This document shows, in pieces, positions 1 through 64,000 of a stretch of 64,000 nucleotides of DNA. Origin of the DNA: Sulfolobus islandicus Y.N.15.51 (lineage in GTDB: Archaea; Thermoproteota; Thermoprotei_A; Sulfolobales; Sulfolobaceae); assembly GCF_000022485.1 (NCBI RefSeq), contig NC_012623.1, positions 1,824,501 through 1,888,500 on the forward strand, written 5' to 3'. The first letter of the stretch is position 1. Every line of letters starts with the position of its first letter. The position numbers and the translations under genes are program-made. Under the pieces are notes generated by a model that worked only from the letters and a program-made list of their open reading frames with translations, did not search any database and was not told the DNA's origin.

Positions 1-699
1 TCGATGCATATTTTTGATTATAGTAAAGGTATGTTAGGTGCAAATGGTATAGTTGGTGGAGGAGCTCCTCATGCAGTAGGTGCAGCATTAGCGTTTAAAC
101 TTAAGGGTTTAGATCGTGTAGCTGCAGCGTTTATTGGAGATGGAGCTATGAATCAAGGTGTAGTTTTGGAATCTTTAAACCTCTCTGCCATATGGAAACT
201 TCCAGTAGTCTTTATAGTAGAAGATAACATGTATGCGATGTCGACTAGAAGTTTAGCCCCAGCTAAATTACAGCCTAGTCATTCTGCTGCTAAAAGTTAC
301 GTCGAGAGGGCTTTAGGTTTTGGAATACCCGCTGTAGAAGTGGATGGTATGGATGTACTAGCAGTTTATGAGGTGGCAAAAGAAGCTGTTGATAAGGCAA
401 GAAAAGGAGGAGGTCCATCCTTATTACACTGTAAGACTTACAGGTTTTTTGGACACTTTGAGGGAGATTCTTTAGTTTATAGGGATAAAGAGGAGGAAGA
501 GATGTGGAGAAAAAGAGATCCAATTACTCTATTTAGAGATAAACTTGTTTCAAATGATATCGTAAATCAAGAGGAACTGGATAAGATAGATAGAGAAGCT
601 AAAACCGAAATAGAGCAGGCATTGAAATTCGCTGAGGAAAGTCCATATCCTGAAGTGGAAGAGGCTCTAACTGACGTTTTTACAGATAATTCATATTAG
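1..699 (+). CDS. 2-oxoacid (pyruvate/acetoin-type) dehydrogenase E1 component, alpha subunit, 5'-partial
   Basis: The reading frame is open to the left edge, so the true start lies outside the window; the first visible ATG (base 4) is internal to a conserved G-S-M-H motif. The thiamine-diphosphate signature is visible: GDG at residues 45-47 and the closing N at 75 (counted from that ATG), followed later by the RxxGHxxGD-like segment. E1 alpha/beta decarboxylates a 2-oxoacid and passes the acyl group to lipoyl-E2 in the cytoplasm. It is followed within 12 bp by E1 beta, then an AcoX-like protein and E2. The AcoX neighbour favours an acetoin-dehydrogenase-like complex, but branched-chain 2-oxoacids are also possible. 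No E3 gene lies in the window. Confidence 0.9.
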   Translation, partial: SMHIFDYSKGMLGANGIVGGGAPHAVGAALAFKLKGLDRVAAAFIGDGAMNQGVVLESLNLSAIWKLPVVFIVEDNMYAMSTRSLAPAKLQPSHSAAKSYVERALGFGIPAVEVDGMDVLAVYEVAKEAVDKARKGGGPSLLHCKTYRFFGHFEGDSLVYRDKEEEEMWRKRDPITLFRDKLVSNDIVNQEELDKIDREAKTEIEQALKFAEESPYPEVEEALTDVFTDNSY

Positions 700-711
700 G
701 GTGATATGTAA

Positions 712-1686
712 ATGAGGCAGATAACGTTTACCGAAGCAATAACTGAAGCTTTAAGGCAAGAAATGGAAAAAGATCCCTCAGTCATATTAATAGGAGAAGA
801 TATAGGTGTTTATGGGGGCGCGTTTGGAGTAACCAAGGGTTTGGTAGAGAAATTTGGCTCAGATAGGGTTATTGATACTCCAATATCTGAGGCTGGATTT
901 ATAGGTGCTGCAGTAGGTGCTGCGCTAGCTGGCTTAAGACCAGTAGTAGAGCTAATGTTTGTAGATTTCTTTGGAGTAGCAATGGATCAGATCTATAATC
1001 AAATGGCTAAATTAAGGTACATGTCTGGAGGGCAATTGAAAGTTCCCCTTACTTTAAGGGCACCGATAGGGGCGGGAATAAGTGCTGCAGCTCAACATTC
1101 ACAAACTCTTTACTCAATTTTCGCACACGTACCTGGTTTAAAAGTAGTAGTACCCTCTACTCCTCATGACGCTAAAGGTTTATTGATCTCATCAATACAT
1201 GATGATAATCCAGTAGTATTCTTAGAACATAAGGTGTTATATGGGATAAAAGGTGAGGTACCTGAGGAAGAATACACTATACCTCTAGGCAAGGCAGATA
1301 TAAAAAGGGAAGGAAGTGACATAACAATAATTGGAATAGCCAGAACAGTATGGAATAGCTTAGAAGCTGCGGAGCAACTATCTAAGGAAGGTATAAGTGT
1401 AGAGGTTATTGATGTGAGATCAATAGTTCCTTTTGATAAGGAAACTGTTATTAAATCAGTTAAGAAGACAGGAAGAGTTGTAATTGTGGATGAGGATTAT
1501 GACAGATGTGGTTTCGCCTCATGGGTTTCTTCCATAATTGCAGATGAAGCTTTTGAATACTTGGATGCGCCAATAAAGAGAATAACCACTCCTAACGTCC
1601 CTATACCTTTCAGCCCTCCCTTAGAGCAATATATATTACCAGATTCCAAAAAGATTATTAATACAGTTAAATCCATATTGGGGTAA
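712..1686 (+). CDS. 2-oxoacid (acetoin/pyruvate-type) dehydrogenase E1 component, beta subunit
   Basis: A 324-residue protein of normal length for the E1 beta family. It has the N-terminal GEDIGVYGGAFGVTKGL segment that contributes to the thiamine-diphosphate pyrimidine site, then the transketolase C-terminal domain (from about residue 195) that holds the dimer together. It pairs with E1 alpha, whose stop lies 12 bp upstream, and is followed 7 bp downstream by the AcoX-like gene, so these are one transcript. The substrate (acetoin, pyruvate or branched 2-oxoacid) cannot be read from sequence alone. Confidence 0.92.
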   Translation: MRQITFTEAITEALRQEMEKDPSVILIGEDIGVYGGAFGVTKGLVEKFGSDRVIDTPISEAGFIGAAVGAALAGLRPVVELMFVDFFGVAMDQIYNQMAKLRYMSGGQLKVPLTLRAPIGAGISAAAQHSQTLYSIFAHVPGLKVVVPSTPHDAKGLLISSIHDDNPVVFLEHKVLYGIKGEVPEEEYTIPLGKADIKREGSDITIIGIARTVWNSLEAAEQLSKEGISVEVIDVRSIVPFDKETVIKSVKKTGRVVIVDEDYDRCGFASWVSSIIADEAFEYLDAPIKRITTPNVPIPFSPPLEQYILPDSKKIINTVKSILG

Positions 1687-1693
1687 ATTTTAG

Positions 1694-2713
1694 TTGACAT
1701 CTATAGGAATTATTATTAATCCTGAATCTGGGAGAGACATTAGAAGACTAGTTGCAAAAGCTACCTTTGTCTCTAATTACGCTAAAATAGATGCAATAAA
1801 GCGTTTTCTTTATGGGCTAAATATAACCAACTCTATCGAGGAAGTCGTATTTATGCCAGACTTTTACGGAATTTCCTTAGATATAATACGTGATATTAAG
1901 GATGATGTTAAGTTTAAGTTAAGGACTCTGGATATGAGGATAGAGAATACAGCAGATGATACTATTAATGCTTCAAAATACATGGTAGAGAATAGGGTAA
2001 GTGTCATAATAAGTGCTGGTGGAGATGGTACTCTCCGGGCAATATACAAAGGAGCAGGAGATAAGGTGCCAGTACTCGGTCTCTCTTTAGGAACAAATAA
2101 CGTCTTAGGTGCCTTATACGAACCAACAATTTTAGGAATGATCATGGGGCTTCTCCTTGAGAAGAATAATATTATCTCAAATGTAGTTGAAAGAATAAAG
2201 ACCATAAAGCTTTTTGTTAATAATGAATTTAAAAATTTGGCATTAGTAGATTTAACTTTTATGGATGGTTGGTATGTAGGAGCTAGAGCAATATGGGACG
2301 AATACTCATTAAGATATGCTTTTATCTCTAAGGGTGAATTGGGAGATGTCGGAATACCTTCAATAGTTAGTCTCGTTAGACCCATAACTTTTCAAGATGA
2401 TTTAGGTTTAATGGTAAAATTCGGGTTAGGTAAGATTAAGGTCAACGCAGCATTTGCACCTGGATTGGTAAAAGAAGTATTTATAGATGGAATTAATATA
2501 CTTAAACTCGGACAAGAGGTACACATACCTAGTGACAACTACGTTATTGCATTTGACGGAGAAAAGGAAATGATAGTGAATTCTAATGATGAGATAATGA
2601 TCAGAATAGATAGAGATGGTCCTCTCTTAGTTAGCATATCCAAGTCTTTAAATTATATAAACACTTATTATAAGGAAGAGATGGGTGAATTAAGATGGGC
2701 AAAGAAGTATTAA
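1694..2713 (+). CDS. AcoX-like protein, NAD-kinase/diacylglycerol-kinase fold
   Basis: It starts with TTG 7 bp after the E1 beta stop. The N-terminal NPESG (residues 9-13) and the GGDGT motif (109-113) are the phosphate-binding signatures of the NAD kinase-like fold, and the C-terminal beta-rich half resembles the same family. In bacteria a protein of this kind (AcoX) is encoded in acetoin-dehydrogenase operons with an unclear role. Its position between E1 beta and E2 reproduces that context, which is the main reason for the name. Its last 19 bp overlap the E2 start. Whether it phosphorylates NAD or another nucleotide is unknown. Confidence 0.75.
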   Translation: MTSIGIIINPESGRDIRRLVAKATFVSNYAKIDAIKRFLYGLNITNSIEEVVFMPDFYGISLDIIRDIKDDVKFKLRTLDMRIENTADDTINASKYMVENRVSVIISAGGDGTLRAIYKGAGDKVPVLGLSLGTNNVLGALYEPTILGMIMGLLLEKNNIISNVVERIKTIKLFVNNEFKNLALVDLTFMDGWYVGARAIWDEYSLRYAFISKGELGDVGIPSIVSLVRPITFQDDLGLMVKFGLGKIKVNAAFAPGLVKEVFIDGINILKLGQEVHIPSDNYVIAFDGEKEMIVNSNDEIMIRIDRDGPLLVSISKSLNYINTYYKEEMGELRWAKKY

Positions 2714-3879
2714 TGCCAAAGTTAGGTTTAACCATGACTAAAGGGAAAATAGTTCAATGGAAGAAAAAAGAAGGAGATAGAGTTCAAGAAGGAGAGGACT
2801 TAGTAATAATAGAAACTGAGAAAATAACAACTGCAGTAAAAGCAGTAGCTAGCGGTATCTTACTTAAGATTTACGCCAAAGAAGGTGAAGAGGTACCTGT
2901 TGGTCAAATAATAGCGTACATAGGTGAAATTGGAGAAAAACCCCCATCCTTATCTACTAAACCCACTTTGGTTAGTGAACAGCAACAAGGGCAATCAACT
3001 CGAATTGAAGAGGCTAAGGCAATAAGTGAAGTAAGAGCTTCACCTAGAGCTAGAAGGCTTGCTAAAGAAAAAGGAATAGATCTAGTTAAAATAAAGGGGA
3101 CTGGACCTGGAGGTATGATAACAGAAGATGATGTAATTAGAGAGTTAGAAAATATTGAAAAAGGAGTGAAATTCACTGCCACTGGTCTTAGAGTTAAAGA
3201 AGTGATACCAATGACTGCAATAAGGCAAGAAATAAGCAGAAGAATGGTTCAGAGCCTTCAGACAATGGCCCAAGTGACACTAAATATTGAGATTAATGCA
3301 AATTCGTTAGTTAAAATAAAAAATGAAGTAGAGTCTAAGTATAGCATGAAAATTACTTATACAGACGTTCTAGTTAAAGTAGTAGCTAAACTCATCAGAA
3401 GTCATCCATTTCTAAACGCAACACTAGAGGGCGATCAAATAAAGATAATTGAGGATGTTAATATAGGAATAGCTGTGGCTCTAGATCAAGGATTAATAGT
3501 ACCAGTAATAAGGAACGCAGATATTAAGCCAATTACTGAAATAGTAAAAGAAAGTCATGAACTAGCGGATAAGGCTAGAGAAAACAAGTTAAATCCCGAC
3601 GAAGTAACAGGAGGAACGTTTACGATAAGTAATTTAGGAATGTATGATATAGATTCATTTACACCAATTATAAATCCTCCTCAAACTGCTATATTGGGAG
3701 TAGGTAGGATAAGAAAGGCACCAGTTGTAATAGGCGATAATATCTCAATCGGTTACGTTATGTGGCTAAGTTTAACATTTGATCATAGAGTGTTAGATGG
3801 ACATACCGCTGCTAAGTTCTTGAAAGAGCTTACTGAAATATTAGAGGATGAGAATAGATTGAGAGCGTTTTTAAGTTAG
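2695..3879 (+). CDS. Dihydrolipoamide acyltransferase (E2) of a 2-oxoacid dehydrogenase complex
   Basis: Domains in order: lipoyl domain (about 1-80) with the lipoylated lysine in ETEKITT (K43); peripheral-subunit-binding domain (about 112-150, starting ASPRARRLAKEKGIDL); catalytic acyltransferase domain (about 165-394) ending with the active-site HRVLDG motif (H364, D368). All features needed for a working E2 are present. It overlaps the AcoX-like gene by 19 bp, so translation is probably coupled. E2 transfers the acyl group from lipoamide to CoA and forms the complex core; the partner E3 must come from elsewhere in the genome. Confidence 0.93.
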   Translation: MGKEVLMPKLGLTMTKGKIVQWKKKEGDRVQEGEDLVIIETEKITTAVKAVASGILLKIYAKEGEEVPVGQIIAYIGEIGEKPPSLSTKPTLVSEQQQGQSTRIEEAKAISEVRASPRARRLAKEKGIDLVKIKGTGPGGMITEDDVIRELENIEKGVKFTATGLRVKEVIPMTAIRQEISRRMVQSLQTMAQVTLNIEINANSLVKIKNEVESKYSMKITYTDVLVKVVAKLIRSHPFLNATLEGDQIKIIEDVNIGIAVALDQGLIVPVIRNADIKPITEIVKESHELADKARENKLNPDEVTGGTFTISNLGMYDIDSFTPIINPPQTAILGVGRIRKAPVVIGDNISIGYVMWLSLTFDHRVLDGHTAAKFLKELTEILEDENRLRAFLS

Positions 3880-4427
3880 GAATCTATTCCATCTTGAACG
3901 GTAAATCCAAAACATCTTATTTAGGTAATTAGTAGGTGTTTAATACCTTCTATGCTCTTACTGGTTAGAATTACACTTTTTAATATTTAGCTCAGCCATT
4001 AAAGTATGGATTTAGGGGGTTTGTTTTTCATTTAGTCTAGTTGGCATTATGCTTCTCTTTTCATCGACGTTAAATAAATTTAATATTTCAGATATTTAAG
4101 AAAAATATTGTTTATTAACTATAATTGTTAGAAAAATATGATATTTTACTCGAATTGAATAAGTATAATTCAATTTATTATAAGTTTTAATTTATCTTGA
4201 GATAAATTAGATTCCCATACTGACGTAGTTTCTAACTGTCTGAATTATGCCCTGCAATTATTTTTGTAAAACGAATTTGGGGTCTAAGGAATAGTCAAAT
4301 GTATATATTAATGAAAAGTATACATCTCATTCCTTTTTAAATATATGTACAAATCTATCAAACCACTAAATGTATTAATAAATTTTTATAGATAGGTTTA
4401 AATAACATAATTTAGGTTAATATCCAG
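3880..4427. other. Gene-free A+T-rich interval between the E2 operon and the lactonase-like gene
   Basis: There is no convincing reading frame in these 548 bp. It contains an imperfect dyad (ATTGAAT near 4153, ATTCAAT near 4167) that could be an operator, and at its right end the TATA box of the downstream gene. I see no RNA gene. Confidence 0.5.
4397..4404 (+). promoter_or_regulatory. TATA box of the lactonase-like gene
   Basis: TTTAAATA lies about 24-31 bp upstream of the ATG at 4428, the usual archaeal spacing for a start site at or next to the initiation codon. This supports the chosen start and suggests a leaderless mRNA covering this gene and the dehydrogenase that follows. Confidence 0.5.
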
Positions 4428-5243
4428 ATGAAAGCGAAGAAAATATATCTCCTAGATTTAGGTATGTTAGGAGGAGATTCTGGTTGGTTTTTACCAGGAG
4501 CTGCAGGAGGAGCTAAAACATATAGTAATAGAAATGCCACAAGTCAGTGGATTGAAATCCCAGTCTCAGCAGCGTTAATTGAGCATCCAGAAGGATATAT
4601 TCTCTTAGATACTGGAATAGCACCAGATGCAATGCAGACACATGAAAAAGGTTTAATGGAAGCATTTCCTATTATAAAATTTTCAGAGGAAAATAAGTTA
4701 GAAAAACAATTGGCTTTAGTTAATGTAAAGCCAGAGGACATTAAAGCAGTTGTAATATCTCATTTACATTTGGACCATATAGGCCAGGCGGGAATATTTA
4801 AAGATTTGAGAACACCAATTTTCGTACAAAAGAAGGAATTAGAGTATGCCTTATTAATGTTATGGCAGGGTAAGGGAGGAGCGTATGATTATTCTGATTT
4901 AGCGCCTTTAAGAGGGGCTAATTGGATTCCAATAGCAGATGAGAAATTTGAGATTGCTGAAGGAGTTATAGCAGAATTCACTGGCGGACATACACCAGGA
5001 CATCAAGTTCTTCACGTTATTACAGAAGCTGGTAACACTTATATTCTAACTGGAGATTATTTACACTTAGTTAAGGAAATGGAGATAGAGGCTAAAGGAT
5101 GGCTTCTTGGCGATGCTGAAGAATGGCACACTTATATTAGAAAATTAAAGTATTTAGTATCTAAGCCTAAGACTAAATTGGTAGCAGGGCATGATGTAAA
5201 CCTTTGGAACACTTATCCTAAAGCACCTAAAGCATTAGAGTGA
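4428..5243 (+). CDS. Metallo-beta-lactamase-fold hydrolase, AHL-lactonase (AiiA/AttM)-like
   Basis: A 271-residue protein with the zinc-binding HLHLDH motif at 112-117, followed by the later GGHTPGH and TGDYLH segments that supply further metal ligands in the lactonase branch of the superfamily. The family hydrolyses lactones, including acyl-homoserine lactones; in this setting a sugar-acid or hydroxyacid lactone is as likely, so substrate is open. The dehydrogenase stop-start gap is 7 bp, so the two are probably co-transcribed. A paralogue with the same layout lies at 51718-52527. Confidence 0.8.
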   Translation: MKAKKIYLLDLGMLGGDSGWFLPGAAGGAKTYSNRNATSQWIEIPVSAALIEHPEGYILLDTGIAPDAMQTHEKGLMEAFPIIKFSEENKLEKQLALVNVKPEDIKAVVISHLHLDHIGQAGIFKDLRTPIFVQKKELEYALLMLWQGKGGAYDYSDLAPLRGANWIPIADEKFEIAEGVIAEFTGGHTPGHQVLHVITEAGNTYILTGDYLHLVKEMEIEAKGWLLGDAEEWHTYIRKLKYLVSKPKTKLVAGHDVNLWNTYPKAPKALE

Positions 5244-5249
5244 TATTTT

Positions 5250-6545
5250 ATGAGTAATGCTAATTACATAGCTTATACGCCTACCAACGATTCTGTTTTT
5301 GTGATAGAAGTTCCTAGGATAAAATTTGGATTAGGAGCTGTTAAGGAAGTAGGCTTTGAAGCTAAGAGGTTAGGCTTTAAGAGTGTGCTTCTAGTAGTTG
5401 GCAAAAGGCTTTCACAAAGTAAATTAACAGAAGAGGTCATACAAAAACTAGAAGAAGCTTCCATATCAGTAAAGAAAATAGAAGAAGTTAAAGTTGAACC
5501 AGATGATGAAGCGCTAATAGAGGCATATAAGAAAATAAAGGATGAGAGAGTTGATGGTTTTGTAGCGCTAGGTGGAGGATCTACAATAGATACAGCTAAA
5601 GTTTTGGATTTACTTCACACATATCCAGCTGAGTTATCAGAATATATAAATGCACCAATAGGTAAGGGTAGTGTTCCACCAGGACCAATAAAGCCTTTAA
5701 TAGCAATCCCTACTACTGCTGGCACGGGAAGTGAAAGTACGGCAGTAGCGGTATTAGACGTTAAGTCTTTAAAAGTTAAAACGGGTATAAGTAATCCCTA
5801 TATAAGACCTGCAGTAGCATTAGTAGATCCATTAACTACTTTAACTTTACCCCCTATGGTAACTGCATCTACTGGTTTAGATGTTCTAAATCACGCGATA
5901 GAATCATTTACTTCTAGGCCATATACTTCTAGACAAATTCCAGAATCTCCTCTGAAAAGAGCAGTCTATGCTGGATCTACGCCAGTAGGTGATATTTTCG
6001 CATCTAAGGCGATAGAATGGGTGAATCGATATTTAAGAAGAGCAGTAGCAAATCCTAATGATATTGAAGCTAGGTACTATATGATGTTAGGTGCAAGTAT
6101 AGCAGGCATAGGCTTTGGTCATGCAGGAGTTCATTTACCTCATGCAATGGCCTATCCTATTGCAGGTATGGTAGAGAAATGGTACCCTCCAGATTATGAT
6201 TTCGGATATGCTATAGTTCCCCACGGAATTTCTACTGCTATACCAGCAGCTTATGCTTTTAGATATTTAGCTAAATTTTATCCAGAAAGATTTGCTGAAG
6301 TTTTAAGAATAATGGGTATAGAAACTAGTAATGACCCTAAGGAAATATCTGAGACAATTTCCGAATATTATTTACATTTACTTGAAGACCTTTCCATACC
6401 TACAAAGCTGAGAGATATAGGATTCTCAGAATCACATTTAGATAAATTAGTAGAGGGTACGTTAGCTCAGAGAAGATTACTTGAGCAGTCACCTAAAAGG
6501 TTATCTAGAGAGGAATTAAAAAAGATTTTTATGGAAGCTATTTGA
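5250..6545 (+). CDS. Iron-containing alcohol dehydrogenase, hydroxyacid-oxoacid transhydrogenase (HOT/ADHFE1)-like
   Basis: The nucleotide-binding GGGSTIDTAK motif is at about 108-117 and PTTAGTGSE follows near 158. The GFGHAGVHLPHAMAYPI segment strongly resembles the metal-binding stretch of the ADHFE1/HOT branch, and the 431-residue length also fits that branch rather than the shorter (about 385 aa) ADHs. HOT couples oxidation of a hydroxyacid such as 4-hydroxybutyrate to reduction of a 2-oxoacid. Together with the upstream lactonase this suggests lactone opening followed by oxidation of the released hydroxyacid; that pairing is inference. Confidence 0.8.
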   Translation: MSNANYIAYTPTNDSVFVIEVPRIKFGLGAVKEVGFEAKRLGFKSVLLVVGKRLSQSKLTEEVIQKLEEASISVKKIEEVKVEPDDEALIEAYKKIKDERVDGFVALGGGSTIDTAKVLDLLHTYPAELSEYINAPIGKGSVPPGPIKPLIAIPTTAGTGSESTAVAVLDVKSLKVKTGISNPYIRPAVALVDPLTTLTLPPMVTASTGLDVLNHAIESFTSRPYTSRQIPESPLKRAVYAGSTPVGDIFASKAIEWVNRYLRRAVANPNDIEARYYMMLGASIAGIGFGHAGVHLPHAMAYPIAGMVEKWYPPDYDFGYAIVPHGISTAIPAAYAFRYLAKFYPERFAEVLRIMGIETSNDPKEISETISEYYLHLLEDLSIPTKLRDIGFSESHLDKLVEGTLAQRRLLEQSPKRLSREELKKIFMEAI

Positions 6546-6547
6546 CT

Positions 6548-7972
6548 TTATTTTTTCTTTCTTTGATCTAAAAATACTTGCAATTTATATCCTGTCCAAA
6601 CTGTTTGCCCAGGCTTAACCCATTCTATTTCTATATCATCTGGACTTATTCCAATTTTATTAGCTAAGATCTCCCTAGCCTCCCTATCATAATTAGCATC
6701 CACTTCACTCCTCCTAGTTTCAATCCCAATTTTCAACTTATCCATTTGATTGTCATAAACTAAAATATTAAACATGCCAGTAGTGTCTTGGATTTCATTT
6801 ATGGCATCTTCTATATAAATTGGCAAAAGTAATTTCCCTTTTACTGTAAACATCCATTCTACCCTTCCCGGTATTGGCTCAGCAAATCGCATATGAGTAA
6901 TACCATACTTAGGATCTGGGTCAATTAGAAATTCATTCTTTACATAATCTCCTAAACTATAACGGATTAGGGGCATTGTAAAATGATTAAGTAATGTTGC
7001 TATTAATTCACCCCTTTCGCCTTCTGATACTGATTCATCAGTCTTAGGATCTACTACGTCAAATATCTCCATATCTTCCCATATTACTAATTGCCCATCT
7101 AAACCTGGAACCTCAATAGCCATATGCCCATCAGTAGTACCCCAAACACTTATTGCCAGTTTAGCATTCGGATGAACTTTAAAAAGTTTCTTTTTGGTAT
7201 TTTCTGCTGCTGCTCCACCATGTAACAGAAGTACTTTGAATGGAGTCTCCCAACCCTCTAACAAAGCCTCTTCTCCTATTAACCTATGTAACCAAGGTGT
7301 TGTAGCAAATACGTCAACTTTCCAGAGTTTAAATATTAAATTATGTCTATTTTTCCAGTTAAAATACGTTTCACCTCCACCAGCTATTGCAGTAGCTCCA
7401 CATCTCCACATTGCGGTCTCAACTAATGGCGGACCCCAACTATAAAATCCACTCATATTTAGGTAATTTGCATAAACCTTAGTTGGCTTAACCTCTGCAA
7501 AAGTCCATAAATATCTAGCTTGTGCCTCCTCAAAATAGTCTAATTCTAATGCACCCCAACCTTGAAAAGTAGGTAAGCCAGTGGATCCGGAAGTAGCTCC
7601 AACAAACCTAATCCTTTTAGCTAATTCTGGAACGAAAATTGATCCAAATGGTGGATTTTGTTGTAAGTCTTTTCTTAGCTCATCTTTTCTTAAGACTGGT
7701 ATCTTAATAATATCTCTCCAATCCTTAATCATATCCGGTTCGAATCCCTTACTCTTCCAAAACTTCCTATAAAACTCCACATGATCCCAGGCCCATTTTA
7801 CAATCCTTTTAAGCCTAAAAGTCTTTAATTTCTCTAACTCCTCCCTAGGCATTGTCATTATTTTCTTATTCCATAAAACTTCTGATGATGATGGTGGGTA
7901 ATCTGTTCTGATTGATGCCTCTTGCCTTAACTCTTTATGAATTGCTTCATATTCTTCTAAAACTGTAGTCAT
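6548..7972 (-). CDS. Phenylacetate-CoA ligase-like AMP-forming acyl-CoA ligase
   Basis: It belongs to the PaaK-type adenylate-forming enzymes: the P-loop-like [11 protein letters not shown] segment near residue 138, the YSLGDYV motif that binds AMP, and a short C-terminal domain. It activates an aryl or other carboxylic acid to its CoA ester in the cytoplasm. The frame extends 15 codons further upstream, but I place the start at 7972 because a TATA-like element lies about 27 bp upstream of it. It is convergent with the transhydrogenase gene (2 bp apart). The acid activated is not certain; phenylacetate is the family prototype. Confidence 0.8.
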
Positions 7973-7994
7973 TAATATACAATTGACTAAAAAG

Positions 7995-8002
7995 TTTAAA
8001 AA
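7995..8002 (-). promoter_or_regulatory. TATA-like element of the PaaK-like gene
   Basis: On the minus strand this reads TTTTTAAA, centred about 27 bp upstream of the ATG at 7972. It would lie inside the gene's 5' end if the longer start were used, so it decides for the shorter protein. Confidence 0.45.
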
Positions 8003-8265
8003 GTTTATGCTATACATTATCTAGTAATTCATTTATTTTTGTCATCATATTTTTATATAGATTATTAATGAGCAGTTTATTTATAGTAGATATTAATCTA
8101 TAATCTTCTTATTTGATATTGTTTAACAAAAATATATTGAATACTCTCTAATATTCCATATTTTTAAGTACTCCTATTTTCGCTTCTAACATGGTTTAGA
8201 TTATAAGATTGACGTCTGTTGGGATTTTTTGAATCCATTCCTTATATAAGAACTTGAAATCTTAA

Positions 8266-8634
8266 TTAAGTTAGATTATCTTTATATTTCAATAGAATAT
8301 CAACAACTTTCCTTTTTAGTTCATAAACCATTTCTATATCTAAACTATCTTCATGAAAACCATCTTCGTGAAGTTTCCACGCGTTTTTCCACATAGTAAA
8401 AATACCTGGTAAAGAGGGATCGAGAAGTCGTGCAGCTTTAAATAATATTTCGGCTTTCCATCTTCCCTTTTTAGAAACTTCTTCAAGAACACTAACGAGC
8501 CTAAATCTATTAGATAATATTTTTATTGCCTCTTCAGCAGCCTTATAATATTTTTCAGAAGCTTGAACAGTATCCCCTCTCCTTAAAAACTCCTCAGCCT
8601 CCTCTAAGTAACTTATTATATTTTTCATTTGCAA
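8266..8634 (-). CDS. PaREP1 family protein (second of a tandem pair)
   Basis: A 122-residue helical protein whose N-terminal YLEEAEEFLRRGDTVQASEK segment is typical of the crenarchaeal PaREP1 family, a family of unknown function. It starts 41 bp inside the 3' end of the upstream paralogue, in another frame. The coding DNA for its N-terminal segment is part of an exact 93-bp repeat shared with that paralogue, while the remainders are clearly different in sequence. A nearer start (two codons in) is also possible. Confidence 0.75.
   Translation of the reverse strand: MQMKNIISYLEEAEEFLRRGDTVQASEKYYKAAEEAIKILSNRFRLVSVLEEVSKKGRWKAEILFKAARLLDPSLPGIFTMWKNAWKLHEDGFHEDSLDIEMVYELKRKVVDILLKYKDNLT
8515..8607. 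repeat. 93-bp direct repeat, copy 1 (inside the second PaREP1 gene)
   Basis: By eye this stretch is identical over 93 bp to 8843-8935, diverging immediately on both sides. It encodes the conserved N-terminal PaREP1 segment in both genes. Exact identity next to divergent flanks points to recent duplication or gene conversion. Confidence 0.85.
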
Positions 8635-8974
8635 TTTCCACTAATTTAGCTACGTCATTAGCTAATAACTTTAACGTCTCTAAATCTAAATTGACAGTAT
8701 AGATTGCAGTCGCGCTGTTCCAATACTCTATTATGTCTTCGCCAAGAAATTTGGATATCTGATAAACGGCTCTATTAAGAAATTTTAAGCTCCATCCTTC
8801 TTTCTTAACACTATCTAATATTTCTAGATTTAAAGACAGTGCTAATATTTTTATTGCCTCTTCAGCAGCCTTATAATATTTTTCAGAAGCTTGAACAGTA
8901 TCCCCTCTCCTTAAAAACTCCTCAGCCTCCTCTAAATATACATCAGCAGAAGATTTGAGTATTTGACTATTCAT
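8594..8974 (-). CDS. PaREP1 family protein (first of a tandem pair)
   Basis: A 126-residue protein with the same N-terminal PaREP1 signature as its neighbour downstream (8266-8634), here at residues 13-45. The C-terminal half is different. The two genes overlap and presumably are co-expressed. The family is common in hyperthermophilic Crenarchaeota and sometimes lies near toxin-antitoxin genes, as here (VapBC begins at 9367). No function is assigned. Confidence 0.75.
   Translation of the reverse strand: MNSQILKSSADVYLEEAEEFLRRGDTVQASEKYYKAAEEAIKILALSLNLEILDSVKKEGWSLKFLNRAVYQISKFLGEDIIEYWNSATAIYTVNLDLETLKLLANDVAKLVEIANEKYNKLLRGG
8843..8935. repeat. 93-bp direct repeat, copy 2 (inside the first PaREP1 gene)
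   Basis: Partner of 8515-8607; see that entry. The start-to-start spacing is 328 bp, so the two PaREP1 genes use the repeat in the same relative position but with different downstream sequence. Confidence 0.85.
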
Positions 8975-9366
8975 TATACTATATTATTTTTAGGAAGTAA
9001 TAAAAATGTATTGTCCCTTACATTATGGATAACTAATTTTATTAATTTGGTATAAATCACATATTTGGAAATTTATATTCAACTGAACGTGAGATTTATT
9101 TACTAGTAAGAGAAGCGATATTATATTTTTCAAAAATTTCACATCAATAAAAACTGATTTGAAGAATTCAAACTAAATTTTAAATGAATGAAATTGCTGC
9201 CACACATAAGATCATAACTATCAGAAACCTCTCATGGTAATTAAATTTTCGGCTAAATTATTTAGACCTGCTAGAGGCTAATAGTGCTTAGAAACTTATC
9301 GGATTTGCTACTGAGTTGTAGTAGTTACTAGTAAAGTTTATATATTAGTAATTCTCATCCTTTACT
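8975..9366. other. Gene-free interval upstream of vapB
   Basis: No plausible gene. Bases about 9167-9207 resemble the sequence left of the ISC796 copy at 44811 (shared core AAATGAATGAAATTG then TG...CCACAC), so this may be the end of a dispersed element. Bases about 9288-9311 resemble 11132-11155 (TTAGAAnCTTATCnGATTT). The TATA box of vapB is at the right end. Confidence 0.5.
9337..9344 (+). promoter_or_regulatory. TATA box of the vapBC operon
   Basis: TTTATATA ends 22 bp before the ATG at 9367, which gives a leaderless transcript. In VapBC systems this region is normally bound by the VapB-VapC complex for autoregulation; I see no clear palindrome that would be the operator. Confidence 0.6.
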
Positions 9367-9594
9367 ATGAAAGTAAAGGTTACTAGAAACTTTCAAGTTA
9401 CTATACCCTCTGAGATAAGAGAAAAATTAGGTATAAAGGAAGGAGATTACGTCGAAGTAACTTTAGATGAAAGTAATGGAACTATAATAATTAAACCGTA
9501 TGTAAGAAAGTGGACTACAATAAGGTTAAATAAAAAAGTGGGTCAAGAGGATATAGATAAGGCAGTTGAGGAGGCATTAAATGATAGTAGTTGA
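9367..9594 (+). CDS. vapB: VapB antitoxin, AbrB/SpoVT swapped-hairpin DNA-binding family
   Basis: A 75-residue protein. Residues 1-46 form the AbrB-type domain (MKVKVTRNFQVTIPSEIREK... GDYVEV), used for DNA binding and dimerisation. The C-terminal tail would wrap around the VapC toxin and block its active site. It overlaps the toxin gene by 14 bp, the usual arrangement. Expression is likely self-controlled through the adjacent promoter. Confidence 0.9.
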   Translation: MKVKVTRNFQVTIPSEIREKLGIKEGDYVEVTLDESNGTIIIKPYVRKWTTIRLNKKVGQEDIDKAVEEALNDSS

Positions 9595-9970
9595 TACAAA
9601 TATATTAGTTTATTCAACTTTTGAAGATTCCAAAAATCATTCTAAAGCTCTGGAAATTATAGAAAAGGAGGACGTTAAAATTCCGCAGATAGTCGTTTAT
9701 GAGTTTTTATGGGTTTTAGCCAAACTTACATCAGATGTTTCCTTAATAAAAACTAAGATTGAAGAGTTAAGAGAGTTTGAAATTATATGTGAAAGCCCAG
9801 AAATCATACTTAATGGCGTAAAAATGTTAAAGGAAGACGGTAAACCTTTAAAGATGTTAAATGATTATGTTGTTCTAGCCTTAGCTAAAGAATTAAAAGG
9901 AGATTTAGCAACCTATGATGAAAAATTAAGGAAAATTGCTGAAAAACATGGTGTAAGAATAATTCCTTAA
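9581..9970 (+). CDS. vapC: VapC toxin, PIN-domain ribonuclease
   Basis: A 129-residue PIN domain with all expected acidic metal ligands: D5 (VVDTN), E41 (YEFLW), D95 (LNDYV) and D113 (ATYDEK). VapC toxins cleave RNA, often tRNA or rRNA, when freed from VapB. The start lies inside the 3' end of vapB. The set of catalytic residues is intact, so this is a functional toxin by sequence. Confidence 0.92.
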   Translation: MIVVDTNILVYSTFEDSKNHSKALEIIEKEDVKIPQIVVYEFLWVLAKLTSDVSLIKTKIEELREFEIICESPEIILNGVKMLKEDGKPLKMLNDYVVLALAKELKGDLATYDEKLRKIAEKHGVRIIP

Positions 9971-10094
9971 GGCTAAAAAGTAGAGATAATTTTGGACGAG
10001 TAATCCCATCAAGGTTTGATTAGGGGAAATAGGTCAAGGGAAACTGATAATGAATAAAAAACTTTATGTTTTTATTGGTAAGTCTAGGTTTGTC

Positions 10095-10499
10095 ATGCAT
10101 GAATTACATTATGTGTTATGTAAGAGATCTTTGGAATACTTAAAAGCATCTGAAGATTCTTTAAATAGAGGTTTGTATGACGTTAGCGGCGTATTAGCTC
10201 AAATATCTGCGGAACTTTCAATTAAGGCTACAATACTATTTTTAGGATATTCATTTCCAGAAACACATGAAATTAGGAAACTACTTAGTATTTTATCTTC
10301 TTTAACTTTAAGAGATGAGATACAAAACTTTGTTAAGTCTAGAAGGGGAGAATTAATACTTTTAGAGAATGCTAGAACAAGAGGACAGTATTTATCTTAC
10401 GGTTTAGATAGGGAAGATGCAGAAGTTTGTTTAAATATTGCTAAGGAGATTATTAATTTAATGAAAAAGATATGGGGGAATAAGTGGTGTTCGGATTAG
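10095..10499 (+). CDS. HEPN-domain protein, toxin partner of a HEPN/MNT pair
   Basis: A helical HEPN-family protein: the opening MHELHYVLCKRSLEYLKAS helix, the THEIRKLL segment and the terminal RTRGQYLSYG...EDA region are typical. HEPN/MNT modules act as toxin-antitoxin pairs, the MNT protein modifying or restraining the HEPN ribonuclease. The frame extends to an ATG at 10050, but a TATA-like stretch near 10062-10072 fits a start at 10095 and families of this kind usually begin at this methionine. A classic RX4-6H motif is not obvious, so catalytic activity is uncertain. It overlaps the MNT gene by 16 bp. Confidence 0.8.
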   Translation: MHELHYVLCKRSLEYLKASEDSLNRGLYDVSGVLAQISAELSIKATILFLGYSFPETHEIRKLLSILSSLTLRDEIQNFVKSRRGELILLENARTRGQYLSYGLDREDAEVCLNIAKEIINLMKKIWGNKWCSD

Positions 10500-10819
10500 A
10501 AAGAATAGAATTTTTGGAGAAAAATTGGAGAAAAATTGCTGAGACAGTTCTACATAAATCTAGGGAAATAGCTAATGTAAAAGAGGTAATAGTTTTCGGC
10601 TCAGTTATTAAGGGCAAAACCATGGGTGCAAGTGACTTAGATCTCGCCCTAATTATTAGGGGACTAAATAAGAGCGAGATAAGCAAACTATTAATTAAAA
10701 TCCATTCAGCCTTACCAGACGAAATTTCAGAAATAATAGATTTAACCATAATTGCAGAAGAAGATGAGGACGATTTTCTAAAATTTGTAGGTAATAATTA
10801 TGTTATAATTAGTGACTAA
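10484..10819 (+). CDS. MNT-domain minimal nucleotidyltransferase, antitoxin partner of HEPN
   Basis: A 111-residue protein with the polymerase-beta-like motif GS (39-40), then S50-D51-L-D53, which bind nucleotide and metal; a third acidic residue is supplied by the D-L-T segment near residue 87. The start is GTG (10484, or the next codon). In characterised pairs the MNT protein adds AMP residues to the HEPN toxin to silence it. It overlaps the HEPN gene, so translation is coupled. Confidence 0.85.
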   Translation: MVFGLERIEFLEKNWRKIAETVLHKSREIANVKEVIVFGSVIKGKTMGASDLDLALIIRGLNKSEISKLLIKIHSALPDEISEIIDLTIIAEEDEDDFLKFVGNNYVIISD

Positions 10820-11377
10820 TGGAAAATAATTAATATAATTGTATTTCTATAGAAACTGACTTTTTAAATATCTAATTTTCATAATAGCTGTAACGAGTTT
10901 ATAACTTCTCTAAATGCAAAATATAGAAAAATATTGAGAAAAGCTTGTATTATTCGAAATAAACCTAGCCTTTGTCTCGTTTAATCTTCTAGGCTTCTTA
11001 TTAATTAACTACACTCGGCATGCTTAGCTCAATAGCTCTCATTACTAGTTTACACTAGATTTATCCAATTTTCTAATTATTATTTTATTATTATAATAGC
11101 CATTATGAAAAAAGACTATATAATCAGAAAGTTAGAAGCTTATCAGATTTACTAGCATTGGATTAAATAATGAATATCATATATAACTGGTATAACTGGA
11201 CTGCTGGAGCTAATTTGTGTTTAACCGTGGCGTAACTTATCCTTACTTTTAATTACTTTTAATTCCGCCACGGGGAACCTATACCCTAGACCCCAAATTC
11301 ATCACCCCGAAAATAATTCAAGGGAGTTAAAAAGTGGATAAAATAATTTAACTAAATATTCTTGCAAAATAGTAATA
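10820..11377. other. Gene-free interval with an inverted repeat, probably IS remnant
   Basis: No gene. Bases 11225-11232 (CCGTGGCG) and 11266-11273 (CGCCACGG) form a perfect 8-bp dyad around a loop with a tandem ACTTTTAATT motif. The G+C-richer stretch to about 11340 does not look like its A+T-rich surroundings. It lies 3' of a transposase fragment, so it may be the end of that element. Confidence 0.4.
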
Positions 11378-11749
11378 TTATCTTGCAAGAGCAAGATAGT
11401 TAGGAGTAAGCGGAAGTCTTCCTTGCTCGTTGTCCCCTTGAGGAGTAAGTATAGTGTATAGATTAATTGCTAGTACGAAGATGAACAAGCGGAATAGCCA
11501 ACTCCTTGATGAGGTAAAGATTAGGAAAGACTTGATTAACTTGTATGATGTTTCTATTGGCGTCCTAACCTTGTCATACCATTTCACAACAATACTCCTA
11601 TTTACATCTAGGTTTGTCCCCTTTGCCAAGTACTCCTTTTCCCTACCTTGATGCACTATTAGCCTAAATGTCGCTTTCTTACCATTTGATCTTGCAGCGT
11701 AATCCCCATCAAAATTCCTATGTATCCCTACTACCTTGTCCACGGACAC
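11378..11749 (-). pseudogene. Transposase C-terminal fragment, DDE (IS4-like) type
   Basis: The encoded 123 residues include the pattern PIETSYKLIKSFL...SRSWLFRLFIFVLAINLY, which matches the C-terminal region after the catalytic glutamate in IS4-like DDE transposases (the E of IETSY would be that glutamate). No matching N-terminal part with the two catalytic aspartates is seen upstream, so it is a remnant. Which ISC family it derives from I cannot say. Confidence 0.6.
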
Positions 11750-11757
11750 TTATATAG

Positions 11758-11931
11758 AATTTGAAGCGTTGGTTTAATACTTACCATAATCCCGAGTTGG
11801 ATCAAGTTGAGGATGAGTTCTATTATCTTGTTTCTTAAGGTACTGGTTATTGGGTTAAGTTGTTTAGCGACGAGCTTAAGGAAGGTGATGTTATGGAAAA
11901 ATTTTATCAATTCTCAAATATTATCTATTAA
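11758..11931 (+). pseudogene. Degenerate coding remnant of unknown family
   Basis: One frame reads protein-like across an in-frame TAA at 11836-11838: LKRWFNTYHNPELDQ and on to VEDEFYYLVS, then GTGYWVKLFSDELKEGD and MEKFYQFSNIIY. It has no start codon and is closed upstream by a stop at 11755. I read it as a decayed piece of a gene, on the strand opposite to the transposase fragment. Family unknown. Confidence 0.35.
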
Positions 11932-12038
11932 CAAGTCTTAACAAGATTATTCTCTTAATTATTCAACCTTTTCTGAATGTTTTTCTATATTTTGTATTGA
12001 GGGAAGTTAAAAGCCTGTTGCAGCTATTATGAAAAAGA

Positions 12039-13268
12039 CTATAACTCTATTGCTGTGAGAGACATAAATATAACATAGAATGCTATCAATATTGCAGATA
12101 TTATGAAAACAAGATCCCATTGATTTAGATTAATCCATATTCCTCCTAAATATGCTGCTATAGAGTAAAATACTCCATAAGTTAAAGCCATAGAAATCCC
12201 TCTCCACTATGCCTAATTCTTGTAGGATATATTTGAGGCATATAAGCGGGAGCAAAGCCCCATATAGTCTGAAAACCATAACCAACTAAGAACAGTATTA
12301 AAAAGTCCGCTATATATGACACATTATCTGGAACTAGCCAATATATTATCAATGCAGGTACAGTAATAAATGTTATTAAAGCAACTTTTCTAGTTCCAAA
12401 TTTATCCATAAACCAGCCTTCTGTTAAATTAGCAATAAAGTGACCTAATGCAAACCCGTAAAAAACTATAATAGTAAATATAAGAGTAGGTAATGGAGTC
12501 CTTGTTATACCTCCTATGATGTACCAATCTTCATAGTAATAATCATGAAAAGGCTGTAGCAAAAAATGCAGCGGAAAGTCCTATAAAGGCCAGAATAGTA
12601 ACTAGCTTATAGCACCCTTTGAATATTTCTGAAATTCCTTGCCTAATGGATGCTTTTTCTAGGGCTTTAACTTGAATTATTCTACTCCATAGTGGTGATT
12701 CTCTTATCTCTAACCTTATTAGATATGCAGCTAACCCAAATAATGCGTTGGCTAAAAATCCAGCTCTCCAGCCTAAAGCAGACGGTGAAGCGAACGTACC
12801 TGCAAAAGTATCTGCAAGAAAATACCCAACCGCTACTCCTCCTTGCGAGATAGAAATAAACCATGATCTTCTTCCTGTGGGTATTTGCTCTGCTAATAAT
12901 ACCCAACCAGCTGTCATTTCACCATCACTAAAAATTCCCGCCCCTAATCTACTTATAACATACATAGGAAAGTTTACTGGAAGACCAGTTAATGCAGTAA
13001 ATACCATAACACCAACTAGTGTAGTTAAAAATGTTAGCTTTCTTCCCCATCGTAAGTCATTTATTCTTCTAAACAGAAATCCTCCTAATCCGTCTCCTGC
13101 ACCAAAAGCTATGCCGATAATTCCAAAAATTGCATCACTTATGTGAAATGCATTTGTAATTTGATTTATAAGAAAAGCATTTAGTACTATATCAGTAGCT
13201 GAAACTGCCCAACCAAAGAAAACAGTAATTAAGAGTATTATATGATATTTGTTAATTTTACCTTCCAT
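12039..13268 (-). pseudogene. MFS transporter, broken by two frameshifts
   Basis: Three frame segments line up as one major-facilitator protein of about 410 residues: 13268 down to 12543 (ends AFFATAFS), then the frame continuing at YYYEDWYIIGG, then after GEG near 12185 a further shift to SMALTYGVFYSI and on to the stop at 12039-12041. Transmembrane segments are evident throughout, with the GxxxDKFGTRKV loop motif in the middle. The first lesion is consistent with one extra base near 12551, the second with one lost base near 12190. A TATA-rich stretch lies upstream of 13268. Substrate unknown. Confidence 0.8.
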
Positions 13269-13755
13269 ATGTGTGGATCATAATGTTTTAATATATATAT
13301 TATACCTCTTATTATGTAGTAGACATTATTGTAAAAGAGGGATTCGTTAGTATTTCCAGAAAGTTCTTAATCAATTAATAAGTTACTTGTGAATTGAGAT
13401 AAAAAGAACTAGCTCATTAAGGCTAAATATTATAGAACTATAATTTTAAATTATTCTATCAAATACTACTAGATCATAACTTACTGGAAGAATTGGTGCG
13501 TTTTCTCCTTAAAATATTCAGAACTTAATATGGCTATTTTTAAGCATCTTAAGGCTAAGTAATACTGTTTTTTAATCCAATTAAATAAATTGAAAAATTA
13601 TATTAAATAGTTTTTCGAAGAAAATAATTATAAGTTCAATCTTAGTGCACCAAAGGTTGGATAAAATTGGAGTCAAAGAACTTTTCGAGAATCCTAGTAA
13701 TATCAATAAACTAGTAAACATTAAATTTATATATGGCATTTAAGCTACTTTTTTG
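13269..13755. other. Divergent intergenic region between two MFS transporter genes
   Basis: About 490 bp of A+T-rich DNA with no reading frame I would trust. The left end holds the TATA-like sequence of the broken transporter (near 13290-13302, minus strand), the right end the TATA box of the intact one. Confidence 0.5.
13726..13734 (+). promoter_or_regulatory. TATA box of the MFS transporter at 13756
   Basis: TTTATATAT ends 21 bp before the ATG at 13756, giving a leaderless transcript and favouring that ATG over the TTG one codon upstream. Confidence 0.55.
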
Positions 13756-15018
13756 ATGGCCAATAATTTAAGATGGTACATAATCTTAATAGTATTTTGT
13801 TTAATAATAGTTGATTATATTGATAGGGGACTTATTACAGTGATTTTACCAGTAATTAAACCAGAATTTCATATTAGTTCATTTGAAGCAGGAATAATAG
13901 GGGACGGATTTACTTTTGGATACTTAATCATGAATCCTTTAGTAGGTTATTTCTTAGATAAGTATGGCCCAAAGAAGACTTTTAGCAGATTTGCGGTCTT
14001 TTGGGGATTAATTCAGGCAATTAACGTTTTTGCATTTTCAGCATTTTATTTCATAGTTACTAGAGTATTGCTAGGAATCGCAGAGGCGGTTGGATTCCCT
14101 GGAGTTACTAAAATAGTAGCTAATTGGCTTAGAAGAGATGAAAAAGCAAGAGGCGGTACCATATCTGATTCTGGAGTTAATTTAGGGATAGTGTTCGGGT
14201 CATTATTTATGATAGGAATGTTTTCTATATTTCCAGAAGAATTAGCATGGAGACTAGGATTTTTAATTAGTGGAGTCTTAGCTATAGTATTAGGATTAGT
14301 ATTAGGTTATTTATTATTTGATTTACCAGAGTTGCATCCAAAAATATCTAGGCAGGAGTTGGATTATATATTAGCTAATAGAGATAATGTTTCTCAAAGA
14401 AAAAAAGTACCACTAACAAGCTGGTTTTCAAATAAGAATTACTGGGGTTACATGCAAGGTTTAGGAGCACAAGCTGGAATATTTTTTGGTCTTTTTACGT
14501 GGTTACCATTATATTTGTATTACGCTAGACATTTCTCATTATCTTTCACACTTACATATACTGCATTAATATGGAGTTTTGGCTTTATAGGAGAAATAAT
14601 AGGAGGGTTTATAATTGATAAAATAGTTAAAAATAATCCTAATTTAGGTTTTAAAGTTGGTTTCGCAGTAAGTTCTATTGCTGTAACATTAGGATTAGCA
14701 GCTACAATATTTGTATCTTCCCCTATAGAAGCAGTAGAGATTTTAATGATTACCTTTTTCTTCCTGAGATGGTCCGGTATACAATGGGCTGCACCTTCAT
14801 TTCTGGTACCTGCAGAACTTTCGGGTCAGTTTGGAGGACATATAGGATTTTGGGAAACCTTATGGGGTATAGTAATTCCCATAGTCTTTGGAGCTACAGT
14901 AGAGGTTACTCATGCATATTTTTTAGGTATGGAGATCTTAGTAGGAGTTGGACTCATATATTTCATAGGAACAGTTTTAGTTACGGATTATAAGGTAATG
15001 GGGATAAAGGAGGAATAG
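13756..15018 (+). CDS. MFS transporter, anion:cation symporter (ACS)-like, organic or sugar acid uptake
   Basis: About 420 residues with 12 predicted membrane segments. The DYIDRGLITVILPVIKPEFH opening and the loop-2 motif LDKYGPKKTF are typical of the ACS branch (hexuronate, galactonate and similar acids). It is in the cytoplasmic membrane. It is followed after 7 bp by a zinc alcohol dehydrogenase in the same direction, so a sugar- or acid-uptake plus oxidation pair is likely. Frame intact, unlike most transporter genes in this window. Confidence 0.8.
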   Translation: MANNLRWYIILIVFCLIIVDYIDRGLITVILPVIKPEFHISSFEAGIIGDGFTFGYLIMNPLVGYFLDKYGPKKTFSRFAVFWGLIQAINVFAFSAFYFIVTRVLLGIAEAVGFPGVTKIVANWLRRDEKARGGTISDSGVNLGIVFGSLFMIGMFSIFPEELAWRLGFLISGVLAIVLGLVLGYLLFDLPELHPKISRQELDYILANRDNVSQRKKVPLTSWFSNKNYWGYMQGLGAQAGIFFGLFTWLPLYLYYARHFSLSFTLTYTALIWSFGFIGEIIGGFIIDKIVKNNPNLGFKVGFAVSSIAVTLGLAATIFVSSPIEAVEILMITFFFLRWSGIQWAAPSFLVPAELSGQFGGHIGFWETLWGIVIPIVFGATVEVTHAYFLGMEILVGVGLIYFIGTVLVTDYKVMGIKEE

Positions 15019-15025
15019 ATTAAAG

Positions 15026-15979
15026 TTGTGGAAAATTTTTTATCATGGTAAATTTTATAAATTATTCATAAATGATGAAAACCCTAACAAAGAAGAGATA
15101 AAAATAATACCAAAGTATATAGGAATTTGCGGAACAGATAAAAATATATATTTAGGAAAAAAGAAGGTTAATGAACCATTAGTAATAGGGCATGAAATAT
15201 CAGGGATAACTGTTGATGGGAATAAAGTAGTAGTTTTCCCAAATTATTGGTGTGGGAAATGTAAGAATTGTAAGAAAGGATTTTATAATAGCTGTAGGAA
15301 TAAGATTTCTATAGGCGTTAACACCAATGGTGGATTAGCAGAGTGGATTAACGTTCCAAAACAATATGTTTTTAAAATCCCCGAGGATTTGGATCTTAGA
15401 TTAGGAGCACTTGTAGAACCTACTGCAGTAGCCTTTTCAGCATTAAGAAAAATAAATACAAATATAGAAGATATTATAGTAATTGGAGGAGGAAGTATCG
15501 GTTCGTTAATTTCAATAGTAGCTAAAGTTCTTGGATTTAAACCAATAATACTTGAAAAAGATCCCAGAAAAATAGAGAGACTAAAGCAAAAAGGTCTTCC
15601 AGCAACTTACGATATTGAAGAAGATTTTGACGCCCAAATTGCCATAATAGATACTGTGAATAGTAGAGAAAGTATAGCATTAAGTTTAAAGTTGCTTCAA
15701 GGTGCAGTAGCTAATTCTCAATTGATTATTACTGGCTTAGATGAGGAAAATATAATATTAAATAGGGATATAATAGTTAGAAACGAAATAATAGTTCAAG
15801 GTTCTATAATATATACTCCTGCTGATTTTAGTAGATCTATACAAATTATAGATAAAAATAAAGAAATATTTAGTAAAATTATAGATAAAATAGCAGATAG
15901 CGAGAACATTAATGATTGGTTTAAAGCATACGTAATAGATGAGCCTAATTTAAAAGTATTAATTAGCCTAAATAATTAA
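15026..15979 (+). CDS. Zinc-dependent alcohol/polyol dehydrogenase (MDR family)
   Basis: A 317-residue medium-chain dehydrogenase. Catalytic zinc ligands C35 and H56-E57 (GHE), structural zinc cysteines at 76, 79, 82 and 90 (CGKCKNCKKGFYNSC), and the Rossmann motif GGGSIGS near 158. The start is TTG, with the purine-rich AAAGGAGGAA sequence at the end of the transporter gene acting as a ribosome site. Resembles sorbitol, threonine or glucose dehydrogenases; the substrate is probably what the upstream ACS transporter imports. Slightly short for the family but all key residues are there. Confidence 0.82.
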   Translation: MWKIFYHGKFYKLFINDENPNKEEIKIIPKYIGICGTDKNIYLGKKKVNEPLVIGHEISGITVDGNKVVVFPNYWCGKCKNCKKGFYNSCRNKISIGVNTNGGLAEWINVPKQYVFKIPEDLDLRLGALVEPTAVAFSALRKINTNIEDIIVIGGGSIGSLISIVAKVLGFKPIILEKDPRKIERLKQKGLPATYDIEEDFDAQIAIIDTVNSRESIALSLKLLQGAVANSQLIITGLDEENIILNRDIIVRNEIIVQGSIIYTPADFSRSIQIIDKNKEIFSKIIDKIADSENINDWFKAYVIDEPNLKVLISLNN

Positions 15980-16089
15980 AATTTTTATTAATGAAAGATT
16001 AGAGGAAAAGCTTCATTAAGGATTTTAGATAATTTTTATAATATCTTGAATAAAACCAATTTTTAGTTATATAATAATTTTTAATTATT

Positions 16090-16512
16090 TTAATATTTCA
16101 TTAGCTCTATAACCTCATATTCTAAAACATCACTATTATCTTGTTTCTTTCCAATACAATGTATCGTTACAATAAAATTATTTGGTCTACTTTTACTCTC
16201 CCTACTATCCGTTATTTCACACTCTGACCATATAGTATCTCCAACGAAAACTGGAGACTTAAACTTAACGTTATTTATTCCTAACAATGCTATTATATCT
16301 TCAACTATTTTATGTTGTGCTAATAAACCTTGAAGAATAGAAAGGGTTAAAAAACCATGTGCTACTCTTTTACCGAATATTGAATTTTTAGCGTAAAGGT
16401 CGTCCAAATGTGCTGGATGCCAGTCACCCGTTAAACCTACAAATAATATAATATCAGCGTCAGTGATTGTCCTTCTTTTAGTGGTAAACTTATATCCCAC
16501 CTTATATTCCAC
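16090..16512 (-). CDS. MaoC-like (R)-specific enoyl-CoA hydratase
   Basis: A 140-residue single hot-dog protein with the hydratase motif: TGDWHPAHLDDLYAK (catalytic D and H) followed by RVAHGFLTLSI. It adds water to an enoyl-CoA. It is the last gene of a leftward operon SDR - CoA-transferase - MaoC with 1-4 bp between coding regions. In itaconate or mesaconate pathways a CaiB-type transferase and a MaoC hydratase work together, so a branched dicarboxyl-CoA is one possible substrate; this is inference. Confidence 0.88.
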   Translation of the reverse strand: MEYKVGYKFTTKRRTITDADIILFVGLTGDWHPAHLDDLYAKNSIFGKRVAHGFLTLSILQGLLAQHKIVEDIIALLGINNVKFKSPVFVGDTIWSECEITDSRESKSRPNNFIVTIHCIGKKQDNSDVLEYEVIELMKY

Positions 16513-16513
16513 T

Positions 16514-17688
16514 TTAAATTACACCTTCTATCCTTAATTTTTCTATTTTATCTTTAGATAAACCAACTAGTTCACGATAAACTTCCTCATTATGATAACC
16601 TTTAAGTAAACCCGGCCATTTAACTATTCCAGGAGTTTCGCTCATCTTGAAAGGTGAGCCTGGCACTATTATTTTATTTCCGTTAAGTAAAAACTCTACA
16701 AACATATTTCTAGCCTTAACGTGAGGGTCTTCAAATTGCTCCTTTAATTCCCTAACGGGGGCTGCTGCACCACCACACTCTATTACAATTTTAACTATTT
16801 CATCCTTAGTTAAATTTTTGAAGTAATCTTGAACTATTTTATTTACTTCACCCCTATGGGCTACTCTATCCGCAACAGTCTTATATTTAGGATTATCAAT
16901 TAAGTCTTCTCTTCCCATCCTTTTAGCTAAGTTCCTCCAAGCCTCGTCAGTGGGAATTATCACATATACGTAACCGTCCTTAGCCTCATATAAGTACTCT
17001 GGAGAGAACACTAAACTTGTTGGGCCAACCCTAGGATGATGACCTAAAAATATGTAAGTTAAGGACTGCATTGAAAGGGTTAAAGATACGTCATACATAC
17101 TCATATCTATGAATTGGCCTCTTCCAGTTTTTCCCTATATAATAATGCTGCTAGAACTGCAATGACTGCGTAAGCTGCAGTAGTGAAATCCAGAATTGCC
17201 ATGCCTGCTCTAGTAGGTCTATCTGGATATCCCGTAGAATCCATCATTCCACTTAATGCTTGAACTATGGGGTCAAAAGCTGGCAGATCCTTATATGGAC
17301 TATTATAGCCATATCCAGTTGAAGATACAAGAATTATTTTAGGATTTACTTTCACTAAGTCATCATATCCTATTTTCAACTTCTCTAAAGTTCCAGGTCT
17401 AAAATTACTAATTACTATATCACTCTTCTTTACTAATTCTAAAAATAATTCCCTTCCTTTATCTGTTTTTAGATTTAATGTTATAAACTTTTTATTTACA
17501 TTATAGTAAATTGAATGTAAGCTATCTCCATTAATGAAAGGTGGTGAATTTCGCATCGGATCTCCCCATGGAGGTTCAATTTTTATCACCTCCGCTCCTA
17601 ATTCCGCTAACAATCTACCTATGTAAGGTCCGTTAAGATATATACCCAGCTCTAAAGCCCTAATGCCTTCAAGAGCCCCCTTTTGCAT
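16514..17688 (-). pseudogene. Class III CoA-transferase (CaiB/BaiF family), split by a -1 frame change at an A run
   Basis: Two frames form one family-length protein of about 391 residues. The first (17688 to 17107) runs from ALELGIYLNGPYIGRLLAELG to LLYREKLEEANS and stops. The second frame reads YREKTGRGQFIDMSMYDVSL across the same place and continues to 16514. The change falls on a run of five A (GGGAAAAACTGG on the minus strand, near 17131), just before the FID segment that carries the catalytic aspartate in the family. Either one A has been lost (pseudogene) or the ribosome slips back one base here. Reading it as two independent genes is unlikely because neither half would be a complete domain. 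Confidence 0.85.
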
Positions 17689-17692
17689 TAAA

Positions 17693-18454
17693 TCACCTTA
17701 TTAAGTATCCTCCATCTACTGCTATTAACGATCCTGTAATGAATGTAGCTAAATCTGAGGCTAGAAAGGCTATTACAGAGGCTACTTCTTCCGGCTTTCC
17801 CCACCTACCTAAAAGAACCACTTGTTTAATCCATTGTTCCCACTTTTCCTTTTCTGGACCCCTAGTTCTAACCCAATTAATTGGAGTATCAATTGGCCCT
17901 GGTATTACGGCATTAACGCGTATATTATATTTAGCTAAAACCCTAGCTAAGGATATGGTAATGGCGTGAACTCCACCTTTACTGGCAGCATAGCATAATA
18001 AATTATCCTCACCTCTCTCTGCTGTAACTGAACCCACGTTAATAATACTAGCATTTTGAGATTTTTTTAACAGTGGTAATGCAAACTTTGCTAAGAAAAT
18101 TGTAGGAAAAAGATTAACTCTAATAACTCTTTCGCAATCCTCATATGTAAGCTCCTCAAAATACTTCCACTCTGCGATACCTGCATTATTAACTAAAACA
18201 TCTAACTTACCGTATTTTTCACTAACGTAATCCACAACCTTCTTTAAATCCTCAATCTTTCCAACATCGCCGTGAAAATGTGTGAAATCTAATCCCTTAC
18301 TTCTTAACTCACTCTCCAATCCCTTACCCCACTCATCATTCATATCAATCCCAACCACATTAGCATTGAGCTTAGCAAATAGTTCAACAGTAGACCTGCC
18401 AATACCAGAGGAAGAGCCAGTTACTAAGACAACTTTGCCCCTAAAATCCATCAT
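17693..18454 (-). CDS. Short-chain dehydrogenase/reductase (SDR, FabG-like)
   Basis: A 253-residue classical SDR: cofactor motif TGSSSGIG at about 13-20, NNAG near 89, catalytic S-Y-K with YAASKGG near 157, and the C-terminal ITGSLIAVDGG. Oxidises or reduces a hydroxy/oxo group using NAD(P). First gene of the operon with the CoA-transferase and MaoC hydratase. A TATA-like TTTTTATATACT stretch and an AAAGGAA ribosome site lie upstream. The start may be either of two adjacent ATG codons. Substrate unknown; a beta-hydroxyacyl intermediate of the same pathway is reasonable. Confidence 0.88.
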   Translation of the reverse strand: MMDFRGKVVLVTGSSSGIGRSTVELFAKLNANVVGIDMNDEWGKGLESELRSKGLDFTHFHGDVGKIEDLKKVVDYVSEKYGKLDVLVNNAGIAEWKYFEELTYEDCERVIRVNLFPTIFLAKFALPLLKKSQNASIINVGSVTAERGEDNLLCYAASKGGVHAITISLARVLAKYNIRVNAVIPGPIDTPINWVRTRGPEKEKWEQWIKQVVLLGRWGKPEEVASVIAFLASDLATFITGSLIAVDGGYLIR

Positions 18455-18561
18455 ACCAGATCACGTTCCTTTTATTAGTATATAAAAATTTATAATGTTC
18501 CTCATACTTGTAAGAGTTGTGTTTTAAATATCAATTAGAGAGTCCTATTACTTGTGAAAAT

Positions 18562-19461
18562 ATGGTAGATAAAAGTAGACGTAATTTTATCATAGGAATG
18601 GCTGGTTTAGGTGCTTTAGCTGCTGCAGGTTGGGGAGTAGCTGGCTGGTCACTTTCACGAGTAAGTGGAACTAAAGTAACTTCAGCTACACCTGCTTTTG
18701 GCCAAGGAGTTAAGATAATTTTTGTTGGGCATTGGGGATCAGAGAATGTGTTCGGGAATGTAGTAGAAAGAGGGTATGATGATGCATGCGCATTAACCGG
18801 AGCGAATTGCATAAAAATGTATAGGCCAAAAACCGATGCTGATCTACAAGAAATAATATCTAATTTACAAGTAGCTATTAATCAGACGCCAGATGTATTA
18901 ATTACCACAGACATATATACGGCGGTTCAGCCTTATTTACATCAAGCATCGCAAGAAGGAATTATTGTAATATTAACTAACGTAAATGCTCCTACACAAG
19001 CAGACTTTGAATATACTGGTGCTATATCTTTTATAGGTCAAAATTTAGTTACTGCAGGATATACTCAAGCTCAAGCATTAAGTAAATATTTTCCATCTAA
19101 TAGTCATGTTGTGATAATCGATGAAGGACCTGGGCAAGTGTGGGCACAACAAAGAAATCAAGGTATTGAGGAGTTTCTTAAACAATATGGTTGTACTTGG
19201 GATGTAATAGAGTCAAGCTTTGACTTATCTCAAGTTACCTCACAAATGACTGCATACTTAGAGGCTCACCCGGACACTAAAGCTATACTTAGTAATGGAT
19301 ATGGAGGAGCTGTAGCTATGGATGTATTTCCTAAATTAGGGATTCAACCTGGTCAGATACCTGTAGCCACATTTGATATAACTCCTCAAGTGTTAAATGC
19401 AATAATAGCTGGATATGTTACATTAACTACAGATCAACAACCATATTTACAAGGAGATTAG
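18562..19461 (+). pseudogene. Sugar-type ABC transporter substrate-binding protein, C-terminally truncated
   Basis: The likely start (18562) gives MVDKSRRNFIIGMAGLG, a twin-arginine-type export signal with a hydrophobic stretch to about residue 30. The mature part is a type I periplasmic-binding fold (RbsB-like): KIIFVGHWGSENVFG, the ligand-binding DVLITTDIYTA region, and VATFDITPQVLNAI. The family normally continues after TTDQQPYLQGY for another 60-80 residues; here a stop follows TTDQQPYLQGD. No permease or ATPase gene is adjacent. I read it as a truncated remnant, although a secreted binding protein missing one lobe end cannot be excluded. Confidence 0.7.
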
Positions 19462-19809
19462 AAGAAATTAATGAAGTTTCGTCTACTAAATGAAATTTTT
19501 CTCATTATTTAATATTTTTTAATTTAATTGAAATTTATTATTTTTCCTTTTATATTTAAAATCAGCACAATTTATTTTATATTTTAGAATATCTCTTTAT
19601 ACAATTGAATATCATTTAAAATCGATAGCCACGTATGATAAAATTCTTTAATATATTTTAGAATATCTTATGAAAGATATTAATCTATTCTCATGATATG
19701 ATAAAAAATAAATATTATTTAAGATAATTATAACAAAAGTTTTAAGAAATTTTATGGAAAATCTATAACACTCTTAAATGACAGCAATAAGAAGTTGTTT
19801 TCTCTGTTC
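19462..19809. other. Gene-free A+T-rich interval
   Basis: No gene seen. A short motif TATTTTAGAATATCT occurs twice (near 19581 and 19655); its meaning is unknown. Confidence 0.4.
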
Positions 19810-20209
19810 ATAAGCCATAACTCTCTGACTTAAACTCTAACTTCTTTATTATAGTTTTTAAAGATTTTTCATCTTCTAGTACTTTAAGTTCTCTCGATTA
19901 TCTTTTAAGATAAGAAGGTATTAATACTTTTATTAAAATTATCGAATGCAAAAGCCAAGTCTGTATGAAAAGGGGCCAAGGGAAATACTCTTAGTTTAAC
20001 TTTACTTATTATACCTAAGGTACCCTCAGATCCTATAAATAATCTGATTAAATCTGGAATCATAGAAGTTCTAATAGCTTTCCCAGATCCTCTCCTAGAA
20101 TTTCTCTCAATACTAACAAAGGAGTCCAATCTCTCTTATATCTTTCAGATTCTCTAACTAGTAAATGAGGGAAATTCTTCTCAATTAAGGTAAGAAATTT
20201 CTCAGACAT
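19810..20209 (-). pseudogene. FAD-linked oxidase (GlcD/alkylglycerone-phosphate synthase type), N-terminal remnant
   Basis: The minus strand from an ATG at 20209 reads MSEKFLTLIEKNFPHLL then RESERYKRDWTPL, a normal N-terminus of this family. The sequence then jumps, with an internal deletion and frame change, to GSGKAIRTSMIPDLIRLFIG and SEGTLGIISKVKLRVFPLAP, the FAD-binding core. Protein-like sequence (ELKVLEDEKSLKTIIKKLEF) fades out by about 19810. The matching C-terminal part lies on the opposite strand starting at about 20391, so the gene has been rearranged. Confidence 0.7.
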
Positions 20210-20390
20210 AAAGTAAGTTTAAAAATAAACTATAATAATTTTTCCATTATATATACTCTGTTAGTTAACTGAAAATTATACTAAAATTATAAGTTTTCTT
20301 AGATAGAGTATTACCTAGGAGGTAAGAAGTATATTAAAGAAGAACAAATAAAGGGTTTTTAAGGAAGTCTAGAAAGATAATAGGATTTCG

Positions 20391-21055
20391 AAGGAAATTA
20401 GATTTGCTAGAGAATTTGCAATTAGATTTCCCTCTCCTCATCGGATTGTAATACACGATAAGGATAGTAGTATGTTTATGCTTAATTTACCCTATAATAT
20501 AGCCTTGATCAGAATTAGAGGGTATGATGAAGAATTAATTAACGCACAAGAGAGAATAACAAGGAAAATAGCTCAGAAGTATAGTTCAAGCGAAATTAAA
20601 AGAGATTTAGTAAAAGTTTGGAGAGATGTATTCGCTAGAAAATATGAAGAACAGTTAACTAAATTAATATCTTCAGGATTATGGAACGATACTTTAGATT
20701 TAGCTGGAAGTTGGAGCGTCTTAAGTGAAATATATGATAAATTGAAAAGTGAACTATTATCTATAGAAGGCGTTAATAATGTTTTGTCTAGAATAACTCA
20801 TTTATATGCAAATGGGGCCTCATTATATAATGTAGTAATAATGAAACAAGATATTAAGGTGTTAGAAAAAGTGTGGGAAACTACTGCCAAGATCGCATAA
20901 ATAGTGGGGGTACAATATCTCATCATCATGGTGTTGGATTATTAAAGAGAAAGTGGGTTAAAGATGAAGTTACTAAACAGTTAGAACTATTAAAGAATTT
21001 TAAGAAGTTACTTGATGATAAGAATCTACTAAATCCTGGAAAATTAATTTATTAG
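20391..21055 (+). pseudogene. FAD-linked oxidase, C-terminal remnant with a frameshift
   Basis: The open frame starts KEIRFAREFAIRFPSPHRIV without a start codon and runs to KVWETTAKIA, where a lost base near 20898 shifts the frame. The next frame continues NSGGTISHHHGVGLLKRKWV and ends LLDDKNLLNPGKLIY, the characteristic C-terminus of the family (HHHG flavin/active-site histidines and NPGK). Together with the minus-strand piece at 19810-20209 it would make one oxidase of roughly normal length. No function expected in the present state. Confidence 0.78.
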
Positions 21056-21190
21056 TAATAATTACTGATTAATTATAGAAAAATTTTTGTTGTAAAGAGA
21101 ATTGATAAGTTTTAAAGAAAGAATTGAACTTTAAGACTGAAACTTACGTGTGTAGATTTATTTATATACTATAAATGGTAAAAACTAATT

Positions 21191-21283
21191 ATGTTCTTGA
21201 TGATTGCGATGTTAATTACAGAAGTTTTAGGAACTGAAACTAAAGGAAAGCCAGTAGAGCTTATTGAGAAAAAACAAAAATAA
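21191..21283 (+). pseudogene. MFS sugar transporter, C-terminal tail fragment
   Basis: Thirty codons, MFLMIAMLITEVLGTETKGK then PVELIEKKQK, match the last membrane segment plus the PETKGxxLEEIE-type cytoplasmic tail of sugar-porter MFS proteins. The rest of the gene is absent. Upstream 21061-21190 holds nothing recognisable. Confidence 0.55.
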
Positions 21284-21296
21284 ATTGGAACAAAAA

Positions 21297-22682
21297 TTAC
21301 TTTATTATTTTTTTCTGAATATCTTCTAGACTTAAGTTTTCTATATGTAAAATTGAGTATAAGGGTAAAATAACTCCTATGCCTATAATACCGAGTATTC
21401 CATACGTTGAAAATAATCTTAAGACATTATGACCTTCAAATAGTAATGGAGTGATAAATATACCTGCTGCGCTTGCTAATCTATCGCCTGCCATTACTAT
21501 TCCACTAGTTGTTCCCCTTATTTTAGTCGGGAATAACTCTGATCCGAAATTCCTAACTACTGGTATTGCAGTAAATGCGCCATATGATATAATTGTAAAG
21601 AGAACCAATAGAAGTATAGGAGTATGATATATTAAAATAACCATGAAACTTGCTAAACTCTCTAGTATTCCTCCTAATATTAAAAAATTGATACGTTTTA
21701 CTCTCTCTACTGACATAGCTACAATATACGTTGCAATAGTCTGTATTCCCAGGAAGAATGCAGAGTAAAGCAAGGTTCCAGATTTTGTTATACCTAATGC
21801 ACTTAATATTGATGGATTTAATGTAGCTAATGCACCTGGAATTAGGTTAAAACAGAAAGCTGCAATTACTATTGGCACAATATACTTTAATAACCTCCCT
21901 ATTGCTACTTTTTCTGATCTAGGTGATTTTTCAAATAAATATATTTGAGTTCTCGCGTGCTTTAATTCGTCTATGCTAAAGATTTTGCCGATTGCCTTTT
22001 TAGTTGCTTCATTAGCCTTATTGTATTTCTCTTTAAGTATAGCCCATCTTGGAGATTCTGGTAAAGTTGATCTTAACAATACTCCTATGAACGCTGGAAT
22101 GGCTACGGAACCTAACATAATTCTCCATTCTAATGGTGTTGCACCAATTAAATTATAAAGTATATAACCTACTATATAAGCTAAAACACCACCTAAAGTA
22201 AAACTTACCCATAAATATGTCATTCCTCTTCCTCTATATATTCTTGGCATAAATTCTGCTACTAAAGTCATAGCAGCAGGATAATCGCCACCAGTGGCAA
22301 TCCCTAAAAGAAATCTTATGATATACAATTCTACTGGTGACGTAACTAAAGCTGATAAGATTGCTAGAATACCAATTGAAAGTAAATCTAGCATGAAAGT
22401 TAGTTTTCTTCCTAAAAAATCTGTAACAATCCCTATGGAAAGAGCTCCGATTATAGCACCTATAAAGAAAATAGATCCCGCAAAAGCAAATTCAGATAAA
22501 TTACCATGAAAAAGAAAAGGAATAATGCTAAATGTGGATGCACCTAAAGATAAGGTTGTGTAAAGATCAGTAAAAGCACCTAAAGATGTAATAATTACTA
22601 AAGTTCTATGGAAAGAACTGTAAGTAGCCTCGTTTAATGATTTAAATGGTTCAATATTGCTAATTGACGCTTCATCCGCCAT
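21297..22682 (-). CDS. MFS transporter, sugar-porter/metabolite:H+ symporter type
   Basis: A full-length 461-residue transporter with 12 membrane segments. The loop-2 motif TDFLGRKLTF and the PESPRWAILKEKYNKA segment after helix 6 identify the sugar-porter-like branch, which in Sulfolobales includes carriers for sugars, aromatic acids and phosphate. It sits in the cytoplasmic membrane. It has no co-directional neighbour within 250 bp. Substrate unknown. Confidence 0.85.
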   Translation of the reverse strand: MADEASISNIEPFKSLNEATYSSFHRTLVIITSLGAFTDLYTTLSLGASTFSIIPFLFHGNLSEFAFAGSIFFIGAIIGALSIGIVTDFLGRKLTFMLDLLSIGILAILSALVTSPVELYIIRFLLGIATGGDYPAAMTLVAEFMPRIYRGRGMTYLWVSFTLGGVLAYIVGYILYNLIGATPLEWRIMLGSVAIPAFIGVLLRSTLPESPRWAILKEKYNKANEATKKAIGKIFSIDELKHARTQIYLFEKSPRSEKVAIGRLLKYIVPIVIAAFCFNLIPGALATLNPSILSALGITKSGTLLYSAFFLGIQTIATYIVAMSVERVKRINFLILGGILESLASFMVILIYHTPILLLVLFTIISYGAFTAIPVVRNFGSELFPTKIRGTTSGIVMAGDRLASAAGIFITPLLFEGHNVLRLFSTYGILGIIGIGVILPLYSILHIENLSLEDIQKKIIK

Positions 22683-23446
22683 TATATCACTAAATTATAC
22701 AACTCATCTCAAGTTTAAAAATTTTCATGAACATCAGTAATTGACGTAGTAAAAGATAATTTTTTTAATTATCTAATATTATCGTATTTTAGTATTATAA
22801 TTTATTAATTTCATATTACTTTAGAGGATGAATAATCTCTTTTATCGCAAAATTATGTTATATATTGAATCAATTTAGAAAAAGCTATTATTGGAATGAA
22901 TAAGGGGTTAATCTAAAATTTATATGAGTGTGGAGATAGTGTCGTCATTGGCCTACAAATTCTGGAATTAATTTTCTCTCCCATAAGACTATTGCTAGAG
23001 AATACTTAATTATCTCCAAACTTCTACTTACAGTCTTTGTAGCCCTCTTGAACCTAACGAGCCTATCCCTCAATGAGGAGTGTAAACACTCATTAGGGTT
23101 AACAAACTTGACTACGGTATGATTCCTCAAGGAGAAGTATACATTATAATCATCACTCACCCACCTTCCACCCTCTGGAGCATATTGCAAAATTTCCTTG
23201 AAGGCCTTCTCACCCCTATCCCCAACCGAGAATAGAACGTAAAGGCCGAGGGAAGTATAAACGAAACAAGTAAAGACACACTTGCAAAAGGCCTTAATAT
23301 TCTTAAACAAGTAAGTCCATATCTCATCAACAACCTTAGCAGCAACCTTACCCTCGACTAAATCCTTAACCTTACCCCACAACTCAACTAACTCCTCATA
23401 CTTTTGCCTACCATAACGTTTAATCCAAGTGAAGACAGTACCCAAG

Positions 23447-24480
23447 TGCTTTGTGGGCTACTTCAGAATTATACAAAAATTTATAAATAATTATGTCGAG
23501 TATTACCCATGGGAAAGAGTAAGTACAAGAGGGATTGGCACAAGTACGACGAGAACGTTATAACGAGATATACCCTAATGTTCCCCTTCTACGTCTTCGA
23601 ACACTGGTTTACTAGCAGAGGAGAATAGGCATGCCAAGAAAACCTACAAGGCACCAAAGGAGTTCAACGAATTCCTAGCACTCCTCCACATCTTCCTACC
23701 TTATATAGAAGGAGTATTGAGAGCACTAGAGAGACTGAAAATCATCAAGCCTAGACTACTCAACAATATGGGAAAGAGTAAGAAACATGAACATAAAATT
23801 CCCAGAGGCAAATGACCAACTTGAAGTAATAGCAGACGCAACGGGAATAAGCACAAACAAGGGAGGACAATACATTATCGCCAAGTGGGGTAAAACCAAG
23901 GACTCAAAATTCCTCAAAATCGAAATAGTAATTGATAAGGACCAATTCAACGTAATAAACGCTGAAGTAACCAGCAACGAAGTTGAGACTGCAGTTAAGA
24001 CAGTTAAGGATTTACAAGATAAGGGAAAGAAGGTCAAGAAGTTTTATGGAGATAAAGCTTATGATGCTAATGAGGTTTACAAGACTGGGGTTGAGGTTGT
24101 TGTCCCACCTAGGAAGAACGCTTCTACTAGGCGTGGCCATCCTGCTAGGCTGTAAGGGAGTTCAAGAGGTTGGGTTATAATCGTTGGAGGGAGGATAAGG
24201 GTTATGGTGTTGGGTGGAGGATTGAGTCCTTGTTCTCTGCTGTGAAGCGTACTTTTGGGGAATCTGTTAGGGCTACAAGTTTTTTAGGACAAGTGGTTGA
24301 GGCTAAGCTCAAGTTCTGGGCTTATGCATGGATGGTCCACTTGGCTAATTCTTTAGTTGGTAGAGCTCCGGGTATTAGGGTGTGAGCTTGCGAATAACGT
24401 TGAAATAAATATTAATTACTGAAAAATTCTCAGTGTATCATATCATGCTTATGAAATAAATTGAAGAGATCAACAAAGCA
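23447..24480 (+). mobile_element. ISC1058-like IS5-family element, decayed copy
   Basis: It begins TGCTTTGTGGGC and ends ...CAACAAAGCA (imperfect inverted ends), flanked by a 9-bp target duplication GTACCCAAG (23438-23446 and 24481-24489). The length is 1034 bp against about 1057 bp for the copy at 33867-36408 once its nested insert is removed; the difference is several small deletions. Confidence 0.85.
23509..24385 (+). pseudogene. IS5-family (ISC1058-like) transposase with several small deletions
   Basis: Starts MGKSKYKRDWHKYDENVITR as in the second copy, but the frame breaks after FEHW. Further pieces are INIKFPEANDQLEVIADAT-like sequence from 23787 and NRWREDKGYGVGWRIESLFS from about 24180. 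Four deletions relative to the second copy can be seen, near 23610 (GTGGGAATT region), 23704 (AGGGCC), 23748 (CCAAC) and 24151 (GAGAAAG). The DDE residues are spread over different frames, so it is inactive. Confidence 0.85.
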
Positions 24481-24827
24481 GTACCCAAGGAAACATTTAA
24501 AACTCTAGAAATAGCCCTCATACTCGTACCATTAGCATACATCTTTAAAGCCTCCTCTCTAAGCTTCCTAGAATGATGATAATAACTAGCATCACCCAAA
24601 AAGTACTTACCACAATCCCTACACAAATACTTCTGCCTACCAGCAGACCTGCCAGACTTGACAACATGATGACTACCACAAGAGGGACAAGAAATGTCTT
24701 GCCTAATTACAGGCTTCCTATCCATAAGTAATACTCATAATACAAGTATAAATAGGTTAATGACAACACTATCCCCACACTGAATTTATATAGTAGTTTA
24801 ATATATACCTTAGTTGTGAAATGTTAG

Positions 24828-25955
24828 ATGAAAATAGTAGATATTAAAGCTATTCATGTAAATTTGCCTTTGAGAACAAATTACAAAAGTTGGACTGGTG
24901 AGCATAAAACACAACCTTCTATTGTTACAATTATAGATACCGATGAGGGTATTAGTGGTATTAGTTCAATAGAGCCAGATAGGCCAAATTATTCAGAGCA
25001 AAGTTGGCATGAGATATTGAGTACAATAAACATTGATATTAAAGAAATACTAATTGGAATGGATCCATTAGATCTGTCTAGAATAAACTCATTAATGGAA
25101 AAACTGTTATATGGAAGGTATATGAGTAAAGCAGCTATAGATATAGCTCTTAATGATCTAAAAGCTAAGTACTTAGGTGTACCATTATATAAGTTAATTG
25201 GTGGAGCAGCTATAGAAAAAATAGATATAATAGGTTGGATAGGGTTAGAGGGTGTTGAAGAAACTATTAAAGACTCTCTTTATTTTATAGAAAATGGATT
25301 CAAGACATTAAAAATAAAAATAGGTAAAAATGTTGAAGATGAAGTAAAAAGGATAAAAAATTTAAGAGACGCAATAGGATATAATGTTAAACTAAGATTG
25401 GATGCTAATCAAGCCCTAACTCCCAAATCTGCACTAAAGCTAGCTAAGGAAATTTATAGATACGAAATAGAATTGCTTGAACAACCAGTAAGTAGAGATG
25501 ATATAGAAGGCATGAGATATGTAAATATTTATAGTGATATACCAGTATTGGCGGATGAGAGTGTCATAACTCCCCGAGATCTTATTTTAATAGCTGAAAA
25601 AAGAGCGGCATCTATTGTTAAATTGAAGGCTATGAGGAGTGGAGGAGTATCTAAAACGAAATTTATGTTTGAATTATGTGAAATGTTAAATATTGAATGT
25701 ATTATTGGTCACGGTTTTTCAACGACATTAGGTGCTTTAGCTGAAGCACATATAGCGTTTACAATACCCTCAATTCAAAGAGCATGCGAGTTTGTAGGAC
25801 CATTAAAGCTTATAAAAGATATATCAAAAAAGAGCATTGTTCAAATATTACAGAAAGGCTACATAACTGTTAATGAGATAAGTAAATTAGGAAATGGACT
25901 TGGAGTAAATAAAGATGAATTAATATTTGATGATGATACTTTATTTCTAAAGTAA
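24828..25955 (+). CDS. Enolase-superfamily enzyme, muconate lactonizing/dipeptide epimerase-like subgroup
   Basis: A 375-residue protein of normal length. Catalytic elements in order: KIKIG (K-x-K, about residue 163), LRLDANQ (metal D), LLEQPV (metal E), LADES (metal D), and VKLKAMRSGG (second-side lysine). Two lysines on opposite faces of the barrel place it in the muconate-lactonizing subgroup, which includes cycloisomerases, o-succinylbenzoate synthases and epimerases. A TATA element (24797-24807) lies about 25 bp upstream of the ATG. Substrate not predictable. Convergent with the LysR-type gene. Confidence 0.82.
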   Translation: MKIVDIKAIHVNLPLRTNYKSWTGEHKTQPSIVTIIDTDEGISGISSIEPDRPNYSEQSWHEILSTINIDIKEILIGMDPLDLSRINSLMEKLLYGRYMSKAAIDIALNDLKAKYLGVPLYKLIGGAAIEKIDIIGWIGLEGVEETIKDSLYFIENGFKTLKIKIGKNVEDEVKRIKNLRDAIGYNVKLRLDANQALTPKSALKLAKEIYRYEIELLEQPVSRDDIEGMRYVNIYSDIPVLADESVITPRDLILIAEKRAASIVKLKAMRSGGVSKTKFMFELCEMLNIECIIGHGFSTTLGALAEAHIAFTIPSIQRACEFVGPLKLIKDISKKSIVQILQKGYITVNEISKLGNGLGVNKDELIFDDDTLFLK

Positions 25956-25983
25956 TTTTATATAAAATTTAGTTAAAAAATTT

Positions 25984-26895
25984 CTATATATTTAAATTCT
26001 CAGTTATAAAATTAACAGTAAAATTTATAAATTTGTTAATAATTTCATTCTTTCCTCTCCATGGATCAATAGCATATAAATAGCTCTCGACTTTCGTATC
26101 TAATTCTGCGTAGTCAAGCAGACCTGCCTCAATATATCTCTTTGCTTGTATAAAACTAACGATAGATATGCCAATACCTTCTATTACGGCATTTATAACA
26201 GATGATGAGTTATCAAGTTTATATACAATATTTAGATCATTTTCCGAAAATCCTTCCGATTCCAAAATTTTTCTAACCTCCGCTTGTATTCCAGAATTAT
26301 ACTTACGTCCTATATAAGGAAAATTAAGTATTTCTTTAACGCTAATTTTATTCTTTCTTAAGGAGCCTTTCTTACCTATCACTACTAGCTTGTTCTTAAC
26401 TAGTCTTATTACTCTATAATTGGATAATGTACTTTTTACCTCATCAAAATTTATACTAGCTACAAAGCCTATATCTGCACTTCCATCTTCTAAGGACTTA
26501 AAGACATCCAAGGTACTAAGCACTTCAATATTGATTTTATATTCAGCATATTTGTCTTTAAAAGCTTTAGCGATTTGCGGTAAAAAATATATTCCAGCTA
26601 CTTCACCTGACGCGATTTTAATTTCATAAGTCGTCTGCTCACCATATATTTTTAATTTTTCTATTATATTTTTAATTTTTCTAAATTCCTCTATAACTAT
26701 TTCTCCATAATCAGTAAATTCTACTTTTCTTGTACCAAGAGATTTAACTATTTTTCTATTTAAAAAACTTTCAATATTTTTTACTCTATATTTTACAGTA
26801 CCATCTGATATGTTCATTTCCTTTGATACTTGCTCTACACTTTTATATTTGTATAGCAGTAGTAGCGTCTCAATATCTTCTAACGAGATTGTCAC
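25984..26895 (-). CDS. LysR-type transcriptional regulator
   Basis: A 303-residue LTTR: N-terminal winged helix-turn-helix (DIETLLLLYKYKSVEQVSKE through NISDGTVKYRVKNIESFL) and a C-terminal effector-binding domain of the periplasmic-binding fold (from about residue 90, EIKIASGEVAGIYFLPQIAK). It is divergent from tcuA, and in Salmonella the tricarballylate genes are controlled by a divergent LysR protein (TcuR), so it is a good candidate regulator of the operon at 27227. A MITE now sits in the shared promoter region. Confidence 0.85.
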   Translation of the reverse strand: MTISLEDIETLLLLYKYKSVEQVSKEMNISDGTVKYRVKNIESFLNRKIVKSLGTRKVEFTDYGEIVIEEFRKIKNIIEKLKIYGEQTTYEIKIASGEVAGIYFLPQIAKAFKDKYAEYKINIEVLSTLDVFKSLEDGSADIGFVASINFDEVKSTLSNYRVIRLVKNKLVVIGKKGSLRKNKISVKEILNFPYIGRKYNSGIQAEVRKILESEGFSENDLNIVYKLDNSSSVINAVIEGIGISIVSFIQAKRYIEAGLLDYAELDTKVESYLYAIDPWRGKNEIINKFINFTVNFITENLNI

Positions 26896-26940
26896 TTTAA
26901 TCTATTCGTGAGATGGCATTATAATATTTACGCTTCAAGT

Positions 26941-27063
26941 TGCTTTGTGGACTAGTTCAATTTTTATCAAAGCTAACGTTAAGCTTACTTTTAAATTAAC
27001 GCTTGAATTTAAGAAAAATTGATGAGCTTAGTATTTAAGAAAATTGAACTAGTCCACAAAACA
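26941..27063. mobile_element. SM3-like MITE (ISC1058-type ends)
   Basis: A 123-bp element with inverted ends TGCTTTGTGGACTAGTTCAA / TTGAACTAGTCCACAAAACA, flanked by the 9-bp direct repeat GCTTCAAGT (26932-26940 and 27064-27072). The outer TGCTTTGTGG is shared with the ends of the ISC1058-like elements in this window, which would supply the transposase. No coding capacity. It lies between the LysR-type gene and tcuA. A second, more diverged copy is at 54459-54587. Confidence 0.9.
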
Positions 27064-27226
27064 GCTTCAAGTTTAATTTAAACTATAATTCTTGCCAATA
27101 AAATAGATTTGTTTTAAAATCTTGTTAGAAGATATTTCAATAATCTTATATAAAGAAAATTTTTATATCAAAAACCAGAACATAGCTTTTTAAGTAAAAT
27201 TTTTAACCGCTTAGATGTAAAAAGAT

Positions 27227-28630
27227 ATGGGCAAAGGAATGGATAAGTATGATATTATTGTAGTAGGTGGAGGAAATGCAGCACTTACAGCAGCGATTAC
27301 GGCGGCAGAGAAAGGTAAAAGGGTTATATTATTAGAAAGGGCACCAAAAGAGTTTAGGGGTGGTAATTCTAAATTCACTCGAAGTATAAGGTATGTTCAT
27401 GATACTCCAGATCAATATACTACTAAAGAATATACTGAAGAAAATTTCCTTAAAGATATAATAGAAATAACTGGTGGTCAGACAAATATAGAGTTAAGTA
27501 AATATATAGTTAAAAGATCAGCAGAGTTGCCTAAATGGATGGAAAAGCATAAAGTGAAGTTAAAGAGAGCTGTAAGAGGTGCCTTTCATTATTCTGGAAC
27601 AAATGCATTCATTTTGGGTGGTGGAGGTCAGTTAATTAAAACTTATTATGAGTATGCGGAAAAAATAGGAGTAAAAGTTGTTCATAATGCTACAGTAAAG
27701 GATTTTATAGCAAAAGACGAAAAGATTGATGGAGTAGTAGCTGAAATTAATGGAAAAAGAGAAATAATCAATGGAGAAGCTATTATAGTTGCATCTGGAG
27801 GATTTGAAGCTAATTTAGAATGGCTTAAACAATATTTAGGTGATGCCGTAGACAACATTATAGTAAGAGGGGTAAAGTATAATGATGGGATTCCATTAAG
27901 AGCGCTGTATAAATTAGGAGCTGCTCCTCCAGATACTGTAAAAAATCCTAAAGATGCTCACTGGACAGCAGTAGATGCACGAGCTCCAAAATTTAATGGT
28001 GGATTTGTGACTAGAATAGATCTCATCCCTATAGGCATAGTGGTAAACAAAAAAGGAGAAAGAATTTATGATGAGGGGGAGGATTTATGGATAAAAAGGT
28101 ACGTATTATGGGGAAGATTAATCCTTGAACAGCCTGATCAAATAGCGTATGTAATTATAGATTCTAGTATGTTAGGAGATAGTCTAATTCCAATGTATAG
28201 TCCAATTAAAGCAAATTCCATTAAAGATCTTAGTCATGCTCTTGGAGTAAATGAAGATAATTTAATTAATACTATTTCTCGCTTTAATCAAAGTATACCT
28301 AAGAATTGTCATTACAATTTATCTGAGCTCGATGATTGTGGGACAATTAATTTATATCCTCCTAAGTCTCATTGGGCGAAACCGCTTTTACATCCTCCTT
28401 TTTATGCATGGCCATTAAGACCTGGTATTACATTTACATATATGGGAGTTAAAATTGGATTAGATACGAGAGTAATCAAAACAAATGGAAAAGCATTTGA
28501 TAATGTATTCGCAGCTGGAGAATTAACTGTTGGTAATATATTTGGGCGAGGATACTTAGGAGGGACGGGCCTAGTTATAGGTTCAATTACTGGAATAACA
28601 GCTGGAGAGGTGGCTTCAGAATATGTATGA
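27227..28630 (+). CDS. tcuA: FAD-dependent tricarballylate dehydrogenase
   Basis: A 467-residue flavoprotein of the fumarate-reductase/succinate-dehydrogenase type. The FAD motif GGGNAALTAAITAAEKG near residue 13, then LLERAPKEFRGGNSKFTRSI, which is highly characteristic of TcuA, and the C-terminal GRGYLGGTGLVIGSITGI FAD segment. It oxidises tricarballylate to aconitate and passes electrons to TcuB. The start may be the internal methionine at 27239, preceded by an AAAGGA ribosome site. It overlaps tcuB by 8 bp. Confidence 0.88.
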   Translation: MGKGMDKYDIIVVGGGNAALTAAITAAEKGKRVILLERAPKEFRGGNSKFTRSIRYVHDTPDQYTTKEYTEENFLKDIIEITGGQTNIELSKYIVKRSAELPKWMEKHKVKLKRAVRGAFHYSGTNAFILGGGGQLIKTYYEYAEKIGVKVVHNATVKDFIAKDEKIDGVVAEINGKREIINGEAIIVASGGFEANLEWLKQYLGDAVDNIIVRGVKYNDGIPLRALYKLGAAPPDTVKNPKDAHWTAVDARAPKFNGGFVTRIDLIPIGIVVNKKGERIYDEGEDLWIKRYVLWGRLILEQPDQIAYVIIDSSMLGDSLIPMYSPIKANSIKDLSHALGVNEDNLINTISRFNQSIPKNCHYNLSELDDCGTINLYPPKSHWAKPLLHPPFYAWPLRPGITFTYMGVKIGLDTRVIKTNGKAFDNVFAAGELTVGNIFGRGYLGGTGLVIGSITGITAGEVASEYV

Positions 28631-29741
28631 GCAAAGTAATGAGAAATCAATTCTTTTAGATGAAGCAGTAAGGCAGTATACAATATGTAATGCGTGCAGA
28701 CATTGTGAAGGTTTCTGTGCAGTATGGGATGTGATAAGCCTAAGAACTATTATTAAAGAAAAAGATGTTAAGTACTTTGCTTACTTATGTCATGATTGTA
28801 GAGATTGTTATTACGCATGTCCATATAGTATACCTCATGAATTCTCCTTAAATATTCCTAAAATAAATAGTAAAATAAGATTAGATATAAATAAAGAAAT
28901 GAGTATCCCAAAGTTTTTAGGGAAAATATATGATAAATTGAATATAATTACTGTATCAATAAGTATTTTATCGTTTATTTTTATGATAACTATAATCGGA
29001 TTACTTAGAGGCATAAATCTCTTAATTTCTCCTCAACCTTCATTTTATACCGTAATTCCCAGTATCTATATTCAAATAGGTGGTATAATATTAGGATTAT
29101 ATGCCTTAACTGTACTGATTTATCAAGGAATCGTCTATTGGTATGAAATAGGTGGAGATACTATTAACTTATTAAATCTCAAAAGTCATGTAATAACACT
29201 CTATCAAGAATTATCCCATAAATGGTTTAAAGGTGGTGGAGTTGGTTGTGATTATCCAAGTTACTCTGGAAGTTACTTAAGATTATTCTTTCACTCATTG
29301 CTTGTCAGTGGTTTCATTCTAGATTTTCTATCAACTGTAATTGCTGCATTTTATGAAAAAATATTGCACATAATGCCTCCGTATCCATTTGAATCTCCAG
29401 TAGTTATTTTGGGAATTTTAGGAGGTTTATTGCTATTATTATCATCTATAGGATTATTAACTTTAAAGAGAGTTTCAAATAAATCATTAATAGATGAAAA
29501 TATGGTACAGATTGATAATTGGCTCATTTATTTATTAGCATTAATTTCCATTTCAGGATTTCTTTTGCTTATATTTAGAGATACGCCATTTATGGGAATT
29601 TTATTAATTTTACACTTAAGTATTACAATACCTTTATTTCTCTTGGCACCGTATAGTAAATTTAGTCACTTTATTTACAGATATTTTGCTACATTGAAAT
29701 ATAATCAGGAGAAAACTTATTTCTTAAAAAACAGAAGGTGA
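28623..29741 (+). CDS. tcuB: TcuB-like membrane iron-sulfur electron-transfer protein
   Basis: A 372-residue protein with two 4Fe-4S motifs: C22-x2-C25-x2-C28-x3-C32 (ICNACRHCEGFCAVW) and C56-x2-C59-x2-C62-x3-C66. The rest has about six membrane helices (from residue about 100), probably binding heme or quinone. TcuB re-oxidises the FADH2 of TcuA and feeds electrons to the membrane chain. Start overlaps tcuA, stop is 5 bp from the aconitase start, so all three are one operon. Confidence 0.86.
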   Translation: MYEQSNEKSILLDEAVRQYTICNACRHCEGFCAVWDVISLRTIIKEKDVKYFAYLCHDCRDCYYACPYSIPHEFSLNIPKINSKIRLDINKEMSIPKFLGKIYDKLNIITVSISILSFIFMITIIGLLRGINLLISPQPSFYTVIPSIYIQIGGIILGLYALTVLIYQGIVYWYEIGGDTINLLNLKSHVITLYQELSHKWFKGGGVGCDYPSYSGSYLRLFFHSLLVSGFILDFLSTVIAAFYEKILHIMPPYPFESPVVILGILGGLLLLLSSIGLLTLKRVSNKSLIDENMVQIDNWLIYLLALISISGFLLLIFRDTPFMGILLILHLSITIPLFLLAPYSKFSHFIYRYFATLKYNQEKTYFLKNRR

Positions 29742-29746
29742 CTTGA

Positions 29747-32326
29747 ATGAAATTAAAGTTGAATGCTCTGACACAAGATATTTATTATGTGCCATTAAAT
29801 CAGTTCGAATACAATCTTGATAATTTACCTTATGTCAGTAAAATTATCATAGAAAACGTAATTGCACATAACATAAATGATATCGACAATAAATTAGTTA
29901 ATAATCTACTAAAGTGGGAAGTAGGAGAAGAAATACCATTATACCCTAATAGAATAGTTATGCAAGATTATACTGGAATTCCAGTCATTGCTGATCTCAC
30001 AGCCTTAAGGGATGTTGCGAAAAATTTAGGGTTAGATGTCAAAAAGATATCACCAATGGTACAAGTAGACTTAATAATAGATCATTCTGTTCAAGTGGAC
30101 TATTTCAAAAGAAATGATGCAATAAAATTGAACATGAGAAGAGAAATTGAAAGAAATTTAGAGAGATTTTCAATTATAAAATGGGCTCAAAATTCTATTA
30201 ACAATTTACGAGTTATTCCTCCAGGCAATGGAATAATTCATGAAATAAATTTAGAATTTTTATCTGATATTGTAACTATTGATAAATTAAATGACTTAAA
30301 AATAGCGCATATGGATTTCGTTCTAGGTACGGATTCACACACTACTATGATTAACGGTATAGGGGTATTGGGATGGGGAGTAGGTGGAATAGAAGCTGAA
30401 TTGGTTATGTTCAACGAACCTTATTACATAAAAATACCAGAAATTATTGGAATCAGATTAAATGGCAAGTTAAAACATGGTGTTACGCCAACTGATGTTG
30501 CACTATATATTACACAGCAACTAAGAAAGAGAAACTTAGTTGGAAAATTTGTAGAATTTTTTGGCGATGGACTAGTAAGTCTTTCTGCTTTTGATAGAGC
30601 TACGATTTCTAACATGGCCCCAGAATATGGTGTCACTGTAGCTTACTTTCCAATAGATAGTGTTACATTAAACTATTATAGTATAACGAATAGAAATGTA
30701 AAACTAATAATGGAATATCTGAGAGTTCAAAATTTATTATATTCAAATAATACATATCATAATAAATTAAAATATCAAGATGTAATAGATATAAACCTAG
30801 AAGATGTAGAACCTTCAATAGCTGGGCCTAGATATCCATACGAAAGAATAGAACTAAGTAAATCAAAGGAATTTATATATAATAATATTATAGGAAATAA
30901 AAAGAAGAAGGGTAAATATATAGAAGATGGTTCAATCACATTAGCAGCAATAACTAGCTGTACAAATACTGCGAATCCGTTATCTATAATTATTGCAGCT
31001 TTATTAGCTAAAAATGCAATAAAATATAATCTTAATATTCCTTGGTATGTTAAGACTAGTTTTGCACCTGGATCAAAAATAGTTGAAGAATATCTTAACG
31101 ATCTTGGATTATTAGAATATCTGGATAAATTAGGTTTTAATATAGTTGCATTTGGATGTACAACGTGTATAGGAAATACTGGTCCCCTCTTAAAAGAAGT
31201 AGAAGAAGACATAAAAAATAATGGAATAATTACATTTGGAGTTATATCTGGAAATAGAAATTTTGAAGGAAGAATACATCCCTTATTAAATGGCGTATTC
31301 CTAGCTTCACCACCAATGGTTATTGCCTATGCTATAGCCGGAAGAATTGACATACAGCTAGATAGAGAACCTTTAGGATATGATAATTTAGGAAATGCTG
31401 TATATCTTAAAGATATATGGCCTACTAGTAATGAAATAAATGAAGCATTAAATAAGATATATAATAAATTTAATATTTATCATAACAAGATAGCAAAAAT
31501 AATTATAAATAGTAATGATAATTGGAAAGAAGTGAAAAGTCCTTCAGGAGAAATATTTGATTGGTCTTTTACAAAGCAGTATATAAAGAGACCTCCATGG
31601 TTTGACGAGGAAAATAAACATACCTTAAATGACATAGTCGATGCAAGAGTACTAGGACTCTTTGGAGATGATGTAACTACTGATCATATTTCACCAGCTG
31701 GACCTATTCCAACGAATTCAACTATCTATAATTATATGATCTCACAAGGGATAAAACCAGAAGGTAATTTAGGTTCTTATAGGGCAAATCATGAAATTTA
31801 TATAAGATCCGCGTTTTTACATCCTAAATTAAAGAATTATCTTAATAATAAAGAAGGTGGATTAACATTATATTTACCAGAAATGAAAGAAATGACGTTT
31901 TATGAAGCTTCGCAAGAATATGCGAAAAACAACATTCCATTAATAATTATAGCAGGAAAAAGATTTGGAATGGGCAGTTCTAGAGATACTGCAGCGAAAA
32001 TTATACGTCTTCTTAACGTAAAAGCTGTTTTAGCTGAAAGTTTTGAGAGAATATTCAGAGAAAATCTAGTATTGATGGGTGTAGTTCCTATACTTATTCC
32101 TAATTGGAAATCTCTTAATATTAGTGGCGAAGAGAAATTTAGTATAAAAGGATTATCAGCTCAATTGAAACCAAAGCAAGATGTATTAATTGAGATAAAA
32201 ACTGAGAAGTCTATAATTAATATTAAAGGAAAAATATCTATAGAAACTGAAAAAGAATTAAAATATTTAGCTTATGGAGGCGCTTATAACTACATTAAGG
32301 ATAAAATTCTCTATCATAGACAGTAA
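29747..32326 (+). CDS. Aconitate hydratase (aconitase, AcnA/IRP-like)
   Basis: An 859-residue aconitase with the cluster cysteines in ITSCTNTANP and FGCTTCIGNTG, the HTTM and GTDSH-like substrate segments in the N-terminal half, and the swivelling C-terminal domain with FGMGSSRDTAAK and AESFERIFRENL. It converts cis-aconitate to isocitrate or citrate. Placed after tcuAB it would take the aconitate made from tricarballylate into the citric acid cycle. The gene is strikingly A+T-rich in codon choice compared with the cas genes. Confidence 0.92.
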   Translation: MKLKLNALTQDIYYVPLNQFEYNLDNLPYVSKIIIENVIAHNINDIDNKLVNNLLKWEVGEEIPLYPNRIVMQDYTGIPVIADLTALRDVAKNLGLDVKKISPMVQVDLIIDHSVQVDYFKRNDAIKLNMRREIERNLERFSIIKWAQNSINNLRVIPPGNGIIHEINLEFLSDIVTIDKLNDLKIAHMDFVLGTDSHTTMINGIGVLGWGVGGIEAELVMFNEPYYIKIPEIIGIRLNGKLKHGVTPTDVALYITQQLRKRNLVGKFVEFFGDGLVSLSAFDRATISNMAPEYGVTVAYFPIDSVTLNYYSITNRNVKLIMEYLRVQNLLYSNNTYHNKLKYQDVIDINLEDVEPSIAGPRYPYERIELSKSKEFIYNNIIGNKKKKGKYIEDGSITLAAITSCTNTANPLSIIIAALLAKNAIKYNLNIPWYVKTSFAPGSKIVEEYLNDLGLLEYLDKLGFNIVAFGCTTCIGNTGPLLKEVEEDIKNNGIITFGVISGNRNFEGRIHPLLNGVFLASPPMVIAYAIAGRIDIQLDREPLGYDNLGNAVYLKDIWPTSNEINEALNKIYNKFNIYHNKIAKIIINSNDNWKEVKSPSGEIFDWSFTKQYIKRPPWFDEENKHTLNDIVDARVLGLFGDDVTTDHISPAGPIPTNSTIYNYMISQGIKPEGNLGSYRANHEIYIRSAFLHPKLKNYLNNKEGGLTLYLPEMKEMTFYEASQEYAKNNIPLIIIAGKRFGMGSSRDTAAKIIRLLNVKAVLAESFERIFRENLVLMGVVPILIPNWKSLNISGEEKFSIKGLSAQLKPKQDVLIEIKTEKSIINIKGKISIETEKELKYLAYGGAYNYIKDKILYHRQ

Positions 32327-32397
32327 ATATAAAATATAATATAGTTTAGCATAACCTTTAAGTATTTTTAAAAATTATAATAGAGAATGGGAATTCA

Positions 32398-33069
32398 ATG
32401 TTAAAAATTTTAGAAATTAAGACTAAATTAAAGCATTATGATTGTTGGAGTACTCTTTGTGAAGCATATTTATGTACAGGAAAAATACATTATGCGATTA
32501 AGATTAACAATAGCGAAATCTTGGAAATTGCTACTCTTAAATTTAGAGATATTGAGCTACTTAGGCATTTCATAAATATTTCTACCAAAAAGAATATTAT
32601 AGATATATTATATTTTAAACGAAATTTTAATAATAATGTAGAAATTATGTATACCTTAAATTATGATGAAACAGTTAGAAGAGTATTTGAAATCTTTCAT
32701 CCTATTTTAGAAGAAGTTATTCCAATGGACGGATTTGAATTTTGGACTTTATTTTTAATGATAAGAAGGAAAAGTGAATTATCTTCAATAGTAGCTACTT
32801 TAGTAGATTCATTAGAGGCTAAAAATATTAAAGTTCTTGATTTATATTACAATTTATACGAGTTAAATAGTATAATAGATCGTGTAGTAATGCCATTACT
32901 CACTGATCGTGAGAATGAGATATTATATAAAGCTTATACGAAGGGATTTTTTGAAACTCCCAGAAATATTACAGTAACTGAATTGGCAAACGAAATAGGA
33001 ATAAGCAAGACCGCAGTTTTAAAAATTTTAAGAAATAGTATAAAAAAAACTTATAAAATCTTATTTTAG
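32398..33069 (+). CDS. HTH_10 (bacterio-opsin activator, Bat-like) transcriptional regulator
   Basis: A 223-residue archaeal regulator. The C-terminal LTDRENEILYKAYTKGFFET then TVTELANEIGISKTAVLKIL is the HTH_10 helix-turn-helix. The N-terminal 150 residues are a ligand- or signal-sensing domain without a clear family. It starts 71 bp after the aconitase stop and may control the tcu-acn operon or the broken genes next to it. A paralogue of the same layout is at 51035-51682. Confidence 0.82.
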   Translation: MLKILEIKTKLKHYDCWSTLCEAYLCTGKIHYAIKINNSEILEIATLKFRDIELLRHFINISTKKNIIDILYFKRNFNNNVEIMYTLNYDETVRRVFEIFHPILEEVIPMDGFEFWTLFLMIRRKSELSSIVATLVDSLEAKNIKVLDLYYNLYELNSIIDRVVMPLLTDRENEILYKAYTKGFFETPRNITVTELANEIGISKTAVLKILRNSIKKTYKILF

Positions 33070-33077
33070 TAAAGTTG

Positions 33078-33865
33078 CTACATAGATCTTTTCCCCTTTT
33101 TATATATAAACTCTTCTATTTTTTTCTTCACATTATCATTAAATAAGTTTACAGCTAATTCTATCTCATATGATAATGAAGTTGACAATGGACTTTCTAT
33201 CCCTTCATTAATAGCTCTTTTAGCTTTATATATTGCATCAACTGAAAATTTACAAATATTATTGGCTAATTTCTTAGCTTCTTCTAAAAGCAATTCTTTG
33301 TCTACTATTTTATTAATTATATTTAGTGATAACGCCTCTTCTGAGTAATAAATTTAGCTTCAAGTATAAGTTCTTTAGCCTTATTTCTTCCTACTATTCT
33401 AGCAAGTCTTTGGGTTCCCCCACTACCTGGTATTAGACCCAATGTAATCTCAGGGAATCCAAATAAAGCATCTTTAGTAGCAATTATTAAATCTCCGGCT
33501 AGTGCTAATTCAAATCCACCACCTAAACAATAGCCATTTACTGCACTTATTATTAATTTGTTCATATTTTCTATAAAATCGTATACCATCCTAGCAATTT
33601 TTAGAAATTCGGCAAAAGTTTGTTGAGTCATACTATAAAACTCATAAATATCAGCACCAGCACTAAATGCTCTCCCTTTTCCAGTAATAATTATTGCACA
33701 GATCTCCTTATTAATCTCAAGCTGCTGTAATATATTATATAATTCAAGATATAGCCTAGTGTTTAGGGCATTAAGTTTTTGCTCTCTATTTAAGCTTATA
33801 ATCGCAATTGGCTTCTCTATACTTATATCTATCAAATTGCCATTACTTATAGGGCAACACCTCAT
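33078..33865 (-). pseudogene. Enoyl-CoA hydratase/isomerase (crotonase family), frameshifted
   Basis: Frame 1 (33865 to 33323) has the crotonase oxyanion-hole segments GRAFSAGADIYEFY and NGYCLGGGFELALAGD, and PGSGGTQRLARIVG. It ends early at AKFITQKRRYH. One lost base near 33341 explains this, since the next frame continues EEALSLNIINKIVDKELLLE and on to the normal C-terminus at 33078. The predicted start ATG lies in the target duplication of the ISC1058-like element, so that insertion has separated the gene from its promoter as well. Confidence 0.85.
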
Positions 33866-34750
33866 ATGCTTTGTGGGTTACTTCAGAATTATACAAAAAT
33901 TTATAAATAATTATACCGAGTATTACTCATGGGAAAGAGTAAGTACAAGAGGGATTGGAGCAAGTACGACGAGAACGTTATAACGAGATATACCCTAATG
34001 TTCCCCTTCTACGTCTTCCAACACTGGTGGGAATTACTAGCAGAAGAGAATAGGAATGCCAAGAAAACCTACAAGGCGCCAAAGGAGTTCAACGACTTCC
34101 TAGCGTTCCTGCACTTGTTCCTACCTTATAGGGCCATAGAAGGAGTATTGAGAGCATTAGAAAGACTGAAAATCATCCCAACAAGCCTAGACTACTCAAC
34201 AATATGGGAAAGAGTAAGAAACATGAACATAAAATTCCCAGAGGCAAATGACCAACTAGAAGTAATAGCAGACGCAACGGGAATAAGCACAACAAGGGGA
34301 GGACAATACATTATCGCAAAATGGGGAAAAACCAAGGACTCAAAATTCCTCAAGATCGAAATAGTAATGGATAAGGACCAATTCAACGTAATAAACGCTG
34401 AAGTAACCAGCAACGAGGTTCAGACTGCAGTTAAGACGGTTAAGGATTTACAAGATAAGGGAAAGAAGGTCAAGAAGTTTTATGGAGATAAAGCTTATGA
34501 TGCTAATGAGGTTTACAAGACTGGGGTTGAGGTTGTTGTTCCACCTAGGGAGAACGCCTCCACTAGACGCGGTCATCCTGCTAGGAGAAAGGCTGTAAGG
34601 GAGTTCAAGAGGTTGGGTTATAATCGTTGGAGGGAGGAGAGGGGTTACGGTGTTAGGTGGAGGATTGAGTCCTTATTCTCTGCTGTGAAGCGTACTTTTG
34701 GGGAATCTGTTAGGGCTACAAGGCACTACATGCTGACGCCTCTAACAAAC

Positions 34751-35911
34751 CTATGGGGATAACGAGTCTAGCGCGTCTCCCACGTCGAAGTCCTTGACAT
34801 TAACTTCCTTACCCCTAGGAATCCTAAAACTCTTCTTGACAACTCCCTTGTAAACACCGTCCTTTATAACATGATAACAAATGCTTGCAAGCTTTCCGGC
34901 AAGAGCACAAGTAGCTTGAGTAACACTCTTCCCCCTAGCAATAAGCCTCTCATAATACCCTTTAAAAGGCTCAAGACCCCTAGCAACCTTGGCAACCAAG
35001 TAGAGAGCTCTACGCAAATACTTATTACCCCTAATCATACCGGAGTGAGACTCGCTATCACCACTCTGCTTAGTTTTGGGTGCAAAGCTTGCATAAGCCC
35101 TAGCAGCCTTAGAACTGGAAAAACGGGAAACATCACCGAACTCAGCGTAAATAGTTGCAGCACTAATCAAACCAATCCCGGGGATCTTACTCAACTCAAT
35201 TACTGGTTTTGGAATCTTGGAAATTATCATATCCTCAACCTCCTTAATCATTTTCTCCAAGTTTTTTAACAGTTCAACTAATTGTTTTAACGCTAGTTTT
35301 TCCGCGTCGTTTAAGTTTCTCCCTAGTTTTTCTTTTAGTTCCTCCTTCTCTTCCTTGCTTAGTCCCTCCCCCTTTACTAGCTTTTCAAGTAGTTTTCTTC
35401 CCTTCTTGTCGAATGGTTGTATTTTATATCCCGCGAATTCTAATATTTTCCTTATCTCGTTCTTTACTTGTGTTGTCTTCTCTACTAAGCTTTCCCTATA
35501 TCTCGTTAGTTCTCTTAGCTCCATTATTTCTCCTGTTGGTATGTATGATCCCTTGATTACTCCGGTCATGTGTGCTACTAGTAACCTTTGTGCGTCGAGT
35601 TTGTCTGTCTTTTTCCCTAGTATTTCTGTTAGGTGTAGTGGGTTTATTACTGTTACCTTGTATCCTTTTTCCGTTAGTTTTTCGTGTAGGTAGAAGTAAT
35701 ATATTCCAGTTGCCTCTATTATTCCTTCCTTATATTCTCCTAGGAATTTAATTAGTTCCTCTATTCCCTCGTTGTCGTGGTTGAATTCCTTTACCTCCTT
35801 GACGTATACTGCTGATTTTTCTTGTTCTACTACTAGTTCTCCCTTTGCTGCTGTTAGTTTGCTTTGTGAAATATCAATTGCGAAGGCCTTGTTTGTAACT
35901 TTTAATTCCAT
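34751..35911 (-). CDS. IS110-family recombinase (DEDD transposase)
   Basis: A 386-residue intact protein. The N-terminal RuvC-like domain has D13 (FAIDIS), E66 (IIEATG), D103 and D106 (KTDKLDAQRL), the DEDD catalytic set. After a coiled-coil stretch (about 140-225) comes the Transposase_20 domain, starting LSKIPGIGLISAATIYAEFG, with the probable nucleophile S283 (KTKQSGDS). IS110 recombinases exchange DNA at a core dinucleotide guided by a bridge RNA made from the element's own non-coding end, which fits the long 5' region here. The long antisense frames in this gene are compositional. Confidence 0.93.
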   Translation of the reverse strand: MELKVTNKAFAIDISQSKLTAAKGELVVEQEKSAVYVKEVKEFNHDNEGIEELIKFLGEYKEGIIEATGIYYFYLHEKLTEKGYKVTVINPLHLTEILGKKTDKLDAQRLLVAHMTGVIKGSYIPTGEIMELRELTRYRESLVEKTTQVKNEIRKILEFAGYKIQPFDKKGRKLLEKLVKGEGLSKEEKEELKEKLGRNLNDAEKLALKQLVELLKNLEKMIKEVEDMIISKIPKPVIELSKIPGIGLISAATIYAEFGDVSRFSSSKAARAYASFAPKTKQSGDSESHSGMIRGNKYLRRALYLVAKVARGLEPFKGYYERLIARGKSVTQATCALAGKLASICYHVIKDGVYKGVVKKSFRIPRGKEVNVKDFDVGDALDSLSP

Positions 35912-36207
35912 GCTTGTGTATTACGCGTTTCTCGAGATATTTTTTGTTCTCATAATACCTTGTTTTCTTTGCATAGTGTTAAGTGTTTCAGCCCCTAGAG
36001 TATTTTGTTACAACCTCCTACTCGGGGGTTTTTATCCCCTCTTGTTAGATCGTTCTAGGGGCTTCACAGCTAGCCTTGTAGATGGGGTTTTATCCCCATG
36101 TTTTCTATGAGCTTATGTTGTTTTTCTCCTTACTTGTTTATTTCCTTTTCTCTTGTAATACTTGGTTTTATTCGTTCTCTTGTTTTGCGTGGATTGCCCC
36201 GTAGGAG
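35912..36207 (-). ncRNA. Candidate bridge RNA of the IS110 element (5' non-coding end)
   Basis: Read on the minus strand, this end contains a long stem AGCCCCUAGA/UCUAGGGGCU (36054-36063 with 35990-35999). There are two similar hairpins, GGGGAUAAAACCCC (within 36082-36099) and GGGGAUAAAAACCCC (36024-36039). The first is followed by CUACAAG (36075-36081), identical to the plus strand of the occupied target next to and including the AG core. The second is followed by GUAGGAGG (36014-36021), identical to the plus strand of the reconstructed circle junction (GTAGG-AG-G). Left of the first hairpin, UAGAAAAC (36100-36107) can pair with the other target half with one G-T wobble. A left donor guide was not found. 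RNA ends are not defined. Confidence 0.7.
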
Positions 36208-36425
36208 TTTTTTAGGACAAGTGGTTGAGGCTAAGCTCAAGTTCTGGGCTTATGCATGGATGGTCCACTTGGCTAATTCTTTAGTTGGTAGAGCTCCGGG
36301 TATTAGGGTGTGAGCTCGCGAATAACGTTGAAATAAATATTAATTACTGAAAAATTCTCAGTGTATCATATCATGCTTATGAAATAAATTGAAGAGATCA
36401 ACAAAGCAACACCTCATATAATTCT

Positions 36426-37800
36426 TTAAATTACTTGTCTAGCAGTAATTTCTTCTAAAATACGACGACGAGTTTCAGGTACTCCAAACGTTAAAGCCAG
36501 TGTAACTAGAGCTACCATTATACCCGTTATATACACTCCAACTAATCCGTAAGTTTGTGCTATTACAACTCCTACATATGGTGCTAAAGCAGCTCCTGCT
36601 CTTGCTGCTGCGTAATTGACTCCAGTAGCAGTTGCTCTAATATCATTAGTATAAGTTTCTGGACCCCATTGATGCACTACATCAGCCCAAATAGTAACCA
36701 TTCCGCTTATTATCGCGCCAGCTACAAGTAGGATAAACTTCGTCGGAATAGCTAAATATATACCAGCTGCAATTATCATTATGATAATACTATTATCATT
36801 GTACCTCTTCTTCCTATCTTTGTATCTATAGTAAATACGGGTGGTAAGGCTAAAGCGGCAGCACCTATGCCTGAAGCTAGACCATATTCTAACGAGTGAA
36901 TAATTGTAAAACCTCGTGTAACTAAGATTGATGGCAAGGCTGTTATAAAGAAATACCATCCAAAAAAGGATAAGAAATAAATGGGCAACCAGAAAGCTGT
37001 CAATTTTCCGTTTCTTCCTTTAAATACTTCCTTTACACTTAGTTGTGAAGTAAAGGGTTGCAATGAGAGTATTAGAGGAGAAGGTAATTTTTTATGGATA
37101 TCCGATTCTACATGTTTCTCTATGCTAGTCATAACTGCTTTAGCTTCGTCATATTTTCCTCTTACAGCTAACCACCTAGGTGATTCAGGTAATATAGTTC
37201 TAGCTGCCCATAAAGGAATAGCGGTTATTCCACCTATAATAAACATATATCTCCAAGCTTGCGGTGATAGGGGTATTATAATTAAACCTAGTGCAAATAT
37301 AACTGGAACATACCATTCAAATATTGCAAAAACAACTTGAAAATATTTTCCTCTCATCTTACTGGGTAATATCTCATTTAAATATGAATCTAAAGTGGTA
37401 TCTCTATGCCTAAAAAAATTCCCGTTAATAATCTTAATATGAACATTATTATATAATTAGGTGAAGCAGCTGTAATAAGCGATAAACTTCCCCAACCTAT
37501 TAATGTTATCATAAACATTCTTTTCCTTCCATACTTATCCGCTAAGTATCCTCCAATTGCAGCACCTATCAGCATACCTAATAATGTTATGGTTATTAGT
37601 AATGCACCTGCAGCAGTAGATACATGGAATGTTTTAGCAGCGGCTGGTGCAACTGCTCCCATCATGGATACTTCAAAGAAATCGAAGAAATATCCGAATG
37701 CTGCTATTAAGAAAACCATCCATATGTATTTAGTAATTGGTAGCCTCTCAATTCTTGCTACGATTTCTTGAAGTACCTTCTCTTTTTCGTTCTCAGTCAT
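36426..37800 (-). pseudogene. MFS transporter, broken by two frameshifts
   Basis: Three frames line up as one 12-helix transporter of about 455 residues. N-terminal part 37800 to about 37390, with the loop-2 motif GGYLADKYGRKRMF. After GIEIP a lost base near 37395 moves to TLDSYLNEILPSKMRGKYFQ, which has PESPRWLAVRGKYDEA. After GRRGTMIIV near 36785 a second shift leads to IIMIIAAGIYLAIPTKFILL and the stop at 36426. The stop is 8 bp from the IS target duplication. Resembles aromatic-acid or sugar carriers of Sulfolobales. Confidence 0.85.
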
Positions 37801-37965
37801 ATTTCTTCTAGAAGGATTTTAATTTACTAATAATATAAGATATTACGTCAACATATGTACTAACGTATTCGTATAAATAATTCTTATTCTAATTATAAAC
37901 TTAGGACTTTTCAGTTCACATGTAAACTAATGTATTGATAATCTATTATAAGAAAGCCGATTTTG

Positions 37966-38451
37966 GTGATAAAAATAAAGTTTTATGAGGATATAAACGT
38001 AAATGAACAATTTGTAACTCCTGCTAGAACAATAACAGAAGCCGACGTAGTACTATTCGCAGCTATTACTGGCGATTATAACTCTATTCATACAGATGAG
38101 GTTTATAGTAAAAAATTTAGTATATATGGAAGGAGAGTTGTGCATGGCCTATTTGTACTCTCTATTGCTGAAGGACTTTTTCAACGATTAGGATGGTTTG
38201 AGGGAGTACCAGCAGTTTCCATAGGTTATGAGGATGTAAGGTTTATTAAGTCAGTATTTATTGGTGATACGATACATTTTGTAGGTGAGGTAATCGATAA
38301 AAGGATAAGTAAGAAAAGAGAAAAATGGGGTATAGTCAAAATAAAAATGGAAGGAAAGAATGTAAATGATAATACTACAGTAATCTCTTTCATCCACGCT
38401 TATTTAGTCCCCTTAAAAAATGGAGAGATGAAAAGTAATGAAAAAGCTTAA
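37966..38451 (+). CDS. MaoC-like enoyl-CoA hydratase/dehydratase
   Basis: About 161 residues, single hot-dog domain. The hydratase motif is TGDYNSIHTDEVYSKK followed by RVVHGLFVLSI, with N in place of the usual P/H position before H but the catalytic D and H kept. Start taken as GTG at 37966 (a TTG one codon before is equally possible). It overlaps the acyl-CoA dehydrogenase start by 14 bp. It is the first gene of a rightward operon that ends with the CoA-transferase at 40697. Confidence 0.85.
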   Translation: MIKIKFYEDINVNEQFVTPARTITEADVVLFAAITGDYNSIHTDEVYSKKFSIYGRRVVHGLFVLSIAEGLFQRLGWFEGVPAVSIGYEDVRFIKSVFIGDTIHFVGEVIDKRISKKREKWGIVKIKMEGKNVNDNTTVISFIHAYLVPLKNGEMKSNEKA

Positions 38452-39613
38452 ATCAGACGCTGAATTATTCCTTAAATCAATTTACGGTGAGAGAGCAGAA
38501 GAATATTTAATAATTATTAATAATATGATAAATTACGTTAAAGAAAGAATATTGAATAAGAGAAATGAATTTGATAGTAACTCTCCCATTTCTAAAGATT
38601 ATATATATGATACTCTTAAATTTGGTTTCAATTCAATACCCTATAATAAAGAATATGGAGGATATGAATTACCATACATTATATACATAATAGGCATGGA
38701 AGTTTTAGCCTATGGCTCACCAGCATTAGCTAATATACTCTGGGCCTCAAATTCAGTAATTGATGGTTTACATTACTTTGGATCAAACTTACAGAAGGAA
38801 CAGTATCTTAAACCCCTATTAAAGGGAGATAAGATAGCAGCAATAGCAATGACAGAACCTACTGGTGGTTCTCTAATAGAATATATAAAAACTAAAGCCG
38901 AGAAAAAAGGAGATCAATATATTATATCTGGCAAAAAAGTATTTATTACAAATGCCCCAATAGCAGATATATTTTTAGTCTTCGCAAATACAAGCAATGG
39001 AATTACTGCGTTTATAATACCTAGTAATGTCGAAGGATTAAAAATAGGTAAGCCTATTCATAAATTAGGATTACGTGGTGCGGTATTTTCAGAAGTTAGT
39101 CTTGATAATGTTATTGTTTCCATAGAGAATAGATTAGGTGAAGAAGGAGAAGGCATCAACATAGCTAGACATATTTTCATAGGCGGAAGAATTATCGCTG
39201 CAGCAATAGCATTAGGCATAGGTGATGCGGTATTAGATCAAGTATACCAATACGTTATTTCTAGGGAATTAGGTAATCACAAACTAATTGATTTTCAGAT
39301 ATTAAAGGAAAAAATTGCAAATTTTGAAACAATATTACATATGGGAAAAATTTATACATATTATGTAGCATACTTAATGGATAAGATGCCTAGACAAGAG
39401 TTAAATGAATTAGCTTCTATAAGTAAATTATTTACTACTGAAGGTGTACTTAATATAGCGAATGAAGCTATCTCTATATTTGGTGGATATGGATATACTG
39501 ATAATCTAAATATACATATGTATTGGAGAGATGTAAAAGGACTAACTATTACTGAAGGAACTTCAGATATTCAACGCTTAATAATTCAACATGAGCTAAA
39601 AAAGAGGATGTAA
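38438..39613 (+). CDS. Acyl-CoA dehydrogenase
   Basis: A 391-residue FAD enzyme. The AMTEPTGGS segment (flavin/substrate binding), then the C-terminal helical domain with IFGGYGYTDNLNIHMYWRDV and ITEGTSDIQRLIIQHEL. The family's catalytic base usually lies near the ...EG(T) in this last stretch or in the GYGY-adjacent helix. It makes an enoyl-CoA that the MaoC hydratase upstream could hydrate. It follows MaoC with a 14-bp overlap and precedes the GH88 gene by 1 bp. Confidence 0.9.
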   Translation: MKKLKSDAELFLKSIYGERAEEYLIIINNMINYVKERILNKRNEFDSNSPISKDYIYDTLKFGFNSIPYNKEYGGYELPYIIYIIGMEVLAYGSPALANILWASNSVIDGLHYFGSNLQKEQYLKPLLKGDKIAAIAMTEPTGGSLIEYIKTKAEKKGDQYIISGKKVFITNAPIADIFLVFANTSNGITAFIIPSNVEGLKIGKPIHKLGLRGAVFSEVSLDNVIVSIENRLGEEGEGINIARHIFIGGRIIAAAIALGIGDAVLDQVYQYVISRELGNHKLIDFQILKEKIANFETILHMGKIYTYYVAYLMDKMPRQELNELASISKLFTTEGVLNIANEAISIFGGYGYTDNLNIHMYWRDVKGLTITEGTSDIQRLIIQHELKKRM

Positions 39614-39614
39614 A

Positions 39615-40700
39615 ATGAAATTTAGAGATGCTCTAGAAGAATTAAAATTAAATATTATCAATTTAGCATATGAATATAAGGAAAAAAGCGAGTTTCCAAT
39701 ATATTTAGATGAGAAAAGTGGAGCTTGGAAAACATCAAATGGCCGACATTGGATGGAGGGATTTCTAATTGGCACTTTATGGAATTTATATGATTTCTTT
39801 AGGGACGAAAAAATAAAGGAATTGGCAGTAGAGTATACTTTAAAGTTACTTAAAATAGAAGCTCCTATTACGCATGATATAGGCTTTAGGATTTATTATT
39901 CTGCTGTAAAAGGTTGGGAGAATATGTATTCAAATCAGCTAAAGAAAAATATAGTAACTTATGCTAATATCTTAGCATCAATTTTTAGAGAAGATCTAGG
40001 ATTTATTCCAGTAGGCGAGGATTTTGTAACATATTTTCCTGGAGAAGATAAAAAAATTGCAAAAAGCGAATTAATAATTGATACTATGATGGCTTCCTTA
40101 CCCTTTTTAGCCTGGGTATCATCAAATTTTGACATGAACTATAAAAACATTATAATCTTACACGCACATAAAACGTTTGATCTATTAGTAAGAAATGATG
40201 GAAGCACGTATCAAGCGGCATACATAAATGATAATTTAGAAATATTTAAGCATACCCATCAAGGTTATAGTAATGAAAGTTGCTGGGCTAGAGGCCAAAC
40301 ATGGGGAATTTACGGCTATATAATACTTTATTCATATCTAAAAAATGAAATCTTTTTGAAAATTGCCAGAAAATTAGCGTTATTCTTCATGAAAAATATT
40401 CCAGGAGATAAAATTATGTATTATGATTTTCAAGATACTACAGAAAAGGATTCGTCAGTAAATGTGATAGGAGCTTCTTCATTAATTAATTTATATAGAG
40501 AGACATACGAGGTTGATTATCTAAGGACTGCAGTAACACTAGTAAGAGCAGTTATTAATAATAGAGAATATTTTAGAGAAGGTGGGTTAAAACACACTAG
40601 ATATAGGAAAGATGAAGGAAAGGACTCAGAGACAGTGTTTGGAGACTACTACCTAAGCGAAGCGCTGATTAATTTAATAAAAATGGGGATAGAAGAATGA
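39615..40700 (+). CDS. Glycoside hydrolase family 88/105-like unsaturated glucuronyl hydrolase
   Basis: A 361-residue (alpha/alpha)6-barrel type protein. The conserved THDIGF segment places an Asp at residue 88 and DTMMASLPFLAW places another at 156, matching in order and spacing the two active-site aspartates of unsaturated glucuronyl hydrolase. HQGYSNESCWARGQTWGIYGY is also a hallmark. The family removes delta-4,5-unsaturated uronates from oligosaccharides left by polysaccharide lyases. No signal peptide, so cytoplasmic. Its place between an acyl-CoA dehydrogenase and a CoA-transferase is surprising. Confidence 0.82.
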   Translation: MKFRDALEELKLNIINLAYEYKEKSEFPIYLDEKSGAWKTSNGRHWMEGFLIGTLWNLYDFFRDEKIKELAVEYTLKLLKIEAPITHDIGFRIYYSAVKGWENMYSNQLKKNIVTYANILASIFREDLGFIPVGEDFVTYFPGEDKKIAKSELIIDTMMASLPFLAWVSSNFDMNYKNIIILHAHKTFDLLVRNDGSTYQAAYINDNLEIFKHTHQGYSNESCWARGQTWGIYGYIILYSYLKNEIFLKIARKLALFFMKNIPGDKIMYYDFQDTTEKDSSVNVIGASSLINLYRETYEVDYLRTAVTLVRAVINNREYFREGGLKHTRYRKDEGKDSETVFGDYYLSEALINLIKMGIEE

Positions 40701-41884
40701 AAGGGGTATTAGAGGGAATAAGAGTACTAGAATTGTCATTTGCACTAAACGGACCTATTGCTGGAAGAATTTTAGCTGAATTGGGAGCTGAAGTAATAAA
40801 AATTGAACCACCATGGGGTTCCGCAAGAGATTTCGCTCCTATAGTAAATGGTGAGTCTATAAATTTCATATTTATTAACGCGAATAAAAAATTTATTACA
40901 CTAAATCTTAAAACAAAAGAAGGTGTAGAAATATTTAAGAAACTTGTAAAAGTTAGCGACGTTGTTTTAACTAACTATAGACCTGGAGTACTAGATAAAT
41001 TAGGTATTGGCTACGAAGATCTTAAAAAAATAAAAAACGATATAATCTTCGTGAGTAGCTCAGGTTTTGGATATAACAATCCTTATTCAAGTCTTCCTGC
41101 CTACGATTACATAATTCAAGCAATGGTGGGAATGTATGGTGTCACAGGTTTAGAAGATCTTCCAATTAAAACTGGGCCTGCAATTTTAGATGTTCTATCA
41201 GGAACATTTGCAGCGCTAGCCACTTTAGCAGCAATATATTATAAATCATTAACTGGAAAGGGACAATTCGTAGATATTGCAATGTTTGATGTAGGACTTT
41301 ACGCAATGATCGAAAATATAGCTGGCGTAATGTTTGAAGGCAAAGGTTCAAGATTCGATAAAAGGTTAGGAAATAGACATCCAGTTACAGCACCTTATGC
41401 ACTATATAAGACAAAAGATGGATATGTATTTATTGCTACAGCAAGTGATGAACAGTTTCATAAGTTATGTAAAGCGATGAAAATGTAACACTTAATTAAC
41501 GATAAGAGGTTTCTAACTAATGACGATAGGGTTAAACATGTAGAAGAGTTAGATGCTATTATTAACGAATGGACCTCTAGCAAATCTAGCAAAGAGGTGG
41601 TGAATATCTTAAGGGGATATGATATTGCAGTAGCAGAAATTAAGCAACCTTCACATGTACTTAAAGAACCTCTAATATCCATTAGAAATATGCTTGTAGA
41701 TGTTACACATCCTAAATTAGGCAATATAAAAATTTTAGGCAGCCCATTAAAATTAAGCGAGACACCAGGAATAGTTAAAGAACCAGGATATCCTATTGGC
41801 TACCATAACACTGAGATATATAAAAAACTTTTGAATATGTCAGAAAGGGAAATAGAAGAATTAAAACTTAAAGGAATTATTTAA
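40697..41884 (+). pseudogene. Class III CoA-transferase (CaiB/BaiF family), interrupted by an in-frame stop
   Basis: Residues 1-263 (40697-41485) run from MKGVLEGIRVLELSFALNGP through GQFVDIAMFDVGLY (catalytic Asp region) to KLCKAMKM, where TAA (41486-41488) stops the frame. The same frame then continues HLINDKRFLTNDDRVKHVEE and on to the normal C-terminus ending at 41884. GAA to TAA at that codon would explain it, since an E is usual before HLI. It starts inside the end of the GH88 gene (4-bp ATGA overlap). A paralogue at 16514-17688 is interrupted by a different lesion. Confidence 0.88.
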
Positions 41885-42290
41885 TTTATAAATTATAAAA
41901 ACAAAATACTAAAATCTAAACCTAATTATAAAGCTTACAAGATATAATCAATAATTTTATTTACTTATTTTAAATTTTTAGAAGATGAATGCTATCTTAC
42001 CGTAGTTTTGACTATCAGCTATTTTAAATGCCTCCTTATGTTCTTCTAATGGGAATTTATGTGTCACTATAGGTTTTAATGAAATCTTATGTGTTGTTAT
42101 AAAATCAATTAAGTCATACATATTATACATATTTCCTACTAATACTGATTGCAATTGTAATGACTTTTCAATTATAGATAAGATATTTAACGTAGCATTA
42201 TGAAGAGAATTACCTATTCCTACAAGGCCAATCTTACCTTTTCCTCGCACAATTTTAATTAAGGTCCCTATTGCTTCTGCACTTCCAGAA

Positions 42291-42533
42291 GAGCTAAAGG
42301 AGGAGTTAGAGAGATATAATTTGAAACCGGTGACGGTCGTAATAGGTGAGGATGGTAAGGGGAACTTGAGGATTACTAGGGGGTTTGTCGGGTGGATGGA
42401 GTTTGATATTGTTTATGAGAAACTCAAGAGGGCTGTAACTAAGTACTTGCTGGTTACATCAGTTTTAGGGATCGGGAGAAGTAGAGGGGTAGGATTCGGT
42501 GAGGTAAGAGTAGAGTTGAAGGACCAAAGTTAA
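42291..42533 (+). pseudogene. Cas6 CRISPR-RNA endoribonuclease, C-terminal fragment
   Basis: The open frame reads ELKEELERYNLKPVTVVIGE then GKGNLRITRGFVGWMEFD and ends in the glycine-rich GIGRSRGVGFGEVRVELKD. This closely parallels the C-terminus of the complete Cas6 at 54597-55493 (HPVTVAIGEDSKGN, GIGRSRGIGFGEIRLEF). The N-terminal RAMP domain is missing. The fragment begins exactly at the left edge of the inserted segment. Confidence 0.85.
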
Positions 42534-43012
42534 AGGAGAGTGATTGATTAAATCGAGAAAAAGAGAAAGAGACTTGTACTTAAAAAATTCCTTCATTAAA
42601 GTCCCAGCAATTGTGAATCTCATTTTCTTAAATCGCTCTTTAATTAGGACACTTCTTATTACAGCAACGTCCTCTATCCAAGCTAAGGGAGGTAGAGCTT
42701 AACTGGGTGGATGGGGAAAAGGCCTCATGAGTTCGTACTAATATACATGGCTAATCGGGTTTGCAAAGAGGTACCAGCAAAGGTTAAATCTGTGATTTTT
42801 TAAGCATTTTTGCAAAGTACTTACTATATCTCCTTGCGTAGGGGAAATCATAAGTCGTATAGATTGCACGTAACTATTTTCATTACCCTTCATACATATA
42901 AGTTTAGTATCTTTTTAAATTTCAACATAACACTACTTATCAAACAAGTGGTGGGAAGCTTAGGGATACACGTTCAGCAAGGCTTATATATTAGCTGTAA
43001 GATAAAATTAAT
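42534..43012. other. Gene-free stretch inside the inserted segment
   Basis: No reading frame I would defend, no CRISPR repeats. At its right end CTTATATA (42983-42990) is a TATA box about 25 bp upstream of the ATG at 43013. Confidence 0.45.
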
Positions 43013-43336
43013 ATGATGTTTGAAGACCCTGAGGAACACGATGAAAAGATAATTGCAGAGGATGAGCAAGAAATACCGTATACTGATGAGGACGAAATTG
43101 ATGAAATAGTAAATGATATAGTTAGCGAATTACGAGCTTTTGGTTATTTCCCCACAGTTCGTACGATATCTATGGGAGGATACCCAGGAGCCATAGAGGT
43201 AAGTGGTTGGGATCGAGATAAATCCAGTAAAATCGAATACAGGATAGATATAGGTACTAATGTATTACACCTAAGGCGTACTGTGACGGTTCCTTTCCCT
43301 AGCGAAGAGCCGTGGGAAGAGGAGGAAGAGCCGTGA
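43013..43336 (+). CDS. Small, very acidic protein of unknown function
   Basis: 107 residues, about 30 of them D or E against about 9 K/R. The N-terminal third (to about residue 38) and the C-terminal end (SEEPWEEEEEP) are almost all acidic, while the middle (residues 39-97) looks like a small folded alpha/beta domain (ELRAFGYFPTVRTISMGGYP, IEYRIDIGTNVLHLRRTV). It has its own TATA box, giving a leaderless mRNA from one of two adjacent ATGs. A nucleic-acid mimic or a partner for a basic protein is possible; no family recognised. Confidence 0.65.
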   Translation: MMFEDPEEHDEKIIAEDEQEIPYTDEDEIDEIVNDIVSELRAFGYFPTVRTISMGGYPGAIEVSGWDRDKSSKIEYRIDIGTNVLHLRRTVTVPFPSEEPWEEEEEP

Positions 43337-43404
43337 GAAACGCCGAAGATAAATATAATGGATACGTTTTCGCAGAGGAGGCCTATAAGAGATATGACAG
43401 TTAA
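43333..43404 (+). CDS. 23-residue reading frame translationally coupled to the acidic protein
   Basis: GTG at 43333 overlaps the TGA of the acidic-protein gene (GTGA). It reads V-RNAEDKYNGYVFAEEAYKR-YDS before TAA at 43402-43404, 22 bp before the end of the inserted segment. It may be a genuine small protein or the start of a longer gene cut at the segment edge; the in-frame stop favours a short product. Weak evidence beyond the overlap. Confidence 0.3.
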   Translation: MRNAEDKYNGYVFAEEAYKRYDS

Positions 43405-44181
43405 GAACTTATGATCGCCCAGGAACTCCAGAAAAATCAATACCTATATCTACTAATGAACCATCATTGAGCCTTCTTATCTCATTCTCTATATTTACGT
43501 TACTATGATACCTAATTAGTTTATTTATCCCAATTTTTTCAGCTAATTTTAGTCTATTTTCATTAGTCTCTATACCTATGATATTATCAGTAATTTCTCT
43601 TAGAAAAGTGGCAGCTACAAGTCCTAATGGTCCAAGTCCAGTAATTGCTACACTACTACTGTCATTAACTCTTAAATCTCTAATGATTTGATAAGCGGTT
43701 ATACCATTACAACCTAATATAGATGCGGTCTCATTATCTACTTCATTAGGTACTCTAAAAATTACTCCAATTGGGGCTAAGAAATAGTCAGCAAAAGTCC
43801 CTGAGGATCTCCAAGGATTATATAATTGCCCAAGAACTAATGTACTAGACATTCCGTTTTCACAATATTGAGGCCATCCTTTTTTACACATTTTACATTT
43901 AAAACATCCATATCTATGAAAAGCTATAACCCTATCCCCTTTCCTTAAGATCTCATTTTCATTACTTGATATATCATAAATTATACCTACTGCTTCATGT
44001 CCTGCTATTAGGTTTTTTCTTTCTCCTAATTTCTCTGGAGACGCTCTATAAAAATGTAAGTCGCTTCCACAGATTGTTGACATTATTGTTTTTATTACTA
44101 CTTGTTCTCTTCCTATAGCTGAAATTTGAAATTCCTTTAATTCGGATTCTCTATTACCTTTAAAAACTATTCCTTTGATTT

Positions 44182-44664
44182 TCATTTTTGGCCCTCCCAA
44201 GCAATCTTGACAGCTTCTTCTAAACTCTTTCCTGTGACATCTATAGATAATATCCAAGTACCTAAAGCAAAAATAGCTGATAGTATTATTTCTAATATAA
44301 ATGCATATTTAAGACCTAAGTACGCGTATAATGTGAGTGCAGGAAGGGCCAATCCAAAAGCAAAAAGGTTATCCCAACCAATTGTTGTACCCCTAACTCT
44401 AGACCTAGTTAGTTCAACCGATGGAATGTACATTAAAGTTCCTACTAAACCAACGTTAAAGAAATATATAAGTCCTATAGCTAATGTAGCAATAGGAATA
44501 GTAATAGAATGCAAAATATATGGTATTAAAAATAATAAGGATGGGGGTATAGTTAATATAAAACCTAATGTTCCAGTAATTTTTCTACCTATTTTATCTA
44601 CGAGTGTGGACAACAATTTTGTTAATGCAGTATAAATTATACAAAGTGTGAATTTAATTTCAAT
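44182..44664 (-). pseudogene. MFS transporter, C-terminal fragment
   Basis: The frame is open from about 44664 without a start codon (IIYTALTKLLSTLVDKIGRK), and contains the loop-8/9 motif DKIGRK and five membrane segments, ending ATG-overlapping the alcohol dehydrogenase (GKSLEEAVKIAWEGQK). The N-terminal half is missing; sequence to the right leads into the ISC796 element. The transporter and dehydrogenase were one operon. Confidence 0.75.
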
Positions 44665-44810
44665 TCATCACAAGATTAATTCGTTAATAAAGTAGATAGT
44701 AATAATTTTAACCTTATTCAAAATTTTTATTATAAATCAGAGAGTTTAAATGATACAACTTTAAGGAAATTTTAACCAAATTTCAAATGAATGAAATTGT
44801 TGTCCACACT

Positions 44811-45606
44811 GATAGTGTCGTCGTTAAGCTACAAATTCTGGGATTAACCTTCTCTCCCATAAGACTAGGGCTATGGAGTACATCATGGTGCGAATGCTCC
44901 TATTTACTGCCTTCGTTGCTCTCTTGAATCTAATTAGCCTATCCCTTAATGAGGAATGAAAGGACTCGTTCGGGTTAACTGGCGAGACAACCGTGTGGTC
45001 TTTCAACCAGAAGTACAAGTTATAATCATCGCTCACCCATCTACCCTCGTCAGGCAAATACTTTTTGACCTCAAGGAAAGTACTCTCATCCCTATCCCCC
45101 ACAGAGTAAATGAGGTAAACTCCCAGCTTCGTGTACACGTAACAAGTGAAAACCCACTTGTAAAAAGCCCTAGCATTCTTGTACAAGTAAGTCCACATCT
45201 CATCAACAACCTTAGCAACAACCTTACCCTTGACCAGCTCCTTAGCCCTACCCCACAACTCAACCAACTTCTCATGCTTTTTCCTACCATAACGCTTAAT
45301 CCAAGTGAAAACAGTACCAAGAGGTACGTTAAGCACCCTAGAAATAGCCCTCATACTCATACCATTAGCATACATTCTCAAAGCCTCCTCCCTCAACTTC
45401 CTAGAATGATGATGATAACTAGCATCACCCAAGAAGTACTTACCACAATCCCTACACAAAAACTTCTGCCTACCCAAAGGCCTACCACACTTAACAACAT
45501 GATGACTACCACAAGAGGGACAAGAAACGTCTTGCCTAAATACAGGCTTCCTACCCATAAGTAATACTCGTTATACAAATATAAATAACTTAACGACGAC
45601 ACTACC
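44811..45606 (-). mobile_element. ISC796-like IS1-family element, intact
   Basis: It is 796 bp with inverted ends GATAGTGTCGTCGTTAAG / CTTAACGACGACACTACC, flanked by an 8-bp direct repeat TCCACACT (44803-44810 and 45607-45614). It encodes a complete transposase. It lies at the broken end of an enolase-superfamily gene, but that gene's missing part is not on the other side, so the gene was already truncated or a deletion followed. Confidence 0.9.
44824..45558 (-). CDS. IS1-family (ISC796-like) transposase
   Basis: A 244-residue intact transposase. It has a zinc ribbon [13 protein letters not shown]...CRDCGK (residues about 14-41), a helix-turn-helix [20 protein letters not shown] (about 70-90), then the catalytic part with D in VVDEMWTY, D in SVGDRDE and conserved H/N residues ([24 protein letters not shown]). 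A long frame on the opposite strand across the gene is a shadow. Confidence 0.92.
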
Positions 45607-45614
45607 TCCACACT

Positions 45615-46214
45615 CTTAATAGCAGAAGTTGGATTAAATCTACCATGAGCGTCAATCATTATATCTATGCTATACCCCACTGAATCCCTTATTGCCCTTA
45701 GTCTATCCTTAGCCTTCTCAAGATCCTCATTATTTATCTTGGGCCCAGAACCTCCGAAGGGATCTATCTTAACGGCATTAAACCCCATTTCCACTACGCC
45801 TCTGACAGCATTTGCAAATTCTTCTGGCGATCTGTCACCAGATATGAATCCATTAGCATAAACTCTTACTGAATCTCTAACTTTACCACCTAGTAATTCG
45901 TATACTGGCTTATTAACACTCTTTCCTAATATGTCCCATAGGGCTTGTTCTATAGCGCTAATAGCTGTCATTAATATTGGACCACCTCTCCAGAAAAAAT
46001 GTCTATACAAGAAATTATAAATTTCTTGTATATTTATTTCCCTCCCTATTAAAAATGGCTTAAAATCATATATTGCGGCCTCTACAGTTTTCTCGAAATC
46101 TCCCATAGTTCCCTCTCCATAACCAGATATTCCTTCATCTGTATCAATCTTGGTTATTACGAAATTTCTCCATACTGCGTTTACTAGATAGACTTTTACA
46201 TCTTTTATTTTCAA
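45615..46214 (-). pseudogene. Mandelate racemase/muconate lactonizing family (sugar-acid dehydratase-like) enzyme, 3'-truncated
   Basis: About 200 of the usual 370-400 residues remain: the N-terminal capping domain ([20 protein letters not shown] through [19 protein letters not shown]) and the start of the barrel with VKIDPFGG and [10 protein letters not shown], the latter (D-x-H-G-R-F-N) typical of gluconate/galactonate dehydratase-like members. The remaining metal ligands are lost. It begins 5 bp after the aldehyde dehydrogenase stop, so the two were an operon for a sugar-acid pathway. Confidence 0.8.
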
Positions 46215-46219
46215 TTATC

Positions 46220-47656
46220 TCACCTCGAATAGACTATTAATTTAGTTTCGGTCATTTCTAACATAGTATCGATAACACTTTCCCTACCTATACCGCTCTT
46301 CTTAAAACCTCCGAAAGGTAAATTATCCCACCTTAGTCTGGTAGTATCGTTTATTATTACCGTTCCAGCATTAATTTTTGATGCTATTTCATACGCCCTT
46401 GAAAAATTAGACGTAAAAATAGATGCATCTAAACCATATTGAGTAGAATTTGCAACGTTCACTGCTTCCTCATCACTCTTAACTGTGACAACTGGAAGGA
46501 TAGGTCCGAAAACCTCCTCTCTAAGTACCCTAGCTTTTGAGATTGGGGATAAACGTAAAATTACTGGGGGAAAGTAGTAGCCTCTTTCTGGGACACTTCC
46601 CTTATATATTATTTCAGCACCCTTATTTAACGCGTCGTTTAGAAACTCCCTCATTCTATTAACGGCTTGTTGGGAGATTAAAGGTGGTATGTCTACATCT
46701 TCATCCATAGGATCTCCAGCCTTATATTTTTGTAATTCTTCTTTCATTCTTTTAATGAATTCCTCTTCTATTTCCTTCCTTACAATAATTCTTTTTGTCG
46801 CATTGCAAAACTGACCAGCGAAGTCAAATCTACCTACTAAGGCTGACCTTATCGCCTTATTTAAGTCAGCGTCTTCTAAAACGATCATAGAATCGCTTCC
46901 CCCTAATTCCATTATTACCCTCTTACCATTCTTTATCGCCTTACTCGCAAGTTCCAGCCCAACTTCTACCGATCCAGTAAAGGTTATAAGTGAAACTTTC
47001 TCATTAACTACGAATTCCTCACCTATCATATTTGCGTCTCCAGTAACGACGTTAACACTACCCTCCGGAAACTTCTTTAATACTAATTCCGCTAATTTAA
47101 GTTGAGTTAAAGGAGTTAATGATGATGGTTTAAATACTACCGAATTACCTACCGCTAACGCTGGAGCTACTTTGTGGGCGAAACTTGCTGCGGGGAAATT
47201 AAATGGGGTTATTGCACCTACAACGCCTATGGGTTCCCTTTTAATGAAAGCAATTCTCTTCTCATTTCCCGCAGGGAATTCGTATAAGTCGAGGGGAACG
47301 AATTTCCCTTCTAAAACCCTCTTAAGCTCTGAGGAGGCTAGTTCGAAAATTTGGGCGGTTCTCTCGATTTCCGCTCTTGAACTCTTTATAGGTCTTCCAG
47401 TTTCTTTAGTCATTGTAATTGCTAGATCGTTAAGATTTTCTCTAATAAGTGAGGTGATTTCTAATAGCAGTTTAGATCTTTTAGCAGGAGTAATTGAATT
47501 CAGTACTGGAAAACTTTCGTAAGCTATGTCAATTGCTCTCCTTACATCTTCCTTAGATAACGAGGGAACGTAATCGATTATTTCGCCAGTAGCCGGATTC
47601 CTAACTGGGATCCTATTTTCACTGTCTACTTTTTCTTTACCGATAATAGCTTGCAT
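46220..47656 (-). CDS. NAD(P)-dependent aldehyde dehydrogenase
   Basis: A 478-residue ALDH with N153 (PFNFP), the glutamate E250 (MELGG) and catalytic C284 (GQFCNATKR). It oxidises an aldehyde to its acid in the cytoplasm. Resembles Sulfolobales glyceraldehyde, 2,5-dioxopentanoate or semialdehyde dehydrogenases. The adjacent dehydratase-like remnant supports a role in sugar-acid breakdown (semialdehyde step), but this is inference. Confidence 0.9.
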   Translation of the reverse strand: MQAIIGKEKVDSENRIPVRNPATGEIIDYVPSLSKEDVRRAIDIAYESFPVLNSITPAKRSKLLLEITSLIRENLNDLAITMTKETGRPIKSSRAEIERTAQIFELASSELKRVLEGKFVPLDLYEFPAGNEKRIAFIKREPIGVVGAITPFNFPAASFAHKVAPALAVGNSVVFKPSSLTPLTQLKLAELVLKKFPEGSVNVVTGDANMIGEEFVVNEKVSLITFTGSVEVGLELASKAIKNGKRVIMELGGSDSMIVLEDADLNKAIRSALVGRFDFAGQFCNATKRIIVRKEIEEEFIKRMKEELQKYKAGDPMDEDVDIPPLISQQAVNRMREFLNDALNKGAEIIYKGSVPERGYYFPPVILRLSPISKARVLREEVFGPILPVVTVKSDEEAVNVANSTQYGLDASIFTSNFSRAYEIASKINAGTVIINDTTRLRWDNLPFGGFKKSGIGRESVIDTMLEMTETKLIVYSR

Positions 47657-47844
47657 GTATACAATTATGTATTCATAATTAAAAACTTTACTGGATATAA
47701 TAGACCTATTTTAGGTGAATGAAAGAATGGTATTAAGATTGTGTATAAATAATGATATTTATTAAATATAGTTGTTTCAATATAAATACTTATATTGAAA
47801 AAAGATTTTAATTATATGTGAACAATCTTAACTTTGATTGAAAA

Positions 47845-48693
47845 ATGGAACCCGTAATAACCCACTTCCTTAACCTCTTTCAATATGAGGCAGTAGGGGA
47901 AGGTTCATATAAGATTAAGAGGATTCAAAGTATTTTGAAGTTGATCCAAAAAGGAGAAATTATAGAACTTGGAAAGACAGTAAAGAACGGTCTATATTAT
48001 TTCGCCCACGGTCCAGTTTACATAAGTAAACAGTTACATTATGATGATGCTAAAAGAAGATATAGGGATTTGGATATACCGGAGGGAACAGGCTTCGCTA
48101 ATGTTAGGCTGAGTATGTGTGATCATACCGGTACTCATATAGATGCGTTGAATCACGTATCTGAAAAAGGTAAACTGTTCGGAGGAATTGATATAAAGAC
48201 CATGAGGGCTGATGTGGATGGATATAAGGATTTGGATATTACCACAATACCTCCAATAATTACTAGGGCTATCTTCTTCGATGTTTCTGATATAGGCTTA
48301 GAAAGGGAGGTTACAAGTGAAGACTTACAAAAGAGGTTAAAGGTTAACGTGGAGAAGGGGGATGCAGCTATTATATATACGGGTTTTAGTAAAGACGGTG
48401 CTGAAGAAGAGCTTGGAATAGGTTTAGATGCTGCTAAATGGTTAGTTAGTAAGGGTTTTGGATTGGTGGGGAGCGATTCACCAAGGACTGAATACGTAAT
48501 AAATGGAAGTAAAAGTTACTTACCAGTTCATAGGTATTTAATTGCTGAAAACGGAATACCTATCATAGATAATATGTATTTAGAGGCGCTGGCTAAGTTA
48601 CTGGTGGGCAAGCAGGAGTTCGTGTTAATAGTATTGCCACTTAGATTAAGTGGAGCTACAGCATCTCCGTTAAATCCCATAGCCTTGCTTTAA
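47845..48693 (+). CDS. Cyclase family hydrolase (kynurenine formamidase-like)
   Basis: A 282-residue protein with the metal-binding motif H94-T-G-T-H98-x-D100-x3-H104 of the cyclase/formamidase family and the C-terminal GSDSPRTEY segment. Members hydrolyse cyclic amides, N-formylkynurenine or isatin. Divergent from the aldehyde dehydrogenase; the 188-bp gap between them is A+T-rich. The neighbouring homogentisate dioxygenase hints at aromatic degradation. Substrate unknown. Confidence 0.82.
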   Translation: MEPVITHFLNLFQYEAVGEGSYKIKRIQSILKLIQKGEIIELGKTVKNGLYYFAHGPVYISKQLHYDDAKRRYRDLDIPEGTGFANVRLSMCDHTGTHIDALNHVSEKGKLFGGIDIKTMRADVDGYKDLDITTIPPIITRAIFFDVSDIGLEREVTSEDLQKRLKVNVEKGDAAIIYTGFSKDGAEEELGIGLDAAKWLVSKGFGLVGSDSPRTEYVINGSKSYLPVHRYLIAENGIPIIDNMYLEALAKLLVGKQEFVLIVLPLRLSGATASPLNPIALL

Positions 48694-48734
48694 TTTTTGA
48701 AAATTAAAATTTATTATAAAAAATTTTTATATGA

Positions 48735-49760
48735 TTAATCAGCGAAGTCCAGCGAAATTCCTTTCTCTTCTAGATGTTTAGCTACCTTTTCTCTTATTTT
48801 AGTTAAAACGTCAATGACCATATCATATGGTTTCATTCCGTAATCTACTAAGAACATAATCCTACTCGGTTTAGCTAATTTGTATATCTTATAGATTTGA
48901 TTTGCAACATCTTCTGGACTACCGAATAGTAATAGCCCGCTACCATATAATTCATCAAGTGTTCTTCTCTTAGCGTAAAGTCTTGAGAATACATATCTAT
49001 GAAGGTACTCTTTAGAAGTCTCAACTGCGTCATGGAATGAGTTAGCTACGTGTGTGTGGAAAGAAAGGGATAACTCTTTTTCCTCAGTTTTGCTCTCTTT
49101 AAGACCTTCTCTGAAGGAATTTACAACTGGCATTATATCATCGATCTTATCTACTGTGGCATATGGTATCATTATTAAGTTAAATCCCTTCTTTCCTACA
49201 TGGTACGCAGCTTCAGCTCTAAGTACTGCTATCCATATGGGGGGATGAGGTTTTTGCATTGGTAATACATTTATTCCTATATTTTCGTATTTAAAATACT
49301 TCCCGTTAACAGTAATCTTCTCACCTCTCATTAGCTTAATGATTATGTCTAGGGCTTCATCGAATATCTCTCTTTTAGCCTCAGGGGGGACGTTAAAGCC
49401 GGTAAATTCGTGTTTTAAATACCCGCTACCTACTGCTAAATTTAATCTTCCCTTAGAGAGAGTGTCTAATAACGAATATTCTTCAGCCACTTGTATGGGA
49501 TTTCTGAAGACTATTGTGGAAACTGCTGGTCCTAATCTTATTCTGCTAGTTCTACTCGCTAAATACGTTAAATATATTGGGGCTGATGGGACTATTCCGT
49601 AATCTATGAAGTGGTGTTCTGCTATCCAAACACCTCTATATCCTAATTTTTCAGCATATTCCACTTCCCTAGCTATTTGTTCGTAATATTCTCCCTTTGA
49701 AATACCCGAATCTGGGTGATAGTCTACAACCCAAAATAACTCTGGTTTTATTTTATCCAT
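48735..49760 (-). CDS. LLM-class flavin-dependent oxidoreductase (luciferase-like)
   Basis: About 341 residues with a TIM-barrel luciferase-like fold: AEKLGYRGVWIAEHHF (substrate/flavin loop), GRLNLAVGSGYLKHEF, and PHPPIWIAVLRAEAA. It uses reduced flavin (FMNH2 or F420) supplied by another enzyme. The frame extends eight codons further up, but the second of two adjacent methionines (49760) aligns best with the family start. Convergent with the cyclase gene, divergent from homogentisate dioxygenase. Confidence 0.85.
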   Translation of the reverse strand: MDKIKPELFWVVDYHPDSGISKGEYYEQIAREVEYAEKLGYRGVWIAEHHFIDYGIVPSAPIYLTYLASRTSRIRLGPAVSTIVFRNPIQVAEEYSLLDTLSKGRLNLAVGSGYLKHEFTGFNVPPEAKREIFDEALDIIIKLMRGEKITVNGKYFKYENIGINVLPMQKPHPPIWIAVLRAEAAYHVGKKGFNLIMIPYATVDKIDDIMPVVNSFREGLKESKTEEKELSLSFHTHVANSFHDAVETSKEYLHRYVFSRLYAKRRTLDELYGSGLLLFGSPEDVANQIYKIYKLAKPSRIMFLVDYGMKPYDMVIDVLTKIREKVAKHLEEKGISLDFAD

Positions 49761-49847
49761 CATATTTATTTTTAAGTATATCAAAATAAATGTTTCATAG
49801 AAACGTTTCGATTATATACTTAAATACTTAGGTTAAAAGATTATATT

Positions 49848-51002
49848 ATGGTATTCTATTATAGGCAAGGTGAAGTTCCAAAGAAGAGGCATACTGTTTT
49901 CATGAAGGATAATTTGTTGTTAAGAGAGGAAGTGTTTGGTTTAAATGGATTTAGTGGTAGATATTCCCTCCTTTATCACTTAAATCCGCCTACTAGAATA
50001 GTGAAGGTCGGAGAATGGAGAAATAGTGTAATTGAGGAATGGAAGGACGCTGGATATAAACATCATAAGCTTTCCACGAGTAAATTGAGGAAGTCTAATG
50101 ATGTATTTTTAGATAGGATTCCCCTAATTTTTAATAAGGACGTTATTATATCTTACGCTAAGGTGGATGAGGGGGAGAGTAAATTATTTTATAGGAATGC
50201 TGATTTCGATGAAGTTTATTACATTCAGGAGGGAGAAGCTGAATTTAGGAGCGTTTTCGGAAGCATAGAATTGGTGCAGGGAGATTATTTAGTTATTCCC
50301 AGAGGGACTACTTATACGTTTAATTTTAAAAGATATTCGGAACTTCTCATAGTAGAGGGTAGGCAAGTTGAAATACCTAGACAGTACAGAAATGATTACG
50401 GACAATTAATTGAAGGTTCGTTCTATTATAATAGGGATATTAAATTACCCAATTTAAAGACGTTTAATGAGAAAGGGGATTATAACTTAGTAGTAAAAAC
50501 TTCTCAAGGCTTCCAATCTATTACTTTAGACTATCATCCCTTTGATGTTATAGGGTGGGACGGATATCTTTATCCATTTGCGTTAAACGTTTACGATTTA
50601 GAGCCAATTACTGGTAAGCTACACCAGCCTCCAACAGTATATACGACTTTCACGGCTAATAATTTCGTAATATGTACTTTTGTTCCTAGACTATTTGATT
50701 ACCATCCTAATTCTGTCCCAATATCTTATTATCACGATAATGTGGACGCAGACGAGGTACTATTTTACTCTTCTGGGCAATTCATGAGTAGGAGGGGAAT
50801 TTCAAAAGGAGATATAACGCTACATAGGGGTGGGCATGTTCACGGTCCTCAACCTGGAGCTGTTGAATCGAGTTTAAGTAAAAGGGGAAGTTATAACGAT
50901 GAAGTTGCAGTAATGGTGGAAACTCAGAGGAGAGTTAAGTTAACGAATTACGCTAAAGAGGTGGATGATCCTTCATATCCTTTGTCATGGTATATCCCAT
51001 AA
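49848..51002 (+). CDS. hmgA: Homogentisate 1,2-dioxygenase
   Basis: A 384-residue cupin dioxygenase. Typical family segments are the opening YYRQGEVPKKRHTVF, the N-terminal cupin (YYIQEGEAEFRSVFGSIELV), DVIGWDGYLYPFALN, and the C-terminal iron site with DADEVLFYSSG and HRGGHVHGPQPG (H, E, H ligands). It opens the ring of homogentisate from tyrosine or phenylacetate-type aromatics. No maleylacetoacetate isomerase or fumarylacetoacetase is adjacent. An HTH_10 regulator follows 32 bp downstream. Confidence 0.85.
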   Translation: MVFYYRQGEVPKKRHTVFMKDNLLLREEVFGLNGFSGRYSLLYHLNPPTRIVKVGEWRNSVIEEWKDAGYKHHKLSTSKLRKSNDVFLDRIPLIFNKDVIISYAKVDEGESKLFYRNADFDEVYYIQEGEAEFRSVFGSIELVQGDYLVIPRGTTYTFNFKRYSELLIVEGRQVEIPRQYRNDYGQLIEGSFYYNRDIKLPNLKTFNEKGDYNLVVKTSQGFQSITLDYHPFDVIGWDGYLYPFALNVYDLEPITGKLHQPPTVYTTFTANNFVICTFVPRLFDYHPNSVPISYYHDNVDADEVLFYSSGQFMSRRGISKGDITLHRGGHVHGPQPGAVESSLSKRGSYNDEVAVMVETQRRVKLTNYAKEVDDPSYPLSWYIP

Positions 51003-51034
51003 ATCTTTTATACTTATATTTATTAAACTAAATT

Positions 51035-51682
51035 ATGGAAAAATTTTCAGTATTGTCAATTCACCTTTTTCATCCAGGATGTTGGACTTCTATAACGGAT
51101 AAATATGAGGTTAACGTTAAACTCATATCCCAAAACTTCAGTGACGACGATTTCTTTTCGTCAAGGGTTCTAATATTAGGTAGGGATACTAAGAAGTTAA
51201 TTAATGAGATGAGGACTTCGAAAAGCGTTAAGGTAATTAAGGTATACTCAATGGATAGAGGAGCCTTCTTAGTAGACTTTATTTACCCTAAAAGGAACGC
51301 GATTTCTAATTTAATTCATGAAACAGAATCCATTGTAGTATCCCATAGGATCGTAGATGGTACTGAAAAGTGGAAAATTGTTGCTAATGTTTCTTTTATA
51401 CCTAAGATTTTAGAGAGCTTAGAAAGAACTTCGAATTTAATAAATTTTAAAGAAATTAAATTAAGTGAGTTACGGAAGTTGATGAGTAAATTAACTGATA
51501 GAAATCTGGAAATACTTAAGATAGCATATGAAAGAGGGTTATTTGATTACCCTAGGCAGTGTAAGTTAACTTCGATAAGTAATGAAATAGGGATTAAGCC
51601 AAATACCCTTTTATATCACATAAGGAAAGCTGAGAAGTTATTATTGGAAATTTTATTAGATGAGTATTATAGCTTATTATGA
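51035..51682 (+). CDS. HTH_10 (Bat-like) transcriptional regulator
   Basis: A 215-residue protein with the C-terminal HTH_10: LTDRNLEILKIAYERGLFDY then KLTSISNEIGIKPNTLLYHI. The N-terminal domain (LFHPGCWTSITDKY and on) resembles the signal domain of archaeal regulators tied to small-molecule or metabolite sensing. It is in the same direction as the dioxygenase upstream and overlaps the following lactonase frame, so it probably regulates this small aromatic/lactone cluster. Confidence 0.82.
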   Translation: MEKFSVLSIHLFHPGCWTSITDKYEVNVKLISQNFSDDDFFSSRVLILGRDTKKLINEMRTSKSVKVIKVYSMDRGAFLVDFIYPKRNAISNLIHETESIVVSHRIVDGTEKWKIVANVSFIPKILESLERTSNLINFKEIKLSELRKLMSKLTDRNLEILKIAYERGLFDYPRQCKLTSISNEIGIKPNTLLYHIRKAEKLLLEILLDEYYSLL

Positions 51683-51717
51683 AAACAAATTTAAACCACA
51701 AAACTAATAAAAGAAAT

Positions 51718-52527
51718 ATGAGCGTAAATAAAATCTATCTTCTCGATCATGGTAAAATAAGTGCAGATTTAGCGTGGTTTTTACCAACGTTCATGACTGA
51801 AGAGGAAATGAAAAACCCTAAGCCGAGGAGTTGGATAGATGTTAGCGTTATGAGCGCTGTTATAGAACATAAAGACGGGATAATACTTTTTGATACTGGC
51901 ATATCAGAGAAGGTAAAGGAGAAATGGCCACAAATAGCTCTCAGTGCCTTCCCGGTCACGAAATTTTCTGATGAAAATAGAATGGAAAACCACCTGAGAC
52001 AAATAGGACTTAAACCAGAGGATATTCACTTTATAGTATTTTCTCATTTACATTTAGATCACACTGGGAATTTAGATCTTTTCAGAAGTGCGAAACCAGC
52101 GGTAATAGTCCATGAAAAGGAATTGAAATACTCGTTATTAAACGTATGGTTAAATAAGCCAGTCCCATATTTACTTAAGGACCTCGAAATATTAAGGGAG
52201 ATGAATGTAGTCCCAATGTCAGCTGATTACCTAGAGTTATTACTGGGAGTCGAATTATACTTGTTCGGTGGACACACCCCTGGATCCATCATCTTAAAGG
52301 TCAGAACTCAAAATGATAATAATTACATATTTACGGGAGACTTCATACATCTCCCTGACGAATTGGATTTCGAAAGTAAGGGATGGCTTTTAGGAAACGC
52401 GGAAGAATATTATACTAGAATAAGGTTACTTAAAGCACTAATGAAGTTACCGAGAACTAACGTTATAATAACTCACGATCCTAAATTATGGGATAAGTAT
52501 CCTAAAGCTCCCAAGGAGTTAAAATGA
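51718..52527 (+). CDS. Metallo-beta-lactamase-fold hydrolase, AHL-lactonase-like
   Basis: About 269 residues with the zinc motif SHLHLDHTG, GGHTPGS and TGDFIH, and the same C-terminal WDKYPKAPK as the paralogue at 4428-5243 (NTYPKAPK). The frame is open from an upstream ATG at 51679 overlapping the regulator's stop; I prefer 51718 because MSVNKIYLLDHGKISAD aligns with the N-terminus of the paralogue. Probably co-expressed with the HTH_10 regulator. Hydrolyses a lactone; which one is not known. Confidence 0.8.
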   Translation: MSVNKIYLLDHGKISADLAWFLPTFMTEEEMKNPKPRSWIDVSVMSAVIEHKDGIILFDTGISEKVKEKWPQIALSAFPVTKFSDENRMENHLRQIGLKPEDIHFIVFSHLHLDHTGNLDLFRSAKPAVIVHEKELKYSLLNVWLNKPVPYLLKDLEILREMNVVPMSADYLELLLGVELYLFGGHTPGSIILKVRTQNDNNYIFTGDFIHLPDELDFESKGWLLGNAEEYYTRIRLLKALMKLPRTNVIITHDPKLWDKYPKAPKELK

Positions 52528-52904
52528 TTTTCATCTAATTATATTGCTGATTACAACAATTATTATTTTTACTTTGATATTTGCGAAGTGTTAATTATTT
52601 TAGCTTAATATTTTTCATGACTTTGGTCTTATATTAACTTATAGTTAAATAGTTATAGATTATTATATTCAAATTTCATAAATAATTCTTATTATCTTTA
52701 TAATTACAGTTTTTATAACGGATTAAAGGGCATATTGGGCTAAGTTTAAGAGGGAAACATATTATACTCTACACATTATTTGGGAGTGTTCTCATGTAGT
52801 CATCTTATTCGATATTGTTTAGAAAAATTATATCAAATTTTCTCTACTATACTGTACTCCCTTCAAGTAAGCCTCATTCAAGGGAGTCCTCTCCCTTGAA
52901 TAAA
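52528..52904. other. Gene-free interval ending in a strong hairpin
   Basis: No gene. Bases about 52802-52858 are loosely similar to 8104-8160 (both with GATATTGTTTA), meaning unknown. The right end carries a perfect hairpin and then the decayed ISC1173-like element. Confidence 0.4.
52876..52901. repeat. Perfect hairpin next to the ISC1173-like remnant
   Basis: ATTCAAGGGAG (52876-52886), loop TCCT, CTCCCTTGAAT (52891-52901): an 11-bp perfect stem. It lies at the 3' end of the leftward transposase remnant, so it may be an IS end structure or a terminator. Confidence 0.5.
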
Positions 52905-53754
52905 TTACAAGGTGCATAACGTTCAACAAGGCAAGACTATAATCAACCATTCACTCCTATTGACGACCTTAGTATCCCTAGCCAACATAGCCAAGTGAGA
53001 CCTACAGTAAGAATTATAACTCTCGATAGTGTAAGCGTACTTCTTGCTAGTAACGTGATTATCAAGAACTTGATAAATACAATAATCATCAGTATAATTA
53101 ACCTCACTCTTAGGAAACGTCATAGGAAAAGTCCTATAATCCCTATCGCCATGAAGAAAGGTGAACCATCAACCAAAGCAGTCCAAATCCAAAGATTCTC
53201 TCTTAGGACCATGCCTAACACGAACGTAAGTCCAACTCTCATCAAGTATCGTGAATTTTGAAGTAAAATTCTTTAGTTTTGAAAGACTGATATACCAACG
53301 TATGCCTTTATCCCTGCTCTCTTTATCAAACTGCTGTAGTTAATGGTCTTCCTTCAACCTTAGATATTCCCCTCATGCTCATCCTGTTCAGATACTCCTT
53401 CAAGATTCTTTCTTTTTGTTTCTTGTCCAGCTTGTGATTAACGTGGTAAAACGTTTTTCCGCACGTTTTACAGTTGTACTTTGTTTTTCCCCTAGATGAT
53501 CCGTTCTTTATTATTTTATTTGAGTTGCACGATGGACATGTTGGTCTTTCTTCTTCTTTTTAGTGTAGTGTTGATGGTGTTATTCCTAGTTTCATTATTT
53601 GCACTCCTAGAAGGTATGGTGCTATAGCGAGTGCAAGGTCTTCTAACTTGTACTTTCTAGGCTTAAGATTTAAATTTCTTAGAATCAGAAGTATTAATTG
53701 TGCAAGGGTTACGAGGTTCATTGAGTCCCTACAAAAATCTCGTAATTCTTGCAC
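52905..53754 (-). pseudogene. IS1-family (ISC1173-like) transposase remnant
   Basis: Protein-like pieces in several frames on the minus strand: a start near 53754 (MQELRDFCRDSMNLV then KPRKYKLEDLALAIAPYLLG), a zinc ribbon RPTCPSCNSNKIIKNG and YNCKTCGKTFYHVNH with MSMRGISKVEGR (about 53550-53350), and a C-terminal part YTIESYNSYCRSHLAMLARD then TKVVNRS (about 53020-52960). The order zinc ribbon, helix-turn-helix, catalytic part is that of IS1-type transposases, and the two-part layout recalls ISC1173. Many stops and shifts, so inactive. Confidence 0.65.
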
Positions 53755-53763
53755 ATAAATGTT

Positions 53764-54078
53764 CTAGAAGTAATTTTTACGCCATTCTAATAATTTCGCA
53801 TTTAGCTCTCGAATAAGATGACTGCATAAGAAGACTCCCATTTGTTTTTCTTTCTCAGCTTTTCTCGGTCTTCCCGATCTGGGCTTGTCTCTTAGTCCAT
53901 CAAGACCTTCTTTCTTGTACTTGCCAACCCACAATTTTATTGTGGAATAACCCTTGTTCAGCATTTTCGAAACTTCCTTCTCCGATTTACCGTCAACTAA
54001 GTGCAACTTTACTGCGAGAATCCTCTCCTTAATCCTAGCGTCCTTCTCTTCCTCATAAGCTTGAACCAAATCTTCCAT
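53764..54078 (-). pseudogene. IS630-type (ISC1048-like) transposase fragment, N-terminal helix-turn-helix part
   Basis: Residues 1-75 (EERILAVKLHLVDGKSEKEV-type sequence with KSEKEVSKMLNKGYSTIKLW and GLDGLRDKPRSGRPRKAE) form the helix-turn-helix plus GRPRK hook that begins IS630-family transposases. The last 30 residues (MGVFLCSHLIRELNAKLLEW) do not continue into the catalytic D-D-E domain, so the element has an internal deletion or was cut by its neighbour. It ends 10 bp from the ISC1173-like remnant. Confidence 0.6.
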
Positions 54079-54086
54079 AATTCAAT

Positions 54087-54413
54087 TTGGTAATACTATT
54101 CTATAAACTTTTTGGAAATACTAACACAACTGCTAGAATAGTAGTTGAAATTAGAGTTTATGACATACCCGTATTAACTGGTAACTCACTAAAGCATTGG
54201 CATTCAGTCTATCTTGCTGAAGTCTATATAACATTAGGTGGTAAACATGCTAATGAATTATGTAAAGCTGGAATTGGATTCAGAGGATATAAACTAGAAT
54301 CAACATTAGATGATACAAAGGCTGCAACATCAGAGAATGAAGCGATTGAAGACGTATGTAATGATATACACGGTTTTCTAATTACCATTAAAGGGCAAGG
54401 TAAAATTGGATAA
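54087..54413 (+). pseudogene. Cas7 (Csa2/DevR-type) fragment
   Basis: From about 54114 the frame reads GNTNTTARIVVEIRVYDIPV then LTGNSLKHWHSVYLAEVYIT, ELCKAGIGFRGYK and VCNDIHGFLI. TGNSLKHWH and CDIHGFL are signatures of the Cas7/DevR family N-terminal half. The remaining two thirds of the protein are missing. It is not a piece of the Cas7 in the cassette (59454-60419), which differs clearly ([13 protein letters not shown]). It is oriented opposite to the cassette and lies just outside its 3' end. Confidence 0.7.
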
Positions 54414-54458
54414 TGATAACGTGTGAACTAATAACTTATGAGTAGACTTATGCTGACC

Positions 54459-54587
54459 TACTTTATGGATTTCTTCAATTTTTATCAAAGCTAACGTTAA
54501 GCTTACTTTTAAATCAACGCTTGATTTTGAATTTAAGGAAAATTGATGAGCTTAACATCTTAGAAAATTGAATTAGTCCACAAAGCA
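54459..54587. mobile_element. SM3-like MITE, second copy
   Basis: A 129-bp element sharing its interior with the copy at 26941-27063 (TTTTTATCAAAGCTAACGTT, AAAATTGATGAGCTTA) and its right end GTCCACAAAGCA. The left end has drifted (TACTTTATGG). It is flanked by the 9-bp direct repeat ATGCTGACC (54450-54458 and 54588-54596). It is immediately downstream of the cas6 stop, between the cassette and the cas7 fragment. Confidence 0.88.
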
Positions 54588-54596
54588 ATGCTGACC

Positions 54597-55493
54597 TTAA
54601 CCTTTAAAGTCTGAGGAAGTATATTTACCCTCTTTTTCCTCTATTTTCCTAAACTCCAATCTTATCTCACCAAACCCAATGCCCCTACTTCTTCCTATAC
54701 CCAAGTAAGAAGATGTTAACAAATAATTCAAAGCTCTCCTCTTCAACCTCTCATCTGGAATGTCGAACTCAATCCAACCCATAACACCCCTCGCTTTTCT
54801 TAAATTTCCCTTACTATCCTCACCAATGGCAACGGTAACTGGATGTAAATCATAACCTATAATTCTAGATAAGGCATTAGAAAGAATGCCAAATTTAAAC
54901 GCTCTGACCTCAACTTCCTTCTTCCCAATCAAATTGCAATATACATTATAAGCGTAAGCAACAATTAAGCCAACTGATGGCAAAGTTGAGTAACCCGCAT
55001 CGATTTTCTTATACCTTTCAGAAAGGGAAGGAGGAAGTAAAACCTTAGACGAAAGCAATGTAGGGGAAACAAACCTCACTCTTATATTATCGTTCATGTG
55101 CTTTTCAACCTCTTCCTTTAGCTTCTCAACTTCCACTATTTCTATACTCTCAATCATTATGTGAAATTTGCCATAAACAGTTTCGAAGATACCCTCATCT
55201 GCAACTTCAGACAAAACGTTAGCTTGTGTAGAAAAGGCTATTATTGAGGAAAGCCTGCTTCCCTTGGTTATAGTCTTCAAGTTTCCATTAGTCTGGAAAA
55301 TCCTCCTCTGTTTGAAACCGAGATGGGATATAAAAATTGGTTTGTATTTATCCCTTGATGTAATTAAGTCCTTTAACGAAGGGATTAATTTTCCACTCTG
55401 TATTAAGTATTTTAACACCTTAGATGATGGAGTAGGCAAAATAACGTCTTGTAGAGGGATAACGTTATACCCTATCTTAAAAATTAATGGCAC
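54597..55493 (-). CDS. cas6: Cas6 CRISPR-RNA processing endoribonuclease
   Basis: A 298-residue RAMP protein. The C-terminal glycine-rich loop GIGRSRGIGFGEIRLEF is the family hallmark, and MGWIEFDIP with HPVTVAIGED are typical of Sulfolobales Cas6. It cuts the pre-crRNA inside the repeat, leaving an 8-nt 5' handle. The start is GTG, overlapping the csa4 stop (TAGTG). It is the last gene of the leftward cassette; a MITE follows 10 bp after the stop. Confidence 0.9.
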   Translation of the reverse strand: MPLIFKIGYNVIPLQDVILPTPSSKVLKYLIQSGKLIPSLKDLITSRDKYKPIFISHLGFKQRRIFQTNGNLKTITKGSRLSSIIAFSTQANVLSEVADEGIFETVYGKFHIMIESIEIVEVEKLKEEVEKHMNDNIRVRFVSPTLLSSKVLLPPSLSERYKKIDAGYSTLPSVGLIVAYAYNVYCNLIGKKEVEVRAFKFGILSNALSRIIGYDLHPVTVAIGEDSKGNLRKARGVMGWIEFDIPDERLKRRALNYLLTSSYLGIGRSRGIGFGEIRLEFRKIEEKEGKYTSSDFKG

Positions 55494-56510
55494 TATCCTT
55501 CTCCTCTTATTAACTCTCCATTAACATATGTTGAAATTAACTTAAGATCTCTAACCCTTTCCTCATCTGAGTTTAAGTTCATAATTAAGTCCCTATTGGC
55601 GAAATATAGCAAGTCCTCGAGCCTTTTAGATCCAGTCAAGTACTCATAAATGTAATTTGCTAAAACGATGTATCTTTCTCTCATATTACTACTTATACTT
55701 AATGCATTCCTAGCTATTGCCTCTAACCTTTCACTCAATAGATCCCTCTTTTCCAATAATTTAGTCAAGTCTATGGAGAAGCCTCCATTTATTGTGGTGG
55801 GGTTCTGCCCAGCAGCATCAGAAATGGTATAAATTCTCATCACACTAACGTTGGGATTAGTAACACTACTTACCACCTTTCTAGCTATCCAAAGTCCAAA
55901 GGCAGTCTCTGGCTTTATACCGGGTATAATTCCGTTAACGTTTTGAATCAAACTGTAGAGAATACCCCTCGTTGGAGTAAACACGTTTACTCCTACGTAG
56001 TCACCCTTACTAACCATAGCCTTTCCTAGTCTAGTTAAAACCCACCCAGCAGCAGCTATAATTAGGTAATGTGGCTCTACTTCCAGTTTCACCCTTCTAG
56101 TTCTCTCCACCATTCCCGGTGATCTTCCAAACTGATAAAACTCAGGCTTTACAAAGGATGGCGCACTTACTTCCTCACACTCCTTCACTTGTGAGAAGTT
56201 CTTAAAGACCTCAGATAGAGCTACAGTCGTGGGGAAATTATAACATTTTAACGTCTCTGTCCAAGGGTTCTTGTCATTTCCGCTTAAAGGTAAAATTACG
56301 TTTGACGTAGTGGTCTCCCCTTCCTCTCCCTTTTTCTTTTTTGCCTTGCCTCTCCTCTCCGCTGCCGCATCCTCATTATTTTTAGCTATCTTATAAGCTA
56401 AGTTCAGTACATTTCTTAACTCGTCATCGTCTATTTCCACTTTATTATTGTATATAGATGAATTCTCTGCTTCCGTTGCGACCTGAATTATGTAATTATC
56501 TCCAAATATA

Positions 56511-56530
<20 letters not shown>
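55493..56530 (-). CDS. csa4: Csa4/Cas8a2, large-subunit-type protein of type I-A Cascade
   Basis: A 345-residue protein specific to type I-A, found here in its usual place between cas3'' and cas6. It has a basic linker rich in K (about residues 58-68, AAAERRGKAKKKKGEEG) and a hydrophobic central part (HYLIIAAAGWVLTRLGKAM). In type I-A it acts in the interference complex for target recognition and Cas3 recruitment. The identification rests on sequence character plus operon order. It overlaps cas3'' by 20 bp. Confidence 0.82.
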
Positions 56531-57226
<696 letters not shown>

Positions 57227-57230
<4 letters not shown>

Positions 57231-58715
57231 TACACACCACCTATTTCACTATTATAATCTTGAATCCTAACTCCTAAAATATCATTCTTCAACATTTCCA
57301 ATTGAAGGCATTTCTTGTTATATAATTTAACATTACCATTCCCAACAAACGCAGAACTTCCCTTACTCTCTATTATTTTAATTGCCTCCTCCTCAGTTAA
57401 GGGTATAGCATCATTAACGTCATTACTGTTTGGCGGAAATCCCAATATGATACTTGCATTCCTAGTAATAGAACAAATCTTCTCGTATATCGACTTCACC
57501 TTTTTAGAGTCCACGAAAACGGAGTTATCTATTACAGATAGATCCTTAGCCAGAATCGAATCAATCACCTCTGTGTAATCCCTTTCAATGAGTAAGTTCT
57601 CATCAATAGTCTTTAGTTCCCTTACCCTTTCCACAGTCTCCTTAACCTCCCTCTCATCATAAACCTTTCCACTAAACGGGAAAATGTAAACCTCGCCCTC
57701 TAATTTCCCTCTTCCTCCCTTCCCATACCTCGCAACCCTACCAGCCCTTTGAATTAGATTATGAGAGGGAGAAGCTTCAGTTATTAAAACGTCAAAAGAA
57801 GTATCAATACCGGCCTCTATAACTTGAGTTGAAACTACCAGCTTTGCCTCGTTTATCTTGTTCACTTTATCTATCCTATCCTTTTTACTGAACTTACTGT
57901 GAATTAGAATAGGAGATAACCCCCTTCCCTTTAACTTCTTATAGGCTTCAATTGCCCCCATTCTCGTATTGTAAACCAAAAGAACCCTCTTACCCTCTTT
58001 TACCTTTTCATCACTAATGGAAATCTCATCATTCTCCAATACGTTAACGTATATCTTTCTATCAATTTTAAAATCATCCGCGTTAACTACCTTTACATTC
58101 TTACCCAGCTTGTTCATCAAAACCCTCTCCAACCCCTTATCTATTGTAGCTGAAGTAACTACTATCGGAACACCCGCATCCCTCAAAACTTCTAAAGCGG
58201 CAAGTCCAGCTCCTAAACTCTTACCATCCTCTCCCAATAAGTGAAATTCATCAAATATTACAATACTACTATATATTAACGCCCTAGGGAACTCATAATG
58301 AGAACCGTAATTTTTAAAAATTAACTTAAAATCAACAGTAGGTAATTTAAACAAATTGAGAATGAAGGTATCTAGAGTCGTAACGTTAACTTTCTTCATG
58401 AAAAAAGGGGAATCTTGATAATCCATGTCTTGGGCACCAATATTCTTAGTGTAAATTACCCCTCTATCAGCGTAATTTTTCAGCTTTAGATACAAATCTT
58501 GCACAATAGCCCTATACGGCAATACGTGAATAACCCTACTACCTAGGTCAATATCACTACTAACGGCATTAGCTAAAATCATAGTTAACGTTGTTTTACC
58601 GTAACCAGTGGGAGCCTTAAGTATAACGCTATGCCCGTTTTCCAAATTTAGTAAAGTCTCTTCAATACCCTTCCTTTCCTCAAAGCCATGACGAGTTATG
58701 AAATCGTTATAGAAA

Positions 58716-58732
<17 letters not shown>
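57227..58732 (-). CDS. cas3': Cas3' DExH helicase
   Basis: A superfamily 2 helicase. Counted from the longest frame (start 58774): Walker A APTGYGKT at 54-61, DEFH at 175-178, SAT at 208-210, and motif VI QRAGRVARYG. It unwinds target DNA for Cas3''. I prefer the methionine at 58732 (MLSLADFYNDFITRHGFEER), 14 codons into the longest frame, because it keeps the overlap with cas5 to 17 bp and matches the usual start of the domain. Confidence 0.9.
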
Positions 58733-59438
<706 letters not shown>

Positions 59439-59453
59439 ATCTCCCCTGCCTCA

Positions 59454-60419
59454 CTACTTTTCCTTTAATTTAGCTACCAAATCCTCAACACTTGACAGTA
59501 CTGTAGCTCCTTCACCCACTTCTATACCCTCATTGTTAATCACATAGACCTTAGCTACATTTCCGTTCAACACACTTTTAGCCTTCTCTAACCTCATAAC
59601 AGTGGTCTTAATGTAACTATCGTCATGCCCAGGTTCCGGTATGAATGGGAAATCAGTCTTCACCACTACTAAAGACATCAACTTCATGGATGGTAAGAAC
59701 CTAGACCTCTTCCCTCCGAAATTACCCGCTAGCAAAGAGTAAAGGGCTTTAATTGCAGAGTCAACCCTTCGAGCCTTTTGCCTCTCTAACTCCTCTTCGC
59801 CTTTAACCTTTTCCCCCACAGTAGATGGAACTGCTATCAAATCTTCGTCAAGTTCAAACGAAAACGTGTAGAGAGCAGAGGACACTTCCACGTTGAAGAT
59901 AGCTTGAGAACCTTTAACAGGCTTATTTGAGAATCTCACGTGAAATTGCGCTTCTAGTTGTGCAGGTATTTCGTCTCCCCTTAAAGCCGGTATCATATAA
60001 CCTAACTTTATCCTCGATGTTCTTCTCACCGGAGCACTTCCAGCGTACATGAAACCTCCAACATCAGCAATGACGTCCTTAAGCATCACCTCTACCTCGA
60101 ACCTCCTCGCATCATTATAATCCTTGGGTTCCTTTATCCCTTCAATCTTTAACGCCTCATCGGTTGAGAACTTTATGAACTCGTATTGAGAAGATAAATT
60201 ACCTACAAGCAATCCCTCTTTTTTAGCTATATCCACTAGGCTTGCTTGATAGGCATGAGCTAAGGCTTCTCCGGAAATCACTGGAACATATCTCACTAAA
60301 TAACCGGTTGAAGTCTTTAACACAACTGGAGCGGTTCTGTGCTTGGTTAAGTTCCCTATACTCTCAACACCATTCAGCGACTCCAGATTTACTAAAAATC
60401 TACCTGAACCGCCTATCAT
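59454..60419 (-). CDS. csa2: Cas7 (Csa2), crRNA-backbone subunit of type I-A Cascade
   Basis: A 321-residue RAMP protein opening [20 protein letters not shown] then [12 protein letters not shown], and [18 protein letters not shown], diagnostic of Csa2. Several copies coat the crRNA spacer. It overlaps csa5 by 4 bp. The MFS-like rearrangements seen elsewhere do not reach this operon; every cas gene here is intact. Confidence 0.93.
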
Positions 60420-60844
60420 TTCTTTTCACCACCTTGTTCACTCTTACTAACTAACTTAGTCCTATTTGCTATACTCATGGCTAACGCACCAGCCTTCCTA
60501 GCATAATACACATCTTCCTCAATCATCCTAAGAAAATATTCTATATCTTGGTTAGTCGGTAGATAACCCACTACCGTGTACTTCCCCTCACTTGAAGACA
60601 CGTTAACAGCGGGATATTCCTTTCCTTGAATCATAGTTGTCGTGCTCACTATCTCACCCCTATCAATACCCATCTGTACAATCCTTTGAACATCATATAG
60701 AACCTTAGCCACAGCCTCTTTGGATAAGGCATTAGCAAACCTATCCACTAGTGTTGGAGACTCGCTATAGAGGAAGCCCACAGCCAACAAGTTGGCTACC
60801 CTCACTATGATACCCTCCTTCTCTTCTTTTACTTGTTGTGCCAT
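60416..60844 (-). CDS. csa5: Csa5, small subunit of type I-A Cascade
   Basis: With the start at 60844 the protein has 142 residues ([20 protein letters not shown], then helical segments with [20 protein letters not shown] and [19 protein letters not shown]). The frame extends 20 codons further, but a TATA box at 60867-60875 would then lie inside the gene. First gene of the interference operon csa5 - csa2 - cas5 - cas3' - cas3'' - csa4 - cas6. Csa5 binds DNA at the R-loop. Confidence 0.88.
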
Positions 60845-60866
60845 ATTATTCTCTTTCCTACCCCAA

Positions 60867-60875
60867 TATATAAAA
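60867..60875 (-). promoter_or_regulatory. TATA box of the type I-A interference operon
   Basis: TTTTATATA on the minus strand, about 23-31 bp upstream of the csa5 ATG at 60844. Directly upstream (60883-60898) lies an imperfect dyad with TTTC and GAAA at its ends, at the position expected for a regulator next to the BRE; Csa3 (gene at 60923) is the obvious candidate to bind here. Confidence 0.55.
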
Positions 60876-60922
60876 CTTTCTATTTCTTCTGAACGAAAAG
60901 ACATTTCATAAATATGGAAAAA

Positions 60923-61534
60923 TTAGGATCCGTAAATTTTCAACAAAAGCTCACCCTTCGTGGTCAATTTATTGGTCTCATCAATTAATTTCTCCTTCCT
61001 TAACTCGTTCAACCTCCTCCAAGTAGTAGTTAAGGGAATTTCCGTGTTCTTACTTATTACATTAGCAGAAGAATAACCATCCTTAATTGCCTTTAATATT
61101 GTCAAGTGATCCTTAGTTAAGGATAGGAAAGGTAAAGTGACATCGCTTACCCTAAAGTAGTAAACCTTAGTTAGGTCCTCAGTCTCTATCTCAACAGTAG
61201 CTTCTATTCCGGTCAGTAAAAAGGCGGAAAATACTGCTAAAATCATTAATCTCATCCCTCCGCTTAGGTTAACCATGAAATCCTTCCCTGCATTAGTTAG
61301 AATAAGCTTGCCAACTTTCTCAACAATATTTTTAAAGTCTCTAGGGTCAACTTCAATAGTCTCATAAGGAACGTTAACTGTTTTTAAGAAATCGGTAAGG
61401 GATTCCAACGCTTTCTTAGCCTTCTCTTCCTCAAAACCCCCAACAATAATGACCTTTTCAATACTCTTACCTTGCCTCATTAATGCACGGTATTGAAACT
61501 TCTCATCAAAGCCAAGTGTTAAGACTAGTATCAT
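60923..61534 (-). CDS. csa3: Csa3 CRISPR-associated transcriptional regulator (CARF-HTH)
   Basis: A 203-residue protein. The N-terminal CARF domain (ILVLTLGFDEKFQYRALMRQ and NLSGGMRLMILAVFSAFLL, the conserved S-G-G ligand loop) is followed by a winged helix-turn-helix (SSANVISKNTEIPLTTTWRR). Csa3 proteins sense cyclic oligoadenylate and control cas or CRISPR transcription. The position next to the interference cassette suggests the Csa3b type, which is reported to repress that operon in S. islandicus. Its own TATA-like sequence (61558-61564) is about 26 bp upstream of the ATG. Confidence 0.88.
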   Translation of the reverse strand: MILVLTLGFDEKFQYRALMRQGKSIEKVIIVGGFEEEKAKKALESLTDFLKTVNVPYETIEVDPRDFKNIVEKVGKLILTNAGKDFMVNLSGGMRLMILAVFSAFLLTGIEATVEIETEDLTKVYYFRVSDVTLPFLSLTKDHLTILKAIKDGYSSANVISKNTEIPLTTTWRRLNELRKEKLIDETNKLTTKGELLLKIYGS

Positions 61535-62294
61535 ACCCTAAATACGAAAAATAAAGTATTAAATTTTACTCTCCACGGAAAAAGGTACCCCGTATTACGT
61601 GTAGTAAATTTACTAACGAGTTTTAGCGATTAATTTATTGATTATATAATAATAGGGTTATAAAACTAAAAGTGAGAAAAACTATGTTAAAATCATAGGC
61701 CATAATAAGGCTCTAGAACACTATTTATCATGACATTCAATAGACCAATATTCACATAGTAGCATATTTTTATGATATTTTTAAGGCTCTTCTCCGTGAA
61801 GCTAGTATAGGAAAATTTGAACAAGCATACAGAACTTCAGACCATATAGATAATATTGTAGAAGAAGGCAGGCATTCTATCCTTAGATAATGTACAAACT
61901 TCAGATTGCTCAGAAAATTTACCTTCAGTCTCCTCCTACAGTTCCAAACTCATGTCTGTTAAAGGCGAGGCGTAGATTGCCTCCTTAAGACCATTTTCGC
62001 TTTCCCATGTGTTCTATTAATCTTCTATAGATAAGGCAAAATTTGAGTTTAAGACTCTAACTCTATTAATAGATTTATAAAGCAATTTGTAAAATCTGTT
62101 GAAAACTATCTTAACTCTAAATACGGTGAAATTTCGTATCATTGTCACTAGAATAAAGTTGTATATTATAATGATAATGATGAAGTTAAATGACAAGTAA
62201 TTTGAAATGCTATAGGCTCAACTAGATTCTTCCCTCAAAAGAGTTGAATAACACCAAACGATGTTTCCGTGTTTACCCATTTAAGATGAGCCCT
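61535..62294. other. Interval between csa3 and the CRISPR array, with decayed coding sequence
   Basis: About 760 bp. The left end holds the csa3 promoter. Degenerate coding sequence lies at about 61744-62010 (separate entry). The last 280 bp before the first repeat carry nothing recognisable and no degenerate repeats. As the array is predicted to be transcribed leftward, this is the trailer side and not the leader. Confidence 0.5.
61744..61890 (+). pseudogene. Decayed protein-coding remnant of unknown family
   Basis: The plus frame reads FYDIFKALLREASIGKFEQA then YRTSDHIDNIVEEGRHSILR with no start. On the opposite strand, about 62010 to 61840, another frame is also protein-like (NGLKEAIYASPLTDMSLEL, a stop, EETEGKFSEQSEVCTLSKDR, MPAFFYNIIYMV). 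Codon choice favours the minus frame (AGA rather than CGT, for example). One of the two is probably the real relic; I do not recognise the family. Confidence 0.3.
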
Positions 62295-64000
62295 CTTTCA
62301 ATTCTATAGTAGATTAGCTGACATATACATTTAAATGTCAGGTTTTCATTTACACATGCTTTCAATTCTATAGTAGATTAGCTACGTTCTCTATGTTGAG
62401 AATAAGTGTTAAGAGTTAAAACTTTCAATTCTATAGTAGATTAGCTCGATTTTTTGCCAAGGGTCTTATGTTACATTCATGTTACACTTTCAATTCTATA
62501 GTAGATTAGCTCTCATTTTTTGCACAATTTACGCAAAATGACAGATTAATCTTTCAATTCTATAGTAGATTAGCCTATCGGGAGTTTTAAATCATCGAAT
62601 ATGACCGCATAAAACTTTCAATTCTATAGTAGATTAGCCGCGATTAATGTATTGGGGTCTTCCCACGCAACCCCGAACTTTCAATTCTATAGTAGATTAG
62701 CTAAACAGTGTCTACTGAGACTGTAGCATTAGCACCGAATACCTTTCAATTCTATAGTAGATTAGCGTACCTCACAGGGGTCACTCACTATTATTCCTGC
62801 CGACGACTTTCAATTCTATAGTAGATTAGCACAGAAGTGAAACCGCTGATTTCGAATGAAAAGAAAGAATTCTTTCAATTCTATAGTAGATTAGCTACAA
62901 ATACCTCATAGACAATGTAACACGCAACCTAAGACTTTCAATTCTATAGTAGATTAGCAAGGTGACAAAGCACTAATTATACAACCAATGCAAAGATTGG
63001 AAGACTTTCAATTCTATAGTAGATTAGCAAAGAGTTTGCAATCACCAAACAAAATGATGAGGTTTGGTACTTTCAATTCTATAGTAGATTAGCAACTGGA
63101 TTTCCTTATCTAACCCTTCTGCGATAGCATTATTCTTTCAATTCTATAGTAGATTAGCAGCTCATATTTTTTCAGTTAAAGAATATACGACAAAACTTCA
63201 CTTTCAATTCTATAGTAGATTAGCCCCGCTACACCTGGACCTAGACCTCCTGCCAAACCACCTACTTTCAATTCTATAGTAGATTAGCTATATTTGTCAG
63301 ATAACGAAAAATAAGAATGACAAAGTACTTTCAATTCTATAGTAGATTAGCTAAATTATTCACGCGATCCAGTGCAAATTTATAAATTAAGCACGCTTTC
63401 AATTCTATAGTAGATTAGCAGGTGGCTAAATCTGGACTAAGATTCTTGGTTTCATCTGATCTTTCAATTCTATAGTAGATTAGCTTGATTGAGTGGTTTG
63501 GGTTTGACTTTGATTTTGTGTTCTTTCAATTCTATAGTAGATTAGCGGTGGAGGAGACACAATGTGCCGTGGAGGAGGTGGAGGAGGCTTTCAATTCTAT
63601 AGTAGATTAGCAGCAGTTAAAATTGTTACTAAATCTAATTGTGTAACATTTTGCTTTCAATTCTATAGTAGATTAGCTCAGAAAATGACCTTGCACCTAC
63701 CCATTTCGCAATTTCTTTAAACTTTCAATTCTATAGTAGATTAGCAAAGGTCTAATAATCATAAAAAGTGAGATAAATCCTTCTAGCTTTCAATTCTATA
63801 GTAGATTAGCGAAGATCGAAAATTAAAGATAACTTTAAATTTGTCATAATCTTTCAATTCTATAGTAGATTAGCAAGGCTTTGGTTTGAAGGTAGCTAGA
63901 GCGTTGAACAGACTCTTTCAATTCTATAGTAGATTAGCACAGTCTTAAATGTACTTTTCGATATCGTAAACTTCTATGAGCTTTCAATTCTATAGTAGAT
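62295..64000 (-). CRISPR. CRISPR array, 27 repeats and 26 spacers visible, continuing past the right edge
   Basis: The 24-bp repeat starts CTTTCAATTC and ends TAGATTAGC on the plus strand; every copy I checked is identical, the last (63981-64000) cut by the window edge. Spacers are 38-46 bp, mostly 39-42. On the minus strand the repeat ends ATTGAAAG, the 8-nt 5' handle of Sulfolobus crRNAs, so transcription is leftward. The leader then lies to the right of the window, and 62295 is the leader-distal, oldest end. The adjacent cassette supplies processing and interference; adaptation genes (cas1, cas2, cas4, csa1) are not in the window. Confidence 0.97.

What the first reader, a model, noticed from the sequence alone, without database searches (positions are those of the whole stretch)
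35912..36207. Candidate bridge RNA in an archaeal IS110 element, with guides matching its real target and its own circle junction
Seen: the 5' non-coding end of the IS110 element, read on its sense (minus) strand, has two near-identical modules, hairpin GGGGAUAAAA(A)CCCC followed closely by a short segment. Module 1 segment CUACAAG (36075-36081) equals the plus-strand target flank including the core AG (GGCTACAAG at 34714-34722). Module 2 segment GUAGGAGG (36014-36021) equals the rejoined element ends (GTAGG at 36201-36205, core AG, G at 34723). A further segment before module 1, UAGAAAAC, can pair with the other target half with one wobble. The core on the sense strand is CT, the same as reported for IS621. 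The exact target is known because an uninterrupted ISC1058-like copy is in this window. Known: IS110 recombinases use a two-loop bridge RNA from the element's non-coding end. Inference: this is such an RNA. A left donor guide was not found.
Basis: partly seen in the sequence, partly recalled or inferred. Interest (0 to 1): 0.9.

Follow-up and report, generated by a model that had tools for sequence, protein, structure and literature searches.

The report
Archaeal transposon with programmable guide RNA
A jumping gene of a heat-loving archaeon carries, in its non-coding left end, a guide RNA that matches the DNA sites it jumps into; comparing dozens of relatives, including miniature versions with no enzyme gene, shows that the guide changes with the site, so this looks like a natural reprogrammable DNA-insertion system.

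Summary
The finding holds up. The element (window 34721-36207, minus strand; DEDD/IS110 recombinase CDS 34751-35911) has 15 full-length copies plus one broken copy in its genome. Eleven full-length copies and the broken one sit at one identical target in an ISC1058-like transposase gene; the rest sit at three other targets that share the sequence the guides predict. The 131-nt segment 35988-36118 folds far better than shuffles (z = -4.8) and has the IS621 order: stem, left target guide, hairpin, right target guide, stem; then a donor loop. In related elements of the same archaeal family the target-loop segments are hypervariable and match each copy's own insertion site: 34 insertions, own-guide pairing 9.3 of 13 versus 6.2 when sites are swapped (z = 10.8, 0 of 100,000). 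The right donor guide is fixed and changes only together with the element's end (three compensatory versions). No left donor guide of the IS621 kind was found; the right end varies without any change in the RNA. New: ten miniature elements (260-347 bp) of left end, bridge RNA and right end without a transposase, with their own guides; one moved to two unrelated sites, others sit inside IS110 transposase genes. Expression and recombination are untested.

The parts
34721..36207 (-). whole IS110 element, from core CT (36206-36207) to core CT (34721-34722)
   Evidence: 16 copies and at least 8 uninterrupted target copies in the genome fix both ends; the matches to the two flanks overlap by the CT core
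34751..35911 (-). recombinase CDS, 386 aa, DEDD_Tnp_IS110 (PF01548) plus Transposase_20 (PF02371)
   Evidence: Pfam E 1.4e-18 and 1.8e-20; IS621 (8wt6) E 7.6e-19 with the EATG, KTD..DA and SG motifs aligned
35988..36118 (-). bridge RNA core: target loop and donor loop
   Evidence: fold z -4.79 on a 131-nt stretch shifted by one base; covariance model R1 finds it in 11 of 31 family genomes and nowhere else in 229 genomes of the class
36100..36107 (-). left target guide UAGAAAAC (within the 10-nt variable segment 36098-36107)
   Evidence: pairs with the left target; own-site pairing exceeds swapped sites
36084..36097 (-). apical hairpin of target loop GGGGAUAAAACCCC
   Evidence: invariant or nearly so in 18 homologues
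36075..36081 (-). right target guide CUACAAG, its AG pairing with core CT
   Evidence: complement of CTTGTAG; changes with the insertion site in homologues
36068..36071 (-). 3' strand of outer target-loop stem (AGCU), partner 36110-36113
   Evidence: fold_alignment; U-A here against C-G in homologues
36054..36063 (-). 5' strand of donor-loop stem AGCCCCUAGA, partner 35990-35999
36042..36049 (-). conserved UCUAACAA on the 5' side of the donor loop, complementary to TTGTTAGA (34741-34748) in the right end; role unresolved
   Evidence: seen by comparing RNA and right ends; missing from several homologues, so not shown to be a guide
36025..36039 (-). apical hairpin of donor loop
36015..36021 (-). 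right donor guide GUAGGAG, complement of core + left end CTCCTAC (36201-36207)
   Evidence: fixed in the family; compensatory versions GUGGGAG/CTCCCAC (L069, L070, L095) and GUGGAAG/CTTCCAC (L140)
36201..36207 (-). right donor (core CT + CCTAC), start of the element
34721..34741 (-). right end AGGCGTCAGCATGTAGTGC + core CT, with AGGC..GCCT inverted repeat; GC before the core could pair with the GC after the AG of the right target guide (handshake position of IS621)
   Evidence: conserved in homologues; handshake reading is inference from PMC11208158
36208..36217 (-). left target TCCTAAAAAA (host flank, in the ISC1058-like transposase gene)
34714..34720 (-). right target TGTAGCC (host flank)
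33929..34762 (+). interrupted ISC1058-like (DDE_Tnp_1) transposase reading frame that holds the target
   Evidence: Pfam PF01609 E 3.2e-18
24270..24289 (-). uninterrupted copy of the target in the same window
36150..36165 (-). conserved AAGTATTAC block about 47 nt before the RNA stem, possible archaeal promoter box; a similar block lies before the CDS at 35948-35961
   Evidence: alignment of 18 left ends; promoter role is inference

Best explanation
The 5' non-coding end of this archaeal IS110 element encodes a bridge RNA (seekRNA). Its first loop reads the target: the segment before the hairpin (UAGAAAAC) pairs with the bottom strand left of the CT core, the segment after it (CUACAAG) with the top strand right of and including the core. 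Its second loop reads the start of the element itself (GUAGGAG with CTCCTAC). The DEDD recombinase uses the RNA to bring the excised circle and the target together and exchanges strands at CT. The guides of this copy point the element into a conserved stretch of another transposon's transposase gene, a repeated and probably harmless site; related elements and transposase-less miniatures carry other guides and sit at other sites. Shown here: the ends, the target, the guide-site agreement, the joint change of right donor guide and element end, the predicted RNA fold. Inferred: transcription, RNA-protein complex, circle, strand exchange, mobilisation of the miniatures in trans.
For: Exact ends and empty sites. 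Same RNA at four different targets that all fit the guides; uninterrupted relatives of the L014 and L012 targets exist in this genome or relatives. Guide-site pairing over 24 autonomous insertions: right 4.46 of 6 vs 2.50, left 5.04 of 7 vs 3.67 after swapping, 0 of 200,000 shuffles; one event per guide (13): right 0 and left 1 of 200,000. Pooled with 10 miniatures (34): sum 9.32 vs 6.21, z 10.8; Watson-Crick only z 11.8; right-guide pairing falls from 4.44 to 2.1-3.0 when slid by 1-3 bases. Guide columns are variable (1.4-1.6 bits), right donor guide and inner stems are not (0.1-0.2 bits). RDG/RD compensatory versions. Fold z -4.79. Recombinase related to IS621 with catalytic motifs aligned.
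Against: No left donor guide was found by a systematic scan. Within-stem covariation does not exceed shuffles. The left target guide is not in one fixed register: sites fit best at offsets from -1 to about +2. Some copies fit on one side only (L070, L134) or poorly (L090, L091), which I attribute to recombination between copies or decay without proof. The loops were delimited by eye before scoring, and related copies are not independent. No expression data were available.
Confidence: 0.93

Rival explanations
1. The recombinase protein alone reads the target; the structured left end is a regulatory RNA or leader, and the matches to the flanks are coincidence.
For: The right end is conserved and not matched by the RNA, so part of the recognition may be by protein.
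Against: Near-identical recombinases (G005, 90-91% identical to this one) sit at different sites, each matched by its own loop; permutation z above 10.
Confidence: 0.02
2. The loops match the flanks because they were copied from the insertion site afterwards (capture), so they record the site rather than choose it.
For: Loops and sites agree in many copies, and loops clearly change quickly.
Against: Copies with identical RNA sit at four different sites with imperfect fits, as expected if the RNA came first; left and right guides read opposite strands on either side of a hairpin.
Confidence: 0.03
3. The left end acts as DNA: hairpins on single-stranded DNA are recognised by the recombinase and pair with the target, as in IS200/IS605 elements.
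For: The hairpins would also form in single-stranded DNA; IS200/IS605 elements use short DNA guide segments (own knowledge).
Against: The enzyme is DEDD/IS110, not HUH, and aligns with IS621 and ISCro4, of which IS621 is shown to use a bridge RNA (PMC11208160). The layout is that of bridge RNA.
Confidence: 0.02

Closest known systems
IS621 bridge RNA (IS110 group; PMC11208160, PMC11208158)
   Same: RNA from the long left end; order left target guide, hairpin, right target guide, then donor loop; left guide equals top strand, right guide complements top strand and includes the CT core; right donor guide covers the core; GC before the core could make the handshake pairs; DEDD plus serine recombinase.
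   Different: No left donor guide detected; no stable 5' stem-loop before the target loop in the fold; left target guide in loose register; a conserved box inside the left end ahead of the RNA, where IS621 has a sigma-70 promoter formed at the circle junction; partial sub-terminal inverted repeat CCTACGGGG/CCCC(A/G)TAGG; archaeal host.
ISEc21 seekRNA (IS110 type; PMC11187229)
   Same: Upstream non-coding region, short RNA with both target halves, target inside a conserved stretch of another IS family's transposase gene (IS3 there, ISC1058-like here).
   Different: Here many naturally reprogrammed relatives and transposase-less miniatures occur in one archaeal family.
ISC1229 and other Sulfolobales IS110 elements (PMC10883916)
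   Same: Same transposase family and, by the ISC1058-like target, probably the same host group.
   Different: The passages of that paper read here report Cbp1 binding at ISC1229 and no guide RNA; the other IS110 transposases of these genomes are only about 32-37% identical to this one.
Sulfolobus MITEs SM3A and SMN1 (PMC3718332)
   Same: Transposase-less, a few hundred bp, presumably moved in trans.
   Different: Those depend on ISC1058 and ISC1733; the miniatures here carry IS110 ends and a full bridge RNA with private guides.

Membership tests
IS110 family recombinase | DEDD RuvC-like domain and C-terminal Tnp domain with the conserved serine | tested here: met
   PF01548 and PF02371 above cut-off; EATG, KTD..DA and SG motifs align with IS621; the first D (AIDIS) lies inside the Pfam match
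IS110 family element | CT (or similar) core, no long terminal inverted repeats, no target duplication beyond the core | tested here: met
   empty sites equal flanks joined at CT
IS110 group (not IS1111) | long non-coding end upstream of the gene | tested here: met
   296 nt upstream against about 30 nt downstream
bridge RNA | target loop with left and right guides matching the insertion site and changing with it | tested here: met
bridge RNA | right donor guide complementary to the element's left end, covarying with it | tested here: met
   three compensatory versions
bridge RNA | left donor guide matching the element's right end, as in IS621 | tested here: not met
   no conserved match by systematic scan of 15 elements; right-end bases vary with unchanged RNA. 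A short or irregular guide could have been missed; I therefore call it a variant of the bridge-RNA kind
bridge RNA | conserved two-module secondary structure | tested here: inconclusive
   91.5% of pair cells formed and z -4.79, but covariation not above shuffles
bridge RNA | expressed RNA bound by the recombinase and needed for recombination | not testable with these tools
   no RNA-seq or biochemistry available
MITE-like IS110 derivatives | same ends, no transposase gene, found at unrelated sites | tested here: met
   ten elements of 260-347 bp; L127 and L128 98.6% identical with unrelated flanks

The most novel reading that the evidence does not exclude
In this archaeal family the bridge RNA has become a mobile unit of its own: miniature elements made only of ends plus a privately programmed bridge RNA ride on the recombinase of full-length relatives, some of them landing in the transposase genes of IS110 relatives, and the donor's right end is recognised without a left donor guide, so the system works with three guides instead of four.
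Probability: 0.45. Interest if true: 0.78.

Novelty: new variant of a known kind. Interest (0 to 1): 0.66.

Why it matters
Bridge-RNA recombinases are a new class of programmable DNA-insertion enzymes, characterised so far from bacterial elements. This is a strongly supported family from archaea with dozens of naturally matched guide and target pairs, so guide length, register, mismatch tolerance and donor rules can be read from nature, and a probably heat-stable recombinase could be tested. The miniature elements suggest that guide RNAs can spread and be retargeted without the enzyme gene. It also explains why this element piles up inside one transposase gene.

Tried and rejected
Left donor guide: scanned all RNA columns against the last 34 nt of the right end in both orientations over 15 elements; only a wobble-rich 6-nt match appeared. 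UCUAACAA against TTGTTAGA is complementary and in the L079 type extends to 9 bp (UCUAACAUG/CATGTTAGA), but many copies lack it and miniatures do not keep the extension, so I do not call it a guide. Rfam: no match. Collection scans with the single protein gave nothing, and plasmids held only distant relatives, so the comparison rests on whole genomes of the same family. Within-stem covariation was tested and is weak. The first script for the miniatures stopped on an unmatched left end and was redone with loops delimited by hand. Considered that extra CCT triplets at the left end are part of the target: perhaps true for L072, but L014/L015 and L065/L066 share a left target and differ in triplets, so the triplet number varies in the element.

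Full report
Observation. The element runs from core CT 36206-36207 to core CT 34721-34722. In the genome it has 15 full-length copies and one broken one; joined flanks at CT equal uninterrupted ISC1058-like copies, including one in this window at 24270-24289. The sense-strand target is TCCTAAAAAA|CT|TGTAGCCC. The sequence RAAAACTTGTAG occurs 13 times in the genome against 0 for the reversed control; at least 8 of these are ISC1058-like copies of the target that the element has not entered.

Other sites of the identical element. L012 sits at CATAGATAAC|CT|TGTAGTTA, L013 at AGTAGAAAA|CT|TGTCCCAA, L014 and L015 at CAAGAAAACA|CT|TGTAACAG. All fit the guides UAGAAAAC and CUACAAG with few mismatches. 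Uninterrupted relatives of the L014 site exist in this genome and others, and of the L012 site in another genome.

Homologues. Protein searches found close relatives only in genomes of the same family. Aligned left ends show a conserved RNA with two hypervariable segments, exactly the proposed target guides. Examples: G005 copies (L061) have UCACACC and CAUAUAG and sit at TCACAC|CT|ATATG; L065 has GUUAUAAC at GTTATAA|CT; L080 and L081 have GUGAAC and GGGGUAG at GTGAA|CT|ACCCC. Over 24 insertions own pairs beat swapped pairs in every one of 200,000 shuffles on both sides; with one event per guide (13) the right side 0 and the left side 1 of 200,000 reach the observed value. Pooled with the miniatures (34 events) z is 10.8, and 11.8 for Watson-Crick pairs alone; sliding the right target by one to three bases destroys the signal. 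Shuffles do not model relatedness, but the one-per-guide test and the independent sites make that an unlikely cause.

Donor side. The right donor guide GUAGGAG complements the element's own start CTCCTAC. In L069, L070 and L095 the start is CTCCCAC and the guide GUGGGAG; in L140 it is CTTCCAC and GUGGAAG. L142 and the G011 copies break the rule; the G011 copies mostly have broken reading frames. The right end has GC before the core in nearly all copies, which could make the handshake pairs with the GC after the AG of the right target guide, as described for IS621 (PMC11208158); this is inference. Bases 3-5 before the core vary (AGTGC, GGTGC, GGAGC, GAAGC, GGGGC, AACGC) while the 5' side of the donor loop hardly changes, and no left donor guide was found. 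The right end carries AGGC...GCCT and, with the left end, a partial sub-terminal inverted repeat (CCCCATAGG at 34750-34758, CCTACGGGG at 36197-36205), which a protein could read.

Structure. A 131-nt stretch covering the RNA folds to -45.5 kcal/mol against -27.9 for shuffles, z -4.79. The proposed structure has four helices, 91.5% of cells paired, but covariation is not above shuffles; the support for an RNA comes mainly from the guides. A conserved AAGTATTAC box lies about 47 nt before the first stem and a similar one a similar distance before the start codon; I read them as promoter boxes, unproven.

Miniatures. A covariance model found the RNA in 11 of 31 genomes of the family and in none of the rest of 229 genomes of the class. 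About twenty hits lack a transposase gene. Ten of them are compact elements of 260-347 bp with both ends and a complete RNA. L127 and L128 are 98.6% identical with unrelated flanks, so they moved. Their guides fit their own sites: a weaker but separate test, right 3,721, left 1,490 and both 454 of 100,000 shuffles reaching the observed value. L131 and L137 sit inside IS110 transposase genes, and L130 shares the right target of L131 (read from the flanks). L061-type elements sit at the start of another IS110-type gene (flank reads VGVIGIDISKDYL on the other strand). I found no report of IS110 miniatures with their own bridge RNA, but only open-access papers were searched.

Known context. Bridge RNA and seekRNA are established for bacterial IS110 and IS1111 elements (PMC11208160, PMC11187229); PMC11208160 predicts bridge RNAs in 85.7% of IS110 elements catalogued by ISfinder, which may include archaeal ones, but archaea are named there only in passing and Sulfolobus not at all. 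PMC10883916 discusses ISC1229 without a guide RNA in the passages read. So the mechanism is known; the archaeal family with its guide-site pairs, the missing left donor guide and the miniatures are what is new.

Verdict. A real bridge-RNA element, high confidence for the guide reading, moderate for the variant features. Not shown: transcription, binding, recombination.

Noticed in passing
L127-L138, L142, L143 (genomes G005, G006, G009, G046, G000, G002): Transposase-less elements of 260-347 bp with IS110 ends and a full bridge RNA with private guides; one pair 98.6% identical at unrelated sites; some inside IS110 transposase genes.
   Followed up: partly
left ends of L014/L015, L065/L066, L061, L069, L072: The number of CCT triplets at the element's start varies (CTCCTAC, CTCCTCCTAC, CTCCTCCTCCTAC), even between copies at the same left target.
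   Followed up: no
L082-L086 (G002): Copies share an extra 18 nt after the right end (ATTAAGAAAAAGACTATA or AATATGAAAAAGACTATA) although outer flanks differ, as if an element had picked up flanking DNA; its first bases still fit the right target guide.
   Followed up: no
L082-L086 (G002) and L072/L073 (G006): The recombinase frame is split at similar places in several copies, yet the copies sit at different sites; mobilisation in trans or a programmed frameshift.
   Followed up: no
window 36042-36049 and 34741-34748: UCUAACAA in the donor loop is complementary to TTGTTAGA in the right end (9 bp in the L079 type), but missing from many copies.
   Followed up: partly
L061, L062, L063, L067 (G005), L095 (G046): Insertion at the start of another IS110-type transposase gene, so IS110 elements target each other.
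   Followed up: partly
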